From positions 124,001 to 188,000 of the forward strand of contig JAFDWU010000005.1 in NCBI GenBank assembly GCA_018268315.1: DNA of 64,000 nucleotides, written 5' to 3'. The first letter of the stretch is position 1. Each line of letters begins with the position of its first letter. The notes below the pieces were generated by a model. That model ran no database searches, had not been told where the DNA came from, and saw nothing but the letters and a program-made list of their open reading frames with translations. Shown piece after piece: positions 1 to 64,000 of this stretch. This DNA comes from Armatimonadota bacterium. Its GTDB lineage: Bacteria > Armatimonadota > Fimbriimonadia > Fimbriimonadales > Fimbriimonadaceae. The translations under genes and the position numbers were made by a program.

Positions 1-1
1 G

Positions 2-133
2 GCGGTTAACCGCGACGGGTTGCACCATGCGGTTCTTCTATCGCCAACCCGGGCGGTACCGGAACCTGCCTCCGTGGTTGCCATCGGAACCGCTATCGCT
101 TGCTTATTCCGCAGAAAGCGTGCCTTAAGCTAA
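2..133 (+). CDS. C-terminal end of a HAF-repeat/PEP-CTERM surface protein (partial)
   Basis: An open frame enters from the left edge and stops at TAA 131-133, giving 43 residues. It ends with VPEPAS, a hydrophobic stretch (VVAIGTAIACLF) and a basic RRKR tail. This is the three-part PEP-CTERM sorting signal recognised by exosortase in exopolysaccharide-producing diderms. The residues before it (NRDGLHHAVLLSP) resemble the final strand of HAF extracellular repeats, so the full protein is probably a secreted repeat or propeller protein held temporarily in the inner membrane and then processed. The start and most of the gene lie outside the window. The fragment is short, but the tripartite tail is distinctive. 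Positions 134-287, between this stop and the next gene, show nothing I can name. Confidence 0.72.
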   Translation, partial: AVNRDGLHHAVLLSPTRAVPEPASVVAIGTAIACLFRRKRALS

Positions 134-287
134 ACCCAAAACAAGACTTACGACCGTGCAATCAATTCACGATTGCCATAGCCGTTCGGAAGCGTCCCCC
201 TACATATGCGCGTCCTGTTGCAAGACTCGACGCGCAATTTTTTGCTTGGCGTACATCGCAGGCAGTTCAGCTATAGGTGCTTTGTAG

Positions 288-1052
288 CTACTCGGTGGTA
301 GGAAGTCCAGAGAGGTAGGATAGCCACTTGTTCGGCGTAACCCCGGAGAAGCGCTTAAACTCGTCAACCAGATGGGCGGTATCGGCCATCCTGCATTCGG
401 CGGCGATTGACCACCAGGGTCGGCCCGGCTCATCGACTGCGCACCTCATGGCCGTCCAAAGCCGTGAAAGCCTCATCATTCCTTTCGGTGAGATCCCCAG
501 GTCCTTTGCGAAAACCCTTCTTAGTTGACTTGCGCTAAGGCACGATCTGTTTACTACCTCGTCCAGCCCTTCATCACCCCGAAGGCGCTCAAGCATCGCT
601 GCAGCCATTCGGACTTCCGGTCTAATCACGCTAACAGGCGGAGCAAGCTGGCGCAGGGCCGCCGTGAACAACTCGATCCTTGCATGCTTACCTGCTGAAG
701 CGCCAATTTGCTCAACGGCGTAGCCCCAATCTCTGCCAACCGCTGAAACCCCTTCGACAAGATAGTCCTCTAACATCCGCGAACGAAATTCGTCGGGCGT
801 AACGCCAAAAAACGCCTTGCCGGCGCCCCATCGAAAGCGGGCCTCTAAGATCGTGGTGTGGCCGGGGATTTCGGCAAGTTGCCATTCCAACGAAGGAGGG
901 ATGAGGTACGAGCGCGTACGTGCGTCTTGTTCACCGATGAGCACAAGCAACTTGTAGCATCCGTCAGGCACCCGGTGCCGGATAAATGTGCGAGAGACCT
1001 CAATGTATGAAAGCCTGGCTATGAACGGGCTGAGGTCTGTCGGGGGACTCAT
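288..1052 (-). CDS. AraC-family transcriptional regulator
   Basis: The C-terminal ~100 residues form an AraC/XylS double helix-turn-helix. It includes LSASQLRRVFAKDLGISPK for the first HTH and the conserved end FKRFSGVTPNKWLSYL for the second. The N-terminal ~130 residues look like the DUF6597-type ligand-sensing beta domain common in soil-bacterial AraC proteins, ending near WGAGKAFFGVTPDEF. The frame remains open to a TTG at 1139, but the extra 29 residues look non-conserved. I prefer ATG at 1052 (MSPPTDLSPF), although no clear ribosome-binding site precedes any candidate start. It is probably a local activator or repressor; the ligand is unknown. No partner gene is obvious, since the neighbours point to secreted propeller proteins. 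Confidence 0.85.
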   Translation of the reverse strand: MSPPTDLSPFIARLSYIEVSRTFIRHRVPDGCYKLLVLIGEQDARTRSYLIPPSLEWQLAEIPGHTTILEARFRWGAGKAFFGVTPDEFRSRMLEDYLVEGVSAVGRDWGYAVEQIGASAGKHARIELFTAALRQLAPPVSVIRPEVRMAAAMLERLRGDEGLDEVVNRSCLSASQLRRVFAKDLGISPKGMMRLSRLWTAMRCAVDEPGRPWWSIAAECRMADTAHLVDEFKRFSGVTPNKWLSYLSGLPTTE

Positions 1053-1201
1053 TTCTGTCAGGCGACATTCGGTTGCACGGCGACAGAATCGAAGTTGATC
1101 GTAGAAGGCAGGCAGCATGCGTACACAACGAGGACGCAATAGGATTTCGCCCTAGTTCGCGCGTAAGGTTAATATTGGACGCCGAGACCCCAATACGTCT
1201 T

Positions 1202-2407
1202 CTATTGCGCTGGTAGAACCTGCTTCGAACGAGCCCACTGGATTATGGTGTCAAGATCAAATTCGGTTCTGAAAACGGCTCTCTCTGAGCCAAGTATCAC
1301 CTGAAGCTTAGAGTCATCTGCTTGTATTGGCCCTAATCCAAAGTAGTACGGCCCTATGGTCGTTATCGAGGTGGTGTCACCCCTGTAGTTCGTCTCGGGC
1401 TTCGAAGCTGGTTTATCCAAATATGCTTCCAGTTCAAACTGCTTTGCTGCCCCGGTTTCCAGTTCAACAACCGCCATCGGAAAGTGAACGAGGGTGTCCG
1501 CTTTGTTCACGATGTAGGGCGCTCCGGCAGCCCGAATGACGTACTGTCCCGCACGTGCGGCGACTTGCGGTGTGCTTCCGAGCCGAAGCCAAGCTTTGGG
1601 GTTCACGTCTTCAAACTCCCTAAACCAAGCGATCCTTCCAACACAGTCCGGCGCGCCGGGTCCCATGCCGATTCCCCCGCTAGAGATAGCTGACTCAGAC
1701 GGTGAGACACGCACCATTGAATTGTTCTGGCAGGGCCAGACCGCTGAGCTTCCGTCTATCCATGCTCGCTCTGGCAGGACGTATCTTGGCATCGGCGTAA
1801 TGGAAACCGGATCGATTGAACCGTAGTTTGTTCGCAATTCGTATAAGAAAGAGTCTCCAGTGTAATCGGCATACATGCCAGGCCCTGACCTGTAGACGAC
1901 GAGAAAGACTAACCACCGGCGGCCCCCTTCCGTATCAATCTGCACGGAGACCGGCCCGGCAAGTATCTTTCCTGTTACCGGCTCATAGACTTTTTCCTTC
2001 TTTTCCGTCTTCACCGGCTGTGCGTCTGGTTGCGCTGGAGCGCCAAATGGCGAACCGCCTTTCCACACTTTGCCATCGGTTGACTTTCCCGCGGCTTCCT
2101 CCCAGTCATCCATAAAGCCCCGGCCATTTCTGCTGACGAAGTGCTGCCAAACGCTTGGGCCAATGAAACCTCTGCGGAACTCCCAGGGCTTCTCTAAAGA
2201 GGAGGCTTCACTTCCATTTCGAAGCTTGACCATATGGATCGGCTCAGTCGGGGAGGGACAAACCAGTAAGTAGTTGCCCGCAAGCGTCAGCGGAGACACA
2301 GACGAATCCGAAAAGTTAGGATATGCAGCGGCCATCAGGTAGCCACGTCCCTCTCGAAATGGCTCCTGAGCCCACGACTTCTGCCAAAGCATGTGATGAT
2401 CACTCAA
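1202..2407 (-). CDS. Beta-propeller-like protein, distal part of a split gene
   Basis: A 401-residue frame opening at TTG 2407 inside the TTGA that also forms the stop of the gene upstream. It has no signal peptide. It contains repeated short beta-rich segments (YLLVCPSPTEPIHMVKL, GQYVIRAAGAPYIVNKADTL) and a proline/lysine-rich insert around residues 115-145. I do not recognise a specific family. Read directly after the upstream frame it completes a propeller blade (ARLYFYS then LSDHHMLWQ), so both pieces may be one secreted protein interrupted at a TTTT run (2406-2409). Otherwise it is a translationally coupled cytoplasmic protein, which would be odd for a propeller whose first half carries a signal peptide. 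Confidence 0.6.
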   Translation of the reverse strand: MSDHHMLWQKSWAQEPFREGRGYLMAAAYPNFSDSSVSPLTLAGNYLLVCPSPTEPIHMVKLRNGSEASSLEKPWEFRRGFIGPSVWQHFVSRNGRGFMDDWEEAAGKSTDGKVWKGGSPFGAPAQPDAQPVKTEKKEKVYEPVTGKILAGPVSVQIDTEGGRRWLVFLVVYRSGPGMYADYTGDSFLYELRTNYGSIDPVSITPMPRYVLPERAWIDGSSAVWPCQNNSMVRVSPSESAISSGGIGMGPGAPDCVGRIAWFREFEDVNPKAWLRLGSTPQVAARAGQYVIRAAGAPYIVNKADTLVHFPMAVVELETGAAKQFELEAYLDKPASKPETNYRGDTTSITTIGPYYFGLGPIQADDSKLQVILGSERAVFRTEFDLDTIIQWARSKQVLPAQ

Positions 2408-2967
2408 AATGAGTAGAAGTACAACCGAGCTTGTAAGGGCTTTTCCCAGTCATATGCATAGTCGGTCTGCGTCGCGCGTACAAAGACAGCGATTCCGTCT
2501 TTCGTTACCAACACCGAGGCCACCGATTGGATAGTCCAGGGCGGAACCAACTTCGGTAGGGACAGCTTTGCTTTGAGTCTGCCAGTTTCAGATGCCACGA
2601 CCCAAACGGCCGGGTTATTCGCAATAACGCCTTGCTTTGAGCTGACAGAGGCGACGTAAATCGACTCGGCGTCCGAGGCGAGTATCTGAGGAAATTGTCC
2701 GTCAGGTGTTTGAAACTTCCAGCTCTGCCTCCCAGATTCCCGATTACGAGCAACGATAGCTGAGCCCTCGCAGTGTACAAGTTGCTCTCCGTACCGCTTC
2801 TCAAAGAACTCCTCGTTCAGCCGATCCGCCCTCCCCAGAGCAGTAACCTTTCCTTCGACTATCTTCTGCCCTAACACGATTTGAGCGCGCTGTAGCAGTC
2901 CGAATTTTTCCTCTTGCTGACCCGCGCCAATCGTGGTTGCCAATACCAGTGCAATTAATGGAGCCAT
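2404..2967 (-). CDS. Secreted beta-propeller-like protein, proximal part of a split gene
   Basis: A 187-residue frame starting MAPLIALVLATTIGAGQ, a short Sec signal peptide. It then has blade-like repeats: SAIVARNRESGRQSWKF resembles PQQ-type blades, where a residue is displayed, then a GR.SWKF closing strand follows, and the pattern recurs at VWVVASETGRLKAKLSL. It ends with ARLYFYSF just where the next blade strand should continue. The stop TGA (2404-2406) overlaps the TTG start of the next frame. I infer that one long secreted propeller (~590 residues) was split here by a homopolymer frameshift, or by a sequencing error. Substrate and role are unknown. Confidence 0.62.
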   Translation of the reverse strand: MAPLIALVLATTIGAGQQEEKFGLLQRAQIVLGQKIVEGKVTALGRADRLNEEFFEKRYGEQLVHCEGSAIVARNRESGRQSWKFQTPDGQFPQILASDAESIYVASVSSKQGVIANNPAVWVVASETGRLKAKLSLPKLVPPWTIQSVASVLVTKDGIAVFVRATQTDYAYDWEKPLQARLYFYSF

Positions 2968-3122
2968 TTCAATTGTCCCAACCTTATCCTTTCACAACCA
3001 ACATCGATCTTGCGATTGTCTTAAAGTTGCTAGACGAATGGGGTTCCGTAAGAACACGCCTAAACGTGGAGGCATTTCCAGTGTTCCTCTAAAGGCAGTT
3101 GTACAATATTGTTCACTCTCAA

Positions 3123-3659
3123 ATGCCCAAGGTTGCCGCTCCGATCAAATTCAAAGCAAAACTCCACCGACCCGCGGAAGGTGGGGATTGGACGTTCCTT
3201 CACCTCCCGCAAGGTGCCAGCGACCAATTGCCAACAAGGAGCATGGTGTCGGTTGAAGGAACCATGAATGGATTCCCTTTCGCGGCCACCCTTCAACCCG
3301 ATAACAATGGCGGCCATTGGCTCAAAGTCGAACCCGCTTGGAGCAAGGCGCTGCCCGGCGATGAGGTTGAGTGCGAAATAGCGCCCGCCAAAGTCGAGCC
3401 CGAACCGGATGTTCCGGCTGACCTCCTGGAAGCCCTAGCGGCTAACCCGACCGCTATGGCGGTGTGGGCAGACACAACGGCAGTCGCCCGGCGGGATTGG
3501 ATTACTTGGATGAACCAAGGCAAGCAAGCGGAAACCCGCCGGATTCGGATGGAAAAGATGATCGACATGCTGGCAAACGGCAAGCGCCGCGTCTGCTGCT
3601 TCGATCGATCAGGCATGGCGAGCAAGGCCTTTTACTGCCCAGCCGCCGCTGAAGACTAA
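3123..3659 (+). CDS. YdeI/OmpD-associated family protein with DUF1905 domain
   Basis: A DUF1905-type beta barrel occupies roughly residues 1-95 (FKAKLHRPAEGGDWTFLHLP, then SVEGTMNGFPFAATL). A C-terminal helical YdeI region follows, with the usual signature of a helix ending RDWITWMNQGKQAETRRIR and ME.MIDMLANGKRR. YdeI family members are small cytosolic proteins linked to cationic peptide or bacteriocin tolerance in some bacteria; the biochemical role is unknown. The frame extends to 3099, but ATG 3123 (MPKVAAPIKF) matches family starts. The gene is divergent from the propeller gene and convergent with the serine hydrolase. The family often sits near VOC, DinB and SRPBCC genes, all of which occur in this window. 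Confidence 0.85.
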   Translation: MPKVAAPIKFKAKLHRPAEGGDWTFLHLPQGASDQLPTRSMVSVEGTMNGFPFAATLQPDNNGGHWLKVEPAWSKALPGDEVECEIAPAKVEPEPDVPADLLEALAANPTAMAVWADTTAVARRDWITWMNQGKQAETRRIRMEKMIDMLANGKRRVCCFDRSGMASKAFYCPAAAED

Positions 3660-3691
3660 AGAAAGCTCCCCAGAGGGGGCCGCGGCAAAGC

Positions 3692-5089
3692 CTACTTCTT
3701 CGGGCTTTCATCGGGTCTCATTCCAACCTGGAAGAGCTTCTTTTCCTTGGTGACAACGAACGTAACGATGTAGGACTTGCCGCCTGCCTTAACTCGATAA
3801 GTCAAAGTCGTGTCTGGATCGGATGCTTCCGTCTGGCAATACGCGAAGCTCTCAATAGCCTTGAAAGGCGCAAAACGCTCAAGAACCATCTGACCTCGCC
3901 CCGTTGAAAGGCGCGCCTTCATCTCGGGGTCAAAGATGTCTTGCGTCGTCTTCCGGTTGGCCAGCTCAACCAAAGCCTCTTTGAGAGTCTTCGAGAAATC
4001 GGGATTCGGGTCTGGTGATTCCACTATCGGCTTTGGAAGCAAGTCCGGTGAGTAGGCTTCCGCGATCTGTTGGGCTAAGACGTCGCCGACTACGCTGGCA
4101 AGGTTTGTCATTACGATAATCGTAAGGTCCTTCTCCGGCACGCGGAAGATGCTGCTGCCGAATCCTCCGGTGTTGCCGCCGTGGGAGATGTATTGGTGGC
4201 CGTTCACCGTTCTAACAAACCATCCAAAACCGTAAGGCGTTTTGCGGCCGGTGGGAAGAACTCCCGGCGTCCGCATAAGGCTCAATGTCTCGGGCTTAAC
4301 AAGCTTCCCTTCTCGCAGTCCGCGCTCGAATTTCGCGAGATCCTCGCAAGTGTTTATCCAGCCACCGTCGCCGTAGCCATGCCCAATCTTGATTTCGTTG
4401 ATCATGACGTTGTCGCTTTCCCAATAGCCAGTTGCCCGGTTCGGGATAATCGGGTCCCCGTCCGACTCTAGGCTGTGGTTCATGCCAAGCGGTTTGAATA
4501 TCCTTTCGATAATCAGGTCGGTAATTGGCTTGCCCGTAATCTTCTGCGCGATCAGGCCGAGCAGGAGGTAATTCGAATTGCTGTACGCAAACGCGGTACC
4601 CGTGGGAAAGTCTAGGCTTAGCGTATTCATCTTAGCGAACCATTGCTCAGTCGTCCAATGGTCGGCTAGTCCGATGCCTTCCACCAGCGCATAGTCTTTA
4701 AGCCCGCTGGTATGGCCGAGCATGTTGCGAATTTTGATATCCTTCCAGGCGTCAGGCGTGTGCTCGATGTACTTGGAGATAGGATCGTCCAGGCTGATCT
4801 TGCCCTGCTCCCAAAGCTGCATGATGATGGTGGAAGTGAAGGTCTTACCAATCGAGCCCGATTCGAACAGCATGCTCGTCGTCACGGGCACATTCAGCTC
4901 AAGATTGCAGATCCCGTAGGCCTTATTCTTGATAACTTTGTCGTGGCGCGTCATTAGCAACGCCACGCCAGGAATTTTCTGCCGCGCCATCGCGGCCTTG
5001 ACAGCATCGTCAACCTTGTCAGCCAGGCTGCATGCGGAAAAACTGACTAGGGCAAGTACGCTGAGACTACTTCTCTTCCAAATCACCAA
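3692..5089 (-). CDS. Serine beta-lactamase-like hydrolase (class C/DD-peptidase fold), exported
   Basis: Carries the three catalytic motifs of the beta-lactamase/penicillin-binding fold: SxxK (SIGK, ~Ser79-Lys82), YxN (YSN, ~Tyr169) and an HGG triad-equivalent (SHGGNTGG, ~His303). A C-terminal domain of ~120 residues follows. Members act as esterases, D-aminopeptidases or true beta-lactamases, so the substrate cannot be read from sequence. The annotated frame could begin at 5182, but a strong GGAGGAG precedes TTG 5089 by 7 nt and that start gives a clean signal peptide ending SFSACSLA; Cys20 could be lipidated although the lipobox is imperfect. A TACAAT box at 5128-5133 on this strand may be the -10 element. 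It stands alone. Confidence 0.88.
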   Translation of the reverse strand: MVIWKRSSLSVLALVSFSACSLADKVDDAVKAAMARQKIPGVALLMTRHDKVIKNKAYGICNLELNVPVTTSMLFESGSIGKTFTSTIIMQLWEQGKISLDDPISKYIEHTPDAWKDIKIRNMLGHTSGLKDYALVEGIGLADHWTTEQWFAKMNTLSLDFPTGTAFAYSNSNYLLLGLIAQKITGKPITDLIIERIFKPLGMNHSLESDGDPIIPNRATGYWESDNVMINEIKIGHGYGDGGWINTCEDLAKFERGLREGKLVKPETLSLMRTPGVLPTGRKTPYGFGWFVRTVNGHQYISHGGNTGGFGSSIFRVPEKDLTIIVMTNLASVVGDVLAQQIAEAYSPDLLPKPIVESPDPNPDFSKTLKEALVELANRKTTQDIFDPEMKARLSTGRGQMVLERFAPFKAIESFAYCQTEASDPDTTLTYRVKAGGKSYIVTFVVTKEKKLFQVGMRPDESPKK

Positions 5090-5239
5090 ATTGAAAACTC
5101 CTCCCGGGAACGAATAGCGATTGCTGCATTGTATTCGTCGATAGAGAAACAGGCCTAGGTCCCATATTAAAAATGGGTCCAATGGGCTGAAACGTATTCT
5201 CAGCGGGAGATGCTTATCTCATGGCTGTCGCGTAACAAT

Positions 5240-5716
5240 TCAACCGCGCCGCGCAGCTTCAATCGCAGCAATATCGATCTTCCGCATCGTCATCATCGCC
5301 TCGAAGGCGCGCTTTGCCTCATCGCCACCTGCCGCCATCGCATCCGTTAACGCGCGCGGCGTGATCTGCCAGGAAAGGCCCCAGCGATCCTTGCACCAGC
5401 CGCACATGTTCTCTTCTCCACCGTTGCCAACAATTGCGTTCCAATACCGATCCGTCTCTTCCTGATCGTCGGTGGCAATCTGGAAGGAGAACGCTTCCGA
5501 ATGCTTGATGGCCGGCCCGCCGTTCAGGCCGAAACACGGAATGCCGACAACGGTGAACTCCACTACCAGTACATCGCCTTCCTTGCCATCGGGATAATCG
5601 CTCGGAGCCCTATGGACGGCGGTTATCTCACTATCCGGAAAGGTGGCAGCATAGAATTCAGCAGCATCCAGTGCGTCTTTGTCAAACCAAAGGCAAATCG
5701 TATTCTTGGGCTTCAT
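5240..5716 (-). CDS. VOC-superfamily protein, PhnB/3-dmu-9_3-mt type
   Basis: A 158-residue protein starting KPKNTICLWFDKDALDAAEF, followed by FGLNGGPAIKHSEAFSFQI and GWCKDRWGLSWQITPRAL. These are hallmarks of the 3-demethylubiquinone-9 methyltransferase-like group of the glyoxalase/VOC fold, despite the misleading family name. These proteins dimerise to form paired beta-alpha-beta-beta-beta modules; most lack known enzymology and some bind fosfomycin-like or other small molecules. The start ATG at 5716 fits the family length. It lies 102 bp downstream of the PQQ-propeller gene end on the opposite side, and shares no visible operon. A second VOC protein of a different subgroup occurs at 16.2 kb. 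Confidence 0.9.
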   Translation of the reverse strand: MKPKNTICLWFDKDALDAAEFYAATFPDSEITAVHRAPSDYPDGKEGDVLVVEFTVVGIPCFGLNGGPAIKHSEAFSFQIATDDQEETDRYWNAIVGNGGEENMCGWCKDRWGLSWQITPRALTDAMAAGGDEAKRAFEAMMTMRKIDIAAIEAARRG

Positions 5717-5818
5717 GTTGGTGGGCTCTCTTGCAGAATCAAAATATTGCCGGCCACTTTTGGAAATGACCGGCTAATTGAGGTTCAAGGGTACCGCACT
5801 AAATAAGGGAGCAACGTC

Positions 5819-7036
5819 TCACTTCACGGCATACATATGCCCGTTCACGCCACCGGCATAGATCGTGCCGTCCACGCCAATCGATGGGCTCGCGTCGCGG
5901 AAGCTCGTGCCAGGATTGAAGACCGAAATCTGCGCGCCAGTGGCGCCGTTTAGTTGATACAGCTTGTCTCCGCCGACGAACAGCGATCCATCTGAAGCAA
6001 TCGCTGGGCTGCCAACCGCATCTTGGACAATCGAGGTTTCCCAGATCTTGGCGCCCGTTGCCCCGTTGAGAGCAACACAGGAACCATTGGTGTCGCTGAT
6101 GGCATATACCGTGCCGTCCGCGCCAATCGCCGGGGTGCTTCGCGTCCCGCCTAGCGCATAGGTCCACTTCATCGTGCCATTTGGGTTCACGGCAAATAGG
6201 TTCTTGTTGCGCGACCCGAAGTAGATCGTGCCATCCGACGCGATCGCCACGCCTCCTTCCATAAAGTCATCCGCGTTAAAGATCCACTTCTGGGCTCCTG
6301 TGGCAGAGTCGAGAGCATAGAAATTGAAGGTCGTGTCGTCCCCGGTCGAGAAATAGAGAGTTCCGTCTGCGGCAACCGCCATCGGTCCTTCGATCGAGCT
6401 GGATGCCGTGAATGTCCAGATTTGAGTGCCGGTTGTAGCGTCAACGCCGTACGCGATGCCTCGATCATCCGCAAGGCAGATGACATTGCTCGCGGTTAGA
6501 ACGGGGGTTGCGATGATGTTGTTGCCGAAGCCCGACTGAACGTCAAAGTGCCAAATCTCTGCTCCTGAAGTTGGGCTAAGAGCGTGGAGGACAGGTCCGC
6601 CGCCAACATAAATGGTTCCATCCGCGCCAATAAGTGGACTGCTATTGCCTCCGCGATCAAGCGCGAAATGCCACTTCTCGGCTCCCGTTGCCCCGTTTAC
6701 TGCGTAAACGTTCGAATCTGTCGAGACGAAGTAGATCGTCCCATCCGTGCCTATTGCCGCGCTGTTTGCAATACCGCCACCCGTGACGAATTCCCATGTA
6801 ATGGCAAAGCTCTTGTGAGCAATGCCCGCGGCGACTGCAGTTCGTCCCGTATTCTGATTATCGTGCTTGAATTTGGGCCAGGGTGCACTGCTTCCGCCGC
6901 CACCAGATCCGCCCGATCCGCCACTTCCACCTTTGACGCTGTACGTGTCGTTCCCACCGCATCCGACCATAACCGCAATGGCGGCAATGGCAACAAATAT
7001 CATTGAATCAAATCTCTTCATAAACTTCACCCTCAT
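5819..7036 (-). CDS. PQQ-type beta-propeller lipoprotein
   Basis: A 405-residue exported protein. The N-terminus has a lipoprotein signal (IAAIAVMVGCGG) with Cys as the likely lipidated residue, then a Gly/Ser-rich flexible linker (residues ~36-50), then about seven propeller blades. Blades repeat a pattern such as DGTIYFVSTDSNVYAVN followed by GATGAEKWHF, typical of PQQ/BamB-like repeats. Enzyme-type PQQ-binding residues are not evident, so a scaffold or binding role is more likely than dehydrogenase activity. The ATG at 7036 overlaps the TGA of the upstream barrel gene (ATGA), indicating translational coupling; a second ATG at 7021 is also plausible. The pair probably forms one envelope module. 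Confidence 0.87.
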   Translation of the reverse strand: MRVKFMKRFDSMIFVAIAAIAVMVGCGGNDTYSVKGGSGGSGGSGGGGSSAPWPKFKHDNQNTGRTAVAAGIAHKSFAITWEFVTGGGIANSAAIGTDGTIYFVSTDSNVYAVNGATGAEKWHFALDRGGNSSPLIGADGTIYVGGGPVLHALSPTSGAEIWHFDVQSGFGNNIIATPVLTASNVICLADDRGIAYGVDATTGTQIWTFTASSSIEGPMAVAADGTLYFSTGDDTTFNFYALDSATGAQKWIFNADDFMEGGVAIASDGTIYFGSRNKNLFAVNPNGTMKWTYALGGTRSTPAIGADGTVYAISDTNGSCVALNGATGAKIWETSIVQDAVGSPAIASDGSLFVGGDKLYQLNGATGAQISVFNPGTSFRDASPSIGVDGTIYAGGVNGHMYAVK

Positions 7037-7797
7037 AGCCGGACCGCCACGCCGATAAAGATCGCCTTGAAGTCATTCAGGGCGGGAGTCAGTCCAAATC
7101 CTGTTGTCGTACTCGTTCCATTCGCGAAGCCAAAATCGATGCTGGCATCGCACTTTGCTTTTGAGGTGTAGCGCAGGGCGACGCCATAAATGGGGCGCTG
7201 CCGTTCTTCACCAGTCGTTGTGTCGCGAGTATTCTTGCCCGCCGCCATGAACGTGTAATCGCCCATGATCACGAAGTTCTTATCGAGCCGAGCACTTGCC
7301 CCAACTCCTATCCCTACCAGAGTGTTGTCCTTTAGGAGGACTGCGCGGGGGTTGAAGTATGCGGTTACCGACTCACTGCTCATGCTGGCCATGAAACCGG
7401 CGGTCGGAACGACGTCGGATTGAGTAGCCGTGCTTGGCTTCGCTATGCCAAGCATAACCGCGTAGGGCGAGCCTTTCTGAGCGGGCCGATACTTGATAGC
7501 CAACTCAACATCATCGCCACCATGCTCCACCGCGCCAAACGTGCGCCGCGGAGCAAACGATCCTCGCAAAATTCCCTCTGCTCCATGCCCGAGGCCGTAC
7601 CGCAGAGAGAGACTTGTATAGGTTAGGTCCTCATCGCCGCTGAATCTTCGAAAATCAAGTCGGATATCCGTCAAGTCTTTTGCTTGAATGTAAGGAGTGT
7701 CAAGGTGAACAAGCGTGGGCTCTGGACTCTGCGCCTCACCCACTGCGAATGACGCGAGAACTGCGCTCCCGGCGACAACCAATGCGGTTCTTCTCAT
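7033..7797 (-). CDS. Probable outer-membrane beta-barrel protein
   Basis: A 254-residue protein with a Sec signal peptide (MRRTALVVAGSAVLASFAVGEAQ). The mature part consists of alternating amphipathic strands every 10-14 residues (DLTYTSLSLRYGLG, GVALRYTSKAKCDASIDFGFA) and ends in IFIGVAVRL, compatible with the terminal strand of an outer-membrane barrel. I cannot assign a named family. Its stop overlaps the ATG of the PQQ-propeller lipoprotein, so the two are coexpressed. The upstream region 7798-7978 holds a pair of direct repeats (AGCCGTCAATA) that could be an operator. Function is not known; a porin-like or anchoring role is an inference from shape alone. Confidence 0.65.
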   Translation of the reverse strand: MRRTALVVAGSAVLASFAVGEAQSPEPTLVHLDTPYIQAKDLTDIRLDFRRFSGDEDLTYTSLSLRYGLGHGAEGILRGSFAPRRTFGAVEHGGDDVELAIKYRPAQKGSPYAVMLGIAKPSTATQSDVVPTAGFMASMSSESVTAYFNPRAVLLKDNTLVGIGVGASARLDKNFVIMGDYTFMAAGKNTRDTTTGEERQRPIYGVALRYTSKAKCDASIDFGFANGTSTTTGFGLTPALNDFKAIFIGVAVRL

Positions 7798-7922
7798 CGG
7801 GTCGCTCCCTCAGGCGCTCCAAGCGACCAGATGGCGACGGATCTTACAAAAGCTCGAATAGGCATTGACATCTCCCTAACCCCGAGCCAAGTGGGCTCGA
7901 TGGATGCAGAGTCTACGGAATG

Positions 7923-7965
7923 AGCCGTCAATAAGGGCCACTTTTGCTGGATCAAGCCGTCAATA
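7923..7965. repeat. Two direct repeats AGCCGTCAATA, 32 bp apart
   Basis: Identical 11-mers at 7923-7933 and 7955-7965, start-to-start distance 32 bp, close to three helical turns. They lie in the 181-bp gap between the end of the BTAD regulator gene and the start of the barrel/PQQ operon. On the minus strand they read TATTGACGGCT, so each contains a TTGACG that could also serve as a -35 hexamer, but no matching -10 stands at 16-18 bp. A SARP-type regulator site is possible because that family binds direct repeats. Confidence 0.4.
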
Positions 7966-7978
7966 GAACGTCATTAGA

Positions 7979-9994
7979 CTAGGCTGAAATCAGGATTTCC
8001 GCCAAAACGTCCTCTAAAGGCGCGTTCAAGCCCACTGCTTCAGCATGTTGGAAGCGTGTTTGCCCCAAGGCAGCTTGCAGGGCGGCCATCTGGCGGCGTG
8101 ACTCATTTACCGACACCGGATCCTGCCGCAACTGCAAGTCGTGATCGAGTTTCCTTACCGCCGAGAGGAGCTTCACGCGCAATTCAGGCTTAGACGCAAG
8201 CAGATCGGCGTGCCAGTTCAAGAGGTTGGCGATCGCTACCTGGTCGTTTTGCTCACGCGCCACGCTGAGTATTCGCAGGAGAATACGGCGACCTTCAACC
8301 AAATCATTTCTTCGGATTGCAAGCAGAGCCTGCTCATACATCTCGCCCGTATTCAAGAAACCCAGGCGATGGTATGCCTTGAAAGCCCGATTATTTAGGG
8401 ATGTAAACGTCGGATCCTTCGCGCTATGGGCCGTGGAGGCGGCCATCAAGGAAAGCGATACTCCCCAATCACTGTGGAGATGTCGAAATGCGGAAAGAGC
8501 TGCCTGCGCCCAATAGTTCTTCTGCTGCACACCGATATTGGGGACGTAGGCGATGCACAGCGCGGTGACGGCCTGCCCGCCTTCGTCGTGCAGTTCTCGG
8601 AAGCCGGCCATCGCAATGGCGTACTGCTCCATCGCTTCTTTGCTTATGTGCCGTTCGCTGGCGAAGAATCCCATGTGTCGCCGTGCGTGAGCTATCCCCC
8701 ACTTGTCGTTGCAAGAGGTGTATATCGACAGAGCCGTTCTAAGTTGCGCGTCCTCGTAGGTTTCATGGCGTGCCGCAAGGAACGCGCAGCCTACAAGAGC
8801 TCTTGCCCTTTCTCGAGTTGGCTTATTGGACGACCGTGCCAGCGCCTCTGAGAGCCAAAGATATCCCTCGTTCCTGGCGTCTCTCATGTACCACCATCGG
8901 GTCAGTGCGCCAGCCATTTGAAGCGCGGTGTCCGGGTCATGATCAAGGTTCCACGTTAAAGCAGTCCGGATTTCCAAGGAGGAGTTGTCGAGCTTGCTCA
9001 GCCATTGAGCTTCATTAGGCCCGTACCACTCTGACCACGCTTGCTCCACCAGCTTGGCGCAAGCTTTCGCTTCGTGCCCTTGGTCAGGATGGCTCACCGA
9101 AGGTCTTTGCGGATAGATGCCGGAAGCCGAGACAAACATGAAGCCACCGAGCAGGGAAACGGCGACTGCCGAGGCCCCCATTAGCTGAACGCTTAGCCTT
9201 CGTGGAGCCTTCCTGTCGCTTCCCGCTTGCCGTTGTGGTTGAGAAACCGGCTTTTCGGCGAGCGCTGCAAGGGCCATCTCACGCGTTCTTGCGGAAATTG
9301 GCCGGCCCAGTTCCTCAGCGCATTGCCGTTCATAGTCTTCCAAATGGCGTTCACCCGCCCGAGGGTGTCCAGCCATAACGTACGATCTGATGGCCGCGAT
9401 GTGAGCAGCATCGTTAAAGGGATCGAGTGAGAGCAGGCGTGACCCTACTCTAATTGAGTCGCTATGCGCGCTTCGCGCCTGGTGATAGCGCTGCAGCGCT
9501 GCCAAAGCCTGCAGGGCTTCGACTTCGACTCGCCTTCGTTCGGACAGGAGCCAGCCATCGAAGCACCCTGCAAGCAACTCGCCTTTGTAGAGCTCGGCGG
9601 CACGATTCAAAACTGGAAACGCGTCTTCATCGCTAGCAGCGCCCTTGGCCTGCCGGATGCATTCATCAAATTGGTGCAAGTCGGTCTGTAGAACCTCCCG
9701 CCGAAGTCCTATTGAAACGGAGCTGGCAATAAGCAGCGGGCTGTCGGCAGGCTCGTCAAGGACCTTGCGAAGCGTGAAGATGGTCTGCCTTAAGTTGTGT
9801 CGAGCGGCACCCGACTTCATATCCGGCCAGAAAATGTCTAGCAGATCTTCGCGACTGTGAGCCTTATCCGGGTTAATGGCCAGATAGCCCAGTAGAGCGG
9901 CCGCCTTTCGGGTCCCGAAATTGGTGATGGTGCGATCCCCGAACTTAACGGTCAAAATCCCGAGCAGTTCAATCGTCCAGCCAGGTTCGCTCAA
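7979..9994 (-). CDS. SARP/BTAD transcriptional regulator with membrane anchor and TPR domain
   Basis: About 671 residues. The N-terminal ~90 residues are a winged-helix DNA-binding domain (ELLGILTVKFGDRTI, then FWPDMKSGAARHNLRQTIFT). A bacterial transcriptional activation domain (BTAD) follows to about residue 245. A single hydrophobic segment, SVQLMGASAVAVSLLGGFMF, lies near residues 268-290, and the rest is TPR-like helices. The layout suggests a cytoplasmic regulator tethered to the membrane with an external TPR part. The frame is open to 10408, but that extension crosses the divergent promoter. TTG at 9994 has GGAGGTGA 7 nt upstream and begins just before the winged helix, so I chose it. 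It is divergent from the amidohydrolase gene. Targets are unknown; the neighbouring direct repeats are a candidate. Confidence 0.83.
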   Translation of the reverse strand: MSEPGWTIELLGILTVKFGDRTITNFGTRKAAALLGYLAINPDKAHSREDLLDIFWPDMKSGAARHNLRQTIFTLRKVLDEPADSPLLIASSVSIGLRREVLQTDLHQFDECIRQAKGAASDEDAFPVLNRAAELYKGELLAGCFDGWLLSERRRVEVEALQALAALQRYHQARSAHSDSIRVGSRLLSLDPFNDAAHIAAIRSYVMAGHPRAGERHLEDYERQCAEELGRPISARTREMALAALAEKPVSQPQRQAGSDRKAPRRLSVQLMGASAVAVSLLGGFMFVSASGIYPQRPSVSHPDQGHEAKACAKLVEQAWSEWYGPNEAQWLSKLDNSSLEIRTALTWNLDHDPDTALQMAGALTRWWYMRDARNEGYLWLSEALARSSNKPTRERARALVGCAFLAARHETYEDAQLRTALSIYTSCNDKWGIAHARRHMGFFASERHISKEAMEQYAIAMAGFRELHDEGGQAVTALCIAYVPNIGVQQKNYWAQAALSAFRHLHSDWGVSLSLMAASTAHSAKDPTFTSLNNRAFKAYHRLGFLNTGEMYEQALLAIRRNDLVEGRRILLRILSVAREQNDQVAIANLLNWHADLLASKPELRVKLLSAVRKLDHDLQLRQDPVSVNESRRQMAALQAALGQTRFQHAEAVGLNAPLEDVLAEILISA

Positions 9995-10217
9995 ACCAGA
10001 ATCACCTCCGAATACTATACGGCATGTTCTCCCTTCATGCCAGCAGTTAAGAGGCGAATGTTGCGGCCCCTGACCGAATGGCAAATATCTTCCACCTGGG
10101 GATGTTACAGGCAGCTTCTGGACATTTACCCACGCCGTGTTCATTAAATAGCAACTACAGCTCATCATGGCCCAGGCCCTACGAAGGCTTTCGTATACAA
10201 TGTCATTCAAGAAAATC

Positions 10218-11876
10218 ATGCAGTCAACCAAGTTCATCATCCTCGCGCTTTTCGCTTGCATCGCTCGGCCACTTGTTGCCCAAAACATAACTGCGTTCGA
10301 AGATTTCAATGTCGTCCCCATGGAATCGGACAAGATCCTTGCCCACACAACCGTTCTGGTTGACGGTCGGAAGATCATCGCTGTGGGTCCGGCGCGCTCC
10401 GTGTCCATTCCGAAGAACTGCGAGGTTGTTAAGGGTCACGGAAAGCGCTATCTCATTCCGGGGCTCGCGGACATGCATACGCATATTGATGAGCAAGAGG
10501 ACCTGCTACTTCTGGTTGCAAGCGGCGTGACGACGATGCTGAACATGGGCCACGCTAACGGCCAGTTCATCACTACAACGCGGCAGAGTGTCAACGAAGG
10601 CAAAACCCTTGGGCCCTACACTTTCGCCGGTTTCTGGATCGATGGAGTACCCGAGAGCAACGGCTTCTATGTAACAAAGCCGGAAGACGCCAAGGCAGCC
10701 GTTGAATCCGCTCATAAGTTAGGTTACGAGTTCATAAAGGCCTACAGCTTGGTCTCACCAGAATGCTTCCGGGCCATTTGCGCGACCGCAAAGGGTCTCG
10801 GCATGCCCGTCGTCGGGCACGGTCAGCGCAATCTTGATTTCAGAGAGGCCGCAGAGACTGGTCTTTGCATGCTCGCTCATGCGGAGGAGTATTTCTACAC
10901 GTACTTTGCCAAGGGTAAGGGCCCTGAGGCCATACCGGACGCTGTACAGATCACTAAGGAAACCGGGCTAACGGTGACGGCAAACTTGTCCGCATATCAT
11001 GTCATGGCGGCCCAGTGGGGCAAACCCGACGTTCTGAAGAAACTGATGGAAGATCCGGACGTAAAGAATTTGCGCCCAGAGAACAGAGATCAGTGGGAGG
11101 GTTCTGAGCTCGCGAGAAACAAAGGCAGCCTCGATAAGCGTGTTCCCTTCCTCGACACGCTGGTCAAGTCGCTTCAAGATGCCGGGGTTCCCTTGCTTGC
11201 AGGTACCGACACTCCTGGAATTCCCGGTCTGCCCCCCGGGAAGTCGTTACGCACGGAATTAGAACTCCTTGTGAAGGCGGGTTTGACGCCTTATGAGGCG
11301 CTATCATGCGCGACGCGAAATGCGGGTGGCTTCATCAGCGGCGTGCTGCCTAACCAGGAGAAATTCGGGCACGTTGCTGTTGGGGAACGGGCTGACTTGG
11401 TGATCTTGGATGGAAACCCACTGAAGGACATCGCGAATGTGAACTCGATGGAGGGGGTTGTGGTCGCCGGCAAATACTTGCCAAAGTCGAAGCTTGACTC
11501 CATGGTGAGGGAGCAGAGCAGGCGCTTTGAAGCAGAAGTGGCGCTCCAGAAGGAATTTGAAGCATCGCTTAAGGCCAACGGTCTTGCCAAGACCGCAGTG
11601 GACTTTTCTCAGCCTAGGGGCAAGATCGCCTTGCGCGAGCACTACTTGAACAACCTCGGCTATGCGTGCCTTGGCGCAAAGAAGATCAAGCAAGCAGTCA
11701 CGCTCTTCCAACTCAACGTGAAGCTTCATCCGGAATCGGCCAACGTTTACGACAGCCTCGGAGAGGCGCTGCTGGCTTCCGGGGATAAGGAAGCTGGGAG
11801 GAAGGCGTATGCGAAGGCGGCAGAACTAGACCCCACTAATTCCAACGCGGCGAAGATTGCTGCCGAGAAGGATTGA
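10218..11876 (+). CDS. Exported amidohydrolase with C-terminal TPR tail
   Basis: A metal-dependent amidohydrolase of the imidazolonepropionase/prolidase-like group. It shows the N-terminal metal motif DMHTH, central histidines in VVGHGQRN and LAHAEEYF, the C-terminal metal aspartate in AGTDTPGIPG, and the usual closing GHVAVGERADLVILDGNPL. About 120 residues follow, containing at least two TPR helices (LNNLGYACLGAKKIKQAV, VYDSLGEALLASGDKEAGRK), an uncommon addition. A signal peptide starts at MQSTKFIILALFACIARPLVAQ, so I use ATG 10218; in-frame ATGs at 10167 and 10200 are alternatives. The substrate is probably a cyclic amide or dipeptide outside the cytoplasm. A perfect small inverted repeat (TACGAA..TTCGTA, 10180-10195) precedes this start and may be regulatory. 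Confidence 0.86.
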   Translation: MQSTKFIILALFACIARPLVAQNITAFEDFNVVPMESDKILAHTTVLVDGRKIIAVGPARSVSIPKNCEVVKGHGKRYLIPGLADMHTHIDEQEDLLLLVASGVTTMLNMGHANGQFITTTRQSVNEGKTLGPYTFAGFWIDGVPESNGFYVTKPEDAKAAVESAHKLGYEFIKAYSLVSPECFRAICATAKGLGMPVVGHGQRNLDFREAAETGLCMLAHAEEYFYTYFAKGKGPEAIPDAVQITKETGLTVTANLSAYHVMAAQWGKPDVLKKLMEDPDVKNLRPENRDQWEGSELARNKGSLDKRVPFLDTLVKSLQDAGVPLLAGTDTPGIPGLPPGKSLRTELELLVKAGLTPYEALSCATRNAGGFISGVLPNQEKFGHVAVGERADLVILDGNPLKDIANVNSMEGVVVAGKYLPKSKLDSMVREQSRRFEAEVALQKEFEASLKANGLAKTAVDFSQPRGKIALREHYLNNLGYACLGAKKIKQAVTLFQLNVKLHPESANVYDSLGEALLASGDKEAGRKAYAKAAELDPTNSNAAKIAAEKD

Positions 11877-11984
11877 ATCTCTCGGTGTACCCAGCGAGAT
11901 AGCGCGCAAGATCGACCGCGGTTGAGCCTGCGATTGAGTTCAAATAGCCCTTCGCAAGTCCCAGTCGGGGTTCAATAGCCTTCA

Positions 11985-12731
11985 ATGAGTGTGGATTCCG
12001 ATGGAATACGCATATCCCTGATCATTCCTGCCTACAACGAGGAAGTGTTGATCCCGTTACTGCTGGACACGGTTGATGTGGCGCGGAAATCCTACTCATA
12101 CGGTGCTGAAAGCATTGAGGTTGTGGTGGCTAATAACGGCTCCACTGATCGCACACAGGAGATCGCCTCCTCGCGGGGTTGTAAGGTCGTCCCCGTCAGC
12201 AAACGATCAATTGCGGCGGCTCGCAATGGCGGAGCGCAAGCTGCTGCAGGGCGCTTATTAGCATTCGTTGATGCCGACACGCTCATTCATGCAGAAACAT
12301 TTAACGCTATCGAGCGCGCGCTTGCGGACGACCGCGTTATGGCCGGAGCAACCGGTGTGCGGCCCAGTCGCATGTCACCCGCCATAGCCGTTTTGGTGGC
12401 GATATCGCTTCCCTTTCGGATTGCAGGTCTGGACTCCGGTGTCGTCTTTTGCTCGAAGGCAGATTGGCAGGAGGTAGGCGGATTCAACGAGGAATTGCTT
12501 ATCAGCGAAGATATTGATTTCCAATTTGCCCTTAAGCGACTTGCCCGTAAACGCGGGAAGCATTTGGGCCGAGCGAGAGGGGCTCAGGCTATCACCTCCA
12601 CCCGCAAGTTCGACCGGCAAGGTGACTGGCGCTTGATCGGCCATATGTTTGCAATACCATTCCTGAAGGCGTTTCGGCCCCGTGCTTTTGATCGCTTGGT
12701 TCAGAAGCACTGGTATGAGGATCGCGACTAG
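11985..12731 (+). CDS. Family 2 glycosyltransferase
   Basis: A 248-residue GT-A fold enzyme. It opens with ISLIIPAYNEEVLIP, has the nucleotide-binding NNGSTDRT segment, the DxD-like metal motif FVDADT near residue 90, and an ED motif in LLISEDIDF near residue 178. No membrane helices extend from the catalytic domain, so it is probably a soluble or peripherally bound transferase acting on the cytoplasmic face. The donor and acceptor cannot be deduced. It is not within a polysaccharide cluster: neighbours are a TPR amidohydrolase and an unknown secreted protein, so it is likely monocistronic. Confidence 0.9.
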   Translation: MSVDSDGIRISLIIPAYNEEVLIPLLLDTVDVARKSYSYGAESIEVVVANNGSTDRTQEIASSRGCKVVPVSKRSIAAARNGGAQAAAGRLLAFVDADTLIHAETFNAIERALADDRVMAGATGVRPSRMSPAIAVLVAISLPFRIAGLDSGVVFCSKADWQEVGGFNEELLISEDIDFQFALKRLARKRGKHLGRARGAQAITSTRKFDRQGDWRLIGHMFAIPFLKAFRPRAFDRLVQKHWYEDRD

Positions 12732-12863
12732 CCCTGCGTCTACGGCCCTCGTAAGGCGGGCACATCTTTCCCGGGCTGAAAAGCGATCCGCGCGGCTCAG
12801 CTCAAGCTGCCTGGCGGGGCTTTCGTGCGTCGTTAGAGATGGCAGTCACCGCCAGGCACTAAC

Positions 12864-13370
12864 ATGAGAATAAGTCTTCTTTCTGTCTCCCTCCTTGCGA
12901 TCGCTCTCTTGTCGTCCGCCGCCCTAGCGCCCGTGAGTCACGCCCAGTCTTCTGACAATGACTCCAGTGTCGCTCAACTCGACGATGACGGCTTGAAGTT
13001 GATGCTCACTAACCTTGGACTGGAACCAAAGCCGCTTTCCAAGGGGTTCCTGATCGCAATCAAACAGGGGACGTGGACTGTGAACATCCAGGTAGTTCTG
13101 AGTGGCGATAAGTCCAAATTAGGGCTCAACGCCAACCTTGGGAAGGTTGATGATCCTGATTCAGTGACGGCGGCGCAGTGGAAGTCCCTGCTAATTTCGA
13201 ACCAAGACATCGACCCTTCATCGTTCTACTTCAGCGACACCGCGAAGAAACTCTATCTCCACCGAGTCTTGGACAATCGCGCAGTCACACCGCCATATCT
13301 TAAGCATCAAATTGATGAGTTCACTAACAACATCGTGAAGACTTCAGATCTCTGGAAGTTCACTAAGTAG
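12864..13370 (+). CDS. Secreted protein of unknown function, possibly YbjN/chaperone-like fold
   Basis: A 168-residue protein with a signal peptide (ISLLSVSLLAIALLSSAALAPVSHAQ). The mature part has the order helix (LDDDGLKLMLTNLGLEPKPL), three to four strands (GFLIAIKQGTWTVNIQVVLS), then helices. This resembles the YbjN/type III chaperone-like fold, but I see no diagnostic motif, so the comparison is only structural style. I cannot name the gene. It follows the glycosyltransferase after 132 bp in the same direction and is likely transcribed separately. Confidence 0.75.
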   Translation: MRISLLSVSLLAIALLSSAALAPVSHAQSSDNDSSVAQLDDDGLKLMLTNLGLEPKPLSKGFLIAIKQGTWTVNIQVVLSGDKSKLGLNANLGKVDDPDSVTAAQWKSLLISNQDIDPSSFYFSDTAKKLYLHRVLDNRAVTPPYLKHQIDEFTNNIVKTSDLWKFTK

Positions 13371-13546
13371 GCATGAATCCTTTGCCGACGAGGCATTTGC
13401 AGGAATCGCCCTGAGTTGTTCTCGTTAGAGCTTCTTGATTCGGATTCAATCTATGGTATCCAATTAAAAGAACCGGTGGGTCTTTTTAAGCTTTCGTTTG
13501 CTAGCCCGGTACTATTCAAGCAAGCGAAGCGGTTCGCAGGTACTCC

Positions 13547-14383
13547 ATGTTGACGTTTTTGGCAAGCATCATCCTGTTACCCTTATCCAGTCAGACTGGG
13601 ATTGCCAAAGACATTCCTTATGCAGAGAGCGGAGATCCGTTGCAGCGGCTGGACCTCTATTGCCCGGCTAAGAAACAGTTTCCGACAATCGTCTATCTTC
13701 ATGAGGGAAGCCTAAAAGGGGGAGACAAATCCGAACCCCCTTACTCTAAAATTGCGGAGGCATTTCAAAGTCACGGCGTCGGCTTTGCCCTGGTTAACTA
13801 CCGTCTCTTCCCCGCCAACCCTTGGCCAGCACCTATCCAAGATGCGTCAAGGGCGTTTAAGTGGGTGAAGACGCACATCCAAAGCATGGGTGGAGACCCT
13901 AGTCAAGTTTATGTGATGGGGCATAGCTCAGGAGCCCAGCTCGCAGGCTTGCTATCTACAGACGTATCGTATCTGAAGGCCAATAATTTGGGGCTTCGAG
14001 ACATTGCGGGCACCATTCTGATGGGAACCCTCATGTCAGATCCACTACAAATTGGTGGTCGATCCAAGGAGAGCCAGGAGAAGATGTGGGCTAAATACTT
14101 GAAGCCAGATTGGCCATCGGCGGACGCTTTTGTCCAAGCCTGGCCAATGGCGCACATCAACAAGGACATCCCGCGTATGCTCATTCTGATTGCAGAAGCA
14201 GAGACGACGAACCCGCCGATCTTATCCCAGGCAATTGAGTATGAAAAGGCATGCGAAGCCCTTGGCGTGTCCATCCATCACGAAGTGTTGCCAAATAGGA
14301 CGCACATGACCGCCATGCAAAAGCTATGCGAAGCTGGCGATCCAAATACAAGATTGATATTGGATTTCCTGCGGATACGCTGA
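13547..14383 (+). CDS. Secreted alpha/beta-hydrolase (esterase/BD-FAE type)
   Basis: A 278-residue enzyme with a signal peptide (MLTFLASIILLPLSSQTGIA). It carries the oxyanion-side motif YLHEGSLKGGDKS, the nucleophile elbow GHSSG (Ser at residue ~127) and a C-terminal catalytic histidine in NRTHMTAM. The order and the opening segment RLDLYCPAKKQFPTIVYLHEG match carboxylesterase/kynurenine-formamidase-like hydrolases of the BD-FAE group, which often remove acetyl or feruloyl esters from polysaccharides. The acidic member of the triad is not certain. The substrate is unknown. It is probably monocistronic; the 176-bp gap before it shows no clear promoter. Confidence 0.88.
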   Translation: MLTFLASIILLPLSSQTGIAKDIPYAESGDPLQRLDLYCPAKKQFPTIVYLHEGSLKGGDKSEPPYSKIAEAFQSHGVGFALVNYRLFPANPWPAPIQDASRAFKWVKTHIQSMGGDPSQVYVMGHSSGAQLAGLLSTDVSYLKANNLGLRDIAGTILMGTLMSDPLQIGGRSKESQEKMWAKYLKPDWPSADAFVQAWPMAHINKDIPRMLILIAEAETTNPPILSQAIEYEKACEALGVSIHHEVLPNRTHMTAMQKLCEAGDPNTRLILDFLRIR

Positions 14384-14476
14384 GGAACTGCGCTCTTAGT
14401 TTGGCGACGGGCGAATGCTGACAACTGAAGCCGACTTTTGACCTGATAGCGCAGGCCAAAGAGCCATACTCCTGAC

Positions 14477-15361
14477 GTGCGGCAAGAGACTTACGGCGAT
14501 TATTGCCAGCGACTCAGTGACGTGCTCAACTACGTGCACGATCACCTGAATCAAAGTCTGGGAGTTCAAGAACTGTCGACCATCGGCTGCATGTCGCCGT
14601 TCCACTTCCAGCGGGTTTTCAGCAAGCTCGTGGGCGAGAATTGCGTTCAGCTAGTCAGGCGGCTACGCTTGGAGCGCGCAGCCTGGCAACTCCAGAACAC
14701 CGAAAAGCCCATCGCAGAGATCGCCTTCGATGCCGAATTCGAGAGCCAGGAGGCTTTCGCACGAGCATTTAGAACCTCGTTCGGCTCGCCCGCAACCTCT
14801 TTTCGATTTGCCCGGTGGAGCGACTTTCATCTCTTGGCCCCTTCGAGATTTCACTTCACTCCTGAAGGGCGACCGAGATTTGAGCCTCTCACCATGTTCG
14901 GCGAGGGATTGCCGTTCGAATTGCGCGAGATCCCGTCGTTTGAGCTTGCATCAAGGCAGCACGTCGGCGCTCCCCATCTTGTAGCGAAATCGGCGCGAGA
15001 GCTAGTAGTCAGCTTGGAATCCGTAGGATTCGATTTGGACGTTCACCCGGTCGCCACTTACGCGTATGGCCTCCGTCCGGGTCAGGCCGTCAAGGACATC
15101 ACCACTTTCGTTGCCGCGCCCCAGGAGTTCGCAAGCCACGAAGGGTTGGAGCTTGCTAGACTTGGTGGCGGGCTTCACCTTGTGGTCATTCATAACGGGC
15201 CCGGAGCCGACATCGGGGACTTGTGGTTCAGGATTTGGGCTGAAGCGTTCCCTGCCTCGGGCGCAACATTGCGCGAGGAACCATGCTTCCAAATCATGCG
15301 CTTTGACTTGTCCGCCCCAAGCGACATCCACGCCACCATCTGCATCCCGGTAAGCATCTAG
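14477..15361 (+). CDS. AraC-family regulator with GyrI-like effector-binding domain
   Basis: Residues ~8-105 form the AraC DNA-binding domain at the N-terminus (VQELSTIGCMSPFHFQRVFSKL, then IAEIAFDAEFESQEAFARAF and GSPATSFR). The C-terminal ~160 residues are a GyrI/SOUL-type effector-binding domain (FELREIPSFELASRQHVG, ending CFQIMRFDLS). This Rob/SoxS-like arrangement is widespread among regulators that sense hydrophobic toxins or antibiotics. The start is GTG 14477. It may control the neighbouring VOC, SRPBCC and DoxX genes, but nothing in the sequence proves it. Confidence 0.92.
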   Translation: MRQETYGDYCQRLSDVLNYVHDHLNQSLGVQELSTIGCMSPFHFQRVFSKLVGENCVQLVRRLRLERAAWQLQNTEKPIAEIAFDAEFESQEAFARAFRTSFGSPATSFRFARWSDFHLLAPSRFHFTPEGRPRFEPLTMFGEGLPFELREIPSFELASRQHVGAPHLVAKSARELVVSLESVGFDLDVHPVATYAYGLRPGQAVKDITTFVAAPQEFASHEGLELARLGGGLHLVVIHNGPGADIGDLWFRIWAEAFPASGATLREEPCFQIMRFDLSAPSDIHATICIPVSI

Positions 15362-15418
15362 CGCAAAGTAGCATTTCGGTCAGATGTAAACAGCACCCGG
15401 CGGCGAATACTACTCGCT

Positions 15419-16222
15419 ATGTTAATCGCCGCCGCATTTGCGCTTTCTTGCGTAGCCCATGTGCCCCGACCATCCATGACTCTCGAGAGTTTTGTTCGAG
15501 AGGTTCGCCACGCTGACTATGCGGGCGACACGATCTTGTTGGACAGCCTATACCTGTTGTCCGATGCCCTTCTTATTCACCCAGAGCACGAGTCGCTTCT
15601 TCGATATTGGCGCGGCTTCGCTTTGTGGCGCAAGGGCATGAACGGCATGAACGACAATGTCAGTGCGCAGATACTGATGCAAGACTTTAGTGGAGCGGTT
15701 GAGGAGTTTGAACAGGCGCTTCGGCTGGATCCCACGTTTCCAGATGCAAAGATCGCGGAAGCCGGCTGTCTTATGAACCTGGCTTTCTTGGAAGGCTCTG
15801 ACCAAGCAAAGGTCAACAAACGCATCGTGAAATTCGTGCCCCTGCTGAAAGAGGCGGAAGCTACGGATCCGAGCAACCCCCGGCTGTATTGGGTGAAGGG
15901 TCCGATGCTATGGTATCTGCCGGAAAGCAAGGGTGGGGGACAGGCGCGCGCCTTTGCCGCCTACGAGAAGGGCCTTCGTGCCTACGAGAGCCAAGAGGTC
16001 AAAGACGGCGACTCCATTTACCCTGCTTGGGGAAAGCCCGAGTTGCTTATGAACGTGGCTTGGTCAAAACTCAACGCGACCCCACGGCAGTTCCCTGAGG
16101 CCAAAAAGGCCGCACTCCAAGCACTCAAGCTGGTGCCCTATTGGCACTACTTGAAGGACATCCTCCTGCCTCAAATCAGACAGGCGGAGAAAGACGCAGT
16201 TTCCGGGGGCGGCGCCTCCTGA
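15419..16222 (+). CDS. Secreted TPR-like protein of unknown function
   Basis: A 267-residue protein with a short signal peptide (MLIAAAFALSCVAH). It is rich in helical pairs of the TPR type, for example FSGAVEEFEQALRLDPTFPDAKIAEAG and AKKAALQALKLVPYW. Proteins of this build act as periplasmic scaffolds. No catalytic motif is visible. It precedes the VOC/SRPBCC pair by 23 bp, so it may be part of the same transcript. I do not recognise a named family. Confidence 0.75.
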   Translation: MLIAAAFALSCVAHVPRPSMTLESFVREVRHADYAGDTILLDSLYLLSDALLIHPEHESLLRYWRGFALWRKGMNGMNDNVSAQILMQDFSGAVEEFEQALRLDPTFPDAKIAEAGCLMNLAFLEGSDQAKVNKRIVKFVPLLKEAEATDPSNPRLYWVKGPMLWYLPESKGGGQARAFAAYEKGLRAYESQEVKDGDSIYPAWGKPELLMNVAWSKLNATPRQFPEAKKAALQALKLVPYWHYLKDILLPQIRQAEKDAVSGGGAS

Positions 16223-16245
16223 AAGAACAAGAAGGAAAACAAACA

Positions 16246-16611
16246 ATGCCTAGAGTAATGCATTTCGAAATACCCAGTGCCGATCCCGAAAAAGCGATGT
16301 CGTTCTATCGCGACGTTTTCGGGTGGAGCTTCAACCGCTTTGGCCAAGAAGAATATTGGCTATGCAAGACCGGCGAGGCCCCCGAACCGGGGATCGACGG
16401 AGCGGTCATGCTTCGCCGCCATGAATCCCAACCAGTCGTGAACTCGATCATCGTCCCCTCAGTGGATGAGTACTGCGGCAAGGTTGAGGCGGCGGGTGGC
16501 TTCGTCGTAGTTCCCAAAATGCCAATCGGCGATATGGGGTTTGTCAGCTACATCAAGGATGTTGACGGGAATATTTTTGGACTGGCCGAGTTCAGTGGAG
16601 ACAATAAATGA
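16246..16611 (+). CDS. VOC-family (glyoxalase/bleomycin-resistance fold) protein
   Basis: A 121-residue single-module VOC protein. It opens PRVMHFEIPSADPEKAMSFY and VFGWSFNRFGQEEYW, and closes with a DVDGNIFGLAEF strand, which is the usual pattern of this fold and includes the metal or ligand site. ATG 16246 is preceded by GAAGGAAAAC; the open frame reaches 16141 but would overlap the TPR gene. Its final four bases (ATGA) overlap the start of the SRPBCC gene, so the two are translationally coupled. Function is unknown; such proteins isomerise, bind or resist small organic compounds. Confidence 0.9.
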   Translation: MPRVMHFEIPSADPEKAMSFYRDVFGWSFNRFGQEEYWLCKTGEAPEPGIDGAVMLRRHESQPVVNSIIVPSVDEYCGKVEAAGGFVVVPKMPIGDMGFVSYIKDVDGNIFGLAEFSGDNK

Positions 16612-17120
16612 AAACGATCTTAATCAAAGGCGCCCTGTTAGTGCTTGCCAATGTTGGTATGAGCAGCGATGCCACGACTCCTATCGTTGCATCGGCCGTC
16701 GTAAGCGGACCGGTAGCAGAAGTTTGGAAAGCCTACACGACCTGCGAAGGGTTGAATTCATGGATGGTTGCGGCTAGCGCAGTTGACCTTCGGGTGGGCG
16801 GCTACATCCGCACCTCATACACGAAAGGAAGCGACTGCACGGGTCCAGACGTGATCGAAAACCGAATCCTAAGCTTTGACCCGGAGCGGATGGTTTCGAT
16901 GCAAACCGTTCGCACCCCGGAGCGCTTTCCCTTTAAGGAGGCGATCAAGAAGACCTGGGTGAACATCTACTTCGAACCGATGGGGCAGACGAAAACTAAG
17001 GTTACATGCCGCATGATGGGCTTCGACAGCACGCCGGACTCGGTCCAGCTAAGGAAGTTCTTCGAGCAGGGCAACCAGCTCGAGCTCGATAAGTTGGTCG
17101 AGTACTTCTCCAAGAAGTAA
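16608..17120 (+). CDS. SRPBCC/AHSA1-like lipid-binding protein
   Basis: A 170-residue START-like (SRPBCC) protein: VVSGPVAEVWKAYTTCEGLN followed by DLRVGGYIRTSY and a long C-terminal helix. This is the Activator of Hsp90 ATPase homologue 1-like group found across soil bacteria. Unusually it begins with a signal-peptide-like stretch (MKTILIKGALLVLANVGM), suggesting export, whereas most relatives are cytosolic. It overlaps the VOC gene by ATGA. It ends ahead of a strong intrinsic terminator at 17135-17170. The ligand is unknown. Confidence 0.88.
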   Translation: MKTILIKGALLVLANVGMSSDATTPIVASAVVSGPVAEVWKAYTTCEGLNSWMVAASAVDLRVGGYIRTSYTKGSDCTGPDVIENRILSFDPERMVSMQTVRTPERFPFKEAIKKTWVNIYFEPMGQTKTKVTCRMMGFDSTPDSVQLRKFFEQGNQLELDKLVEYFSKK

Positions 17121-17134
17121 CGACCGTAATTGGA

Positions 17135-17170
17135 AGCCGTGTGAGGCGCCTCGCGCGGCTTTGATTTTTT
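17135..17170 (+). terminator. Intrinsic terminator after the VOC-SRPBCC operon
   Basis: Positions 17135-17147 and 17148-17160 are inverted copies that pair over 13 positions with only two G-T wobbles; a few tip pairs would open to form the loop. The stem is GC-rich and is followed directly by TTTGATTTTTT. This is a classic Rho-independent terminator on the plus strand, 14 bp after the SRPBCC stop codon, and separates that operon from the DoxX gene. Confidence 0.9.
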
Positions 17171-17202
17171 CACTCGGGAGCATTTTGCTCAAAGGAGTCA
17201 CG

Positions 17203-17577
17203 ATGAACATTGCCGTTTTGATCATTCAAATTTCACTTGCTAGCCTGTTTGCCTTAGTTGGCGGTAGCAAAGCGTTTGCTCCGAATAAGATTCGAGAGAA
17301 CCCCAAGATGACCTGGGCGCATGGGAAGGGTGACGGCTACATTCGCTCAATCGGGCTTTCGGAAATCCTCGGAGCCGTGGGGCTGGTCCTGCCCCTGGCA
17401 GTCAGTGCGATTCCCTGGCTGACTCCGCTTGCCGCCGTCGGGCTTGCAGCTATCCAGCTCCTGGCTATTTTCACGGTTCACCTGCCAAGAAAGGAATATC
17501 AGGTTCTCCCGCTCAACGTTGTTCTCCTGATGCTATCAGTGTTCGTCGCCTATGGGCGATGGTCGGCAGTTCAATGA
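17203..17577 (+). CDS. DoxX-like integral membrane protein
   Basis: A 124-residue protein with four predicted membrane helices (NIAVLIIQISLASLFALVGG; SEILGAVGLVLPLAV; LAAVGLAAIQLLAIFTVHL; LPLNVVLLMLSVFVAYG). The length and the small motif GSKAFAPNKIREN match DoxX-like family members found in soil bacteria. They are thought to act in membrane redox or stress responses, but no reaction is established. ATG 17203 is preceded by CAAAGGAG at 6 nt, which decides the start against an upstream extension to 17161. It lies just after the terminator of the previous operon, so it has its own promoter. Confidence 0.88.
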   Translation: MNIAVLIIQISLASLFALVGGSKAFAPNKIRENPKMTWAHGKGDGYIRSIGLSEILGAVGLVLPLAVSAIPWLTPLAAVGLAAIQLLAIFTVHLPRKEYQVLPLNVVLLMLSVFVAYGRWSAVQ

Positions 17578-17643
17578 GGCACTACGTGTCGCGGAGTGAT
17601 GTGACGCGAACAACGATCTCCCTTTCAACAACGTCCCCATAGG

Positions 17644-18585
17644 GTGGGATCCGGATCGGGAATCAATTTGCCTGCAGCAAAGCGATCCCTTGTCGGAACC
17701 CTTGTTGGCGATAGCCTTGGTCTTCCTTATGAGGGACTAAAAGCACCGCGAAATACGAAGCTGATGCCGCTTCCGCTGCGACAAAGAATCTTTTTAGGCA
17801 AAGGTTTTGCAAGCGACGACACCTTACAGTCCATGTTCGCCCTGCAAGCGCTGGTTGAAAGCGACGGTGACATCGAGCGGTTTACCAAGTCCTTCAGCCA
17901 CCAGTTGCGCACCTGGTTCTTATCAGTACCCCCCGGAATTGGTCTTAGCACCATAAAGTCGTGCCTGCGCCTTTGCACCGGAATGCATCCTACTCGTACC
18001 GGAGTGCGGTCCGCCGGTAACGGCGCCGCTATGAGGTCCGCAGTGCTTGGAGCGGCGCTTTGCGATGATGATATTGCGCGCATAAAGTTTGTAGATGCAT
18101 GTTGCATGGTCACCCACACCGATCCGCTTGCGGTTGCAGGATCTCAGATGATTGCTCTTGCGGCGGCTCTTTCGGCGAGGCAAGAGATTCATCGCTTCGA
18201 AGAGCTTGCGAGGGGGCTATATCCCGATTGGCCGTGGACAACTCCTTGGCCCAAGACTGGCCCGACTGGGTATGTCGTCCACAGCGTCAATGCGTCGCTT
18301 CACGTGTGGCAGAGCAATTATGGCAAACCTGAAGAAGCTATCCAGGCCGCAATAACCTTGGGAGGCGATACAGACTCCGTTGCCGCCATGGTTGGCGGCA
18401 TTTTGGGAGCGGATTCAAGAACGGAATGGCCAGAAGAGTGGTTAAGATTCTGGGGTTGGCCAAGCCTTCCCGATATCGAGAATCTAAGTGGTCGCGCACC
18501 ATACCTGCGGCTGCTGACGCAGCATCTTGGACAACTCCCTGTCGTTCTTGCCTACGGGTTCCGGCGGCTCGGGCCACCGTATTAG
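17644..18585 (+). CDS. ADP-ribosylglycohydrolase family protein
   Basis: A 313-residue enzyme of the all-helical DraG/ARH family. The motifs are in order: LVGDSLGLPYEG at the N-terminus, SDDT (metal site, ~residues 58-61), AGNGAAMRSA, and the C-terminal metal motif GGDTDSVAAMVGGILGA. All canonical metal-binding residues are visible, so the protein is likely active in removing ADP-ribose from protein or nucleic-acid targets, or hydrolysing related nucleosides. The start is GTG 17644, with TTG 17668 an alternative; no good ribosome-binding site decides. No ADP-ribosyltransferase gene is nearby, so the substrate is unclear. It could act in nucleotide repair rather than toxin control. Confidence 0.9.
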   Translation: MGSGSGINLPAAKRSLVGTLVGDSLGLPYEGLKAPRNTKLMPLPLRQRIFLGKGFASDDTLQSMFALQALVESDGDIERFTKSFSHQLRTWFLSVPPGIGLSTIKSCLRLCTGMHPTRTGVRSAGNGAAMRSAVLGAALCDDDIARIKFVDACCMVTHTDPLAVAGSQMIALAAALSARQEIHRFEELARGLYPDWPWTTPWPKTGPTGYVVHSVNASLHVWQSNYGKPEEAIQAAITLGGDTDSVAAMVGGILGADSRTEWPEEWLRFWGWPSLPDIENLSGRAPYLRLLTQHLGQLPVVLAYGFRRLGPPY

Positions 18586-18645
18586 ATCTCTGCTGCTGCG
18601 AAGAAGCCGACGGCAACTTCGAGCCCGAAGTGGGACAATTGCAAG

Positions 18646-19128
18646 ATGGATTTGATTGAAGCGTCAAAGCAAAGAGCCGTTGGCAGCATGGAGTACTTCC
18701 TGCGCAACTTCTCTCACGTACCGGACGACAAACTGGAGTGGACGCCGACGCCCACGGCGAAGTCGGCAATCCGCATCGCTGCTCATACCGCTCTCTATGC
18801 CAGACGATTCGCTCGCATGATTCGTGATCGGCGAACGCCTGCCCCCGACAACTTGGCTGAGTGGCTTGCGGCACGGGACGCAGAGGAAATCGCCTTAACA
18901 AGCCGCGAAGAGATCGAAAGGATTTTCCGCGAAGGAACGGCGGAGGTTCTTGCAGCCCTGGATACTCTGAAGCCCGAAGACTTGGAACTCTCGCTTGACT
19001 CCGGCCAGGGATGGTCTATGCCGATGAAGCAGATGATAGGCTTACCCGGCTTCCACGCGATCCTTCACGCCGGACAGATCGACTATCTCCAGACTTGCTG
19101 GGACGATCAGCACGTATACGTCGGCTGA
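18646..19128 (+). CDS. DinB-family protein
   Basis: A 160-residue four-helix-bundle protein of the DinB/YfiT-like superfamily. Three histidines at the expected positions form a metal site: AAHTALYARRF, and HAILHAGQIDYLQTCW at the end. The latter H..HAGQI segment is the most typical signature. These proteins are structurally related to mycothiol- or bacillithiol-dependent enzymes; most have no known reaction. It lies 60 bp after the ADP-ribosylglycohydrolase in the same direction. A second, diverged DinB-type gene lies 1 kb further on. Confidence 0.9.
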   Translation: MDLIEASKQRAVGSMEYFLRNFSHVPDDKLEWTPTPTAKSAIRIAAHTALYARRFARMIRDRRTPAPDNLAEWLAARDAEEIALTSREEIERIFREGTAEVLAALDTLKPEDLELSLDSGQGWSMPMKQMIGLPGFHAILHAGQIDYLQTCWDDQHVYVG

Positions 19129-19256
19129 TTTGAAGATCGAATCGCGCGCCTTGCCAATCGGGTAAGCGCGGACTCGAATAGTAACCGAATGAGTGCGGTT
19201 TCCGTCTAACCAGAAAGCCGGGGAGCAATCAGCATCAGCCCTCCTGGAGAGATGAA

Positions 19257-20000
19257 ATGATTGAAGGAACCACAGACACTGATATTGAAGTCCATCCCCC
19301 AATCGTCAGCCGTGAAGACTGGCTCACTCAGCGGCTAAAGCTTCTGGACGAGGAGAAGGCACTTACGAGAGCCTACGACCGTGTCAATGCCCAGCGCCGA
19401 CGTCTTCCAATGGTCAAGATCGATAAGGCGTACACGTTCGTCGGGGAAGAGGGCGAACGCGGACTCATCGACCTGTTCGAAGGGCGTCGACAGCTCATCG
19501 TGCACCATTTTATGTTTGCGCCTGAATGGGACAAGGGGTGTCCGAGCTGCACGTGGCATAGGAATCAGTTTGGCGATCTTTCCCCACTGGCAAAGCTCGA
19601 CATACGAATGATTACCGTTTCGCGAGCGCCTATCGAAAAGCTGCTGGCTTACCAGAGGGAAAAAGGATGGACCACCCCTTGGTATTCCTCCAACGGCTCA
19701 GATTTCAATTACGATTTCATGGTCACATTGGATCCCGAGCGCGGCCCCGTCCAATACAACTATAAGTCTGGCGATGCACTGAAGGAGGCGGTTGGGAACA
19801 TTGAGAGGTCAACGGAGTGGCCCGGGTTCAGCGTCTTCTTCCGAATCGGACGGGACGTGTATCACACGTACTCGGCATACGGCCGCGGCGTAGAGAGGCT
19901 GATGGACGTTCTTGGCCTTCTCGATATCACGCCGTTTGGACGACAGGAGGATTTCGAGGATTCGCCGCCCGGATGGCCGCAAAGCCCGACTTACGGATAA
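19257..20000 (+). CDS. DUF899 family thioredoxin-like protein
   Basis: A 247-residue member of DUF899. The opening SREDWLTQRLKLLDEEKALT, the stretch RRRLPMVKIDKAYTFVGEEG, and the core HHFMFAPEWDKGCPSCTWH are characteristic, as is YHTYSAYGRG near the end. The core is a thioredoxin-like fold whose CPSC resembles a redox CxxC site. The reaction is unproven. ATG 19257 is preceded by CTGGAGAGATGA. It sits between two DinB-family genes, a common soil-bacterial neighbourhood, but separate spacing gives no proof of a single operon. Confidence 0.92.
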   Translation: MIEGTTDTDIEVHPPIVSREDWLTQRLKLLDEEKALTRAYDRVNAQRRRLPMVKIDKAYTFVGEEGERGLIDLFEGRRQLIVHHFMFAPEWDKGCPSCTWHRNQFGDLSPLAKLDIRMITVSRAPIEKLLAYQREKGWTTPWYSSNGSDFNYDFMVTLDPERGPVQYNYKSGDALKEAVGNIERSTEWPGFSVFFRIGRDVYHTYSAYGRGVERLMDVLGLLDITPFGRQEDFEDSPPGWPQSPTYG

Positions 20001-20096
20001 TTTCTCGTCCAGGGCACTGATTCCAAGCTCTCGTCGTACTAGCTCTTATTCCCTTCCCGTCCTCCCCGAACATCGGGCGTCGGCTAGAATCTCGCT

Positions 20097-20594
20097 GTGG
20101 ATTTTCGCACCGCCATTAAGAACCAGACTCACGCGGCAATCGCCATGCTTGCAGAATGCGTGGACGGTTGCCCGCCAGCCTTGTGGCTCAGCGGCGAGCA
20201 CCCACGGCCCTACTGGAAGATTGCCTACCACGTCACTTTGTATGCCCACGGCTTCCTGTTCCCTAGTTTTGATTCCTGGGAAAGGTGGGAACACCACCGC
20301 CGCGAGGCCGCCTGGACCTACGCCGAGAATGGCGAGAGCATCCCTGAGATTGAGCCGTACACACCGGAGCAGGTCATGGAGTACATCCGACTTATCCAGG
20401 CTCAGGTTGATAGTCGCATTGACGCCTTAGACTTGGATGAGGACGACTGCGGGGTTCCCTGGTATAAGGGTCTACCCCGCGCCGAGCTGCTGATCCTCAA
20501 CGTTCGGCACATCAGCGAGCACGTTGGTCAGTTGCACGAGCTTCGCATTGCGGCCGGCTTGGATGTGGATTGGCGAGCCAGCCGCGACTATTAG
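20097..20594 (+). CDS. DinB-superfamily protein, diverged
   Basis: A 165-residue four-helix-bundle protein. The metal-site histidines appear as YHVTLYAHGFLF in helix 2 and NVRHISEHVGQLHELR near the C-terminus, the latter a clear DinB_2 signature. It differs markedly from the DinB protein at 18.6 kb, so it is not a recent duplicate. The start is GTG 20097, with no strong ribosome-binding site. It is an orphan enzyme-like protein of unknown reaction. Confidence 0.87.
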   Translation: MDFRTAIKNQTHAAIAMLAECVDGCPPALWLSGEHPRPYWKIAYHVTLYAHGFLFPSFDSWERWEHHRREAAWTYAENGESIPEIEPYTPEQVMEYIRLIQAQVDSRIDALDLDEDDCGVPWYKGLPRAELLILNVRHISEHVGQLHELRIAAGLDVDWRASRDY

Positions 20595-20689
20595 TTCAGG
20601 CTCCGGAAGGCGAGTGAACGCAAGAAAGCCATTCAAATACTTGGAATAAATCACGCGCTTCGGGGATCACCTAGATCGGTGATCCACAA

Positions 20690-21919
20690 ATGAACGACGA
20701 AATCACAACCAATCTCATCGACGACGGCATCGACCGCCGCGGCTTCCTAAAGTGCATGGCCTGGGCGGGTTCGGGCCTTCTGTTCACGATTTCAGGCGGG
20801 CTTCCGCGTTCGTTTAACCTTAGCAACCTCGCCACGAGCCCGGAAACGATGAAGGAAGCCCAAACCGCCTTGGCGAACGCCAGCTTCTCTTTTGTGCAGA
20901 TAAGCGACAGTCATGTTGGCTTTTCGAAGGACGCTAACAAGGACGTGCTCGGCACCCTGCAAAGCGCAATCGACAAGATCAACGCAGCGCAGGCAAGGCC
21001 AGATTTACTCATTCACACCGGTGATCTGACCCACTTAAGCAAGTCGGACGAGTTCGATACCGTAGACCAGATGTTGATGAAGGCAAACGTGGGGGCACGG
21101 TACTACGTCCCTGGCGAGCATGACGTAATAGCCGAGGATGGGAAAGCGTTCCTGAGCCGCTACGGCAAGGACTCTAAAGGAGACGGGTGGTATAGCTTTG
21201 ACCACAAGGGCGTGCATTTCATCGCGCTGGTCAATGTGATGAATCTGAAGCCAGGCGGGCTCGGGGAACTTGGCAATGCTCAGCTTGAGTGGCTGGCTGC
21301 GGACGTAAAGGGCCTAGCATCCTCCACTCCGATTGTGGTTTTCGCTCATGTGCCGCTGTGGGAGGTCTATCCCCAGTGGGGTTGGGCGACCGAAGATGGC
21401 AAGCGCGCCCTCTCTATGCTTTCAGGGTTTGGATCGGTCACCGTCCTGAACGGCCACATCCACCAGTCAATGCAGAAGATCGAGGGGAACATGACGTTCC
21501 ACACTGCAACTTCGACCGCGTTCCCGCAGCCCAAGCCTGGACAGGCGAAGGGGCCGGGGCCACTGGTCGTTCCCGCGACAGAGCTGCGCGGGCTCCTCGG
21601 CCTCTCCACGATCAGGTATGTCGAGCACGATAGCCACCTTGCGATCATTGACACCACGCTCGCCGCCGATGAAATTGCTACCGTCAGTATCGATAATTTC
21701 AGTTTCGCGCCTGGCAGTATGAATGTTAAGCGGCAGACAGTCGTCAGGTGGACCAATCGCGATGACATTCCGCATACCGTTGTGGCCAACGACAAGAGCT
21801 TCAAGTCACCAGCCCTCGATACCAACGAAACATTTGAGCATGTCTTTGACAAGCCCGGCAAGTTTCCTTACTTCTGCTCCTTGCATCCGCACATGACGGG
21901 CGTCGTAAACGTGATATGA
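20690..21919 (+). CDS. Exported metallophosphoesterase fused to a C-terminal cupredoxin domain
   Basis: A 409-residue protein. It begins with a twin-arginine-type leader (RRGFLKCMAWAGSGLLF). The calcineurin-like phosphoesterase domain (about residues 65-290) has SDSHVG, HTGDLTH, PGEHDV, FAHVPLW and LNGHIHQ; the usual GNHD is GEHD here. Residues ~325-409 form a plastocyanin-like cupredoxin domain with type 1 copper ligands in DIPHTV and FCSLHPHM. It is followed after only 7 bp by the ECF sigma gene, so they are probably one operon. Export by Tat would let the protein fold with metals before transport. The phosphoester substrate is unknown. Confidence 0.92.
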   Translation: MNDEITTNLIDDGIDRRGFLKCMAWAGSGLLFTISGGLPRSFNLSNLATSPETMKEAQTALANASFSFVQISDSHVGFSKDANKDVLGTLQSAIDKINAAQARPDLLIHTGDLTHLSKSDEFDTVDQMLMKANVGARYYVPGEHDVIAEDGKAFLSRYGKDSKGDGWYSFDHKGVHFIALVNVMNLKPGGLGELGNAQLEWLAADVKGLASSTPIVVFAHVPLWEVYPQWGWATEDGKRALSMLSGFGSVTVLNGHIHQSMQKIEGNMTFHTATSTAFPQPKPGQAKGPGPLVVPATELRGLLGLSTIRYVEHDSHLAIIDTTLAADEIATVSIDNFSFAPGSMNVKRQTVVRWTNRDDIPHTVVANDKSFKSPALDTNETFEHVFDKPGKFPYFCSLHPHMTGVVNVI

Positions 21920-21926
21920 ATCAATA

Positions 21927-22433
21927 GTGAGGTTTTGGCGAGCGAACGGTGATCGGCGCGAGCAATTCGAGTTGCAAATCGGTGTGCACTCGGATTCCGC
22001 CTACAACCTTGCCCGCTGGCTCCTTCGGAACGACGATGATGCTATGGACGCGCTGCAAGATGCTCTCCTATCCGCCTTTAAAGCGTTCGGCAGAGTGGAA
22101 GTCGCAAACCCAAAGGCTTGGTTTCTCCAGATCGTGCGCAATGCTTGCTACAAGACCTTGGGTTCTCGGGCTCAGGAGCAACCCTTAGATGAAAATGAAG
22201 ACGGCGGCGATCAGACCATCGAAATCCTCGACCGACTTGAGGCGCAGCAGCTGCTTCGCCTGGTCGACCGCCTCCCGGTTGCCTACAAGGAAGTCTTCGT
22301 GCTTCGCGAGGTGGAAGGATTGAGTTACTCCGAAATCGCCGAGGTATTGGGTGTCCCTACCGGGACAGTGATGTCCCGACTGGCTAGGGCGAGGGAGATG
22401 CTGTTGCGCAAAGTGGAGGCTAGCCACAAATGA
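21927..22433 (+). CDS. ECF RNA polymerase sigma factor
   Basis: A 168-residue sigma-70 family ECF factor. Region 2 is visible as YNLARWLLRNDDDAMDALQD and FLQIVRNACY (residues ~25-75). Region 4 is DRLPVAYKEVFVLREVEGLS followed by IAEVLGVPTGTVMSRLARAR, the HTH that recognises the -35 element. The start is GTG 21927, 7 bp after the phosphoesterase stop, without a visible Shine-Dalgarno, which suggests coupling. Its stop overlaps the anti-sigma start (ATGA). The signal is probably sensed by the anti-sigma factor at the membrane. Confidence 0.95.
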   Translation: MRFWRANGDRREQFELQIGVHSDSAYNLARWLLRNDDDAMDALQDALLSAFKAFGRVEVANPKAWFLQIVRNACYKTLGSRAQEQPLDENEDGGDQTIEILDRLEAQQLLRLVDRLPVAYKEVFVLREVEGLSYSEIAEVLGVPTGTVMSRLARAREMLLRKVEASHK

Positions 22434-23092
22434 GTTGCGTCTTTGATCGAGACAAGATCAGCGGCCTTGCCGATTCTGAACTCAGCGCTGCTGACGCGCT
22501 TGAAGTGTGGCAGCACCTGCGAAGCTGCGATGAGTGCGACGCCTACTTCCAGGACATCTTGAAGCTCCGCGAGACTGCTTCGCGGTTGCCCAAGTACTCG
22601 GCGCCGGCTCCTGTTAGGCAACCTAATCGGCCCAATCTATGGGTTTACGGCATTAGCACGGCAGCTTGTCTAGCGGCGCTCACTCTCTGGGTGACCAGAC
22701 CCATACCGGTCGCCGAGGCCGTTCAAGATCATATCCTCGCCCTTACGAGTAACCATCTCGTCGATGTCGCCAGCAGCAACCACCACACGGTTAAGCCTTG
22801 GTTCGCAGGCAAGGTGCATCTCGCGCCAAAGGTTCTCGATCTTGACGCCGACGGTTTCACACTGCTTGGAGGGCGGATCGATCAGATTTCTGGAGAATCC
22901 GTGCCTGTCTTGGAGTTTAGGCGCGGGGCGCACCTTGTCAGCCTTTTCGTTACAGCCAAAGAGCCGAGGAATGGGCCAACCCGAGGATTCTCCGTGGTGA
23001 CTTGGCGCGATCAAGACCTCTACTACACCGCGGTTTCTGATTCGTCGGTGGCGGAACTCGAGCGCTTTGCGACTCTCTATCAAGCTAAGTAG
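22430..23092 (+). CDS. Transmembrane anti-sigma factor with zinc-finger domain
   Basis: A 220-residue protein. Residues ~1-50 form an anti-sigma zinc-binding domain with the HxxxCxxC signature (HLRSCDEC). One transmembrane helix follows near residue 75 (LWVYGISTAACLAALTLWV). The periplasmic part carries HTVKPWFAGKVHLAPKVLDL and GFTLLGGRIDQ, a known anti-sigma sensor pattern, and ends near WRDQDLYYTAVSDSSVAELERF. It overlaps the sigma gene by ATGA, as expected for a cognate pair that binds and releases the sigma factor. The inducing signal is not known; the copper-type protein encoded just upstream suggests envelope or metal/redox stress, but that is inference. Confidence 0.93.
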   Translation: MSCVFDRDKISGLADSELSAADALEVWQHLRSCDECDAYFQDILKLRETASRLPKYSAPAPVRQPNRPNLWVYGISTAACLAALTLWVTRPIPVAEAVQDHILALTSNHLVDVASSNHHTVKPWFAGKVHLAPKVLDLDADGFTLLGGRIDQISGESVPVLEFRRGAHLVSLFVTAKEPRNGPTRGFSVVTWRDQDLYYTAVSDSSVAELERFATLYQAK

Positions 23093-23114
23093 AATAGGAC
23101 ATAGAGAGCGAAGG

Positions 23115-23747
23115 ATGGAAAGCGACCAAGGCATCCGCAAAGTTGGGTATTGGACTGGGTTGCTCGCCTCTTCGGCGACCGCCGCCTTTGTCATCGTTCA
23201 AACGATGCAGCTTCTGCGAATGCTGCCCTATCCTCTTGATGAGACGCTCATCTACGCCACATCTCTTGCCATCGTGATCCCTTTCATTCTGGAGATGCTC
23301 GCTCTGCACTATGTGACGCCTGAGGCGCGAAGGTACTGGACTCACGCCGCTTTGTTCTTCACCGTCATCTACGCGGTCTTCGTGACCGCCAACTATGTCG
23401 TTCAACTGGCGACCGTGATTCCGGCAACGCTCCAGGGCAAGGCCGAGGGTATTCAGTTGCTGCGCCAGACTCCGCACTCGATGTTTTGGGACTTCGACGC
23501 CCTCGGCTACATCTTCATGGGCTTGGCGATGCTCGTCGCGATTCCCGCACTTGAGAAGCATGGGGCTCAGAGGCGGGTTAGGATGGCATTCTGGGTAAAT
23601 GCCCCGGTGACACCGCTCATTACGGTCGTTTACTTTTATCCGGTCTACTCGGAGAAACTGCTAATGCTCGGAGCAGTTTGGGGAATTACGGCGCCGCTCG
23701 CGATGCTGATGTTGGCGCTCATGTTTCGAGCTGACGCCGATAAGTAG
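23115..23747 (+). CDS. Integral membrane protein of unknown function
   Basis: About 210 residues with six likely membrane helices, for example WTGLLASSATAAFVIVQTMQ, ATSLAIVIPFILEMLALHYV and GITAPLAMLMLALMF. I do not recognise a specific family. ATG 23115 has GAGCGAAGG directly upstream and is chosen over the frame opening at 23067, which would overlap the anti-sigma gene. It follows the anti-sigma gene by 22 bp, so it may be the last gene of the phosphoesterase-sigma operon. Confidence 0.8.
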   Translation: MESDQGIRKVGYWTGLLASSATAAFVIVQTMQLLRMLPYPLDETLIYATSLAIVIPFILEMLALHYVTPEARRYWTHAALFFTVIYAVFVTANYVVQLATVIPATLQGKAEGIQLLRQTPHSMFWDFDALGYIFMGLAMLVAIPALEKHGAQRRVRMAFWVNAPVTPLITVVYFYPVYSEKLLMLGAVWGITAPLAMLMLALMFRADADK

Positions 23748-23825
23748 CTAAGGTTTCGTAAGCCCAAACGGGATTTACCGTCCTAACAATCCCTCAAGTA
23801 CAATGCAGTCGATAAACGCACACCG

Positions 23826-26717
23826 ATGCGCATCGGAGGCTTCTTGACTGCCCCCACTGGAACTGTCACTTTTCTACTGACCGATATCGAAGGGAGCACA
23901 AAACTGTGGGAGAGTGACTCGAACGCCATGCGGGCTGTGCTTGCCCGTCATGATGAGATTGTTGGCGAGGCACTTCGATCCCACGGGGGTTATGTTTTCA
24001 AAGCGATGGGCGACGCTTACTTTGCGTCCTTTGCCAGTCCGACAGCCGCGGTAAGGGCAATGGAGGCAGCACAGCGAGCCGTCTTGGAAGAGCCTTGGCC
24101 ATCGCATCTTCCTATTAAAGTTCGGATGGCCCTGCACTCAGGCACTGCAGAGTTTAGGGGAGGCGACTATTTCGGACAAACGCTAAATCGGGCTGCGCGT
24201 GTGCTGACAGCAGGCCATGGTGGACAGTCCCTTCTGACCCAGGCTGCTCTAGAACTCTTGCGAGACGACATGCCGAAGGGAACAACCATTGCCGATCTCG
24301 GTGAGCACCGATTGAAGGATCTCGGACGGCCAGAGCGGCTGTATCAGCTTAATTTTCCTGAACTCCCCACAAGGTTCCCAGAGGTTCGGTCCTTAAGCGG
24401 CTCCCAGGCTAAAAATAACTTGCCCCCGCAGATGACCGCATTCATTGGCAGGGAGAAGCAGATTGGTGAACTCGAGGAACTCCTTGGCAAATCGCGGCTC
24501 TTGAGCCTCACAGGCGCTGGAGGGTGCGGTAAGTCACGTTTAGCGTTGCAGGTGGCGGCATTGGCTGTGGACGACTTTGAGGCCGGTGTGTGGCTGGTGG
24601 AATTGGCCGCCCTCTCGGATCCTAGCCAGGTTGCAGTGACGGTCGGTGGTGTCTTCGGACTAAAAGAGGATGCAAATAGACCGATGGAAACTACGCTTTG
24701 CGAATACCTGGCCAACAAAAACGCTCTTATCTTGCTCGACAACTGTGAGCACTTGTTGGAGCAATGCGCAAGACTGTCCGAAGCCTTGTTACGACACTGC
24801 CAGGAAGTGAGAATCCTTGTTACCTCTCGAGAGCCATTAGGCGTTGCCGGCGAGCGCACATATCGGGTGCCGTCGTTGACGATTCCAGATTCGACCGAAG
24901 CTGTTGACGTGGATGCGTTGGCGAGTCTCGAGGCAGTTCGCCTGTTCATTGATCGTACGGACCTGCATCAGCCGAAATTCGCCCTCTCAGGACAGAATGC
25001 GCCAGCGGTTGCTTCGATCTGTCGCCGTTTGGACGGCATCCCCTTAGCGATCGAGCTAGCGGCAGCACGTATGAGATCCCTTTCTGCGGAGGAAATTGAC
25101 GCCAATCTAGACCATCGCTTCGGACTATTGACGGGAGGTAGCCGGACGGCCATGCCCAGGCAACAGACCCTGCGCGCGCTCATTGACTGGAGTTACGAGC
25201 TTCTATCTGGCGAAGAAAGGACAATGCTTCAAAGACTGTCCGTCTTTGCCGGGGGCTGGACTCTCGATACAGCAGAAGCGGTTTGCGCTGATGGGAATCT
25301 GCAGGGCTGGCAAGTCATCGACCTCCTAACCGGTCTTGTGGATAAGAGTCTTGTGTCAACCGACGAGAGGCAGGGGCACACCCGGTTTAAGCTGCTGGAA
25401 AGTGTCCGCCAATACGGTAAGGACCGGCTCGAAGAAAGTGGTGGTGTCGAGAAGGTCCGCCAGAGGCATAGCGATGCTTTCCTGGAACTGGCCAGAGAGG
25501 CTGATATTCGGATACATACACCCGAGCAGCTTGAATGGATTGCTAGGCTCGAAGAGGAGCATGAGAACATCAGGACAAGTTGGGAGTGGCTAGTGCTGAG
25601 GGGTTCTGCGAACGAGGCGATGCTTCTCTGCACCGCCCTCTTCGGCTGGTGGAAGATGGGTTACTTGGTAGAGGGCCGCGATTGGTGCGTCCGCACCCTG
25701 CAAATCGTCGATGATAGCCACGACCAAAACCTAAAGGCACGAGTCCTGTTCGTTGCAGGCTATATGGCCTGGATGCAAGGCGACTATTCGAACGCTTACC
25801 AATTCTTTAACAGCGGCTATGAGCTCGCCGTGGCAGAAGGAGACGATCGCGCAATGTACGAGGCGCACCAGGGTCGCGCGATGGCTTACTTCGGCGTTGA
25901 CGATTACGCTGCCGCGAAAGTTGAGGTTGAAAAATGCCTGGAGATAACGGCTCGACTCAATGAAATCGACTATGGACGTCCGTTACAGATTCTCGGCATC
26001 TTGTTGCGCATAGAAGGAGACATGCAAGGTGCGCTGGCAGCGTTTCAAAAGTCAATCGACGTGTACCGTCGGCATGGAGACCGGATTGGGTTGTCATTTC
26101 CGCTTTATGACTTTGCTCTGGCGCTTTACTACAAAGGAGATTTCGAAGTCTCGTTAGCCAGCCACGAAGAAAGCTTGGCGATCCGGCGCGAGACGAAGGA
26201 GCGATGGGGCATTGCCGAGTCTCTCTACGGCCTCGGACTTGTCAATTATGCCCTTGGCAAGACCCACGAGGCGCTGGGCGCCTTCCAGGAAAGCTGCGAA
26301 ATGGCGAAGGAGATTGGTGACCGAGGGCGGCAGGCTCTGTGCTTTCTCGGCCTGGCAAATCTAGACATAGCTAACGGAAACCTTGAAGCGGCTGTCCCAA
26401 AGACGCTCGAAAGCCTGAGGATCTTTCAGGACTTGTCTGATCGATGGGGGATCGCCAAAAGCCTAGATACGATTGCGGCGTGCAGCAGCTCTATTGGTAA
26501 CGGCGTCCTCGCCGCCAAGTTATGGGGGGCAGCCGATCAAATTCGAAGCGAGATAGCTTCCCCACTGCCCCCGAGCGAACAGGTGATGAAGGATGCCCGG
26601 ATTGCCGAAGTACGGCGAACTCTTGGGCAAGCTGAGTTCCAAGGGGCCTTTGAAGATGGCAAGGGCATGACTCTTGAGGGCGTTCTGGACCAAATACAGG
26701 CCGCGTTCGAGGCGTGA
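23826..26717 (+). CDS. Adenylate/guanylate cyclase-STAND ATPase-TPR regulatory protein
   Basis: A 963-residue signalling protein. Residues ~12-175 are a class III nucleotide cyclase domain (TDIEGSTKLWE, KAMGDAYFASF, and the NRAARV motif all present). Residues ~205-460 are an NB-ARC-type STAND ATPase with P-loop LTGAGGCGKSRLA and Walker B LILLDNCEHLL, followed by the winged-helix tail. The remaining ~400 residues are TPR repeats. The architecture matches AfsR-like or LuxR-associated regulators, where the TPR domain senses and the ATPase switches. The metal-binding aspartates of the cyclase are kept, so cAMP or cGMP output is possible. No output DNA-binding domain is evident. Confidence 0.93.
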   Translation: MRIGGFLTAPTGTVTFLLTDIEGSTKLWESDSNAMRAVLARHDEIVGEALRSHGGYVFKAMGDAYFASFASPTAAVRAMEAAQRAVLEEPWPSHLPIKVRMALHSGTAEFRGGDYFGQTLNRAARVLTAGHGGQSLLTQAALELLRDDMPKGTTIADLGEHRLKDLGRPERLYQLNFPELPTRFPEVRSLSGSQAKNNLPPQMTAFIGREKQIGELEELLGKSRLLSLTGAGGCGKSRLALQVAALAVDDFEAGVWLVELAALSDPSQVAVTVGGVFGLKEDANRPMETTLCEYLANKNALILLDNCEHLLEQCARLSEALLRHCQEVRILVTSREPLGVAGERTYRVPSLTIPDSTEAVDVDALASLEAVRLFIDRTDLHQPKFALSGQNAPAVASICRRLDGIPLAIELAAARMRSLSAEEIDANLDHRFGLLTGGSRTAMPRQQTLRALIDWSYELLSGEERTMLQRLSVFAGGWTLDTAEAVCADGNLQGWQVIDLLTGLVDKSLVSTDERQGHTRFKLLESVRQYGKDRLEESGGVEKVRQRHSDAFLELAREADIRIHTPEQLEWIARLEEEHENIRTSWEWLVLRGSANEAMLLCTALFGWWKMGYLVEGRDWCVRTLQIVDDSHDQNLKARVLFVAGYMAWMQGDYSNAYQFFNSGYELAVAEGDDRAMYEAHQGRAMAYFGVDDYAAAKVEVEKCLEITARLNEIDYGRPLQILGILLRIEGDMQGALAAFQKSIDVYRRHGDRIGLSFPLYDFALALYYKGDFEVSLASHEESLAIRRETKERWGIAESLYGLGLVNYALGKTHEALGAFQESCEMAKEIGDRGRQALCFLGLANLDIANGNLEAAVPKTLESLRIFQDLSDRWGIAKSLDTIAACSSSIGNGVLAAKLWGAADQIRSEIASPLPPSEQVMKDARIAEVRRTLGQAEFQGAFEDGKGMTLEGVLDQIQAAFEA

Positions 26718-26805
26718 ACCTTCATCTTGTTCATCGCTGCCTAAGCTGGCGGATTGGTTTCCTGTCGGTATTCACCATCGGCTCTCAACGCTTGATTGGT
26801 GATAT

Positions 26806-27594
26806 TCAGCCGCTGACTTCCCACGGGGTGAAAACCGCGTGCATATCTTCTTCAGAGGCCGGATTGATCAGATTCTGGACGAACTCTTCTGCGCCTGGGT
26901 AGGAAGTGGCATGGATTCTGGCTGCTGCGCTTTCAAGATCGTAGTTCGTCCGTCTCAGCTGAATATCGGGGCCGAGGAGGAGCCAGTGAGTTCCGGACGC
27001 GCCGTAAGGTTGGCCGATACTGCCCGAGTTGATAACTCTCTTGTTGCCCACCATGCGGTCATATTGCATGTGGGAGTGTCCGCAGACGATGACGGACTCG
27101 GCCAGCCCCTCGACCAGCGGCAGCACTTTCTCCGCTGGCGTGATGCGGGTCATGATTTCGAGTTCGCTGCGCGGGGTTCCGTGGCAAAACAGAACCTTGC
27201 CAAGACCATCGATCGTTAGGCTAAGGGTCATTGGCCATGTCTTGATGACCGGCACGAGCGGCGCCACGTCCTGGGCTGACCATCGGAAATCTGGGCGGAA
27301 TCTCTCGGGAAGCGGTCCGCCACCCGTTGTGCCCCAGTAGCCAACCTCGTCATCGCTTTTGGCTTCGGCGATGGCCACCATCGCGAGGTCACAGTTCCCG
27401 TAGATGAAGTCTACGGGCATATCGAGATTAAGGAGCATCTGGAGGCATTCACGAGGCATTGGCCCGGGGGCCAAATCTCCACCCACCACGATGCGGTGGA
27501 CCTCAAGACCCTTGACTTCGCTGAGCACAGACTCAAGGGCAGGAAGGTTGCCGTGGATATCGTAAAGGGCCGCAACGGACATAGCCGATTGCAT
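26806..27594 (-). CDS. Metallophosphoesterase (YfcE-like family)
   Basis: A 262-residue cytosolic calcineurin-like phosphoesterase with all family motifs: YDIHGN, GGDLAPGP, YGNCD, CHGTPRSE and CGHSHMQYDR. The pattern and length match YfcE/DUF-type phosphodiesterases that act on small phosphodiesters or nucleotides. The start is ATG at 27594 (MQSAMSVAALYDIHG), with a second ATG 4 codons inside. It is convergent with the cyclase-STAND gene and probably monocistronic. Confidence 0.9.
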   Translation of the reverse strand: MQSAMSVAALYDIHGNLPALESVLSEVKGLEVHRIVVGGDLAPGPMPRECLQMLLNLDMPVDFIYGNCDLAMVAIAEAKSDDEVGYWGTTGGGPLPERFRPDFRWSAQDVAPLVPVIKTWPMTLSLTIDGLGKVLFCHGTPRSELEIMTRITPAEKVLPLVEGLAESVIVCGHSHMQYDRMVGNKRVINSGSIGQPYGASGTHWLLLGPDIQLRRTNYDLESAAARIHATSYPGAEEFVQNLINPASEEDMHAVFTPWEVSG

Positions 27595-27670
27595 GATGCA
27601 CTTTGCCTTGGCTTGCAGTTGGGTCTTCAGACCCGATGCTAAGCTTTACTGCCGCCACCAGTGACTCCGT

Positions 27671-27843
27671 AACGGGATCCCATCCAAAGCAAAGCTAGCC
27701 CAGAAGGGCCCAAATGGGTGCGCAGAACGGGATTTACGGGCTCATTTCGCAAGCTCAATGCCCCGAGGATCCCACCCAAAGTAAGGCTAGCCCAACGAGC
27801 CCCTGAAGGGGCACATTGGGCTAGTGGTACTCCGAACGGGATT
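27671..27843 (-). repeat. Degenerate tandem copies of the tRNA-Glu 3' end and trailer
   Basis: The 9-mer AATCCCGTT on the minus strand marks the T-arm/acceptor 3' side of the real tRNA (plus 27835-27843). It recurs at 27726-27734, and a close copy (GATCCCGTTACGGAGT) begins near 27678. Each is flanked by a similar trailer; GGGCTAGCCTTACTTTGGG and its partner copy agree at most positions over ~27 bases. The two downstream copies lack the 5' half of a tRNA, so they are relics of tandem duplication, or slipped or unequal exchange, at the tRNA trailer. Confidence 0.7.
27787..27824 (-). terminator. Two-part hairpin directly after the tRNA-Glu CCA end
   Basis: CTAGCCCAA (27787-27795) pairs with TTGGGCTAG (27816-27824) over 9 bp. 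Inside it GCCCCT and AGGGGC form a second 6-bp stem with a tiny loop. It abuts the encoded CCA and has no U-run downstream, so it may serve in termination or 3' processing. Confidence 0.6.
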
Positions 27844-27901
27844 CGAACCCGCGATCTTCGCCGTGAGAGGGCGATGTCCTAAACCGCTAGACGACCGGAG
27901 C
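27825..27901 (-). tRNA. tRNA-Glu(CTC)
   Basis: On the minus strand the 5' end is GCTCCGG, followed by a D arm, the anticodon stem TCGCC/GGCGA with loop CTCTCAC (U33, anticodon CUC, reading GAG), a TTCGAAT T loop with GCGGG-type stem, and acceptor strand TCGGAGT, discriminator A and an encoded CCA at 27825-27827. The acceptor stem has two terminal G-U pairs. All cloverleaf parts fit, so the gene appears functional. Confidence 0.96.
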
Positions 27902-27993
27902 ACTCCAGACACGAAAGATACCTCAACTCACCCGCCTTCCGGCTAGCGTGTAGGGCCACCGCGAAGGCGCGCAAATCGACATAATGGGGCTAG

Positions 27994-28689
27994 ATGCAGG
28001 TGATCCACCCGGAGACACATCGAACGCACACAATCGGCTGGCTGAGAGCCGCCGTTCTCGGCGCGAACGATGGGGTGGTCTCGGTCTCCAGCTTGGTGGT
28101 AGGCGTAGCCGCGAGCGGAGCGCCAGGCACAAGCGTCATGCTCACCGGCATCGCCGGCCTTGTTGCGGGAGCGCTTTCGATGGCAGCGGGCGAATACATC
28201 TCAGTTCAATCCCAAGCCGATACGGAAAACGCAGACCTTGCTAAAGAGCGCCGTGAGCTTGCCCAGTTCCCGGATCGAGAGCTTGAAGAACTCACTTCGA
28301 TCTACGTTAACCGAGGAGTGGATGAGGAGCTCGCCAGACAGGTGGCGGTTCAGCTTACGCACCACGACGCACTAACCACCCACGCCCGCGAAGAACTGGG
28401 AATCACAGAAACGCTGATGGCCAAACCCATCCAGGCTTCCCTTGCCTCAGCAGCAGCCTTCTCGGCGGGGGCAGTCATTCCCATCATTGCCGCGATTTTG
28501 GCTCGCGGCCAGTCGGTCGGGCTTATTACAAGCGCGGCTACCATTGTCACCCTCACTCTGCTTGGGTCGCTAGCCGCTTACATTGGGGGCGCATCAATAT
28601 GGCGCGGCGCGTTACGCGTCACGTTCTGGGGCGCGTTGGCGATGGGAGTTACGGCCGGAGTTGGCAGGCTGATCGGCACGTCCATCTAG
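27994..28689 (+). CDS. VIT1/CCC1 family iron/manganese transporter
   Basis: A 231-residue membrane protein with the family pattern: first helix pair LRAAVLGANDGVVSVSSLVVG, second GTSVMLTGIAGLVAGALSMAAGEY(I), then a long cytosolic helical hairpin (ERRELAQFPDRELEELTS) and C-terminal helices ending FWGALAMGVTAGVGRLIG. The GANDG and AAGEYIS motifs with metal-binding acidic residues are typical. VIT/CCC1 proteins move Fe2+ or Mn2+ out of the cytosol. An unrelated mntR gene in the same window is far away. It is downstream of the tRNA-Glu region, in the other direction. Confidence 0.94.
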   Translation: MQVIHPETHRTHTIGWLRAAVLGANDGVVSVSSLVVGVAASGAPGTSVMLTGIAGLVAGALSMAAGEYISVQSQADTENADLAKERRELAQFPDRELEELTSIYVNRGVDEELARQVAVQLTHHDALTTHAREELGITETLMAKPIQASLASAAAFSAGAVIPIIAAILARGQSVGLITSAATIVTLTLLGSLAAYIGGASIWRGALRVTFWGALAMGVTAGVGRLIGTSI

Positions 28690-28932
28690 ATTCCACAAAC
28701 GCCATTAACTCCGCGTCCACGATTCGACAGACAACAAAGAGAAGACTGGAAAGCCGGAGAACGCACTGGTAAAACGAATACCTGGAAAGGCTCCAGGCAA
28801 GTGAGCCCAGGCAGACCACCCTTCCAACCCGAGGATGGCTTACTCCCTCTTTCCCTTAACCTGGGCGTCACTTGCAGGGCAAACGGTCAAGCGTTATGCC
28901 AACCGCCTTGAAATTGATCGTTAAGGAACCTT

Positions 28933-29550
28933 ATGAAAAATATCTATGCATCGTTTACCGATCCTGATTTGGCGGAAAAGGCTGTCGGAACGCTTCTCGA
29001 TCACGGCGTCCGGCCAGAGCATCTGAGCATTCTATTTCCAGAAGCCTATGCTTCGACGGGAGAGAAGATGGAGCCGCGAAGCGCCGAACACGTTGAAGAC
29101 GTAGCCAAGAGCGGAATTACCACCACAACGATGGGTGATGCCAATATCGGTGCTGCAAAAGGCGCAGGCATCGGCTTTACCGCTGGCGCGGTGGCCGCCC
29201 TCGCTTCCGTTTTCATTCCCGGCGTAGGCTTGGTGATTGGTGGAGGCGCGCTTGCGCTTGCCCTTGCCGGAATGGCGGGAGCAACCGCAGCTGGCGCAGT
29301 TGCCGGAGGCGTAACTGGATACCTAAAGGACCAGGGAGTGCCGCCCGAAGAGACCGAGCATTACTACAAGTTGGTCCAAGGCGGTGGCGCTTTGGTCACA
29401 GTCTCGCCTACGGACGAGAACATCGACGACGCCGAAATCCATTCGCTTCTCAGCAAGTATGGTGGCAGCGTCTCCGCCTTTCTTCCTACTCCCCAGACTG
29501 CGGTGGTGGCTGATCCACTGTCGCCTATGACTTCCCACATCGGAAGCTAA
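28933..29550 (+). CDS. Glycine-zipper membrane-associated protein of unknown function
   Basis: A 205-residue protein. The N-terminal ~60 residues (IYASFTDPDLAEKAVGTLL) resemble a stress-protein 17M-like alpha/beta module. The centre (residues ~75-135) has two glycine-rich helices, GAAKGAGIGFTAGAVAALAS and GGGALALALAGMAGATAA, typical of glycine-zipper domains that insert into membranes. The C-terminal ~50 residues form another small fold. It is known as a general type in stress-response contexts, but I cannot name it. A strong stem-loop and a 28-aa membrane peptide follow. Confidence 0.8.
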   Translation: MKNIYASFTDPDLAEKAVGTLLDHGVRPEHLSILFPEAYASTGEKMEPRSAEHVEDVAKSGITTTTMGDANIGAAKGAGIGFTAGAVAALASVFIPGVGLVIGGGALALALAGMAGATAAGAVAGGVTGYLKDQGVPPEETEHYYKLVQGGGALVTVSPTDENIDDAEIHSLLSKYGGSVSAFLPTPQTAVVADPLSPMTSHIGS

Positions 29551-29564
29551 TTGCTGTGCTGTCA

Positions 29565-29599
29565 GAGGGTCCCTCGGTGCAAATGCCTGAGGGGCCCTC
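29565..29599 (+). terminator. Stem-loop, 11-bp stem and 13-nt loop
   Basis: GAGGGTCCCTC (29565-29575) pairs with GAGGGGCCCTC (29589-29599), allowing one T-G wobble. No T-run follows. It lies between the glycine-zipper gene and the 28-aa peptide gene, so it could be an attenuator or a processing element rather than a full terminator. Confidence 0.55.
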
Positions 29600-29645
29600 A
29601 AGGCGGTCGTCTCTCGTGCGGCGAGATGCCGCTAGAGGAACCTAA

Positions 29646-29732
29646 ATGTCTACTGAAACCATTATCATTATCGTCATTCTCCTCATCCTCTTCGGAGGCG
29701 GTGGTTGGTTCTACCGTGGCCGCCGCGTGTAG
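29646..29732 (+). CDS. 28-residue single-helix membrane peptide
   Basis: ATG 29646 to TAG 29732 encodes 28 residues: MSTETIIIIVILLILFGGGG followed by WFYRGRRV. It has AGAGGAA 6 nt before the start, a single hydrophobic helix, a glycine patch and a positive C-terminal tail. This resembles the small DUF3309/YqaE-like hydrophobic peptides often adjacent to stress and glycine-zipper genes. The clear ribosome-binding site and the neighbour type argue that it is a real gene, although it is far below usual gene-finder limits. Confidence 0.72.
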   Translation: MSTETIIIIVILLILFGGGGWFYRGRRV

Positions 29733-29802
29733 GCTCCTCTACCTTGATGTCGATGAGGGGCGATCGCATTAGTCGGTTGGGACGAGTCAGAATGCTGACT
29801 GT

Positions 29803-30093
29803 ATGACCGTCCTAACCGCTTACGTTTCTGTTCATCCAGAGAAGATCGATGCCGCCCTGGAGCTTTGCCGCGCCGTGCGAGAGGCTTCCGTAAAAGAGGC
29901 TGGCTGCGAGCGATACGACTTCTATCAGCACACCGAGGACAGGAGCAAGATTGTGTTTGTCGAAGAGTGGACTTCCAGATCGCACCTTGACACCCACTTC
30001 CAGCAAGCTGCCTTCAAAAAGTTTGTCGATGCAATGGGCGATTGTTTCGCGAACCCTCCCGAAATTCGGATTTTTGAGGCGACTCTCGCGTAG
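29803..30093 (+). CDS. Antibiotic-biosynthesis-type monooxygenase (YgiN-like quinol monooxygenase)
   Basis: A 96-residue protein with the ABM ferredoxin-like fold: LTAYVSVHPEKIDAALELCR, CERYDFYQHTEDRSKIVFVE, and FVEEWTSRSHLDTHFQQ, the latter with the key conserved Trp and His. Members dimerise and oxidise quinols or haem without a cofactor; many have unknown substrate. The start is ATG 29803. The gene lies after the small membrane peptide. It may be in the same stress-related group, with no visible promoter evidence. Confidence 0.9.
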   Translation: MTVLTAYVSVHPEKIDAALELCRAVREASVKEAGCERYDFYQHTEDRSKIVFVEEWTSRSHLDTHFQQAAFKKFVDAMGDCFANPPEIRIFEATLA

Positions 30094-30149
30094 CCCAGCC
30101 AGCACCGTCGTCAAGGGCATCCGGGTACCGTGATGACTTGGATAGTGCT

Positions 30150-32642
30150 ATGCCGGATGCGTTACCACCCGCTTTCTTAGATGCGCCGAATAAGATCACC
30201 CTTTGGCTTCCGGCAATCACCCGGGCCGCCAACCTGGTCGAGCGAGTCAAATTCCACATCGACGGCGTTGAGCAGGAGATCGCGGCGATTTACGAGAAAG
30301 GCCTGTACTTCGGCAGTGATGACCTCGACCGCACGAAGGTCGTTGTAGTAGGCACGCTGCAACACCTTTATGGCGGGCGCGATTGGAGCCCAAACGACGA
30401 CAGCCTGAGAATGCTGCAAGTGGGAGAGAATCTCTTCGAAATCTCAATTCAGGCTCCCGCAGGCGAATACGAATACAAAATCGCAGTGGGGGGACACTGG
30501 GGTCTGAACTACGGCGAGGGCTTGCGGCCCAACGGCAGCAACATCCACCTGAAGGTTCCAGAAGGGGGCGCGCTTGTTCGTATCCGCGCCGACTTCAGCC
30601 GATTGCGGCTGATGGACTCGCTCAATAATCCACACTGCGTCCACCCGCCAACTTCGGCGATGATCTCACCTCATGAGCCGCTTGAAAACGGCGGCGCGAA
30701 CGTCTTTGAAATCCAGCTTGCTGGCCCGCTAAGCCTGGAAGACCTTTGCAAAGAGTTGTTCGTGGAGATCAACCAAGAAGAAACGCGGCGGGTAGTAATC
30801 CGGCGCGCGATGGATCACGAGGGCTTTTGGTATCAGGGCGACGATCTTGGCTTCACCTACACCCCAGAGCGAACGGTGTTCAAGAGCTGGAGCCCAGTTA
30901 GTCGCTCCGCGACACTTCGCCTCTACGACGACGCCAACGGCCCCGCAAAGCAGATCGTCGACATGCGCTTGAAAGCCAACGTATGGGTTGCAGAGGTGAT
31001 TGGCGATCTGGACGGAACCTATTACGATTTCGTCTTCGAATCCTACGGGGAAAAGCGGACTGCAGCGGATATCCATGGGCGCGCCGCCAGCGAGGATGCT
31101 TCCCGTAGCATGATCGTAGACCTTGCCAAGCTCACACCAGCAGGATTCGGCACAAACCGACCGGTAGCAGTCCCACCCCAAGACTTAGTGATCTATGAAG
31201 TCCACGTTCGGGACTTCACGATTGATCCTTCAAGCGGTGTCGAGAAGAATTGGCGTGGCAAGTATCTGGGGATGGTGCAATCAGGAACCACCGTTCCCGG
31301 GACCGACATCCCCACCGGACTGGATCACCTCCGAAAGCTCGGCGTCAACGCATTGCAAATTCTGCCAGTCCAGATGTTCAACCCTAGCCACCGAGATGAC
31401 TACAACTGGGGCTATGAAACGACACTTTTCAATTGCCCGGAACTGCGATACGCAACGAACCCATCCGATCCGCGTGTTGCGATTACCGAACTCAAGAAGA
31501 TGATCCAGGGCCTGCATGAGGCGGGCATCAGGGTCATTCTCGACGTGGTCTACAACCATACGGTGCCGGTTTCCGGTGAAGGGTCTGCGTTCTGGCAGAC
31601 GGTTCCGTATTTCTTCTTCCGAACAGACGATCGCGGCGCGCAGATGGACGAGTCCGGCGTTGGCAATTCCTTCGACGACGAGCGACCCTTTGTTCGCAAG
31701 TACATTCGAGACAGCGTTGTCCACTGGACGCGGGACTATTGCGTGGATGGCTACCGCTTTGATCTACTTGGCATGTTCAGCCCAGAGTCGGTGGCCGATT
31801 GGCGTTCGGCTCTTGATAATGAACGCCCAGGGGTCGTCGTTTACGGCGAACCGTGGACAGGGGGCGGTCCTATCCGTCTATGGAAAGGCGCTCAACGCGA
31901 TATGGGCGTGGGAGTGTTCAACGACCATTTCCGAAATGCGGTACGCGGGGATGTGGATGGTTACGATGCGGGATTTGCATTTGGCGCCGGTTACGCCGAC
32001 CGGGTTCTTGCCGGGCTTTACGGCTCAATCGATGATTTCGCGAGCACAGCTTCCGAAGTAGTGAACTACGCTTCATGCCACGACAACCTGACAATGTGGG
32101 ACAAGGTTTACCGGGTGATGGGAGATGCCCCCGAAGAGATGAAGGGCGATGTGGTTAAACTGGCGGCGGGCCTCACTCTCTTTGCGCAAGGAATCCCATT
32201 CCTTGAAGGAGGCATCGAAATTGGCCGCACAAAGCATGGCCATCCCAACTCGTACAACGCCGGGGACTCTTTTAACCGCTTTGATTGGGAGCGGGGTTCG
32301 CACTACCAGCACGTAAACGCCTTCATCCGCGATGCGATCGCTCTTCGACTACAGCACCCCATGTTTCGCTTGAATTCGGCCGACGAAATCCGGGCAGTTC
32401 AGTCCGTGCTCGTCCACGACGCTCACCTTATCGTTCTCCACCTGCTTGGCGATCAGCCGGGCGAGCTTTGGTCGGAGGCATTGGTGGTATTCCATGCGGG
32501 CAGTGAAATGAGTAGAGTGCAGCTGCCGCCTGGCGACTGGCATTTTGCGTTGAACGGGACGGGGCAAGTGCGCGAGTACACCACCGTCAACCGAACCTGC
32601 AAAGTCCACCCGCGATCCGCGATGATTCTCTATCGGTCATAA
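30150..32642 (+). CDS. Type I pullulanase (GH13)
   Basis: About 830 residues. Carbohydrate-binding beta domains fill the N-terminal ~300 residues, then the GH13 (alpha/beta)8 barrel. The pullulanase type I signature YNWGY is present, and the catalytic residues are in place: Asp538 (nucleophile, DGYRFDLLGM), Glu567 (acid/base, VVYGEPWTGG) and Asp645 (ASCHDNLTMWD). The enzyme cleaves alpha-1,6 branches of pullulan, glycogen or amylopectin. No signal peptide is visible, so it probably acts on glycogen in the cytosol. The frame also has TTG 30138; ATG 30150 seems preferable. No other glycogen genes are next to it. An imperfect 8-bp inverted repeat follows its stop. Confidence 0.95.
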   Translation: MPDALPPAFLDAPNKITLWLPAITRAANLVERVKFHIDGVEQEIAAIYEKGLYFGSDDLDRTKVVVVGTLQHLYGGRDWSPNDDSLRMLQVGENLFEISIQAPAGEYEYKIAVGGHWGLNYGEGLRPNGSNIHLKVPEGGALVRIRADFSRLRLMDSLNNPHCVHPPTSAMISPHEPLENGGANVFEIQLAGPLSLEDLCKELFVEINQEETRRVVIRRAMDHEGFWYQGDDLGFTYTPERTVFKSWSPVSRSATLRLYDDANGPAKQIVDMRLKANVWVAEVIGDLDGTYYDFVFESYGEKRTAADIHGRAASEDASRSMIVDLAKLTPAGFGTNRPVAVPPQDLVIYEVHVRDFTIDPSSGVEKNWRGKYLGMVQSGTTVPGTDIPTGLDHLRKLGVNALQILPVQMFNPSHRDDYNWGYETTLFNCPELRYATNPSDPRVAITELKKMIQGLHEAGIRVILDVVYNHTVPVSGEGSAFWQTVPYFFFRTDDRGAQMDESGVGNSFDDERPFVRKYIRDSVVHWTRDYCVDGYRFDLLGMFSPESVADWRSALDNERPGVVVYGEPWTGGGPIRLWKGAQRDMGVGVFNDHFRNAVRGDVDGYDAGFAFGAGYADRVLAGLYGSIDDFASTASEVVNYASCHDNLTMWDKVYRVMGDAPEEMKGDVVKLAAGLTLFAQGIPFLEGGIEIGRTKHGHPNSYNAGDSFNRFDWERGSHYQHVNAFIRDAIALRLQHPMFRLNSADEIRAVQSVLVHDAHLIVLHLLGDQPGELWSEALVVFHAGSEMSRVQLPPGDWHFALNGTGQVREYTTVNRTCKVHPRSAMILYRS

Positions 32643-32650
32643 CATCGGTG

Positions 32651-32677
32651 TGGCAATTTGAATCGTCTTAATTGCCA
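32651..32677 (+). repeat. Inverted repeat after the pullulanase gene
   Basis: TGGCAATT (32651-32658) pairs with AATTGCCA (32670-32677) around an 11-nt loop, 8 bp after the pullulanase stop codon. A further TTTGGCA follows. No T-run follows, so it may be a weak terminator or an operator for the downstream secreted gene. Confidence 0.45.
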
Positions 32678-32723
32678 AATCTTGCCGTTTGGCACGGTAT
32701 TCGCGGTACCTTAACCATCTGAT

Positions 32724-34550
32724 ATGAAAGGCCGACTTTGCGCCCTGGCGACAGGATTGCTGATGTGCGTAACGGCTCTTGCTCATCGTGTGGAGGCGCA
32801 AGGGCGCATCCTCCTTGTCAACGAATTCCTAGTTTGTCGACTCTGCTCGGCACAGAAAGCCCGCACGGTTGCTCAGCGCCTTTCGAGCCTCCGTGTGACC
32901 GCCGATGTGGAAGCCCAAACAAGCGGCAACACAGCCTATGTCACGGTTTCCGGCCACCAGGTGGTCGAAGTTTCTCCCATTGAGGCGAAGCAGAACAATA
33001 TCGAGCCAAAGGCGCTCGCCGACGTTTGGGCAAGCCGCTTGAAGACCGCAATTACCGCCCCCGCAGTCCAATTCGATAAACCCAGCATCAGCGTTCCGGT
33101 AGGCAAAAGCGTTCGCGTGGGTATGTTTGGCAGCGCAGTACGCGAAAGCGCTATCGTCGTTTCCGACGGGGCCGTTGTAAGAGCGAAGAAAATTGGCGGA
33201 AGCGTCTCGATTTTGGCGCTAAAGTCAGGAACGGCGGAAGTTACCGCCATCAGCCCCAGCGGCGCCAAGAACACCATGCAGGTGGACACCAAGGAGCTTG
33301 CAGCGCAGTTCCCGCAGTACATTAAAGCAGCGGTCAGCGGTAACCCTGCCCAACCGCAGACGATTGAGGGCGCCATCCAATTGGCGGTGCGAAGCCAGCT
33401 TAAAGCAGCGGCCGATGCCGACATCAAACTGCTTGACTTCACGCCCTATCCGCTCGGAGCGACCGAGAGCAGACAATACCAAATTCATGCCCGCGCGATC
33501 GCCAAAGATTGCTTCACCAGCGAAGGCATCGTCAACGTAACCATTAGGAACGTCGGCCTTCCTCCCGCAGATGATGCCGAGCTGTGGTACTGCAACGATC
33601 CGGAATCGGTAAAGAAGGCAGGGCCGCTGTTTGCAAACTATCTTGGCCCGGGCCACCAAGCCCGCATGCTTTACCACCACGTTAACGCCTCGAACGACAC
33701 CCTGTTCCTGAAAATCACGCTCATCAATGCCAGCGATGCGCCGGCATCCGTTGTCTTGGTCCCCGGAGACAGCGACCCCCAGAGAGACCCACTCGTTGCC
33801 GGCATCCAGGCCGCCGAGCAGTTCATGGCCGGGTCGCAAACCCATAGCGGTGAGATCGTAACCATCCCGCCCCAGTCATCCATTCCAATTTCAACGCGCC
33901 AGCTCTTCCCTGGCCAAACCGTGAGCGGGCTATGCTCCATTCGTTCCCTTTCCAAGGATCAGGAGTTGCTCGTCCGCGTGGATGCGGTACCTCCCTTTAG
34001 CCTGGATACGAACTGGGCCGCCGCCATCCATACGAACTCGCCGTGGCACTACGTGGGCCCGTTCCCCGCTGATGCCGATGATTCGCAAATCGCAAATCCC
34101 ACCGAGTTCATCTATCCAAATCCAGCACGGGAGATGAGCGTAACCTATGCGGTGGGCGGTAAGCCCAAGTTCATTCGCCTCGGCCAGGAGCCGATCAGAC
34201 GGAAGGACCTGCAGGATGGCTTAGACGGTAATTTCGGCGTGACCTACGACATCAATGCCACGATTGCCAATCCAACGAAGCAACCGGCCGATATCGAACT
34301 CAGCTTTGAGGCGAGCGCGGGATACTGCGCGGGGCTGTTCTACATCGACTACAAGACTTACCGGACGCCATACCTCTCGCCGCATGCCGACGTTCAGGTG
34401 ATGAAGATTCATCTTGCCCCTGATGAGGTTCGGCACCTCGCGATTAGGACAATTCCCATATCAGGGGGCACGTTCCCGGCAACGCTTTCGATCCGCCCCG
34501 TTGGATGCAAGCTGCGCTATCGAGACCTTCCGCCAGATGAAAGGCGGTAG
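32724..34550 (+). CDS. Large secreted protein of unknown function
   Basis: A 608-residue exported protein (signal MKGRLCALATGLLMCVTALAH). It has an N-terminal segment with a CxxC pair (FLVCRLCSAQKA), then an Ig-like/BIG2-like domain around residues 115-185 (PSISVPVGKSVRV, GTAEVTAISPSGAK) reminiscent of pilus-formation N-terminal regions, then a long beta-rich body to the end, with a repeated beta-sandwich-like block around residues 260-600. I do not recognise a catalytic motif. The gene is an orphan between pullulanase and the pilin pair. It could be an envelope scaffold; that is inference only. Confidence 0.78.
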   Translation: MKGRLCALATGLLMCVTALAHRVEAQGRILLVNEFLVCRLCSAQKARTVAQRLSSLRVTADVEAQTSGNTAYVTVSGHQVVEVSPIEAKQNNIEPKALADVWASRLKTAITAPAVQFDKPSISVPVGKSVRVGMFGSAVRESAIVVSDGAVVRAKKIGGSVSILALKSGTAEVTAISPSGAKNTMQVDTKELAAQFPQYIKAAVSGNPAQPQTIEGAIQLAVRSQLKAAADADIKLLDFTPYPLGATESRQYQIHARAIAKDCFTSEGIVNVTIRNVGLPPADDAELWYCNDPESVKKAGPLFANYLGPGHQARMLYHHVNASNDTLFLKITLINASDAPASVVLVPGDSDPQRDPLVAGIQAAEQFMAGSQTHSGEIVTIPPQSSIPISTRQLFPGQTVSGLCSIRSLSKDQELLVRVDAVPPFSLDTNWAAAIHTNSPWHYVGPFPADADDSQIANPTEFIYPNPAREMSVTYAVGGKPKFIRLGQEPIRRKDLQDGLDGNFGVTYDINATIANPTKQPADIELSFEASAGYCAGLFYIDYKTYRTPYLSPHADVQVMKIHLAPDEVRHLAIRTIPISGGTFPATLSIRPVGCKLRYRDLPPDERR

Positions 34551-34628
34551 GCATTGGGCTGTACGGGATCAAATGTGCTCCCAAGTCATACGAACCTTAT
34601 GACGATTCAGCGTAATCTAATACTCTGA

Positions 34629-35273
34629 ATGATTCGTGCTCTCACCATGGCTCAGGTTGCGATAGTCGTTGCGATTGTTGCGGGCCTTACTTTTACGTTT
34701 CTGCCTAGAAAGCTACAAACAAAGGACGGAACAAATCTTTGCATCGCAAACCTGAACCAGATTGGTAAGGCAGTGGGCATGTACGAAGAGGCTTTCGACG
34801 GCCATATTCCACGCGGGGTCGACTTCGCGGACAAGGAATTTCCCGAATCATGGCAAGGCTCGCCACTTCAAAAGCAGCTTCCCCACCTTCCGGTTTATCA
34901 GCGCCTGCTAAGACCCTACGTGAAGACCGCCGAAGTCTTCCACTGTCCCAGTGACAATGGTTTTGATTTTATTGATAGCGCTAAACCAGATTTCTTGCCA
35001 ACCCACCCAAGCGCCTTCGAGGTGTACGGCACTAGCTATCTGATGCTAAGCGATTTAGCGTTCATCAGACTGCATGCCCCTGCGTCGCGAGTCAGGTTGC
35101 TTTTCGATGCCAGCGGCTTGTGGCACGGAAAAGGGGAAAAATTCACCCGCCAGCCCGATTTCTCAGAGATAGCCGAGGCGACAAAGGGCTATCGATACAA
35201 CGTTCTCTTTGCTGATCTTCACGCGGCAAACCTTTCGCGTCAGGAATTTAGGCGATCTGGGAGATGGTGGTGA
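34629..35273 (+). CDS. Pilin-like secreted protein, atypical leader (E5 missing)
   Basis: A 214-residue protein aligned end to end with the next gene: LNQIGKAVGMYEEAF, RPYVKTAEVFHCP, SAFEVYGTSYLML and YNVLFADLHAANLS match that protein's segments. The N-terminus RALTMAQVAIVVAI corresponds to the partner's RAFTLLELITVIAI, but the Phe is Leu and the pilin Glu5 is Gln. In type IV pilins and pseudopilins Glu5 is needed for subunit assembly; only GspK/X-like minor tip pilins usually lack it. So it may be a tip pilin or a non-assembled secreted paralogue. Its stop lies inside the next gene (10-base overlap), indicating coupled expression. Confidence 0.83.
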   Translation: MIRALTMAQVAIVVAIVAGLTFTFLPRKLQTKDGTNLCIANLNQIGKAVGMYEEAFDGHIPRGVDFADKEFPESWQGSPLQKQLPHLPVYQRLLRPYVKTAEVFHCPSDNGFDFIDSAKPDFLPTHPSAFEVYGTSYLMLSDLAFIRLHAPASRVRLLFDASGLWHGKGEKFTRQPDFSEIAEATKGYRYNVLFADLHAANLSRQEFRRSGRWW

Positions 35274-35944
35274 AGCGCACCCGCGCCTTTACCCTTCTCG
35301 AACTGATAACGGTCATCGCCATAATCGCGGTTGTGTCAAGCCTGCTCTTCGCGGCATTTAGCCAGGCGAAAGCTTCGGCTAAATCGGCTACCTGCCTTTC
35401 CAACCTTTCGCAGATTGGCAAGGCGATCAACCTGTATATGAACGACAACGACGACGTGTTTCCCAACGCCGTCGACTTCAGCGATAGGGCCGTGCCCACG
35501 ATTTGGGATGCAAGACCGGATTGGGAAGCTAGGATTGCCGACATGCCACTTTTCGAGGACCTGCTCTTCCCCTACGTGAAGACCCGAGCTGTATTCCATT
35601 GCCCACTTGACACCGGGTTCTCGTTCCTCGATGCTAACTATCCCACCGCTCTAAATGCCCGTCCATCGGCATTTTCCGCGTTTGGTTCCAGCTACCTCTT
35701 GCGGACCGAGTTCGTCTTCACAGCACAAACCGGAACCAGCACGGCAGCGCCCGCAGATGTGAATTTGGTCTTTGATGCGTCTGGGGCGTGGCACGGTTCT
35801 GGAGGGCCCCTCTCGGCAAACCTTGACGACTCCTCGCTCTACCGCCTGCTGCGGGGGTACCGTTACAACGTGCTTTACGCTGACTACCACGCCAAGAACG
35901 TGACATGGCGCGGTTTGGGCCATGCTTGGAGCGTCCGCCTTTGA
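35264..35944 (+). CDS. Type IV pilin-like/pseudopilin protein with H-X9-DG-type C-terminus
   Basis: A 226-residue protein. The prepilin leader is short and basic, and the methylation helix AFTLLELITVIAIIAVVSSLLF carries Glu5. A globular domain follows with FHCPLDTGFSFLDANYP and ends YNVLYADYHAKNVTW, the region equivalent to the FADGHV motif seen in H-X9-DG pilins of Planctomycetes and Armatimonadetes. It overlaps the preceding paralogue by 10 bases, and its TGA overlaps the next gene's TTG. It is not adjacent to the T2SS operon; a pseudopilin or minor pilin role is likely. Confidence 0.9.
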   Translation: MVVKRTRAFTLLELITVIAIIAVVSSLLFAAFSQAKASAKSATCLSNLSQIGKAINLYMNDNDDVFPNAVDFSDRAVPTIWDARPDWEARIADMPLFEDLLFPYVKTRAVFHCPLDTGFSFLDANYPTALNARPSAFSAFGSSYLLRTEFVFTAQTGTSTAAPADVNLVFDASGAWHGSGGPLSANLDDSSLYRLLRGYRYNVLYADYHAKNVTWRGLGHAWSVRL

Positions 35945-37074
35945 TTCTGCGGCCCGCTGCAGTGGCGCTGCCTCACGGTTTACAAGCAGGACTGGAAGTT
36001 GAGGTTGCTGATGGCGTCATCGCGGCGATTCGGCCCTTCACTGGGTCAGCGGAGCCCTACATTCTCTCGGGCAGCTTTGTAAATGCCCACAGTCATCTGG
36101 AGTATTACGGCTTCAAAGACAAGATCTCGTCAAGCGAATACTGGCCCTGGATACGGGAGCTAACGGCTCTTAAGCTCACTCAGGAGCCAGCGCAAATTAC
36201 TTCGGACTGCCTTGAAGCTGCCCGAGCAAACTGGCAGACCGGAGTGAGGTTCATCGCCGAACACTCAGATCGACATGGCGCGGCGGAAGCTATGGCGCAC
36301 GTCGGGCTAGATGGGGTGATCTTTCAGGAGGTCATTACGATCCTTGAATCGCAAGCCCCCGTGGAAAAGCTTGCGAGAATCCGCGCAAAGCTGGCGGAGA
36401 CGCGGAGAATCTTTCCAAATGCCGTGCTTGCCCCCCATGCGACTTACACCGTTGACCCGGAAACCCTTCGCTCCCTTGCTACCGAAAGCCCGCTGAGTAT
36501 CCACGTGGCCGAGACAACCTACGAACGAGAGTTCTTTGCCGACGCATCTGGACCAATCCAGGAGTTTTACGATCGCTTCTCTCTTCCCCACCCTGGCCGC
36601 CACCGCTCCGCAGTTGCCTTTCTAGCTTCTCTCGGGATGCTGAAACCCGGGACGCAGATTGTGCACGCCTGCGATGTTGACGCTGAAGACATGGCCTTGC
36701 TGGCAAGCGCTGGCTGCTCGGTTGCCCACTGTCCGCGCTCCAATATCCGCCTCGGCTGCCCCGATGCGCCTGTTCGCGAGATGCTTGACGCCGGGATCGC
36801 CGTTGGTCTTGGACTTGATTCCGCCGCCAGCAGCGGCGAGATCGACATGTTTGATGAGATGCGGGCCGCACTCACGGTGTCTCGAAAGCGAGGCAAACCC
36901 ATTTCCGCCGAAGAAGTGTGGCGAATGGCCACCGGAATTTCGAGCGGATTAGCGAGCTACGAAATCAAAGAAGCGGCGCGGACGCCGCTTCTAAAGATTG
37001 ATCTTCCCTCTAAGTTGACGTTCGAGGCGTTGATCGAAGAATCAACGCCTCAGAGCGTGCACCCTCTTACTTGA
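35941..37074 (+). CDS. Amidohydrolase, SAH/aminofutalosine-deaminase-like
   Basis: A 377-residue metal-dependent hydrolase. Motifs: NAHSHLEY (metal His pair), HVAETTYERE, CDVDAEDMALL, SVAHCPRSNIRLGCP and GLGLDSAASSGEIDMF with the metal Asp. These are shared by the SAH/MTA deaminases, aminofutalosine deaminase (menaquinone futalosine route) and chlorohydrolase-like enzymes, so the exact substrate cannot be fixed. TTG 35941 overlaps the previous gene's TGA (TTGA) and has GGAG 9 nt upstream; a longer start at 35905 is less likely. It converges with the DUF4870 gene with an 8-base overlap. Confidence 0.88.
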   Translation: MILRPAAVALPHGLQAGLEVEVADGVIAAIRPFTGSAEPYILSGSFVNAHSHLEYYGFKDKISSSEYWPWIRELTALKLTQEPAQITSDCLEAARANWQTGVRFIAEHSDRHGAAEAMAHVGLDGVIFQEVITILESQAPVEKLARIRAKLAETRRIFPNAVLAPHATYTVDPETLRSLATESPLSIHVAETTYEREFFADASGPIQEFYDRFSLPHPGRHRSAVAFLASLGMLKPGTQIVHACDVDAEDMALLASAGCSVAHCPRSNIRLGCPDAPVREMLDAGIAVGLGLDSAASSGEIDMFDEMRAALTVSRKRGKPISAEEVWRMATGISSGLASYEIKEAARTPLLKIDLPSKLTFEALIEESTPQSVHPLT

Positions 37075-37405
37075 TCAGGCGAAGGCAGAGTGGGTAGCGA
37101 TAGGTTTCCCCGCGGTTGGCGGCCATGCTCGCGATGATCGTGAAAACCAGGTGATAGAGTCCCACTAGTGGCAACAAAAGGAACCCAATCAGAATAATGG
37201 CCAGGATCCCGGCAATGCAAAACAACAAGAAGCAGGTGATTTGGAAATTCAACGATTCCTTACCCTGGTCGTTCACAAAGGGAAATTGATCTTTCTTGAT
37301 GAGCCAAACGACAAGCGGCCCCAGGAAGAACATTCCACCTACTGCGTAGCTAATCAGTGCCGATAGATGACAAAACATGCCCCAAGTCTTTTCTTCGCTG
37401 CTCAT
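37067..37405 (-). CDS. DUF4870 membrane protein
   Basis: About 112 residues with three membrane helices. It opens MSSEEKTWGMFCHLSALISY and includes KDQFPFVNDQGKESLNFQIT, the family signature; it ends AANRGETYRYPLCLRLIK. The function of DUF4870 (Tic20-like) proteins is unknown. The frame is open to GTG 37453, but the EEKTWGM start matches the family. Confidence 0.9.
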   Translation of the reverse strand: MSSEEKTWGMFCHLSALISYAVGGMFFLGPLVVWLIKKDQFPFVNDQGKESLNFQITCFLLFCIAGILAIILIGFLLLPLVGLYHLVFTIIASMAANRGETYRYPLCLRLIK

Positions 37406-37503
37406 TAACTCAAGGTCGTTAATCCAGGCAATTTCGATTCGCAAAACCTTCACTTTTTCGCTTTACTTGCGGGAACCACGGGTGGATAGCGCAAACTAGG
37501 CGG

Positions 37504-38085
37504 ATGGATGCGCTGAACAGGGTTGTGATCGGAGTCAAAGCGCCTGCCGAGGTGGGCCGAAAAGTTGAGGAAGTACAGCTTCTTTACAAGCGCCGCCTCA
37601 TGGGCGAGCAGATGCGCTGGACGGTCTCCAGCGAGCTTGTCCTCACCCTTGTAACCCTCGGCGAATTAAGAGTTGATCAAATCGCACGCGCGGGCGCACT
37701 GCTTGAGCCGGTTCTGCAAGGCGTACCAAAGATGACTTTCCGGGTGGATGGCCTTACCGGCACCCCTAACGTGCTCCAGCCTCGATTCCTGGAGGCGATC
37801 CTGAAGGGACCTGTCGAAGAGCTAAGCGCCTTCCAGAAGCGCTTGATGGGCGCGATGGTGCCCGTCATCGGCGTTCAGGAAACAAAGCCTTGGCTGCCGA
37901 CATTCACCATCGGACGGCTATCGAAGGAAGCTGAACAATCCCGGCTAAACCTGGGCCGGGTGTTGAAGACGGTCCCCGCAGGCGACATGGGAGAGTTCCC
38001 TATCAACGAAATCTGCCTGCTACAGTACGCCTCTAGTGGCGCGGGGGTAACGGTTTCCCCGATCCGCTCTTTTCCGCTAGCTTGA
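37504..38085 (+). CDS. ThpR-like 2H phosphoesterase homologue lacking both catalytic His
   Basis: A 193-residue protein aligned along its length with RNA 2',3'-cyclic phosphodiesterase (ThpR/LigT). Matching segments are the opening VVIGVKAPAEVGRKV, the first motif region SSELVLTLVTLGEL (normal family NLHLTLAFLGE), and the second LPTFTIGRL (normal PHITL.R). The two histidines of the HxT motifs are replaced by Val46 and Thr133, although Thr residues of the motifs are kept. The end segment EICLLQYASSGAG fits too. The protein should therefore lack phosphodiesterase chemistry and may bind RNA or act structurally. Its last ~50 bases overlap the convergent deacetylase gene. Confidence 0.8.
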   Translation: MDALNRVVIGVKAPAEVGRKVEEVQLLYKRRLMGEQMRWTVSSELVLTLVTLGELRVDQIARAGALLEPVLQGVPKMTFRVDGLTGTPNVLQPRFLEAILKGPVEELSAFQKRLMGAMVPVIGVQETKPWLPTFTIGRLSKEAEQSRLNLGRVLKTVPAGDMGEFPINEICLLQYASSGAGVTVSPIRSFPLA

Positions 38086-38884
38086 ACGGCGGGTTTGGAA
38101 TGATCGCGACCGGGCGAGGCAGCTCGGCAAGCATCTGGGTCACCGTCTTGATGGTGTAGCCCTCTTGGTTTAGGTAATCCAGAATTGCCGGCATTGCGGC
38201 AACGGTAATCGGGTTATCGTGGAGCAAGATGATCGCCCCTGGGTTGATCTGCTTGACGACTCGCTCTCGAATCACGTCCGGAGTCCCATCCTTGCCGGTG
38301 AAATCCTTCGCGCCGATATCCCATCCAATGGTCGTGTAGCCCTTCTTCTTGATGATCTCCATGATCGCCGGGGTGTACTGCATTCCCGGCGGCCGGAAGT
38401 AGGCCATCTTCACGCCGGCGGCGCGCTCGACGTTCAGCTCGCAATTCGTGATTTCCTTCTCAACCTGGTCCAGCCGCAACGTGGGAAGGCGAAGGTGGTC
38501 TTGGGTATGGTTGCCAACTTCGTGCCCCTCGTCAATCATTCGCTTCACAAGCTCGGGATGCTCCTTCACTCGCTGCCCAACCACGAAGAAGGTGACGTGG
38601 ATGCCGCGCTCCTTGAGCAGGTCCAGTAGCTTGGTGGCAGATTGGGCGTGGGGACCGTCGTCGAACGTGAAGCAGACTTCCTTGACGCCGTGCGGCCCGC
38701 GCTTGAAGAAGCGATCATCGGGATTGTAGAGGTCTCGGCCAACGGCGCGGTCCGACCAATACTGGGGACTAATCGCATTGCGCAAGCCGTTCGTCTCGCG
38801 ACGAAGCTTCATGACGCCAACGCAAAGCGCGGCAGTACCCAGTAGGATAATGGAACCTGTTTTCACCGTAAGGCGCAACGGCAT
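38033..38884 (-). CDS. Membrane-anchored polysaccharide deacetylase (NodB domain)
   Basis: A 283-residue protein. The N-terminus has a membrane anchor (TGSIILLGTAALCVGVM). The NodB domain carries all metal-dependent motifs: TFDDGPH, the HxxxH (GNHTQDH), the RPPGM segment, and LLHDN near the end. It removes acetyl groups from chitooligosaccharide-like or peptidoglycan sugars, probably at the cell surface. It follows rpmE by 8 bp in the same direction, so it is likely cotranscribed with the ribosomal protein gene. Confidence 0.94.
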   Translation of the reverse strand: MPLRLTVKTGSIILLGTAALCVGVMKLRRETNGLRNAISPQYWSDRAVGRDLYNPDDRFFKRGPHGVKEVCFTFDDGPHAQSATKLLDLLKERGIHVTFFVVGQRVKEHPELVKRMIDEGHEVGNHTQDHLRLPTLRLDQVEKEITNCELNVERAAGVKMAYFRPPGMQYTPAIMEIIKKKGYTTIGWDIGAKDFTGKDGTPDVIRERVVKQINPGAIILLHDNPITVAAMPAILDYLNQEGYTIKTVTQMLAELPRPVAIIPNPPFKLAEKSGSGKPLPPRH

Positions 38885-38892
38885 GGCCGGTC

Positions 38893-39153
38893 TTACTTGG
38901 CGCGATCTTGCTGGTTCATCTGATTACCGTAGCGTCGCATAAACTTCTCGACGCGGCCGGCGGTATCAACCAACTTCTTCTGGCCAGTGTAAAACGGGTG
39001 GGAGAAAGCGCTGATATCCACGTTGATCACGTAGTGCTCAATGCCGTCGATCACTCGCGTAGAGTTGCTCTTGGACGTCGAGACGCCCGTCCACTCATTG
39101 GAGCCGTCAACGTACAGGACCGGGAACACTTTCGGATGGATATCTGCCTTCAT
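38893..39153 (-). CDS. rpmE: 50S ribosomal protein L31 type B
   Basis: An 86-residue protein: MKADIHPKVFPVLYVDGSNE and ISAFSHPFYTGQKKLVDTAGRVEKF. The zinc-binding cysteines of type A L31 are absent, which is the type B (zinc-independent, rpmE2/ykgM) form normally used under zinc limitation. No type A copy is in the window. It has a good sigma-70-type promoter (39165-39194) placed so that the leader would be only a few bases. No Shine-Dalgarno is visible. Confidence 0.95.
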   Translation of the reverse strand: MKADIHPKVFPVLYVDGSNEWTGVSTSKSNSTRVIDGIEHYVINVDISAFSHPFYTGQKKLVDTAGRVEKFMRRYGNQMNQQDRAK

Positions 39154-39164
39154 AGCGAAAAACC

Positions 39165-39194
39165 ATTATGACAGATTCCTTATAAGTCGGTCAA
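39165..39194 (-). promoter_or_regulatory. Promoter of rpmE
   Basis: On the minus strand TTGACC (39189-39194), an 18-nt spacer and CATAAT (39165-39170). A start of transcription ~7 nt later would be near 39158, only 5 bases before the ATG. Confidence 0.7.
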
Positions 39195-39223
39195 CCTAGC
39201 CTCGCGGTAACCTATTTTCGCCC

Positions 39224-39730
39224 ATGATCCTTTCCACTTCACGCCTGATCCTGCGCGAGTTCACCTCAGCCGACGCGGAGGCGATGATGGGCGTCTTCGG
39301 CGACGCCGAGGTCATGCGCTTTAGCTCAGGCACGCGAGACCTCGTTTGGGTTAACGAGTGGATTGAAAAGCAGAACTTGCGCCAAACAGAAAGAGGCTAC
39401 TCGCTTTGGGCGGTTGTCACGAAGGATTCGCAGGAGTTGCTTGGCTTCTGCGGCCTGACCTACTTTCCCGATATCCTTGGCACGCCTGAAATCGAGGTTG
39501 GATATCGCCTTATGCAAAAGCATTGGGGAAAGGGATTCGCCACCGAGGCGGCGCTCGCGGTTCGGGATTATGCCCGCGAGCAACTTGAGCTTAAGAGACT
39601 CATCGCGATCATCGACCCGGGCAACACGGCCTCACTGAACGTTGCCGCCAAGTTGGGAATGAGCTATGAGAAGCAATTCTCATTCCCGCACTACGACCAT
39701 CCCGACCATATTTACGCGATGGCGCTTTGA
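39224..39730 (+). CDS. GNAT-family N-acetyltransferase, RimJ/RimL type
   Basis: A 168-residue enzyme opening with the RimJ/RimL pattern TSRLILREFTSADAEAM. The acetyl-CoA site is QKHWGKGFATEA (Q/RxxGxG/A type). The last stretch NTASLNVAAKLGMSYE is the conserved motif B region. The substrate, a protein N-terminus or a small amine, is not determined. It sits just upstream of hrcA, divergent from rpmE. Confidence 0.94.
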   Translation: MILSTSRLILREFTSADAEAMMGVFGDAEVMRFSSGTRDLVWVNEWIEKQNLRQTERGYSLWAVVTKDSQELLGFCGLTYFPDILGTPEIEVGYRLMQKHWGKGFATEAALAVRDYAREQLELKRLIAIIDPGNTASLNVAAKLGMSYEKQFSFPHYDHPDHIYAMAL

Positions 39731-39775
39731 ATCCGCATTGGTACAATCTAGGTTAGAGAACCGTAGGAACAAAGG

Positions 39776-40798
39776 ATGCTTGATGCGCGCCAGCAAACAA
39801 TTTTAGGAGCGGTGATTGCCGAATACGTCGCCTCCGCGGAACCGGTGGCGAGCGAGCTCATCACGCAGAAGTATTCACTCGGCGTGAAGTCGGCGACCAT
39901 CCGCAACGAACTGAGCTATCTATCCGAGCTTGGTTACCTAGAGCAGCCCCACTTAAGCGCGGGACGCATTCCCAGCGACCAGGGCTACCGCTTCTTCGTG
40001 GACTGGCTCCTGCGTCCGCAGGAGATCGATGCCGGCACCCGATCCAAGATTCGCCAGAGCGGCTCCGATGGCGAAGCGGCCTTAAGCTTGCTGCGCGATA
40101 CTGCTCGCTCAATCAGTCGTGCCTCGCACCTCATGGCGGTGGCGACTCTTTACCGCGATGCCCTCGTAACCGTGCGCACCGCCCTTGTGAGTGGCCTTAG
40201 CGCCAAGCAGGCGCTGCTGGTGCTGGCTCTCAGCAACGGCCACATCGAGAACCGCGTGATCGAATGCCCGGAAGGCCTCTCGCTGGACAACTATGGCGAG
40301 GCAAACGAAATTCTGAATCGAACGCTTGCTTCGGTTCCCTTACGATCGATTTCTCGCATGCGCGCGCCGGGGGCCAGCAACTCCCAGACCGAGAATCTTC
40401 TCGCCACCCTTTGGGGGCCGATCAAAGCGGTTTCGCGCGATCTCACCCGAGGTCGGGTTATCGCCGAGGGCGCGGAGTTCATGATCGCTCAGCCAGAGTT
40501 CCGAAAGGATGTGGCAAGCCTAACCAGCTTCCTAGAGTGGTTCTCAGGCAGCGACGAGCTTTACGAGGCGCTAGCCACCCAAGGCGATGGCGCGCAGACC
40601 GTCACCATTGGCCGAGAGAACCGCCACGAGCGGATGCAGACCCTTAGCCTGGTGAAAGGCGTGTTCAATGTGTGCGAGGTTGAGGCGGGAGTCATCGCCC
40701 TGCTTGGTCCCACGCGAATGCGCTATGAGGTCGCGGTGCCGATGGTGAAGTACACGGCGTCCGTGCTCACCCACACGCTTACCCGGCTGCTAAGCTAG
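39776..40798 (+). CDS. hrcA: Heat-inducible transcription repressor HrcA
   Basis: A 340-residue HrcA. The N-terminal winged helix LDARQQTILGAVIAEYVASA and SVKSATIRNELSYLSELGYL-type segment, then QPHLSAGRIPSDQGYRFFVDW, are diagnostic. The C-terminal domain includes VFNVCEVEAGVIALLGPTRM. HrcA represses groESL and dnaK operons by binding the CIRCE inverted repeat. Neither a CIRCE element nor grpE/dnaK/dnaJ is found here, so the repressor gene is separated from its usual partners. ATG 39776 has AAAGG 0-4 nt upstream. The last 20 bases overlap the convergent TPR gene. Confidence 0.96.
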   Translation: MLDARQQTILGAVIAEYVASAEPVASELITQKYSLGVKSATIRNELSYLSELGYLEQPHLSAGRIPSDQGYRFFVDWLLRPQEIDAGTRSKIRQSGSDGEAALSLLRDTARSISRASHLMAVATLYRDALVTVRTALVSGLSAKQALLVLALSNGHIENRVIECPEGLSLDNYGEANEILNRTLASVPLRSISRMRAPGASNSQTENLLATLWGPIKAVSRDLTRGRVIAEGAEFMIAQPEFRKDVASLTSFLEWFSGSDELYEALATQGDGAQTVTIGRENRHERMQTLSLVKGVFNVCEVEAGVIALLGPTRMRYEVAVPMVKYTASVLTHTLTRLLS

Positions 40799-41606
40799 CA
40801 AGCTTCGCCTGCCTTTCAGGCGGGAATTCGTCGTAGGGGTCAGCCTCCATCGCATTCAGCGCACGCGCTGCGTGGTCCTTCGCCTTGCTGTTTTCGCCCT
40901 TAATCTCGTAAAGCAGCGCAAGCTCTTCGTTGCCGTAGGTTGAGTCTGGGTCCTGCTCGAAGTGCCTCAGGTGGATGGCGAACGCCTCTTCATTGCGACC
41001 CAGTTCGCGCAGGATCCTTGCCACGCACCATTCGGCGATTCTGATCTGTTCTGGGTTGCCTTGCTCGTGCCTTGCTTGAAGGGCTTTGTTGAAGGCTTCC
41101 AACGCTTCCACAAGCGCGCCACGGTCGAACAGCGACCATCCGAGATTGTTATTTAGGCTTCCTAACCATTTTCTCGCGCGAGGGTCATTTGATGCTTCCG
41201 CCCGTTCAATAGCAACCCGATTCCAATGCTCTGACTTGGCGGGATCATCGGCCAGAGCCACCATGTGAAGGGCGTCAATTTCGAATCCTCCCTCACCAAG
41301 CCTTGCCGATAGTTCGGCTGCCTCATGAAACAGGGGCAAGCCCTTTTCTGGGTTGCCCGAAGAACGAAAGACTCGCCCCTGCTCCAGCAGTAGCCGAGCC
41401 CTCGCTACGCTATCACCTTGCGGGAGGCTTCGTGAAACCTCGTCAAGCACAACCTGCGCTTCTTCAAAGCGCTTCTGAAGCGTGAGGCTTCGGGCTAGCT
41501 GCGTTTTTGTTTGGGCCTCATCGAAGCTGCCAGCGGCCAGCGCCTCTCGAAATCGTTTCTCGCTTGCGGCGGGGTCCCCAAAATCCCAAAGGTCGTCCAG
41601 ATTCAC
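40779..41606 (-). CDS. Tetratricopeptide-repeat protein of unknown function
   Basis: A 275-residue cytosolic protein made almost wholly of TPR-type helix pairs, e.g. RSLTLQKRFEEAQVVLDEVS, NNNLGWSLFDRGALVEALEA and AIHLRHFEQDPDSTYGNEEL. There is no signal peptide or catalytic motif. It is likely a scaffold or a partner for the recJ side, from which it is divergent by 45 bp; that is inferred only from position. It is convergent with hrcA and overlaps it by 20 bases. Confidence 0.85.
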   Translation of the reverse strand: MNLDDLWDFGDPAASEKRFREALAAGSFDEAQTKTQLARSLTLQKRFEEAQVVLDEVSRSLPQGDSVARARLLLEQGRVFRSSGNPEKGLPLFHEAAELSARLGEGGFEIDALHMVALADDPAKSEHWNRVAIERAEASNDPRARKWLGSLNNNLGWSLFDRGALVEALEAFNKALQARHEQGNPEQIRIAEWCVARILRELGRNEEAFAIHLRHFEQDPDSTYGNEELALLYEIKGENSKAKDHAARALNAMEADPYDEFPPERQAKLASLAAG

Positions 41607-41651
41607 AAGCGAAGATTACCGAACGCGCAGGTCGTCTTATGGATACACTAC

Positions 41652-43379
41652 ATGAGTCCCATGATCACGACCGTCAATCCCGCACATTGGGTCGCCCCCG
41701 GGCGCAACGCCAGCGAAGAAGCCCGACTCAGCTCTGAACTTGGGATAACGCCGCTACTCGCCTCGGTGCTGAACGCTAGGGGAATGACGGATGCCGCTTT
41801 CATAAGGGAGTTCCTCAATCCAAACCTGGACAGCCTGCACAAGCCGCAACTCTTGCCGGATTACGAATTGGCGAAGGCGGAAATCCTTCGCGCACGCGAC
41901 ACCAAGGAATTGATCTTCGTTCATGGCGACTACGATGTTGACGGCATCACTAGTGCAAGCATCCTGGACCGCTTTCTTAAGAACATCGGCTGCAACGTTT
42001 ACGCTCACGTGCCGCATCGAATGAAGGAGGGCTACGGCGTCCATCACAGCGCCGTTCAGCGCGCCGCCGACATGGGCGCCAAGCTTTTCATCACGTGCGA
42101 CTGTGGAACCGGCGCGATCGAGCAGGTAAAGATGGCCCACGAGCTGGGCATGCGGGTGGTGGTGACGGATCACCACTCAATCGGAGACACCTTGCCGGAA
42201 GCAGAGGCGGTGATCAATCCTCACCGGGAAGACAGCCGATATCCCTTCAATGAGCTAAGCGGGGCGGGTGTAGTCTTCAAGCTGTGCGCGGGCTTGGCCG
42301 AGGACCTTGGCATGCCGGTCGACAAGTATTACCACCACTTTCTCGATCTCGCTGCCCTCGGCACGATTGCGGACGTGATGCCCTTGATCGATGAGAACCG
42401 CATCATCGCCAAGCACGGCCTGAACCGGCTTTCCTCCACCCAGAAGGCAGGGTTGCTCGCCCTGAAAGAAGTGGCCGAATGCCCAGATGTGATCAACGTC
42501 TATCAGGTCGGCTTCGTCCTTGCCCCGCGCCTAAACGCTACCGGTCGCATTGATGATGCGGCAATCGCTCTTCAGCTTCTTCGCTCTAAGGACATCGAGG
42601 AAGCCCGCAAGCTGGCAAAGGTTATCGACTCGCACAACACCTCGAGAAGAGAGAGCCAGGAGCTGATGATCGAGAGCGCCAAGCAACAGGTGCTCGACAC
42701 CGGTCAGCACGAGAAGAACGTAATCGTGGTGCATGGCGAGGGCTGGCATCCCGGCATTGTGGGGATTGTTGCTGGTCGGCTCGTAGAGACCTTCTACCGA
42801 CCGACCTTCGTGTTCTCTACCGATGCCGCTCTTGGGGTTGCGAAAGGCTCGGCGAGGTCTATTGAGAAGTTCAATCTCGCTGATTCAATCAACAAATTCC
42901 GCCCCCTACTCATCTCGGGTGGAGGCCACGCGATGGCAGCCGGTTGCAGCTTGCCAATGGCCGTAATTGACGAGTTCAGAGCAGGACTCGATGAGTACGC
43001 AGGCAGCTTCCTGAAACCCGAAGACTTCTATCTCACCCGCCAGGCCGACGCAGAAGTCAGCCTCGACGAACTAACCCTGGATGCCGTTGCCGAACTGGAG
43101 CTACTCAGTCCTACTGGCCCCTCCAATCCCGGGCCATCATTCTTCTCCGGACCGCTCGATGTCGTCGGCATCAAGCGCACGCGCAAGCCAAGCATCGTGC
43201 ATCTCAGCGTGAGAGAACAAAGCGGACGGATGATGAAGGCGGTCACTTTCACGGCGGGAGAATCCATCGAAGAATCCATCGTTGGCACGCGCCTTCAACT
43301 ATTCTTTGAGCCAACCATCAACGAGTTCAACGGCCGCACAAACGTTGAACTCAGAATCAAGGATATGCGCCCGGCATAA
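41652..43379 (+). CDS. recJ: Single-stranded-DNA-specific exonuclease RecJ
   Basis: A 575-residue DHH/DHHA1 nuclease. Motifs in order: HGDYDVDGITSAS, ITCDCGTG, TDHHS (DHH), LGTIADVMPL, HNTSRRESQ, and the DHHA1 end GEGWHPGIVGIVAGRL and ISGGGHAMAAGCS. It degrades single-stranded DNA 5' to 3' in recombination, mismatch and base-excision repair. ATG 41652 (MSPMITTVNPAHW) is preferred; the frame opens at 41511, but that would run deep into the divergent TPR gene. A terminator-like hairpin follows. Confidence 0.96.
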   Translation: MSPMITTVNPAHWVAPGRNASEEARLSSELGITPLLASVLNARGMTDAAFIREFLNPNLDSLHKPQLLPDYELAKAEILRARDTKELIFVHGDYDVDGITSASILDRFLKNIGCNVYAHVPHRMKEGYGVHHSAVQRAADMGAKLFITCDCGTGAIEQVKMAHELGMRVVVTDHHSIGDTLPEAEAVINPHREDSRYPFNELSGAGVVFKLCAGLAEDLGMPVDKYYHHFLDLAALGTIADVMPLIDENRIIAKHGLNRLSSTQKAGLLALKEVAECPDVINVYQVGFVLAPRLNATGRIDDAAIALQLLRSKDIEEARKLAKVIDSHNTSRRESQELMIESAKQQVLDTGQHEKNVIVVHGEGWHPGIVGIVAGRLVETFYRPTFVFSTDAALGVAKGSARSIEKFNLADSINKFRPLLISGGGHAMAAGCSLPMAVIDEFRAGLDEYAGSFLKPEDFYLTRQADAEVSLDELTLDAVAELELLSPTGPSNPGPSFFSGPLDVVGIKRTRKPSIVHLSVREQSGRMMKAVTFTAGESIEESIVGTRLQLFFEPTINEFNGRTNVELRIKDMRPA

Positions 43380-43380
43380 A

Positions 43381-43411
43381 CAAGAAAGGCCCGCCAAAGC
43401 AGGGCTTCTTG
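43381..43411. terminator. Bidirectional hairpin between recJ and the T2SS operon
   Basis: CAAGAA (43381-43386) pairs with TTCTTG (43406-43411) and GCCC with GGGC inside, around a 9-nt loop, with a 2-nt bulge. It lies directly after the recJ stop and before the last T2SS-operon gene, so it could terminate both converging transcripts. There is no long T-run on either side. Confidence 0.65.
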
Positions 43412-43427
43412 AATTCAAGCGAAAGAG

Positions 43428-44114
43428 TTAGCGGACGCCGCCGGGGCCGCGCTGCTCCTCTTCCTTAAAAGTGAACGGCTTGCCGCCCATGTCCGACAGC
43501 TTCTTCTTCTGCTCGGCGGTCATGATCTTGCCAAGCTCGGTATCAAGAATCTTATCGTTCTTGCGCATGGTGTTCTGCATTTCTTCGCGGTCGATCTCCT
43601 GATTGCGCATTCGCTCCATCAGCTCCTGCATCGCTTCGCGCTGCTTGGTCATCAGGGTCTTGACTTTCGACTTTTGGTCGTCCGTCATTCCCAGAGTCTT
43701 CTGCGTTTCTTCGTCAGCGATCGCGCGATTGCCTTGACGCTGGATAACGAGTTCCTTAAGGCGCGCATACTGCTCAGTGCTGATGATCTCCTTCAGGCGA
43801 TCATCGGCTTCCTTCATCATCTCGCGGAACACACCCTGCATCTTCTCAGGATCGGGGCGCTCACCGCCGCTGTTAGCCATCATCTCCTGCATCTTGTCTC
43901 GGCCCTTCTGCATCATTTCCGTGCGCAGGTCCTTAATGCGGGTCTTCTGATCATCGGTCAGCTTAAGCTCCTCAGCCACGTCATCGCGAGAAGCAAGCAT
44001 GGAAGGGCTCGCCATGCCTCTTCCTCCGCCCATCATCATTCGCTGACCGAAAGCGCTACCGGAAAAGACCGCGCCAAAGATCGACACTGCAAGTATCAGT
44101 TTTGTAAGTTTCAT
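43428..44114 (-). CDS. Periplasmic Spy/LTXXQ-like protein at the end of the T2SS operon
   Basis: A 228-residue exported protein (signal MKLTKLILAVSIFGAVFSGSAFG). The mature part is Met- and charged-residue-rich, with three LTxxQ-like motifs (ELKLTDDQKTRIKDL, LGMTDDQKSKVKTL, IMTAEQKKKLSDM). This is the helical design of Spy/CpxP periplasmic chaperones. The start abuts the gspD stop (44115) so it is likely coexpressed with the secretin, perhaps helping folding or transit of secreted proteins; that link is inference. Confidence 0.82.
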   Translation of the reverse strand: MKLTKLILAVSIFGAVFSGSAFGQRMMMGGGRGMASPSMLASRDDVAEELKLTDDQKTRIKDLRTEMMQKGRDKMQEMMANSGGERPDPEKMQGVFREMMKEADDRLKEIISTEQYARLKELVIQRQGNRAIADEETQKTLGMTDDQKSKVKTLMTKQREAMQELMERMRNQEIDREEMQNTMRKNDKILDTELGKIMTAEQKKKLSDMGGKPFTFKEEEQRGPGGVR

Positions 44115-46463
44115 TTATTGATCTCCTTTATCTGAGGACTTGCCGCCGCCTTTCATTCCGGCCTTGCGGATATCCTCCAATTTCTTTGCAAGCTGAGAGC
44201 TTAGGCCGCTTTCAAGCTGATCTCTCAACTTGCGGCCATCCTCAGTTGTGCGAACAATGTGAGGCGTGAGAAGCACCATCAACTCAGTTTTCTGCTTCGT
44301 TTTGTCCGAGCTTTGGAACAGCTTCCCGAGAATCGGAATGTCGCCCAATATCGGAATCTTGTTCGTCGTGGTGCTAACCGTACTGCGCATGATGCCGCCC
44401 AGGATGATGGTTTCGCCATCGAGCACCGAGATTGTCGTATCCGCTTCACGCTTCAAAACGATCGGGGCGTTGAACGAGGAATAACCCTGAAGGTCATCCG
44501 CAGTCTGGGTGATATCCAGCGTGACGTAACCGTTTGCGGTGATGCGAGGGGTAACGCTGAGCACGATGCCTACATCGAGATATCCGTAGTTGTAGGTGAT
44601 GGCGCCGCTGGTATCCGTCCTGGAGCTTTGCAGGTATGGGATGCTCTGGCTTACGTTGATCGTCGCCAGCTGGTTATTGCTGGTTGCAATCCTCGGGGTA
44701 GACAGAATGTCGAAGTTCTGATCGCTCTGGAGGGCATTGATAAACGCTCCCAGATTGCCGGTGCTCAGGCTGTACTTGAAGCCTTGCGGGTTCGACGCCT
44801 GGTTTCCAAAGTTCTGATTCAGCACGCCGGTTGCGCCGTTATGCCCGAACGCCTTGTTCTGAACAAGATTCCACTCGACGCCTAGCTTCTGCTCACTGGT
44901 GAGCGAGGCTTCCACGATAATGGTTTCGATCAAAACCTGCTCGGGCGTATGGTCGAGCTGTTCCAGTATCTTGCGAACGACGTCCGCCGCATCGGGGTCA
45001 GAAACGATGATGAGGCTATTCGTGTTGAGATCGGGAATAACGGTGATGCGCCCGGTTAGGTCGCGCACGTTCACCACCTGGCCGGAAGCATCTCGATTCA
45101 CGTTTGTTGGCGTGCTTTGAGTGTTTCGGTTCTGATTGAACTGCCCGAAGAACCCCTGGCTTACGGCTACCGAGGTCAGCAAGTCGCCATTATCCCGGGA
45201 AGGATCTTGCAAGCTCACATCGAGGGTGCCGTTTTGCGGAGCGATGTTCTGCCCACCAAGATTTGATCGAGGCGTCGAGTTCAGGGTGGTTCCCGAAGTC
45301 GTGGTCTGCCGAGTCTGGTTGGTTCGGTTCAGGAAGCTGTTGAAGTTCACGTTGGAGCCGGTTCGGGCGCCAAACGTTTGGTTCAGAAGCGTGGCGATCT
45401 GATCCGCCCTTGTATTGGCAAGCGGATATACGAACGTCGTGTTCTCAACCTTCACCGGTTTGTCGAGTTCTTCGACGACCTGCTTGACGATCTTGTGCAG
45501 ATCATCAGTAGTGGTCACGGTGACCGTATTGGAGCGATCTTCCGGCACAACCCGGGTTTGGTTGTTATTGTTGCCGCCGAAGAGGGCTGCAAAGAAGCCG
45601 CCGCCCTGAGGCTGCTGAGTGGTTGCTCCGCGGCCAGATGGCTGGTTGGTCTGCAGCACGTTCTGAAGAACAGTCGATACGCTTGACGCCTGGGCGTATT
45701 TGAGCGTGTAAACCGTCGTTTGCATCGCGCTCGTATCCGGCTTCTTGTCAATCTTGCGGATGAAGTCGCCAATCTCCAACTGCTCAGAAGGGGTTGCGTT
45801 CACGATCAGCGAATTGCTGAAATCATCCGACGAAGCCCTTACCGGGAGCTTGCCGCTGGTGTTCGTGTTGTTCTGCTGAGATGCCAGAAGCCGCGCGGCG
45901 AACCCACCGGGCCCTCCGCCAAAGGGAAACCCGCCCGTTGATGGAGTGGAGCTATTAAAAACGTCGTTGACAATCTTGGCCATCGCGCTGGCCGAGGCAA
46001 ACTTGATGGGATAGACCCTGAGTTCCTGCTTGTTGTCCCCTCCACCGCCGAAAGGACTGCCTCCGGCACCGCCCATTAAGGCGGCAATGTTCATACCACC
46101 CGCGCCACCTTTCGGTTTGATGACAAGCAAGTTGCCCTGCTTTACCAGCTGGAAATTCCTCAGATCAAGGGTGGTACGCAGAACTTCAAACGCTTCGTCG
46201 AGAGGCAAAGGCTTAGCGCTGGTAATCGTAAAGGGTCCCGTGAGGGTTGGGTCTTTGACGATCGTGATTCCAGACGATTTCTGGAAGAGCGACAAGACCA
46301 TATCCACGTTCGCATTGCGAAAGTCCAGCTTGATCTTCGTCTTCGGCAGCTTGAAGCTTGCCCATGGCGCTGAGCTCTTGGCCGCTGCCGCGCCAGTGTC
46401 AAATTGGGCGAGAGCCACAACGGGCAGTAACGCCAAAAGCACAAATACATTTCTTGATTTCAT
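44115..46463 (-). CDS. gspD: Type II secretion secretin GspD
   Basis: A 782-residue secretin. It has a signal peptide (VFVLLALLPVVALAQF), an N0 domain (FRNANVDMVLSLFQKSSGIT) and three N1-N3 repeats (YPIKFASASAMAKIV, YTLKYAQASSVSTVL, YPLANTRADQIATLL). An Asn/Gln/Thr-rich insert follows N3, then the secretin core with VPILGDIPILGKLFQ. It forms the outer-membrane channel. Two long low-complexity segments (Gly-rich near residues 135-190, N/Q-rich near 370-475) are longer than in classical GspD. It begins one base after the upstream gene ends. No pilotin gene is evident. Confidence 0.95.
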   Translation of the reverse strand: MKSRNVFVLLALLPVVALAQFDTGAAAAKSSAPWASFKLPKTKIKLDFRNANVDMVLSLFQKSSGITIVKDPTLTGPFTITSAKPLPLDEAFEVLRTTLDLRNFQLVKQGNLLVIKPKGGAGGMNIAALMGGAGGSPFGGGGDNKQELRVYPIKFASASAMAKIVNDVFNSSTPSTGGFPFGGGPGGFAARLLASQQNNTNTSGKLPVRASSDDFSNSLIVNATPSEQLEIGDFIRKIDKKPDTSAMQTTVYTLKYAQASSVSTVLQNVLQTNQPSGRGATTQQPQGGGFFAALFGGNNNNQTRVVPEDRSNTVTVTTTDDLHKIVKQVVEELDKPVKVENTTFVYPLANTRADQIATLLNQTFGARTGSNVNFNSFLNRTNQTRQTTTSGTTLNSTPRSNLGGQNIAPQNGTLDVSLQDPSRDNGDLLTSVAVSQGFFGQFNQNRNTQSTPTNVNRDASGQVVNVRDLTGRITVIPDLNTNSLIIVSDPDAADVVRKILEQLDHTPEQVLIETIIVEASLTSEQKLGVEWNLVQNKAFGHNGATGVLNQNFGNQASNPQGFKYSLSTGNLGAFINALQSDQNFDILSTPRIATSNNQLATINVSQSIPYLQSSRTDTSGAITYNYGYLDVGIVLSVTPRITANGYVTLDITQTADDLQGYSSFNAPIVLKREADTTISVLDGETIILGGIMRSTVSTTTNKIPILGDIPILGKLFQSSDKTKQKTELMVLLTPHIVRTTEDGRKLRDQLESGLSSQLAKKLEDIRKAGMKGGGKSSDKGDQ

Positions 46464-47237
46464 TTAGTTGCCACCGCCATTGTCGTCTGCCGGGCCACCT
46501 TGGTTGCCGCCGCCTTGATTGCCGCCCCGCATTCCGCGTCCGCCGCGTCTGCCGCCACCGCGGCCTCCGCCCTGATTGCCGCCCATCGCGCCCGGTGTTG
46601 CGGCTGCTCCGTTCATGCCGGGCACTGCGTTGATCGGGCCGTTCATGCCGTTAGCGCCATTCATGAACGCCGAAAATGGGTTAGTGTTCACTGGTGAGAC
46701 GGCGCTGGGCGCGGTCGGCTTCAGTTCGGCTTCCTCAGTCTTGGAATGCACGGTTATTCGTTCACCGTCAGAGCCTTCCAGCACGACGCCATCGGCCATG
46801 ATCGACGCGATGAGCGTGCCCTTCCAGGTGTCGCCTTGATGAACGAACGTGCTGTCCTGCTTGGCATTGTTCTCAAAGAGCGCCAGCGCGACTCCATCGA
46901 CCGCTGCCGTCCCCGTAAACACCCATCCAGTCTCGCCGCCGGCAAACGACGCGGGAATAGTGGTGGGATCCGAAGTCTTCCCCTCTCCAGTTACGCCACC
47001 GGAGCCGGTGCGCTTCACAAGTGCGTTGAAAGCGTTCTTGTTGGAGATCGAAATTGGCTCAAAATGCGCCTTCCGATCAGCTTCGGTAAACAGCGAGTTT
47101 GCCGCCGAGGCAAGATAGCTCTTCTTTACCGGCGTAATCTTGGCGCTCGGCGATGGGTTGTCACCGCCAAGAAACCATACTGTCCCCAACACCACAAGGG
47201 AAAGCAAACCGTAGGTGATCTTTCGCTGATTATTCAT
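46464..47237 (-). CDS. GspC/PilP-like inner-membrane protein with Gly/Asn-rich tail
   Basis: A 257-residue protein with one N-terminal transmembrane segment (ITYGLLSLVVLGTVWFLGG). The periplasmic region has a beta-strand section (GETGWVFTGTAAVDGVALAL, GDTWKGTLIASIMADGVVLE) similar to the secretin-binding HR domain of GspC/PilP. The C-terminal ~70 residues are almost all Gly, Asn, Gln, Met and Arg (GRGGGRRGGRGMRGG), clearly disordered. The position between gspM and gspD is where GspC/PilP would be expected. Naming is by position and shape, not a strong motif. Confidence 0.75.
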   Translation of the reverse strand: MNNQRKITYGLLSLVVLGTVWFLGGDNPSPSAKITPVKKSYLASAANSLFTEADRKAHFEPISISNKNAFNALVKRTGSGGVTGEGKTSDPTTIPASFAGGETGWVFTGTAAVDGVALALFENNAKQDSTFVHQGDTWKGTLIASIMADGVVLEGSDGERITVHSKTEEAELKPTAPSAVSPVNTNPFSAFMNGANGMNGPINAVPGMNGAAATPGAMGGNQGGGRGGGRRGGRGMRGGNQGGGNQGGPADDNGGGN

Positions 47238-47770
47238 TTCTTGTTCTTCTCGGCTGGAATGGAGTAGGCGACCAAACCTAAAGTCGCGCTTACCTTATCA
47301 GAACTGGCGTCGGTAGAAGCCAGATTGAACTGCGTGAGCGCATATTTCTTTGCCGACTTCTCAATATCATTTGCAAACCCTAATACCTCTAGGTACGTTC
47401 CGTCAACCGTCACTTGGTAAATGAGCTGCGTCATGTTTTCTACGTAAAATGGCCGCTGCGGGCGAAAGGCGCTCAGTTTTACTTTGTGATGTGATGCTAA
47501 GTCGTTTAATGAGCGCAAAAGTTCAGGACCTACTCTCTCTTCGCCTGACTTCCAGATGTTCTTATCAACAATCTCCTTGTTATCGTTGATCATCTTCTGG
47601 GCATCCGCCATCCCGATCTGATACTGCTGAATTTGCTTCTTTCGGGCCGCCATATTCACGGCTGGCTTCTTAGCTATCGCAGCGTAAAGAGCCGCGCCCG
47701 CAAGCGCGAAAATGGAAACGAAGAAGAGAATGCTGGCCGGTCTTGCTCTCTGATCCTGAAAATCAATCAT
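47234..47770 (-). CDS. gspM: GspM/PilO-like protein
   Basis: A 178-residue bitopic inner-membrane protein. A transmembrane helix (RPASILFFVSIFALAGAALY) precedes a coiled coil (MAARKKQIQQYQIGMADAQK) and a ferredoxin-like domain with AFRPQRPFYVENMTQLIYQV. This organisation is that of PilO and GspM, which join GspL/PilN in the alignment complex. It overlaps gspL by 4 bases and the C-like gene by 4 bases. I judge it the GspM equivalent from context. Confidence 0.82.
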   Translation of the reverse strand: MIDFQDQRARPASILFFVSIFALAGAALYAAIAKKPAVNMAARKKQIQQYQIGMADAQKMINDNKEIVDKNIWKSGEERVGPELLRSLNDLASHHKVKLSAFRPQRPFYVENMTQLIYQVTVDGTYLEVLGFANDIEKSAKKYALTQFNLASTDASSDKVSATLGLVAYSIPAEKNKK

Positions 47771-48987
47771 TTTGCCTTCCCCGCCTGATCGCTTAACGGC
47801 AAGTTCCCGACGGCCATCGCCTGCACTGAGAATTGTACGATAGGCTTCTGTTCGATCGTGGCGTTGTTCGCGAAAACGAGCTTAACGTCCCGTAATCTTG
47901 CTTCACCGGCTAGGTTGCTCACAAAGGCCGCCACCTGCTCGCTTTTAAGCGCGGTTCCGCGAATCACCGTCATCTTCCCACGCTCCAGCGTCACTCCGTT
48001 GAGCCACACGCCGGTCGGCGCGTCGTTCGCAATAATGCTCATCACGTCGGTAAGTCGTTGAGCAGGCTCAAATGCCCGCTTAAGCACGGTTCCCTTGCTC
48101 TGCAAATCCAAACCTTTCGTCTTTTCAAGGTTCAGCAGGTCCGTGTTCTTTTTCATGCTCTTGGCAAATACGCTATCCAGCTTGCGAACCTTGGCGACCT
48201 CGTCGCTGTGCCGCATGTACAGGTCCATGATCAGGATCGCGGTCAGCGCTGTAAGGGCATAAACGAACGTATTCCGCTTTCGGTTAACGGCGTCTTCACG
48301 GGCGCGAATCGCGTCCGGGGTTTCTAAGTGGAATTCGAGGGTGGGATCGGCAAGGTAAGTGGCAGATGCCTCCGGCCTGCTTTGCTCCGTGAAGGAGAAG
48401 TTGGCCCCGCCTGCGCCTATCACGGGAGCAGGTGGACATTCAGCGGCGGCAAACGTGCGCTTGACCTCTTTCTCGAGTTCGGCTTCGCTAAGCCCTGCCT
48501 TCAGGACACGGCTGTACTTGAGCTCACCATCCTTAATGATGTCGACGCAGTAGCCGCCGGAATCCATCTCGATGACTGCGCAATCACGCAACCCGAGCCT
48601 TCGGGCGAGCAGGAGACTGCCGAATGCGGCTGGAACCACTCGATTCGCGTTTGCCCCCGCTTCTTTTGTCGCCTTATTAACCTCGACGAGTTCCGTTTCT
48701 CTAATCGCGCCAAGCGTTGCCGCCCTGCCTTCCATGTTGACGTCGTCAGCTAGCAGAATATCGAAAGCGATTTCGCTCGCGTCCAACGGAAGGTAGTCGC
48801 CTGCGGTCACCCTCAGCGCTTCCGCCACCTGGGCTTTCGGCGCGTTTGGAACTCGCAGACTTCGAACAAAGCTAGACCGGCGGCTGATCGCAATCGTCAG
48901 CTTTTCGCCGCGCAAAGTGCCGCTTCCGTTAAGCGGCTTGAGGCCATCTCCCGACCACAGGGCAACTGATTGTCCTACACCGCTCAC
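47767..48987 (-). CDS. gspL: GspL-like assembly protein (PilM-type actin fold plus PilN-type domain)
   Basis: A 406-residue protein. The N-terminal ~220 residues are a cytosolic actin-like domain (KAQVAEALRVTAGDYLPLD, CAVIEMDSGGYCVDI) as in GspL and PilM. A transmembrane helix (NTFVYALTALTAILIMDLYM) follows near residue 245. The periplasmic ~140 residues have the PilN-like fold (VLKRAFEPAQRLTDVMSIIA, WLNGVTLERGKMTVIRGTA). It thus merges the roles that T4P systems split between PilM and PilN, as GspL does. It overlaps its neighbours by 4 bases on both sides. Confidence 0.85.
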   Translation of the reverse strand: MSGVGQSVALWSGDGLKPLNGSGTLRGEKLTIAISRRSSFVRSLRVPNAPKAQVAEALRVTAGDYLPLDASEIAFDILLADDVNMEGRAATLGAIRETELVEVNKATKEAGANANRVVPAAFGSLLLARRLGLRDCAVIEMDSGGYCVDIIKDGELKYSRVLKAGLSEAELEKEVKRTFAAAECPPAPVIGAGGANFSFTEQSRPEASATYLADPTLEFHLETPDAIRAREDAVNRKRNTFVYALTALTAILIMDLYMRHSDEVAKVRKLDSVFAKSMKKNTDLLNLEKTKGLDLQSKGTVLKRAFEPAQRLTDVMSIIANDAPTGVWLNGVTLERGKMTVIRGTALKSEQVAAFVSNLAGEARLRDVKLVFANNATIEQKPIVQFSVQAMAVGNLPLSDQAGKAK

Positions 48988-50195
48988 TGCTGTAAATCCC
49001 CCAAATCTATCGTGTTATCCACATCCGCCCAACTCCAGCGAGTCGGCATATCCGAAAACGGCGGAGTCTCTAGCCGGTACATCACCGGATGACTCCCATC
49101 AATTCGCACCCAGCCTTCCAGCGTCTTAGTTACCCCACCGGCAGTCCCAACCACGCGGACGATAAAGCCCTCGCTGGCCACCGTAAGCAGATCCGCGCAT
49201 TGCTGAATGATTGCGGTCGTGAGTCCTTGCACATCGGAAAGGCTTGCTAGATTGGTTATCCCAGAGCTTTGGCGCTGAACAATGGTGGAAGCAATCTGGG
49301 ATGTAAACCCAGGCAGAGTCTGGAGCACGTCCTGGCTCGCGGTGTTCACGTTCACTTGCCCTTTTCGATATCCGGTAGTGCCAATGGTGAAGGAATCAAG
49401 GAAAGCGAGAGATTGCTGGACGCTGAGCCGTGCTTGGGCCAACACTGGTCCCAAGGACGTGTATCCCGTAACCGGCCGCTGGCGAATGATGTTAAGGGCG
49501 ACGTTTGCAGGAATGCCAGCGCGCGTGAGCTGGGCCTGAGTTGCGGTGTTGATATTCGTCTTCCCATTTGCGGAAGCCAGCGTGTCAACCTGGCAAAGCT
49601 CGTAAAGGGCCAAATCCGTCGGCACATTCGCATTGCTCGACGTCGTTGTGGTTTGCACGGTGTAAAGCGTTTGCGGCGTGAAGTATCGAACCTGCAAAAG
49701 CTCGTCAAACGTGCTGAAAGGATGCAGCCGCGTGTTGTACGGATTCGTGAGGTTGTGATAGAAATCGTCCTTCGCGCCATCCGATCTCGGGGTGGTGGAA
49801 GATTCACGGTAATCCAGGAGGGCATCCATCTGTTCGCCGGTTAGCGGAAGATTCTGGAGTTGGGCTTGGGGCGCCGTGTTCAAGTCGATATATGAGCAGG
49901 AATCGACAATTTGCAGGCGGAACGAGCCCCCGGGAAACGTGAAGCTATCTGCGCCGGAGCGGCCAGTCGTGAACCAGTCGTCAGATTGCTGGGTTAACGT
50001 CTTGGATTGATTCTCCAGCAGCGCCATCGCATAGGCAACACCGGCCTCAGCAGCAAGCCGTGCCCGATCGCTCTCCATCCGGTCGCGCATCTTGGTTAGG
50101 TTCACCCGGTTCTGGTTCACGGCAAGCGTCAGCAAGGTCACCATCGCGACCATCGCCACCAGCGTCAGGATGAATACCGCGCCGCGCCTTTTCAT
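48984..50195 (-). CDS. gspK: Minor pseudopilin GspK
   Basis: A 403-residue pseudopilin. The N-terminus KRRGAVFILTLVAMVAMVTL has the prepilin-peptidase site (G|AVFIL) and no Glu5, as usual for GspK tip pseudopilins. Two helix-hairpin-helix/SAM-like segments occur (NINTATQAQLTRAGIPANVA and VNTASQDVLQTLPGFTSQIA), characteristic of GspK. It overlaps gspJ and gspL by ATGA-type 4-base overlaps. It caps the pseudopilus with GspI and GspJ. Confidence 0.93.
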   Translation of the reverse strand: MKRRGAVFILTLVAMVAMVTLLTLAVNQNRVNLTKMRDRMESDRARLAAEAGVAYAMALLENQSKTLTQQSDDWFTTGRSGADSFTFPGGSFRLQIVDSCSYIDLNTAPQAQLQNLPLTGEQMDALLDYRESSTTPRSDGAKDDFYHNLTNPYNTRLHPFSTFDELLQVRYFTPQTLYTVQTTTTSSNANVPTDLALYELCQVDTLASANGKTNINTATQAQLTRAGIPANVALNIIRQRPVTGYTSLGPVLAQARLSVQQSLAFLDSFTIGTTGYRKGQVNVNTASQDVLQTLPGFTSQIASTIVQRQSSGITNLASLSDVQGLTTAIIQQCADLLTVASEGFIVRVVGTAGGVTKTLEGWVRIDGSHPVMYRLETPPFSDMPTRWSWADVDNTIDLGDLQQ

Positions 50196-50926
50196 CGTGT
50201 CGCGCCTCCCGTCGTGGTTGTGGAGGTTTGTGAGAGAGGGTTGCTGCTTGTAACGTCGCTTAGCGGCAACTGCACGGTTAATATTCGAGACGTGTCTTCG
50301 CCGTTAAGCGTGTAGGTCATTCGCACGGCCGCGGGCAAACGTCGCTGGCCCGTCGTTGTATCCCAGCTTTGTGCCCACTGGGTTCCATCCCAGAATTCGA
50401 AGGTCACGTCGTGCACGTCGGAGTCGAGAAGTTCCTCGTATCCGCCCGATGTCGATGTGGCGTCTCCCGGCCGCTGCCTTCGAAGGAATAGCCCAGTCTT
50501 GCCACCCGCATCCCCCACCGCGGTGGTTGAGAGCCCTATCTCTTCGGTGCCACCCTGAGGTCCGTACTTGCGGTTGATGGTCTCGAAATCATCGGTCGAG
50601 TTCAGTACGTAGCTCGGAGGCGCGTCGCCCTGCGCGGTTAAAACGATGGTGTCGGCGCCGCTGCTGGAAAGCCCGCCGCTTTGATTGGAAGCTATGAAGT
50701 ACGTAAAGGTATCGGTGGTGCTGTCGGTTACCCGCGCCCGCTGAATAAGTCTGCGAACGGTGCTTTCAAACTCAATCTGTTTATCCCAACTTGACTGCCG
50801 AGTGACTGCTCGCTGGTTGTAGTCAAGGCCCACCAGCGTGACCCGAATGAGGCCGGTCATGATCATGGCGGCAGCGGCGCTGCCGACAAGGATTTCAATC
50901 AACGAGAGGCCCGCGCGACGTGTTAT
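50192..50926 (-). CDS. gspJ: Minor pseudopilin GspJ, probable ATA start
   Basis: About 244 residues. The first conventional start candidate is TTG at 50902, which would begin inside the prepilin signature (LIEILVGSAAAAMIM) and remove the cleavage site. Eight codons upstream, ATA at 50926 gives MTRRAG|LSLIEILV, a perfect prepilin leader with a Gly|Leu peptidase site and Glu5. A GGGAGGG precedes it by ~6 nt, and the ATA overlaps the gspI stop (ATAA) in the same way ATGA overlaps join the rest of the operon. I therefore take ATA as the start; a sequence error (ATG) is the alternative. The periplasmic part (FETINRKYGPQGGTEEIGLS, FEFWDGTQWAQSWD) fits GspJ. Confidence 0.85.
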   Translation of the reverse strand: MTRRAGLSLIEILVGSAAAAMIMTGLIRVTLVGLDYNQRAVTRQSSWDKQIEFESTVRRLIQRARVTDSTTDTFTYFIASNQSGGLSSSGADTIVLTAQGDAPPSYVLNSTDDFETINRKYGPQGGTEEIGLSTTAVGDAGGKTGLFLRRQRPGDATSTSGGYEELLDSDVHDVTFEFWDGTQWAQSWDTTTGQRRLPAAVRMTYTLNGEDTSRILTVQLPLSDVTSSNPLSQTSTTTTGGATR

Positions 50927-51327
50927 GGCGTCCCTCCCGAAGTCGTGGTTACGGTTGTCGGCGGGACGTAGTGCGGGAGGCTGACCTGTGCCGTCGCGCC
51001 GCTTGGGTCGTCGGATCGGCTAACCGTGATCGTCGCCATGTTCAAATCAGTTGTGCTAGTTGTGGTATCTGAAGCAGTCCAGGTGTGGGTGGTATCGCCA
51101 ATGTCGCTGAAGTCCCCGTTCACGTTCTGGCCAGTTAGCTGACCCGTCGCCAATAGCTCTTCCAGCTTCTGAACAGCGAGCCGCGTCATCTGCTCTTTCT
51201 CGTGGGTGTGAATCTCAGAGGCAGCGAGCTTTCCAAATGCGCCGACCACGCCAACCAAGCCTACCGATAGAAGCAGGATGGCCATAACGACCTCGACAAA
51301 GGAAAAGCCGCGCCTACCTCTGTTCAT
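50923..51327 (-). CDS. gspI: Minor pseudopilin GspI
   Basis: A 134-residue pseudopilin. The leader MNRGRRG|FSFVEVVMAILLL has the Gly|Phe cleavage site and Glu5. ATG 51327 is preceded by CAGGAGACCTTT, a good ribosome-binding site, which decides against the longer frame to 51405. The C-terminal ~100 residues include EKEQMTRLAVQKLEELLATG, the usual GspI/GspV helix. It overlaps gspH by ~14 bases and gspJ by 4 bases. Confidence 0.93.
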   Translation of the reverse strand: MNRGRRGFSFVEVVMAILLLSVGLVGVVGAFGKLAASEIHTHEKEQMTRLAVQKLEELLATGQLTGQNVNGDFSDIGDTTHTWTASDTTTSTTDLNMATITVSRSDDPSGATAQVSLPHYVPPTTVTTTSGGTP

Positions 51328-51862
51328 AAAGGTCTCCTGCCTGCCAACGCAAGCTCGCCGGGTCGGGAAGCTGCTCGCTTTCCGTGATCCTGCCCTTGTG
51401 GTCAATGCGGATCGCGATGTCCTTCTGACTGCGCTCCCATTGAAGCGAGGCTACATCGGCAGTCCCGTCCTGATAGAAGCTGACTTTCCATTCGTCCTGC
51501 GAGACGTCCGCATCATCCAGACGCCAGAATTTCACATCAATTCCTTCTGGCTTGGCGATGCGCTGCAACTCCGTCGGCTGGCCCTGATCGGTATCGGCTT
51601 GCTGCTCCAGAATGAACGCTGAGCTCGTGCTGTCATAACGCAATGTCACGGTGTGCCCAGCCTGATGCGCCTCTTGCAAGCCGCGGACGAGCACAGTCTT
51701 CAACTGCGGCTCAAACTCTCGCTCGCGCCGACCCGCTTCGCCTGCCGAAATTTGCGGTACGACAAGGCCTGCGAGCAAAGCGATCGCAAAAATCACCACC
51801 GTGGCCTCCACAAACGTGAAGCCACTTCTACGGGGAATCCGCGGATATGTCGGCCGCGTCAC
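51314..51862 (-). CDS. gspH: Minor pseudopilin GspH
   Basis: About 182 residues. The prepilin site is RRSG|FTFVEATVVIFAIALLAG with Glu5. GTG 51862 is preceded by GGAGGTGAGG, giving a 14-residue basic leader. The open frame continues to 52066, but that lies inside gspG. The C-terminal body (TVLVRGLQEAHQAGHTVTLR, WKVSFYQDGTADVASLQWER) fits GspH. It overlaps gspG by ~35 bases at its 5' end. Confidence 0.9.
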   Translation of the reverse strand: MTRPTYPRIPRRSGFTFVEATVVIFAIALLAGLVVPQISAGEAGRREREFEPQLKTVLVRGLQEAHQAGHTVTLRYDSTSSAFILEQQADTDQGQPTELQRIAKPEGIDVKFWRLDDADVSQDEWKVSFYQDGTADVASLQWERSQKDIAIRIDHKGRITESEQLPDPASLRWQAGDLYEQR

Positions 51863-52265
51863 CCTCACCTCCGGGTTGTCCGTCTGAGCCGTACGACTCA
51901 AGCGTGAATGTCTCTCGTCCTGCTGGGCCAGGGTAATCGTAGTGATACGGATTGCCCCAAGGATCGGTGAAATTCTGAGTTGTGTAGGGTCCTTTCCAGC
52001 CTTGAACGTCGGCGGGCTGCGTACGTAACGCTTCCAAACCTTCTTGCGAAGACGGATACCGGTCACAGTCCGCGCGGAAGGTGTTCAGCATGCTGCTGAT
52101 TGCCGCGATGTCTGACTTAGCCTTGGCGATCTTCGCATCGCTGGTACGCGAGACGACTCGCGGCACGATAAGCGAGGCCAAGATTCCAAGAATCAGAATC
52201 ACGACCACGAGCTCGATGAGCGTGAAGCCCCTGCGAACCCGGTGACGAATAGAACGAATAGGCAT
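51828..52265 (-). CDS. gspG: Major pseudopilin GspG
   Basis: A 145-residue major pseudopilin. Leader RRG|FTLIELVVVILILGILASL with Glu5. The GspG-specific C-terminal region is plain: YPSSQEGLEALRTQPADVQG, YTTQNFTDPWGNPYHYDYPG and YGSDGQPGGEGDAADI, the calcium-binding loop. It forms the pseudopilus shaft. It starts 14 bp downstream of the gspF stop and overlaps gspH. Confidence 0.97.
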   Translation of the reverse strand: MPIRSIRHRVRRGFTLIELVVVILILGILASLIVPRVVSRTSDAKIAKAKSDIAAISSMLNTFRADCDRYPSSQEGLEALRTQPADVQGWKGPYTTQNFTDPWGNPYHYDYPGPAGRETFTLESYGSDGQPGGEGDAADISADSP

Positions 52266-52279
52266 GATGTGAGTACCTC

Positions 52280-53488
52280 CTACTTAACAATCTCCTGAGC
52301 TTGGTAGATCGGCAGGAGCACCGAAAGAACGACGAAAAGGACGAAGCCGCCCATTACCAGCACGATGGCCGGCTCCAACAAGGACACAAGCCTGCGAAGG
52401 CTATTGTCCACCTCAAAATCTAGGCTTTCCGAAACTCGGCTAAGCATCTTCGGCAGATCGCCGGTCTCTTCGCCGATCGCCACCATATGCGTGAGAACCG
52501 GCGGGAAGCCACCCGTATCGCGCATTGCTTCCGCGATGGGTTTGCCTTCGCGGACTGCCTGACACACTTGCTCCGCGCTGCTTTCGAACACTCGATTGCC
52601 GCTGGAAAGGCCGGCAAGCTGCAGCGACTCCAGAATTGGCACGCCGCCAAAAACCATCGTTCCCAGCACGCGGGCAAATCGAGAGACTGTTGATTTGCGC
52701 ACCACTACGCCGCCAAGCGGCATGTTCATCAGGAAGCTATCTCGCTGGTACTTGCCGGAGTCGGTAGCAATCCAGCCGCGATACAGCAACCACAGGCCGC
52801 CGATACCGGCGACGATCAAAATCCAATACTGCTCGATGAAGCCGCTCATAGCGAGCAGCATCTTGGTAGCGGTTGGGAGTTCTCCGCCCAGGTCATCAAA
52901 AACCTTCTTGAGGCGTGGCACCACGAAGGTCAGCATGAAGATGATCACGCCGATCGCCAGAGTGGCAAGCACCATCGGATACACCAGCGCGGAAACAATC
53001 TGGCTGCGCCGCGTGACTTCTTTCTCCTGAAACTCGGCGAGCCTTCCCGCAACCTCCGGGAACTGGCCGCTGGTCTCACCGGCACGCAGGGTTTGCGTAT
53101 ACACCTGGTTGAAGTATTTCGGGTGCATGGCAAGCGCGTCGCTCACCGGGCGGCCGCCGCGAACCTCGTGCAGCACTTCTTCGCAAATCTGGGTTAAAAC
53201 CGGGCTCTCGGATTGCTCGCCAACGACCTGTAGCACCCGGTCTAAAGGAAGACCAGCGCCTGCAAGATCAGAGATACGGCGGGTGAAGAGCGCAAGGTCT
53301 TCCCTGCTAACCCGACCACGAGCCTGGTGGCTTCCGGCAGCCGCGGTGCTGCCAATCTCTTTGACTTCAAGAGCAAACCGCCCGTCCTTCGTAAGCTGAG
53401 AGATCGCAGCCTCTCGGGTCGAGGCTTCCACCACTCCCGATTGCTTGCGGCCGCTTGGCTCCAGAACGGTGTACGAGAACGCTTGCAC
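52280..53488 (-). CDS. gspF: T2SS inner-membrane platform protein GspF
   Basis: A 402-residue polytopic protein with two repeated T2SSF domains (TRRISDLAGAGLPLDRVLQV and VSRFARVLGTMVFGGVPILE) and membrane helices near residues 170-190, 215-235 and 370-395 (LEPAIVLVMGGFVLFVVLSV). It anchors the ATPase and guides pseudopilus assembly. It lies 3 bp after gspE. Confidence 0.96.
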   Translation of the reverse strand: MQAFSYTVLEPSGRKQSGVVEASTREAAISQLTKDGRFALEVKEIGSTAAAGSHQARGRVSREDLALFTRRISDLAGAGLPLDRVLQVVGEQSESPVLTQICEEVLHEVRGGRPVSDALAMHPKYFNQVYTQTLRAGETSGQFPEVAGRLAEFQEKEVTRRSQIVSALVYPMVLATLAIGVIIFMLTFVVPRLKKVFDDLGGELPTATKMLLAMSGFIEQYWILIVAGIGGLWLLYRGWIATDSGKYQRDSFLMNMPLGGVVVRKSTVSRFARVLGTMVFGGVPILESLQLAGLSSGNRVFESSAEQVCQAVREGKPIAEAMRDTGGFPPVLTHMVAIGEETGDLPKMLSRVSESLDFEVDNSLRRLVSLLEPAIVLVMGGFVLFVVLSVLLPIYQAQEIVK

Positions 53489-53491
53489 GAA

Positions 53492-55063
53492 CTAAAAGGC
53501 CTCCCGCTGGCAAACGCGAAGCACTTCTTCCGGCGTCGTCCTGCCGTTAAGCACCGCAAGGCGGCCATCGCCCAGCAGTGTGCGCATGCCGTACTCGGCA
53601 ATCGCGTAATTCTTAAGCTCGTTCGAGGAGCGGCGATCAACCGTCATGCGGCGAATTGGCTCATCGACAATGAACAGTTCGTACAGACCTTGGCGTCCGC
53701 GGAACCCAGTGTTCTGGCACTTATCGCAACCTGCGCCGCGCATCAGCTTGGCTTTGGAGAGGTCCTCATCGGTAATGCCAATGGCGTGCATCACTTCAAC
53801 CGAGGGCTGATCCGGCTTCGAACAATTCGGGCAGTTTCTGCGAAGCAACCGCTGGGCAACTACGCCAATAAGCGAGCTTGCAACCAGGTACGGCTCAACT
53901 TCCATATCCAACAAGCGGGTGACCGCGCCGGCGGCATCGTTGGTGTGAAGGGTCGAGAATACGAGGTGGCCGGTAAGGGCTGCGTGAATGGCAATTTCGG
54001 CGGTTTCGTAGTCTCGGATTTCGCCGACCATGATGACGTCGGGGTCCTGACGAACAATGCTGCGAAGGCCGTTGGCGAAGGTTAGGCCGATGCCGGGGCG
54101 GACCTGAATTTGGGATATGCCGGCCACCTGATACTCGACCGGGTCTTCGATGGTAAGGATGTTCGTGGTCGGGGACCAAATCTCTTGAAGGCTTGCGTAA
54201 AGGGAGGTCGACTTACCGGAGCCCGTCGGACCCGTAGCCAAGATAATGCCGTAAGGCGTGCTGATCAGCTTGCGGTACTTCTCAAGCGTGTCCTTCTGCA
54301 TGCCAAGCTCTTCCAGCCCAAGCATTGCAGTGCCTTTATCGAGGATACGCATAACCGCACGCTCTCCCCACACCGTTGGGACAATGGAAACGCGGACGTC
54401 GATCTGACGGCCCGCAATCACCACGCGGATGCGGCCGTCTTGTGGCAACCGGCGTTCGGCGATGTTCATCTCGCCAAGAATCTTAAGGCGGGAAACAAGC
54501 GCGGCATGCATCCGCTTCGGCGGCTTCAGCATGTCGTTCAACATGCCGTCAATTCGGTAGCGAACCTTTACTTCCCTCTCATAAGGCTCGATGTGGATAT
54601 CGCTTGCCCCGTCGCGCACTGCCTGCGCGAAGATGAGGTTAACCATCTGGACGACGGCGGTCTCGCCCGCCATCTTTTGCAGGTCGGCAAGGTCGGTGGT
54701 CTCCTCGATTTCCGCAGTGGTGGCGGCTTCCTCACCGGGAAGACCGGCAAGAATCTTCTCAAGGAAGTACTCCTCGATCTTCTCCCGGATCATCTGGGGG
54801 TCGGCAAGCACCGGACGGATGGACTTGGAAACAAGAATTCCCAGGTCATCGGCGGCTTGAAGGCTCTTCAGCGAGCCCATGGCGACCACCAGCTCATCGC
54901 CTTCAAGAGACATCGGCAGAATCTGATACTTCAGAGCAAAATCGCCGGGAACAAATTCAAGCGCCTCTAAAGAAGGCTTCTTCTCTTCCAAGTTGACGAA
55001 GTCGAGACCGGCCTCTCGGGCGGCGTTCTCGCCAGACAGGTTGTTATTGGGGTGTATTGCCAT
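53492..55063 (-). CDS. gspE: T2SS ATPase GspE
   Basis: A 523-residue secretion ATPase. The N-terminal GspE_N domain (~residues 1-110) is followed by the ATPase core: Walker A GPTGSGKSTSLYA, Walker B-region GEIRDYETAEIA, and His box-like STLHTNDAAGAVTRLLDMEV. The tetracysteine zinc finger CPNC...CDKC is intact. The ATP-driven turning of this hexamer powers pseudopilus assembly. It is the first gene of the operon. The 90-bp gap before it holds no convincing promoter. Confidence 0.97.
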   Translation of the reverse strand: MAIHPNNNLSGENAAREAGLDFVNLEEKKPSLEALEFVPGDFALKYQILPMSLEGDELVVAMGSLKSLQAADDLGILVSKSIRPVLADPQMIREKIEEYFLEKILAGLPGEEAATTAEIEETTDLADLQKMAGETAVVQMVNLIFAQAVRDGASDIHIEPYEREVKVRYRIDGMLNDMLKPPKRMHAALVSRLKILGEMNIAERRLPQDGRIRVVIAGRQIDVRVSIVPTVWGERAVMRILDKGTAMLGLEELGMQKDTLEKYRKLISTPYGIILATGPTGSGKSTSLYASLQEIWSPTTNILTIEDPVEYQVAGISQIQVRPGIGLTFANGLRSIVRQDPDVIMVGEIRDYETAEIAIHAALTGHLVFSTLHTNDAAGAVTRLLDMEVEPYLVASSLIGVVAQRLLRRNCPNCSKPDQPSVEVMHAIGITDEDLSKAKLMRGAGCDKCQNTGFRGRQGLYELFIVDEPIRRMTVDRRSSNELKNYAIAEYGMRTLLGDGRLAVLNGRTTPEEVLRVCQREAF

Positions 55064-55153
55064 TCAATTCGCCAACTCGGTAACTGTACGCCCTTGAACG
55101 CCCAGATTGATTCTTTGTTCAGTGAAGTAGGTCTATTGTCCCAATTAATAACG

Positions 55154-55642
55154 TTACCGAAGGGGGTTTCTACTCCCAAATATCGCTTTCACAGGTAACA
55201 CGGATTTGCTTCCCTTCGACCCAATCGCGGTAATCGTACCGCCGCGAGCGTCCAGCCCCTTGGGAACTATCACCGAAAATCCGTCGCCGCTAATGCGTCC
55301 AGCAAAGCGCTTCGATCCCACTTGCAGGGTGATGCTCTTGGCGTCGTAAACCTCGCCCGCAAGCCTGCCCGGCTTGATCAGCGTGACGCAAACAAACGGT
55401 TCGCGGCGGATAATCGCGCGGTGATAGGCGAGTTGGGCTTCCAGATCGATGCCTTGCAACGGCATTCCGCCCTGACCTTCGCACATCTGCCTTATCACCT
55501 CTCTTAACTGAGCGTCGTTCTTGCCCTTACCGAGGGTTGGGCCATAGAACGAGCCTCCCGGCCCATGACAGCGCGCGCACTGCGCGTTGTAATACGCAAC
55601 GGGCGGATGTGGCGGGATTTGAGCCTGAGCCAGATGCATCAT
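55154..55642 (-). CDS. Small cytochrome c-type protein coupled to the propeller gene
   Basis: A 162-residue protein with a class I haem site CARCH near residue 23-27, a methionine ligand in GGMPLQGID, and a C-terminal beta domain of ~80 residues. There is no signal peptide (MMHLAQAQIPPHPP), although a haem c protein must be exported. ATG 55642 overlaps the TGA of the propeller gene (ATGA). Relatives often carry this cytochrome as the C-terminal domain of the sorbosone-dehydrogenase-like propeller, so the two may once have been one protein, or it may be joined by frameshift. Otherwise export is unexplained. Confidence 0.83.
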   Translation of the reverse strand: MMHLAQAQIPPHPPVAYYNAQCARCHGPGGSFYGPTLGKGKNDAQLREVIRQMCEGQGGMPLQGIDLEAQLAYHRAIIRREPFVCVTLIKPGRLAGEVYDAKSITLQVGSKRFAGRISGDGFSVIVPKGLDARGGTITAIGSKGSKSVLPVKAIFGSRNPLR

Positions 55643-56934
55643 TTTGTCGGTCGAAGCCAGTAGATATTGCCTTTGGTGTCATCGGTGACCAACAGGCTGC
55701 CATCTTTCATGTTCATCACGTCCACCGGCCGCCCCAGCACTTCCCCATTCTTATCGAGGAAGAAGGCAAGCGGCATTGGACCCGTTGGCCGACCAGTTAC
55801 CTTATCAAACGGCAGCCAGTAAACGCCGTAACCGGCTTTCTCCTTGCGATTCCAAGAGCCGTGAGCGCACACCAAGCAGTCACCGTTCATCGGCCCAGGA
55901 CCGGAGTAGAAGGTCCAGCCATCGGGCGCGTAATGCGCCGGCAAAGCGGCGGCGGGCGGAATCGTGGCTGCGCTGAGCTGAACGATGTCCTTGCGGTGCA
56001 TGAACTCATAGCGAGGAACGCGATAGCCCACCACGAACGGGTGGCCGTAATAGCCGCCCTTAACCAGCCGGTTGAACTCTTCCGGCGGGTTCAGGTCGGT
56101 CGTCGGCTGCATGCCAGCCTTATCGCCCACCGGGCCGCCGAACCAGTCGCTGCCATGGTCCCAACCCCAAATCTCCTTCGTGCCGGGACGGAACAGCAGC
56201 TTCTCCGTGTTGCGAAGACCCGCACAGTAAAACTCGGGATTCTTACCATCCAGGTCGTAGTGCCACACTCTTCCACGCTGATCGTCTACCGGGCCAACGT
56301 TTGAGGCATCCCCGATCTCCGTGTAGAAGCCGGTCTTGGTCACCAGCAGCGCGCGCATCCAGTGACCTCCGCCGGTGGGCAGGCTGCCTTGGCCCATCAC
56401 CGTCACAATCTCATCTGCCTTGCCGGTTCCCTTGGTGTCTCGGGCCTTGAAGATTTCGCCGGAGGTTCCAAACCAGAGCCAGCCGTCCACCCACTGCATC
56501 GCGTGGGCGCCCTTCTTTTCAAGAAACACGGTGAGGGGCGCCAGCTTCCCATTCACCAGCTTGGTCTTGTAAATGACCCCGGTGAAGGGAGCGCTAATAT
56601 AGATGTTCTCATCCGGGTCCGTGATCATGAACCTCGGCCCGCCGGTGTTGCCGATCTTATCGATCCTCCAGCCTGGGCGAACCCAAACCGGCGGAGTGTC
56701 CGGCCCTACCGTGCCCGATGCGAAATGCCAGGGGTTATCATCGTGAAACCAATTCGTAGCCACCGAGGCGGCGGCGTCAAAATCCTCCGGGCTCATCAAT
56801 GGCGCGTTCGGATCAAGCGGAGCGACCTTCTTTTCAGCAGCCGATGAGGCGAGCGCGAAGGTGGAGCAGCCCTGCACCACGATCTGCACAAGCATGATCG
56901 CGCCAAGGCCCATGAGGACGGTTTTAAATCTCAC
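55639..56934 (-). CDS. Sorbosone-dehydrogenase-like beta-propeller lipoprotein
   Basis: A 431-residue exported propeller, probably PQQ-dependent. The signal ends with a lipobox-like QGCS, so Cys23 may be lipidated. The family signatures are WDHGSDWFGG, AHGSWNRKEKAGYGVYWLP and GRPVDVMNMKDGSLLVTDD; the last is the calcium/PQQ-side motif shared by soluble glucose and L-sorbosone dehydrogenases. It would oxidise a sugar or related alcohol in the periplasm and pass electrons to the coupled cytochrome c. The substrate is not certain. The start is ATG 56934, divergent from mntR by 103 bp. Confidence 0.88.
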   Translation of the reverse strand: MRFKTVLMGLGAIMLVQIVVQGCSTFALASSAAEKKVAPLDPNAPLMSPEDFDAAASVATNWFHDDNPWHFASGTVGPDTPPVWVRPGWRIDKIGNTGGPRFMITDPDENIYISAPFTGVIYKTKLVNGKLAPLTVFLEKKGAHAMQWVDGWLWFGTSGEIFKARDTKGTGKADEIVTVMGQGSLPTGGGHWMRALLVTKTGFYTEIGDASNVGPVDDQRGRVWHYDLDGKNPEFYCAGLRNTEKLLFRPGTKEIWGWDHGSDWFGGPVGDKAGMQPTTDLNPPEEFNRLVKGGYYGHPFVVGYRVPRYEFMHRKDIVQLSAATIPPAAALPAHYAPDGWTFYSGPGPMNGDCLVCAHGSWNRKEKAGYGVYWLPFDKVTGRPTGPMPLAFFLDKNGEVLGRPVDVMNMKDGSLLVTDDTKGNIYWLRPTK

Positions 56935-57037
56935 TAGGACACTATACGGTTTTGAGTCGCGTCGGTTCGACGTTTGCCCGCAATTTATTCAGGTCTTGCT
57001 CTGGGAATTGAGGTGGCGGCGTCGCCATAATGGGGGC

Positions 57038-57442
57038 GTGGCAGAGCAATCCTTCCGGCGCACTCGGGACGACCATGCCTTGGAGACGGCGGCCGATTAC
57101 GTCGAGCTTATCGAGGACCTTATCGCCACGTCCGGCGAGGCGCGCGGCTCTGACCTTGCCAAGCGGCTGGGGGTCAGCCACGTTACGGTAACCAAGAGCC
57201 TAACCCGGCTTGCCCGCGATGGCTACGTTTCCTATCAGCCGTACCGCAGCGTGTTCCTTACCGAGAAAGGGGAGGCGCTGGCACGTCAGTCTCGGAAGAG
57301 GCACAAGTTGGTGCTGGATATGCTGCTGGCGCTTGGCGTTCCGCCTGAAATTGCCGAGCATGACGCCGAAGGGATGGAGCATCACGTAAGCGAAGCGACC
57401 CTGAATGCGATCGAAGGATTTCTTAGCGCCCGCGCGCGGTGA
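57038..57442 (+). CDS. mntR: Manganese-binding transcriptional regulator MntR
   Basis: A 134-residue DtxR/MntR-family regulator. The winged helix is DLAKRLGVSHVTVTKSLTRL, and the family signatures DHALETAADYVELIEDLI, SYQPYRSVFLTEKGEALA and DAEGMEHHVS are complete, the last with the metal-binding Glu and His residues. It binds Mn2+ and represses Mn uptake. The frame is open to 56861, but GTG 57038 matches MntR homologues (AEQSFRRTRDDHALE). No mntH or ABC Mn transporter is next to it; the VIT1/CCC1 protein is far away. Confidence 0.94.
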   Translation: MAEQSFRRTRDDHALETAADYVELIEDLIATSGEARGSDLAKRLGVSHVTVTKSLTRLARDGYVSYQPYRSVFLTEKGEALARQSRKRHKLVLDMLLALGVPPEIAEHDAEGMEHHVSEATLNAIEGFLSARAR

Positions 57443-57452
57443 TCAGGAGCGG

Positions 57453-57458
57453 TATAAT
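57453..57458 (+). promoter_or_regulatory. -10 box of the tRNA-Leu promoter
   Basis: A perfect TATAAT, 18 nt before the tRNA 5' end. No good -35 stands at the normal distance, so it may be an extended or factor-dependent promoter. It lies just after the mntR stop. Confidence 0.75.
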
Positions 57459-57476
57459 TTGCACCTCTCACCCCGT

Positions 57477-57563
<87 letters not shown>

Positions 57564-57650
57564 TTTTCAACTTTGGTGGCTTTTCCTGAAGCGCCCATCG
57601 CTTGACGCTAGAATCGCGCGCCAGCTGTACGGTACTGTGTCTCCAGTAAC

Positions 57651-59606
57651 GTGAAGTATCAAGAATACGAGCACCTAGTCGGCGAATATCGCAAGCAGGC
57701 TGAAAAAGACAGGGCCAAGTTCGAATCGGACATCCGTTCGTTCATTAAGCTCGGATATATATGCCTTGCCGCTCTTGGCTTTCTTGGGCTCGCCCTTCTT
57801 TCCACCGCTATCCTTATGGTGGTTCTTGGTGGCCCTCGGATGACCCGGCTGGCTTTCTATGTTGGACTAGGTGGTGGTGCGGTCACCTATACATTGCTGC
57901 GTGTGGTTCTCTGCAAAATGTCCGAGCCCGAAGGGGTGGCTTTACCACGAGATGCTTCAACCGCAAAGTTTTGGGATGCCGTTGAAGATGTCGCCCGCAA
58001 GCTACAGGTCAGAGACCTTAAGGAAATCAGAATTCTCGCGGAGCCAAATGCTTTGATGGTCTACCGGAGAAAGTATGCCTTCTGGGGCGACCCGCAACCC
58101 GTCCTCGGATTGGGACTCCCTTTGCTTCTAAGCATGGACGAAGCGAGCATGCGCGCTATCGTGGCCCACGAGCTAACCCATTTGGCGAGGGAAGATGCGA
58201 CCCTTGGGGGCCGCGTGCACATGCTCAGCATCGCCTGGGGGGAGGTAGCGAACAACCGTCGAGTCGGCTTTCTGCAAGGCAAGATCATCGGCTGGTTTTA
58301 TCACTTCTACGTACCCAGACTGAACGCAATGGACCTGGCTTACTCCTATTTCCAGGAAGTCGCATGCGATGCTGGCGCGGTTGCCATCGCTGGCCAAGAA
58401 GTTACTAGGAAGGCAATTTGCGCGACTGTGGCATTAGCCGCGCGAACGAGTAAGTATGTCGAAGCAATGCTCAACACAAAGAACTCCTCGGACGCCCTTC
58501 CTGAGCGATTGAAGAAGTGGACGCAATCTAGTGACAGTTCCGAGGCTTTTGAAGAATTGGTCTTCAACATTTGCGTGCCCACTACCCCATTCGATACTCA
58601 CCCATCTTTGGGCGACCGTTTAATCCAAATCGGGATGGGAATTGATCCACTTGATCATGATTTTATCGACGCGCTCGCAAAGGACATCGTTTGCTTGAAG
58701 GACCCCTCTGCCTGGGATGCCTGGATCGGACCAAGTGGCGATGCCCTACTTACACGGTGCCTCCGTAACCTTGATGATGAATTGAAAAAGCACAATGCCC
58801 ACCCTGCTCAAGGCAAGGCATACGAGGCAGAGAATGCGGCCCAGTTGGCGGCTCTTCAGGCCTCCGCCGAAAGGGCCGATGCTACACCCGAAACTCGCCT
58901 GCGCCTAGCAAGTCTGGTGGCGACTATAAGCGGATTGGAAAAGGCGACACCATACTTTGAGGCCCTCGTCAGTCAGAGCCCCAATGAACGTGAATACGGC
59001 TTGCATTTAGCACTCTGCTTATTTGACCGCAATTCACGCGACGCTCGGGCGGCCGAGCTAGCCGAGCAGGGCTTACAAGACCCGAAGGTGGACCTAGGTC
59101 ACCCTTGTTTTCCCCACCTCGCCCGCTACTATTTTCTGAACCGCGAAGTGGACAAGGGCCGGGATTTCTTCATGCAGATCCTTGGTCGTGAGATAGCAAG
59201 GCAGGACGCGGTGCTTGAACTCGTAAACAGCGACGTGTCCCATAGCGAATTCATTCCCTACGAAGGAGATACTCAGATATTCTCCGATGCTATCCGGGTG
59301 CTAGAGGGGCAGTCCATATGCCGTGAAGCGCTTGTCGTCATCAGAAGATCAAAAGCTGATGCTCAAATTGAGCTAAAGACTCTGGTCCTCTTGTTCTACC
59401 AACCCTTTCACCCAGGGCCCAAATATCATCGCGAAGTGTCTGCGGTTTGGATGCAGGTGGCCGAACATACGCCAAATGGATGGAAGTCAGTGGCGTACAT
59501 CGAAAAGACCCGAGAAGCAAAGTTTTATGCAAAGGTCGCCCGGAAACTCTGGTCGTGGTCGGAAGATTCGTCATCTAAGAATGAGCCCAAGAGCTTAGCT
59601 AAATGA
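57651..59606 (+). CDS. M48-family membrane metalloprotease with TPR-like C-terminus
   Basis: A 651-residue protein. Two hydrophobic helices near residues 35-80 (ICLAALGFLGLALLSTAILM and FYVGLGGGAVTYTLLRVV) anchor it. The zinc motif HELTH lies near residue 173 (VAHELTHLARED), and the third ligand Glu in QEVACDAGA near residue 233. About 260 further residues form TPR-like helices. This is the HtpX/BepA-like layout. BepA-type proteases act in outer-membrane quality control, but here the catalytic domain may face the cytosol. The start is GTG 57651. It follows the tRNA-Leu gene by 87 bp. Confidence 0.9.
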   Translation: MKYQEYEHLVGEYRKQAEKDRAKFESDIRSFIKLGYICLAALGFLGLALLSTAILMVVLGGPRMTRLAFYVGLGGGAVTYTLLRVVLCKMSEPEGVALPRDASTAKFWDAVEDVARKLQVRDLKEIRILAEPNALMVYRRKYAFWGDPQPVLGLGLPLLLSMDEASMRAIVAHELTHLAREDATLGGRVHMLSIAWGEVANNRRVGFLQGKIIGWFYHFYVPRLNAMDLAYSYFQEVACDAGAVAIAGQEVTRKAICATVALAARTSKYVEAMLNTKNSSDALPERLKKWTQSSDSSEAFEELVFNICVPTTPFDTHPSLGDRLIQIGMGIDPLDHDFIDALAKDIVCLKDPSAWDAWIGPSGDALLTRCLRNLDDELKKHNAHPAQGKAYEAENAAQLAALQASAERADATPETRLRLASLVATISGLEKATPYFEALVSQSPNEREYGLHLALCLFDRNSRDARAAELAEQGLQDPKVDLGHPCFPHLARYYFLNREVDKGRDFFMQILGREIARQDAVLELVNSDVSHSEFIPYEGDTQIFSDAIRVLEGQSICREALVVIRRSKADAQIELKTLVLLFYQPFHPGPKYHREVSAVWMQVAEHTPNGWKSVAYIEKTREAKFYAKVARKLWSWSEDSSSKNEPKSLAK

Positions 59607-59622
59607 AGGAGTTGCCCAAGTA

Positions 59623-60291
59623 GTGCTAAACCACGATGCAGATCGAGACATTAACCGCGAAGGCTATCAACTCATCCAAGGGGTCTTCGCGCCGGTAGAG
59701 ATTAGCCAGTTGATTATGGAACTCCCGCCGATGGATGGGCGCGCGGGGACGAGATCGCTGCTCGAATACGAAGTCGGCAAGCGATGCGCGGATGACCCAC
59801 GCATTCAACGCCTGGTGAAGTACGCGCTGGGCGGACCGGCCACCGCCGTCCGCGGCATCCTCTTCGATAAGACTCCCAGCGCGAATTGGGTGCTGGGTTG
59901 GCACCAAGACAGAAAGATCGCCGTGCAGGAACGAATTGATGTGCCGGGCTACTCGGGATGGACGATCAAGGAGGGCGTGGTCCACTGCCAGCCTCCGGTT
60001 CACATTCTGGAAAGTTGCGTCGCTGTGCGAATCCATCTTGATGACTGCGGCGAGGAGAAGGGCCCGCTTCGGGTGATCCCTGGTTCTCACCGAAAAGGGT
60101 TCGGCGGTGAGGTGGATGAATCGCAGGCAGTGACCCTGACTTGCAATGCTGGCGACGTCATCTTGATGAAGCCATTAACTCTCCACGCCTCCAGCAAATC
60201 AAGCTCACCCGACCATCGCCGGATCATCCACATCGAGTACTGCTCAGCCCAACTAGACGGCGGTTTGCAGTGGGCAACGTGGGTTAAGTAG
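59623..60291 (+). CDS. Phytanoyl-CoA dioxygenase-like Fe(II)/2-oxoglutarate oxygenase
   Basis: A 222-residue enzyme of the PhyH group. Iron ligands: WHQD (HxD) and the distal His in LTLHASS, with the 2-oxoglutarate-binding Arg in RRIIHIEY. The opening FAPVEISQLIMELP and the strand CVAVRIHLDDC match the family. The substrate is unknown. The start is GTG 59623 with AAGGAG 11 nt upstream; it follows the M48 gene by 16 bp and is likely in the same transcript. Confidence 0.91.
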   Translation: MLNHDADRDINREGYQLIQGVFAPVEISQLIMELPPMDGRAGTRSLLEYEVGKRCADDPRIQRLVKYALGGPATAVRGILFDKTPSANWVLGWHQDRKIAVQERIDVPGYSGWTIKEGVVHCQPPVHILESCVAVRIHLDDCGEEKGPLRVIPGSHRKGFGGEVDESQAVTLTCNAGDVILMKPLTLHASSKSSSPDHRRIIHIEYCSAQLDGGLQWATWVK

Positions 60292-60359
60292 ACACTTTAG
60301 TTTTCCTGTCCCCGTCTTAATTGCAAGCAGATTGCGCTGCAACCTGCGGGTGCGTGAAT

Positions 60360-60695
60360 ATGGATCAAAACAACTACTCAAGCGTCCTCCTGATCTTCGG
60401 CCTTCTGTCCTACATTCTCTTCGCATTGCCTCTGTACGCGATGGGCAAGAAAATAGGCTCGAATAATCCTTGGTTCGCCTTTGTGCCAATCCTCAATATC
60501 CTCCTGATGCTAGAGATTGGCGGCAAGCCAATGTGGTGGATCATCCTGATGTTCATCCCCTGCGTCAACGCAATTGTTGCGGTGATTGTCTGGATGGCGA
60601 TAGCCGAAGCCATGGATAAGCCCAGTTGGCTCGGCCTCTTGATGCTGGTTCCAGGCGTTAACTTCCTGCTTCCCTTCTACCTGGCTTACGCCTAA
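60360..60695 (+). CDS. DUF5684 membrane protein
   Basis: A 111-residue protein with three or four membrane helices. The repeated motif WFAFVPILNILLMLEIGGKP, WWIILMFIPCVNAIVAVIVW and GLLMLVPGVNFLLPFYLAY is the DUF5684 pattern (W..FVPI.N and PG.N). The function is unknown. ATG 60360 is chosen; the upstream extension is not conserved. Confidence 0.85.
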   Translation: MDQNNYSSVLLIFGLLSYILFALPLYAMGKKIGSNNPWFAFVPILNILLMLEIGGKPMWWIILMFIPCVNAIVAVIVWMAIAEAMDKPSWLGLLMLVPGVNFLLPFYLAYA

Positions 60696-60775
60696 CGCTT
60701 TGTTGCACAGCCGGGAGGCTGTTCCCGCTCGGCTGTGCCTTGAACCTCCGGCTTCCAGCAGGTACTGTTAACCCC

Positions 60776-61402
60776 ATGTACCCGATGCCGGAGTTTCAGG
60801 AGAAGGACCGCGACGCGATCGTCGGCTTCATGCGCGAGTATCCCCTCGCGACCATCGTCACCCACACTGAGGGCGGCCTGGTTGCAACCCATGTCCCCGT
60901 CATCACGCGCATCGAGGGCGACACCGTGAAACTCCGCGGGCACGTGATGCGAAACACGGATCATTGGCGCGGCTTTGTAGCCAGCCCGAACGTGCTAGCC
61001 ACCTTCCACGGCCCCAACTGCGCCATCCCCGCGAGCTGGTATCCGGAGCGCGATAACGGCGGCACCTGGAACTACATGGCCGCCCATGCCCACGGCACGC
61101 TGACCATGCTGCCACAGGAGGACCTCATCGAAATCCTGCGCGAGCTGAAGGAGAGCAACGAGCCGGACCCCGCCAGAACCTTCGACACCCTCTCGCAAGA
61201 GTATCTGGCTCGCATGCTGCCCGCCATTCAGGCTTTCGAGATCAAGGTGGAGCGGCTGGAGGCGGTATTCAAGCTGAGCCAGAACCGCGACGATGCCTCG
61301 TTCGCTACCGTGGTGAGGAACCTCACCGCAAGGGGTGGATGGTCGGCGGATGTCGCGCGCCACATGGCGGCGCGTCGGGCTTCTGCGGCTGCAAACCAAT
61401 AG
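60776..61402 (+). CDS. PaiB-like FMN-binding protein
   Basis: A 208-residue protein of the FMN-binding negative transcriptional regulator (PaiB) family. Diagnostic segments are the opening MYPMPEFQEKDRDAIVGFMR, ATHVPVITRI, HGPNCAIPASWYPERDN and ARMLPAIQAFEIKVERLEAV. The fold is the split-barrel flavin type; the PaiB name comes from Bacillus protease regulation, but most relatives have unknown roles. ATG 60776 matches the family start better than the 60740 extension. Confidence 0.93.
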   Translation: MYPMPEFQEKDRDAIVGFMREYPLATIVTHTEGGLVATHVPVITRIEGDTVKLRGHVMRNTDHWRGFVASPNVLATFHGPNCAIPASWYPERDNGGTWNYMAAHAHGTLTMLPQEDLIEILRELKESNEPDPARTFDTLSQEYLARMLPAIQAFEIKVERLEAVFKLSQNRDDASFATVVRNLTARGGWSADVARHMAARRASAAANQ

Positions 61403-61445
61403 CAAGGGATTTGCGCTGAGGACCTAGAGGTAGTAATATTGCGCG

Positions 61446-62750
61446 ATGGGCAATCCCGCTGGTGAGCGTGTTAAGGCGTTAACTGCGCACGTCGTCTATT
61501 TCGACCGTGTCAACTATTCGCTGCTTCCCATCGAGCAACAGATTGCAATCACGGAAGAGCTGAACTCATTTATTCGATCACTTCCGACCTATCAAGAAGC
61601 AGTAGCAAGCGAGGAAGTCATTTCGCTAGATAGTGGTGACGGCGCGGCGCTGATATTCCTCCGCGATCCGCAGCAAGCCGCTGACGTTGCCTTGGCGATT
61701 ACCGAGTACAGCCGGGGCCAAACCACTAATAAGATCCGTGTGGGCATGAACAGTGGACCCGTGACCATTCGGACTGACTTGATGGGTAAACCAAACGCTA
61801 CCGGATCAGGGATTGATCTTGCCGCTCGCGTGCAGTCACTGGCCAAACCCGACGTTTTGTATCTGAGCTTGGCCAGCGCCCAACAGCTTCACGCCTTCGA
61901 ATCATGGCGACCAAACCTTGTGGACATGGGAGTGCAGCTCGTAAAGCACGCAGAACAGATTCACGTATACGCCTTCAAGCCTGAGGGAGTAGCGATCGAC
62001 GTTTCCGATAGCGGTACTCCCATCGCTTCTCAACTGACTTTCAAGCCAGAAGGAGCCGCGCCAATAGCGCAGGCGAAGCGCTCCCCTATTCCCTTGCTCG
62101 CAGCCGCTGTCGGCGTCGTCCTTGCCGGATTACTGCTCACCCGCTTCGTATTTAAGCCGATGCAAGCTCAGGGGAAAGCTGACAAAGTATCTCCGGCTTT
62201 GGCGCGCACCTTCAAGGATAGGGCCTCATTTGAAGCGGCGGCAGGGCAAGCCCAGGCATTGGGGATCGAGAGATTTCTGGGAACAAATTTTCCGATCAAC
62301 TGGAATGTTGATGAAGGGTTGGGCTATGCCACGAAGGGGACCATTGCGATTGATGACTACACGTTTTCGGGATTCTCTCTAGGAGGAAAGATTTCGGAGA
62401 CTTACATCATCACATCTCCGAAGGCTGATCTGGTCGGTGACCTCGGCTCGGTGTACGGTGGCCGTTCCAGTCTCTTCGTTACGCTTCCCCCGGGAACCAA
62501 GGCCTTCGGAACTTACTATGGGCAGCAACTGCCAGGCGGTCGACACCTGCAGTCCGAGCGGATGAACCTTGCAATAAGCATTGAACAGGACGGAACTTGG
62601 CGACGTGTCCTCGTCGACACGTTCGGATATGGGGAAACTAAGTTTCTCGGAGTCGTCAGCCCAGTCAACATCCAGGCGATCGCATTTGATAGCGGGCGAA
62701 AAGATGACGGCCCATTCATTGCCATAAGCGGCATGGAAGCGAGCCAGTAG
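61446..62750 (+). CDS. Cyclase-like membrane protein with unknown C-terminal domain
   Basis: A 434-residue protein. Residues ~10-165 resemble a class III nucleotide cyclase (VYFDRVNYS, SGDGAALIF with the metal-binding Asp pair, VGMNSGPV). The NxxxR pair is GIDLAARV, so Asn is Asp; activity is doubtful. One membrane helix (LLAAAVGVVLAGLLLTRFVF) lies near residue 225. The C-terminal ~195 residues are beta-rich (TIAIDDYTFSGFSLGGKISE, INIQAIAFDS-like) and unfamiliar; it may be a secreted-side sensing domain. It looks like a receptor-like cyclase homologue. Confidence 0.8.
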   Translation: MGNPAGERVKALTAHVVYFDRVNYSLLPIEQQIAITEELNSFIRSLPTYQEAVASEEVISLDSGDGAALIFLRDPQQAADVALAITEYSRGQTTNKIRVGMNSGPVTIRTDLMGKPNATGSGIDLAARVQSLAKPDVLYLSLASAQQLHAFESWRPNLVDMGVQLVKHAEQIHVYAFKPEGVAIDVSDSGTPIASQLTFKPEGAAPIAQAKRSPIPLLAAAVGVVLAGLLLTRFVFKPMQAQGKADKVSPALARTFKDRASFEAAAGQAQALGIERFLGTNFPINWNVDEGLGYATKGTIAIDDYTFSGFSLGGKISETYIITSPKADLVGDLGSVYGGRSSLFVTLPPGTKAFGTYYGQQLPGGRHLQSERMNLAISIEQDGTWRRVLVDTFGYGETKFLGVVSPVNIQAIAFDSGRKDDGPFIAISGMEASQ

Positions 62751-62764
62751 TCCCGTTGTGCGTC

Positions 62765-64000
62765 CTAGCCTGGCTTCTTAACCAGCGCATCGGTGAGAAG
62801 CTTGGCAATCCGCGCATTCCCGTACTTCTTCGCAAGACCCAGCGCCGTTCTTCCGACCTTATCAACCACAGCCGGGTTTGCGCCGTGCTTTAGCAGCGCC
62901 TCGGTCATGCACGGGTCGTCGCCATCCACCATCGCCGCGCACATCAGCGCGGTCATGCCGTCGGCGTCGGGAATGTTCGGGTCAGCGCCAAGCGCAAGAC
63001 ATGCCTCCACCTGGGCATGGCACATGTTAATTGCGCCTTCTTCCACTAGCGCGTCGGCAAAACTTGTCTTGCCGTTGATGTCGCTCCCCAGCCGGATAAG
63101 GGTCTTGAAGGCATCAAAGTTGTTGGCGTACAGCGCCATCGTCGCCGGGATCATCGGATACTTCTCGATTCTCGCGCCCGCCTTCCACAGAAATTGGATC
63201 TCAACGCTGTCATTCAGGAACGCGGCAAGCGCTAAGGCGCCCTCTCCTTCATCGCGATAAGCGTTCGGCTTCGCCCCGGCGCTCAGCAGCAGCTTGACCG
63301 AATCAAGCCGCCCGATGGTTCCCGCCGCCACCATCAAGGCAGTGGCCCCATGCTTGGATACGGCGTTCACGTCAGCCCCTTTGCCGAGTAGCAAACGAAG
63401 CTTTTCTGTGTCGCGCACCGCATACATCATGGGCGTCGCCTCAGCCGTATTCCGCGCATTGACGTTCGCTCCTGCGGCTATCGCAGCCTGAACGTCCTTC
63501 GCCGACCCATATAGGCACGCTCGGAACAGCTTCTCGTCCTTCTTATTGCTGGTGAAAGGAGCTGATGGCAACGTTCGCTTCACTCTCGCCACGCTTGAAA
63601 TCGCAGTCGCGGTTCCTGGCCGCGCGGCCAGAGTCAACGCCATCGTCGCCCAGGCAGTCCCCGCATAGGATATGAACTGATGCTTGTGGTAGGGAAATCC
63701 GCTCTCGAAGTAAGGCAAGCCTGGAAAGCGTCTTCGGCTTTCGACCAGCCACGTTCCATCCTTGTGCTGGGTTGCAAGAAGGAATTGAACGCCCTTCTGA
63801 TACGCGGGTGAATTAACCGAGGTCTTTCCGGCGACATTCAAGGCGACCAGCGCCTGCCCGGTTGCATAAGCGTCCGAGCCCCTATTCGCGAGCTGCGCCC
63901 AACCTCCATCCACAAGCTGCCTTGCCGCCAGGTCGTTCCGAGCTTTGGCCATCTCCGGCTGAGCAGCCCCCGACCAATAAAGCCCAATAAGCTTAAAGGC
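62765..64000 (-). CDS. Cyclase-repeat/ankyrin protein (partial, continues beyond the right edge)
   Basis: The frame is open from the right edge (64000) to TAG 62765. The visible N-terminal part holds prenyltransferase/squalene-cyclase-type alpha-alpha repeats (LVDGGWAQLANRGSDAYATG, GVQFLLATQHKDGTWLVESR). Six to seven ankyrin repeats follow to the end (ATPMMYAVRDTEKLRLLLGK, GADVNAVSKHGATALMVAAG, GMTALMCAAMVDGDDP). Such hybrids often follow a cytochrome c or heme-binding N-terminal domain, here outside the window. ATG 63952 is internal and not the real start. Role unknown, probably protein binding in the envelope. Confidence 0.88.
   Translation of the reverse strand, partial: AFKLIGLYWSGAAQPEMAKARNDLAARQLVDGGWAQLANRGSDAYATGQALVALNVAGKTSVNSPAYQKGVQFLLATQHKDGTWLVESRRRFPGLPYFESGFPYHKHQFISYAGTAWATMALTLAARPGTATAISSVARVKRTLPSAPFTSNKKDEKLFRACLYGSAKDVQAAIAAGANVNARNTAEATPMMYAVRDTEKLRLLLGKGADVNAVSKHGATALMVAAGTIGRLDSVKLLLSAGAKPNAYRDEGEGALALAAFLNDSVEIQFLWKAGARIEKYPMIPATMALYANNFDAFKTLIRLGSDINGKTSFADALVEEGAINMCHAQVEACLALGADPNIPDADGMTALMCAAMVDGDDPCMTEALLKHGANPAVVDKVGRTALGLAKKYGNARIAKLLTDALVKKPG

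Follow-up and report, generated by a model that had tools for sequence, protein, structure and literature searches.

A putative ATA start codon for gspJ in a type II secretion operon of an Armatimonadota bacterium

The gene for GspJ, a minor pseudopilin of the type II secretion system (T2SS), has no usual start codon at its expected position in the assembled genome analyzed here. On balance, we lean towards the view that gspJ is begun weakly at an ATA codon, created by a single G-to-A change, by ribosomes arriving from gspI. The window that we analyzed is a stretch of 64,000 nucleotides (G000:C5:124001-188000) from a 2.8 Mb genome assembled in nine contigs, and it carries the T2SS operon on its minus strand.

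The gspI/gspJ junction and the GspJ leader

The gspJ open frame from ATA 50926 has 244 codons and ends at TGA 50192 (50192..50926; all features described for the window are on the minus strand). We assigned its 244 aa product as GspJ based on a match to Pfam T2SSJ (33.9 bits, relative to a gathering cut-off of 28), on alignment, and on the location of the gene between gspI and gspK, as expected for GspJ. The upstream gene, gspI (50923..51327; sequence, Pfam and gene order), would bring ribosomes to the junction, and the downstream gene, gspK (48984..50195; gene order), has an ordinary ATGA overlap with gspJ. The junction reads ...TTCGGGAGGGACGCC ATA ACA CGT CGC GCG GGC|CTC TCG TTG ATT GAA..., in which the proposed ATA start codon (50924..50926) is situated where relatives carry NTG, and the gspI stop codon TAA (50923..50925) is shared with it as ATAA, a 4-base overlap. 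The Shine-Dalgarno core, GGAGG (50933..50937), lies six bases 5' of the ATA. The initial annotation of this DNA, which placed ATA 50926 in ATAA with the gspI stop, had these coordinates and codons correct.

Translation from ATA would give the prepilin leader (M/I)TRRAG (50909..50926), which is short and basic, with Gly at the cleavage site and Glu retained at +5 (TRRAG|LSLIE); such a leader is obtained only with translation starting at or before ATA 50926. The 31 codons that precede ATA in the gspJ frame, back to the nearest in-frame stop, include no ATG, GTG, TTG or CTG. The first ATG, GTG or TTG after that stop is TTG 50902 (50900..50902), which is within the mature N-terminus, and a product begun there would lose the Gly-1/Leu+1 cleavage site. 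Two earlier claims, that this TTG is past the cleavage site and would abolish the prepilin signal and that ATA is the only plausible gspJ start as assembled, no usual in-frame start giving a leader, are thus borne out. The ATA is located 5 codons before the cleavage Gly, and the starts of most relatives are 3-8 codons before it.

We consider it highly improbable that gspJ is instead reached from ATC 51016, from TTG 50902 or by a frameshift from gspI. Frames for all three routes do exist, ATC 51016 being the sole other near-cognate codon upstream of ATA in the gspJ frame. However, based on a general bacterial anti-Shine-Dalgarno sequence, which may not be that of this genome, the duplex energy at ATA 50926 is -10.8 kcal/mol, whereas ATC (-2.9 kcal/mol) and TTG (-2.6 kcal/mol) are without a Shine-Dalgarno sequence. 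Furthermore, use of the TTG deletes the cleavage site, a gspI-gspJ fusion would bury the prepilin leader, and no slippery heptamer was seen by eye in GGGACGCCATAACAC.

The ATAA junction had been presented as an exception in an operon whose other T2SS junctions were all ATGA-type overlaps or abutting starts. This description does not fit the gspG, gspH and gspI junctions, as gspG starts 14 bases past the gspF stop, the gspI ATG (51327) overlaps gspH by 14 bases, and the gspH/gspG overlap is longer than that of gspI/gspH. Two GTG codons near GGAGGTGAGG are the likely candidates for the start of gspH, which overlaps the end of gspG (window 51828-51880), and the gspH leader (MRVTRPTYPRIPRRSG) is longer than typical.

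Starts at related loci and the integrity of gspJ

We searched for gspJ in 61, and then 85, genomes and found it in 29 and 64, respectively, with the source genome counted. The gspI/gspJ junction was readable at 66 related loci, with one locus cut off by a contig end excluded; a script chose among neighboring start codons, and the junction tallies vary by a few between two readings. The initial annotation had proposed that gspJ starts be compared across related genomes, and this comparison found ATA at none of the 66 related loci, so that the codon is not conserved. An ATG, GTG or TTG is present no more than 12 codons from the cleavage Gly in 63 of these loci, and in 53/66 the start and the gspI stop share a 4-base overlap (ATGA, GTGA or TTGA). 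At L118 the gspJ start is a GTG 13 codons upstream of the cleavage Gly, while L008 and L014 have an insertion at the gspI/gspJ junction and their usual starts are distant.

In L014 (G013:C5, reverse strand, about 1275-1500), a repeated palindromic sequence, TCCCCCTC...GAGGGGGA, separates gspI from gspJ, and the nearest gspJ ATG, which adjoins the repeat, is 29 codons before the cleavage site; L103, from a genus mate, has an ordinary GTGA overlap. In L008 (G012:C86, reverse strand, about 1340-1490), approximately 150 bases with GAGTTCC/GGAACTC-type repeats separate the gspI stop from the prepilin motif, and the closest usual gspJ start is a TTG 53 codons upstream.

A profile search of contigs with a four-row GspJ alignment identified nine related records with 32-45% identity, titled as Fimbriimonadaceae, Fimbriimonadales or other Armatimonadota, and no close relative; the corresponding contig search with GspI found no relative.

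The Shine-Dalgarno sequence of gspJ is average for this group, as it is equalled or exceeded in strength in 29 of 64 relatives. It is therefore not the unusually strong sequence that was looked for at the ATA, and the compensation that might be seen at a long-established ATA start is not evident. Local RNA structure at the gspI/gspJ junction is ordinary (z -0.29).

An average Shine-Dalgarno sequence, along with a single-base difference that occurs in one assembly and at 0/66 relatives, is in line with a sequencing, consensus or assembly error, the real sequence then being ATGA with its G miscalled as A. In addition, the site was chosen for its oddity, and one such case could arise among some thousands of starts even if errors are infrequent. 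We regard an error as the lesser possibility but one to be taken seriously. Against it are the intact T2SS genes that surround gspJ and, as weak evidence, the sparing of the gspI stop. Seven single substitutions of ATGA make an unusual start, and only two of them, CTGA and ATAA, spare that stop; the other two substitutions at the G of ATGA would destroy it. The stop-sparing change (2/7) mildly favors a real selected change over random error, although a transition error looks identical.

The coding sequence itself is well preserved, with all 20 invariant columns of a 23-sequence GspJ alignment kept in this protein. The gspJ frame therefore shows no sign of decay; a recent change would leave none. 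A real and recent down-mutation, leaving GspJ too weak or absent, either as early decay of the secretion system or as a polymorphism in the population, is in our estimation unlikely. It is in keeping with the fact that gspJ was undetectable in 21 of the 85 family genomes, which indicates that the system can be lost, and with the reports that an ATA start in E. coli yields only up to 1% of the expression from ATG (Hecht et al., 2017, as cited in PMC12864459) and that GspJ is required for secretion in P. aeruginosa (PMC6211770). On the other hand, there is no further lesion in gspJ or its neighbors, and an E. coli strain with an ATG-to-ATA change in rpoS lost at most about 5-fold of the protein (PMC12864459). 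A few family genomes, such as G062, have two gspJ copies, and the secretion system seems to have been both lost and duplicated within the family.

Proposed origin of the ATAA overlap

The reading that we prefer, weak initiation at ATA after a G-to-A change, begins with an ancestor that would have had the usual 4-base gspI/gspJ overlap, ATGA. One G-to-A substitution, giving ATAA, would have turned TGA into TAA at the gspI stop, a silent change, and ATG into ATA at the gspJ start. Such a single change explains the ATA site with the gspI stop intact. Initiator tRNA would then begin gspJ at AUA, aided by the GGAGG that lies six bases before it and by ribosomes just ending gspI. The rate of initiation would be lower than at AUG and is probably sensitive to IF3, but as GspJ is a minor pseudopilin of the pseudopilus tip, small amounts may suffice. 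We infer each of these elements, that is, the use of ATA, coupling to gspI, IF3 sensitivity and tolerance of a low dose.

The suggestion that termination-reinitiation can rescue a weak start fits with the gspI/gspJ stop-start overlap, which at 4 bases is one of the two lengths (4 or 1) by which we recognized coupled pairs, and coupling of 4-base overlaps in this manner is a documented general mechanism (PMC6728339). The spacing of TRRAG|LSLIE, NTGA at 53/66 relatives, the invariant residues, the Shine-Dalgarno sequence and an ATA at infC (below) all point to ATA as the probable start. Weighing against a tolerated ATA start are its occurrence in one assembly only, the lack of a relative with ATA, the average Shine-Dalgarno sequence and the lack of a detectable gspJ in 21/85 genomes. 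A stronger version, in which a fixed and functional AUA start is retained via reinitiation after gspI and the dose of the tip protein is set by IF3-sensitive reinitiation, we consider doubtful.

The arrangement at gspJ is rare in the source genome. The pattern GGAGG-N4-9-ATAA occurs at 53 genome sites, relative to 42 for a reversed control pattern, and gspJ is the only one of the 53 at which a long upstream frame closes with the TAA and the downstream frame, also long, is start-less, defined as having no usual start codon at or upstream of the ATA. This arrangement is more than expected by chance. A second ATAA candidate with long flanking frames, L087, was rejected as it has usual starts upstream and six codons downstream of the ATA. 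In NTGA overlaps G-to-A is the sole third-base change that spares the upstream stop, and for this reason ATAA starts may recur and escape gene finders.

ATA at infC and comparison with known AUA starts

The gene for IF3, infC, in the same genome (L031; G000:C1:257320-257808) reads AGGTGA-TCGACA-ATA-AAG-GGC. Its Shine-Dalgarno sequence contains an in-frame TGA, and ATG, GTG and TTG are all absent between that TGA and the conserved INERV stretch. ATA thus appears to be the best-placed infC start. Across the infC loci compared (L031, L045-L065 and L155-L160), 19 of 22 family genera have ATA at the start site, mostly preceded by a GAGGTGA-like Shine-Dalgarno sequence, two have ATC (L046 and L160) and one, L064, has ATT. 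In f5, the second family with gspJ, the site is ATA or ATT, and in most others it is ATT or ATC. Judging from these sequences, the lineage appears to employ ATA starts beyond gspJ. In E. coli, infC starts at AUU, and near-cognate infC starts are conserved and are autoregulatory in that species. The source genome's infC is like gspJ in having ATA as its best-placed start, but near-cognate starts at infC are conserved, whereas ATA at gspJ has been seen once.

An altered genetic code was considered as an explanation and rejected; TilS is present, in keeping with AUA being decoded as Ile within genes, and ten T2SS genes contain 15 ATA codons among their 3474.

AUA starts in bacteria are already known and gspJ, unless its ATA is a sequencing error, is another example of a known phenomenon. 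The emphasis of the initial annotation on how unusual such a rare start would be was overstated, given ATA at infC in most family genera and published AUA starts. Gene finders limited to ATG, GTG and TTG would truncate or overlook gspJ, dropping its prepilin leader. If real, the gspJ start would mean that a coupled, well-placed AUA can serve a conserved gene, and that the kinds of unusual start open to a gene are steered by its overlap with a neighbor. Across much of the family, the infC sites suggest that AUA is the usual start of this gene, which would be a useful annotation rule.

The closest published counterparts are infC, ccpN and citZ of S. aureus, for which the passages of PMC13009471 drawn on here describe AUA starts with approximately 10% of the expression from AUG, and up to 30% for ccpN. 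These starts were shown by ribosome profiling, with reporters in addition for ccpN and citZ. As at gspJ, AUA replaces AUG in these genes and is accompanied by a good Shine-Dalgarno sequence. The citZ AUA is limited to one strain lineage, and the gspJ change would likewise be lineage-restricted. The S. aureus genes differ in that their Shine-Dalgarno sequences are extended, while that of gspJ is average; in that initiation was demonstrated, while at gspJ it is proposed from the sequence; and in that those passages describe no overlap like the 4-base one at gspJ (PMC13009471).

The E. coli rpoS (PMC12864459) and Listeria rsbW (PMC13068326) mutants resemble gspJ in carrying one G-to-A change in the start codon. 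Translation of rsbW persists after its ATG-to-ATA change (PMC13068326), and both mutants still express their gene, more weakly. In addition, rsbW, like gspJ, overlaps its upstream gene, there by 17 bp (PMC13068326). Both mutants arose in the laboratory and had their effects measured, whereas gspJ comes from a natural assembly. Finally, compared with ATGA/TGATG coupled pairs (PMC6728339), gspI/gspJ differs in its ATA start and TAA stop and in that we infer its coupling, and it resembles them in its 4-base overlap and in a Shine-Dalgarno sequence that falls within the upstream gene.
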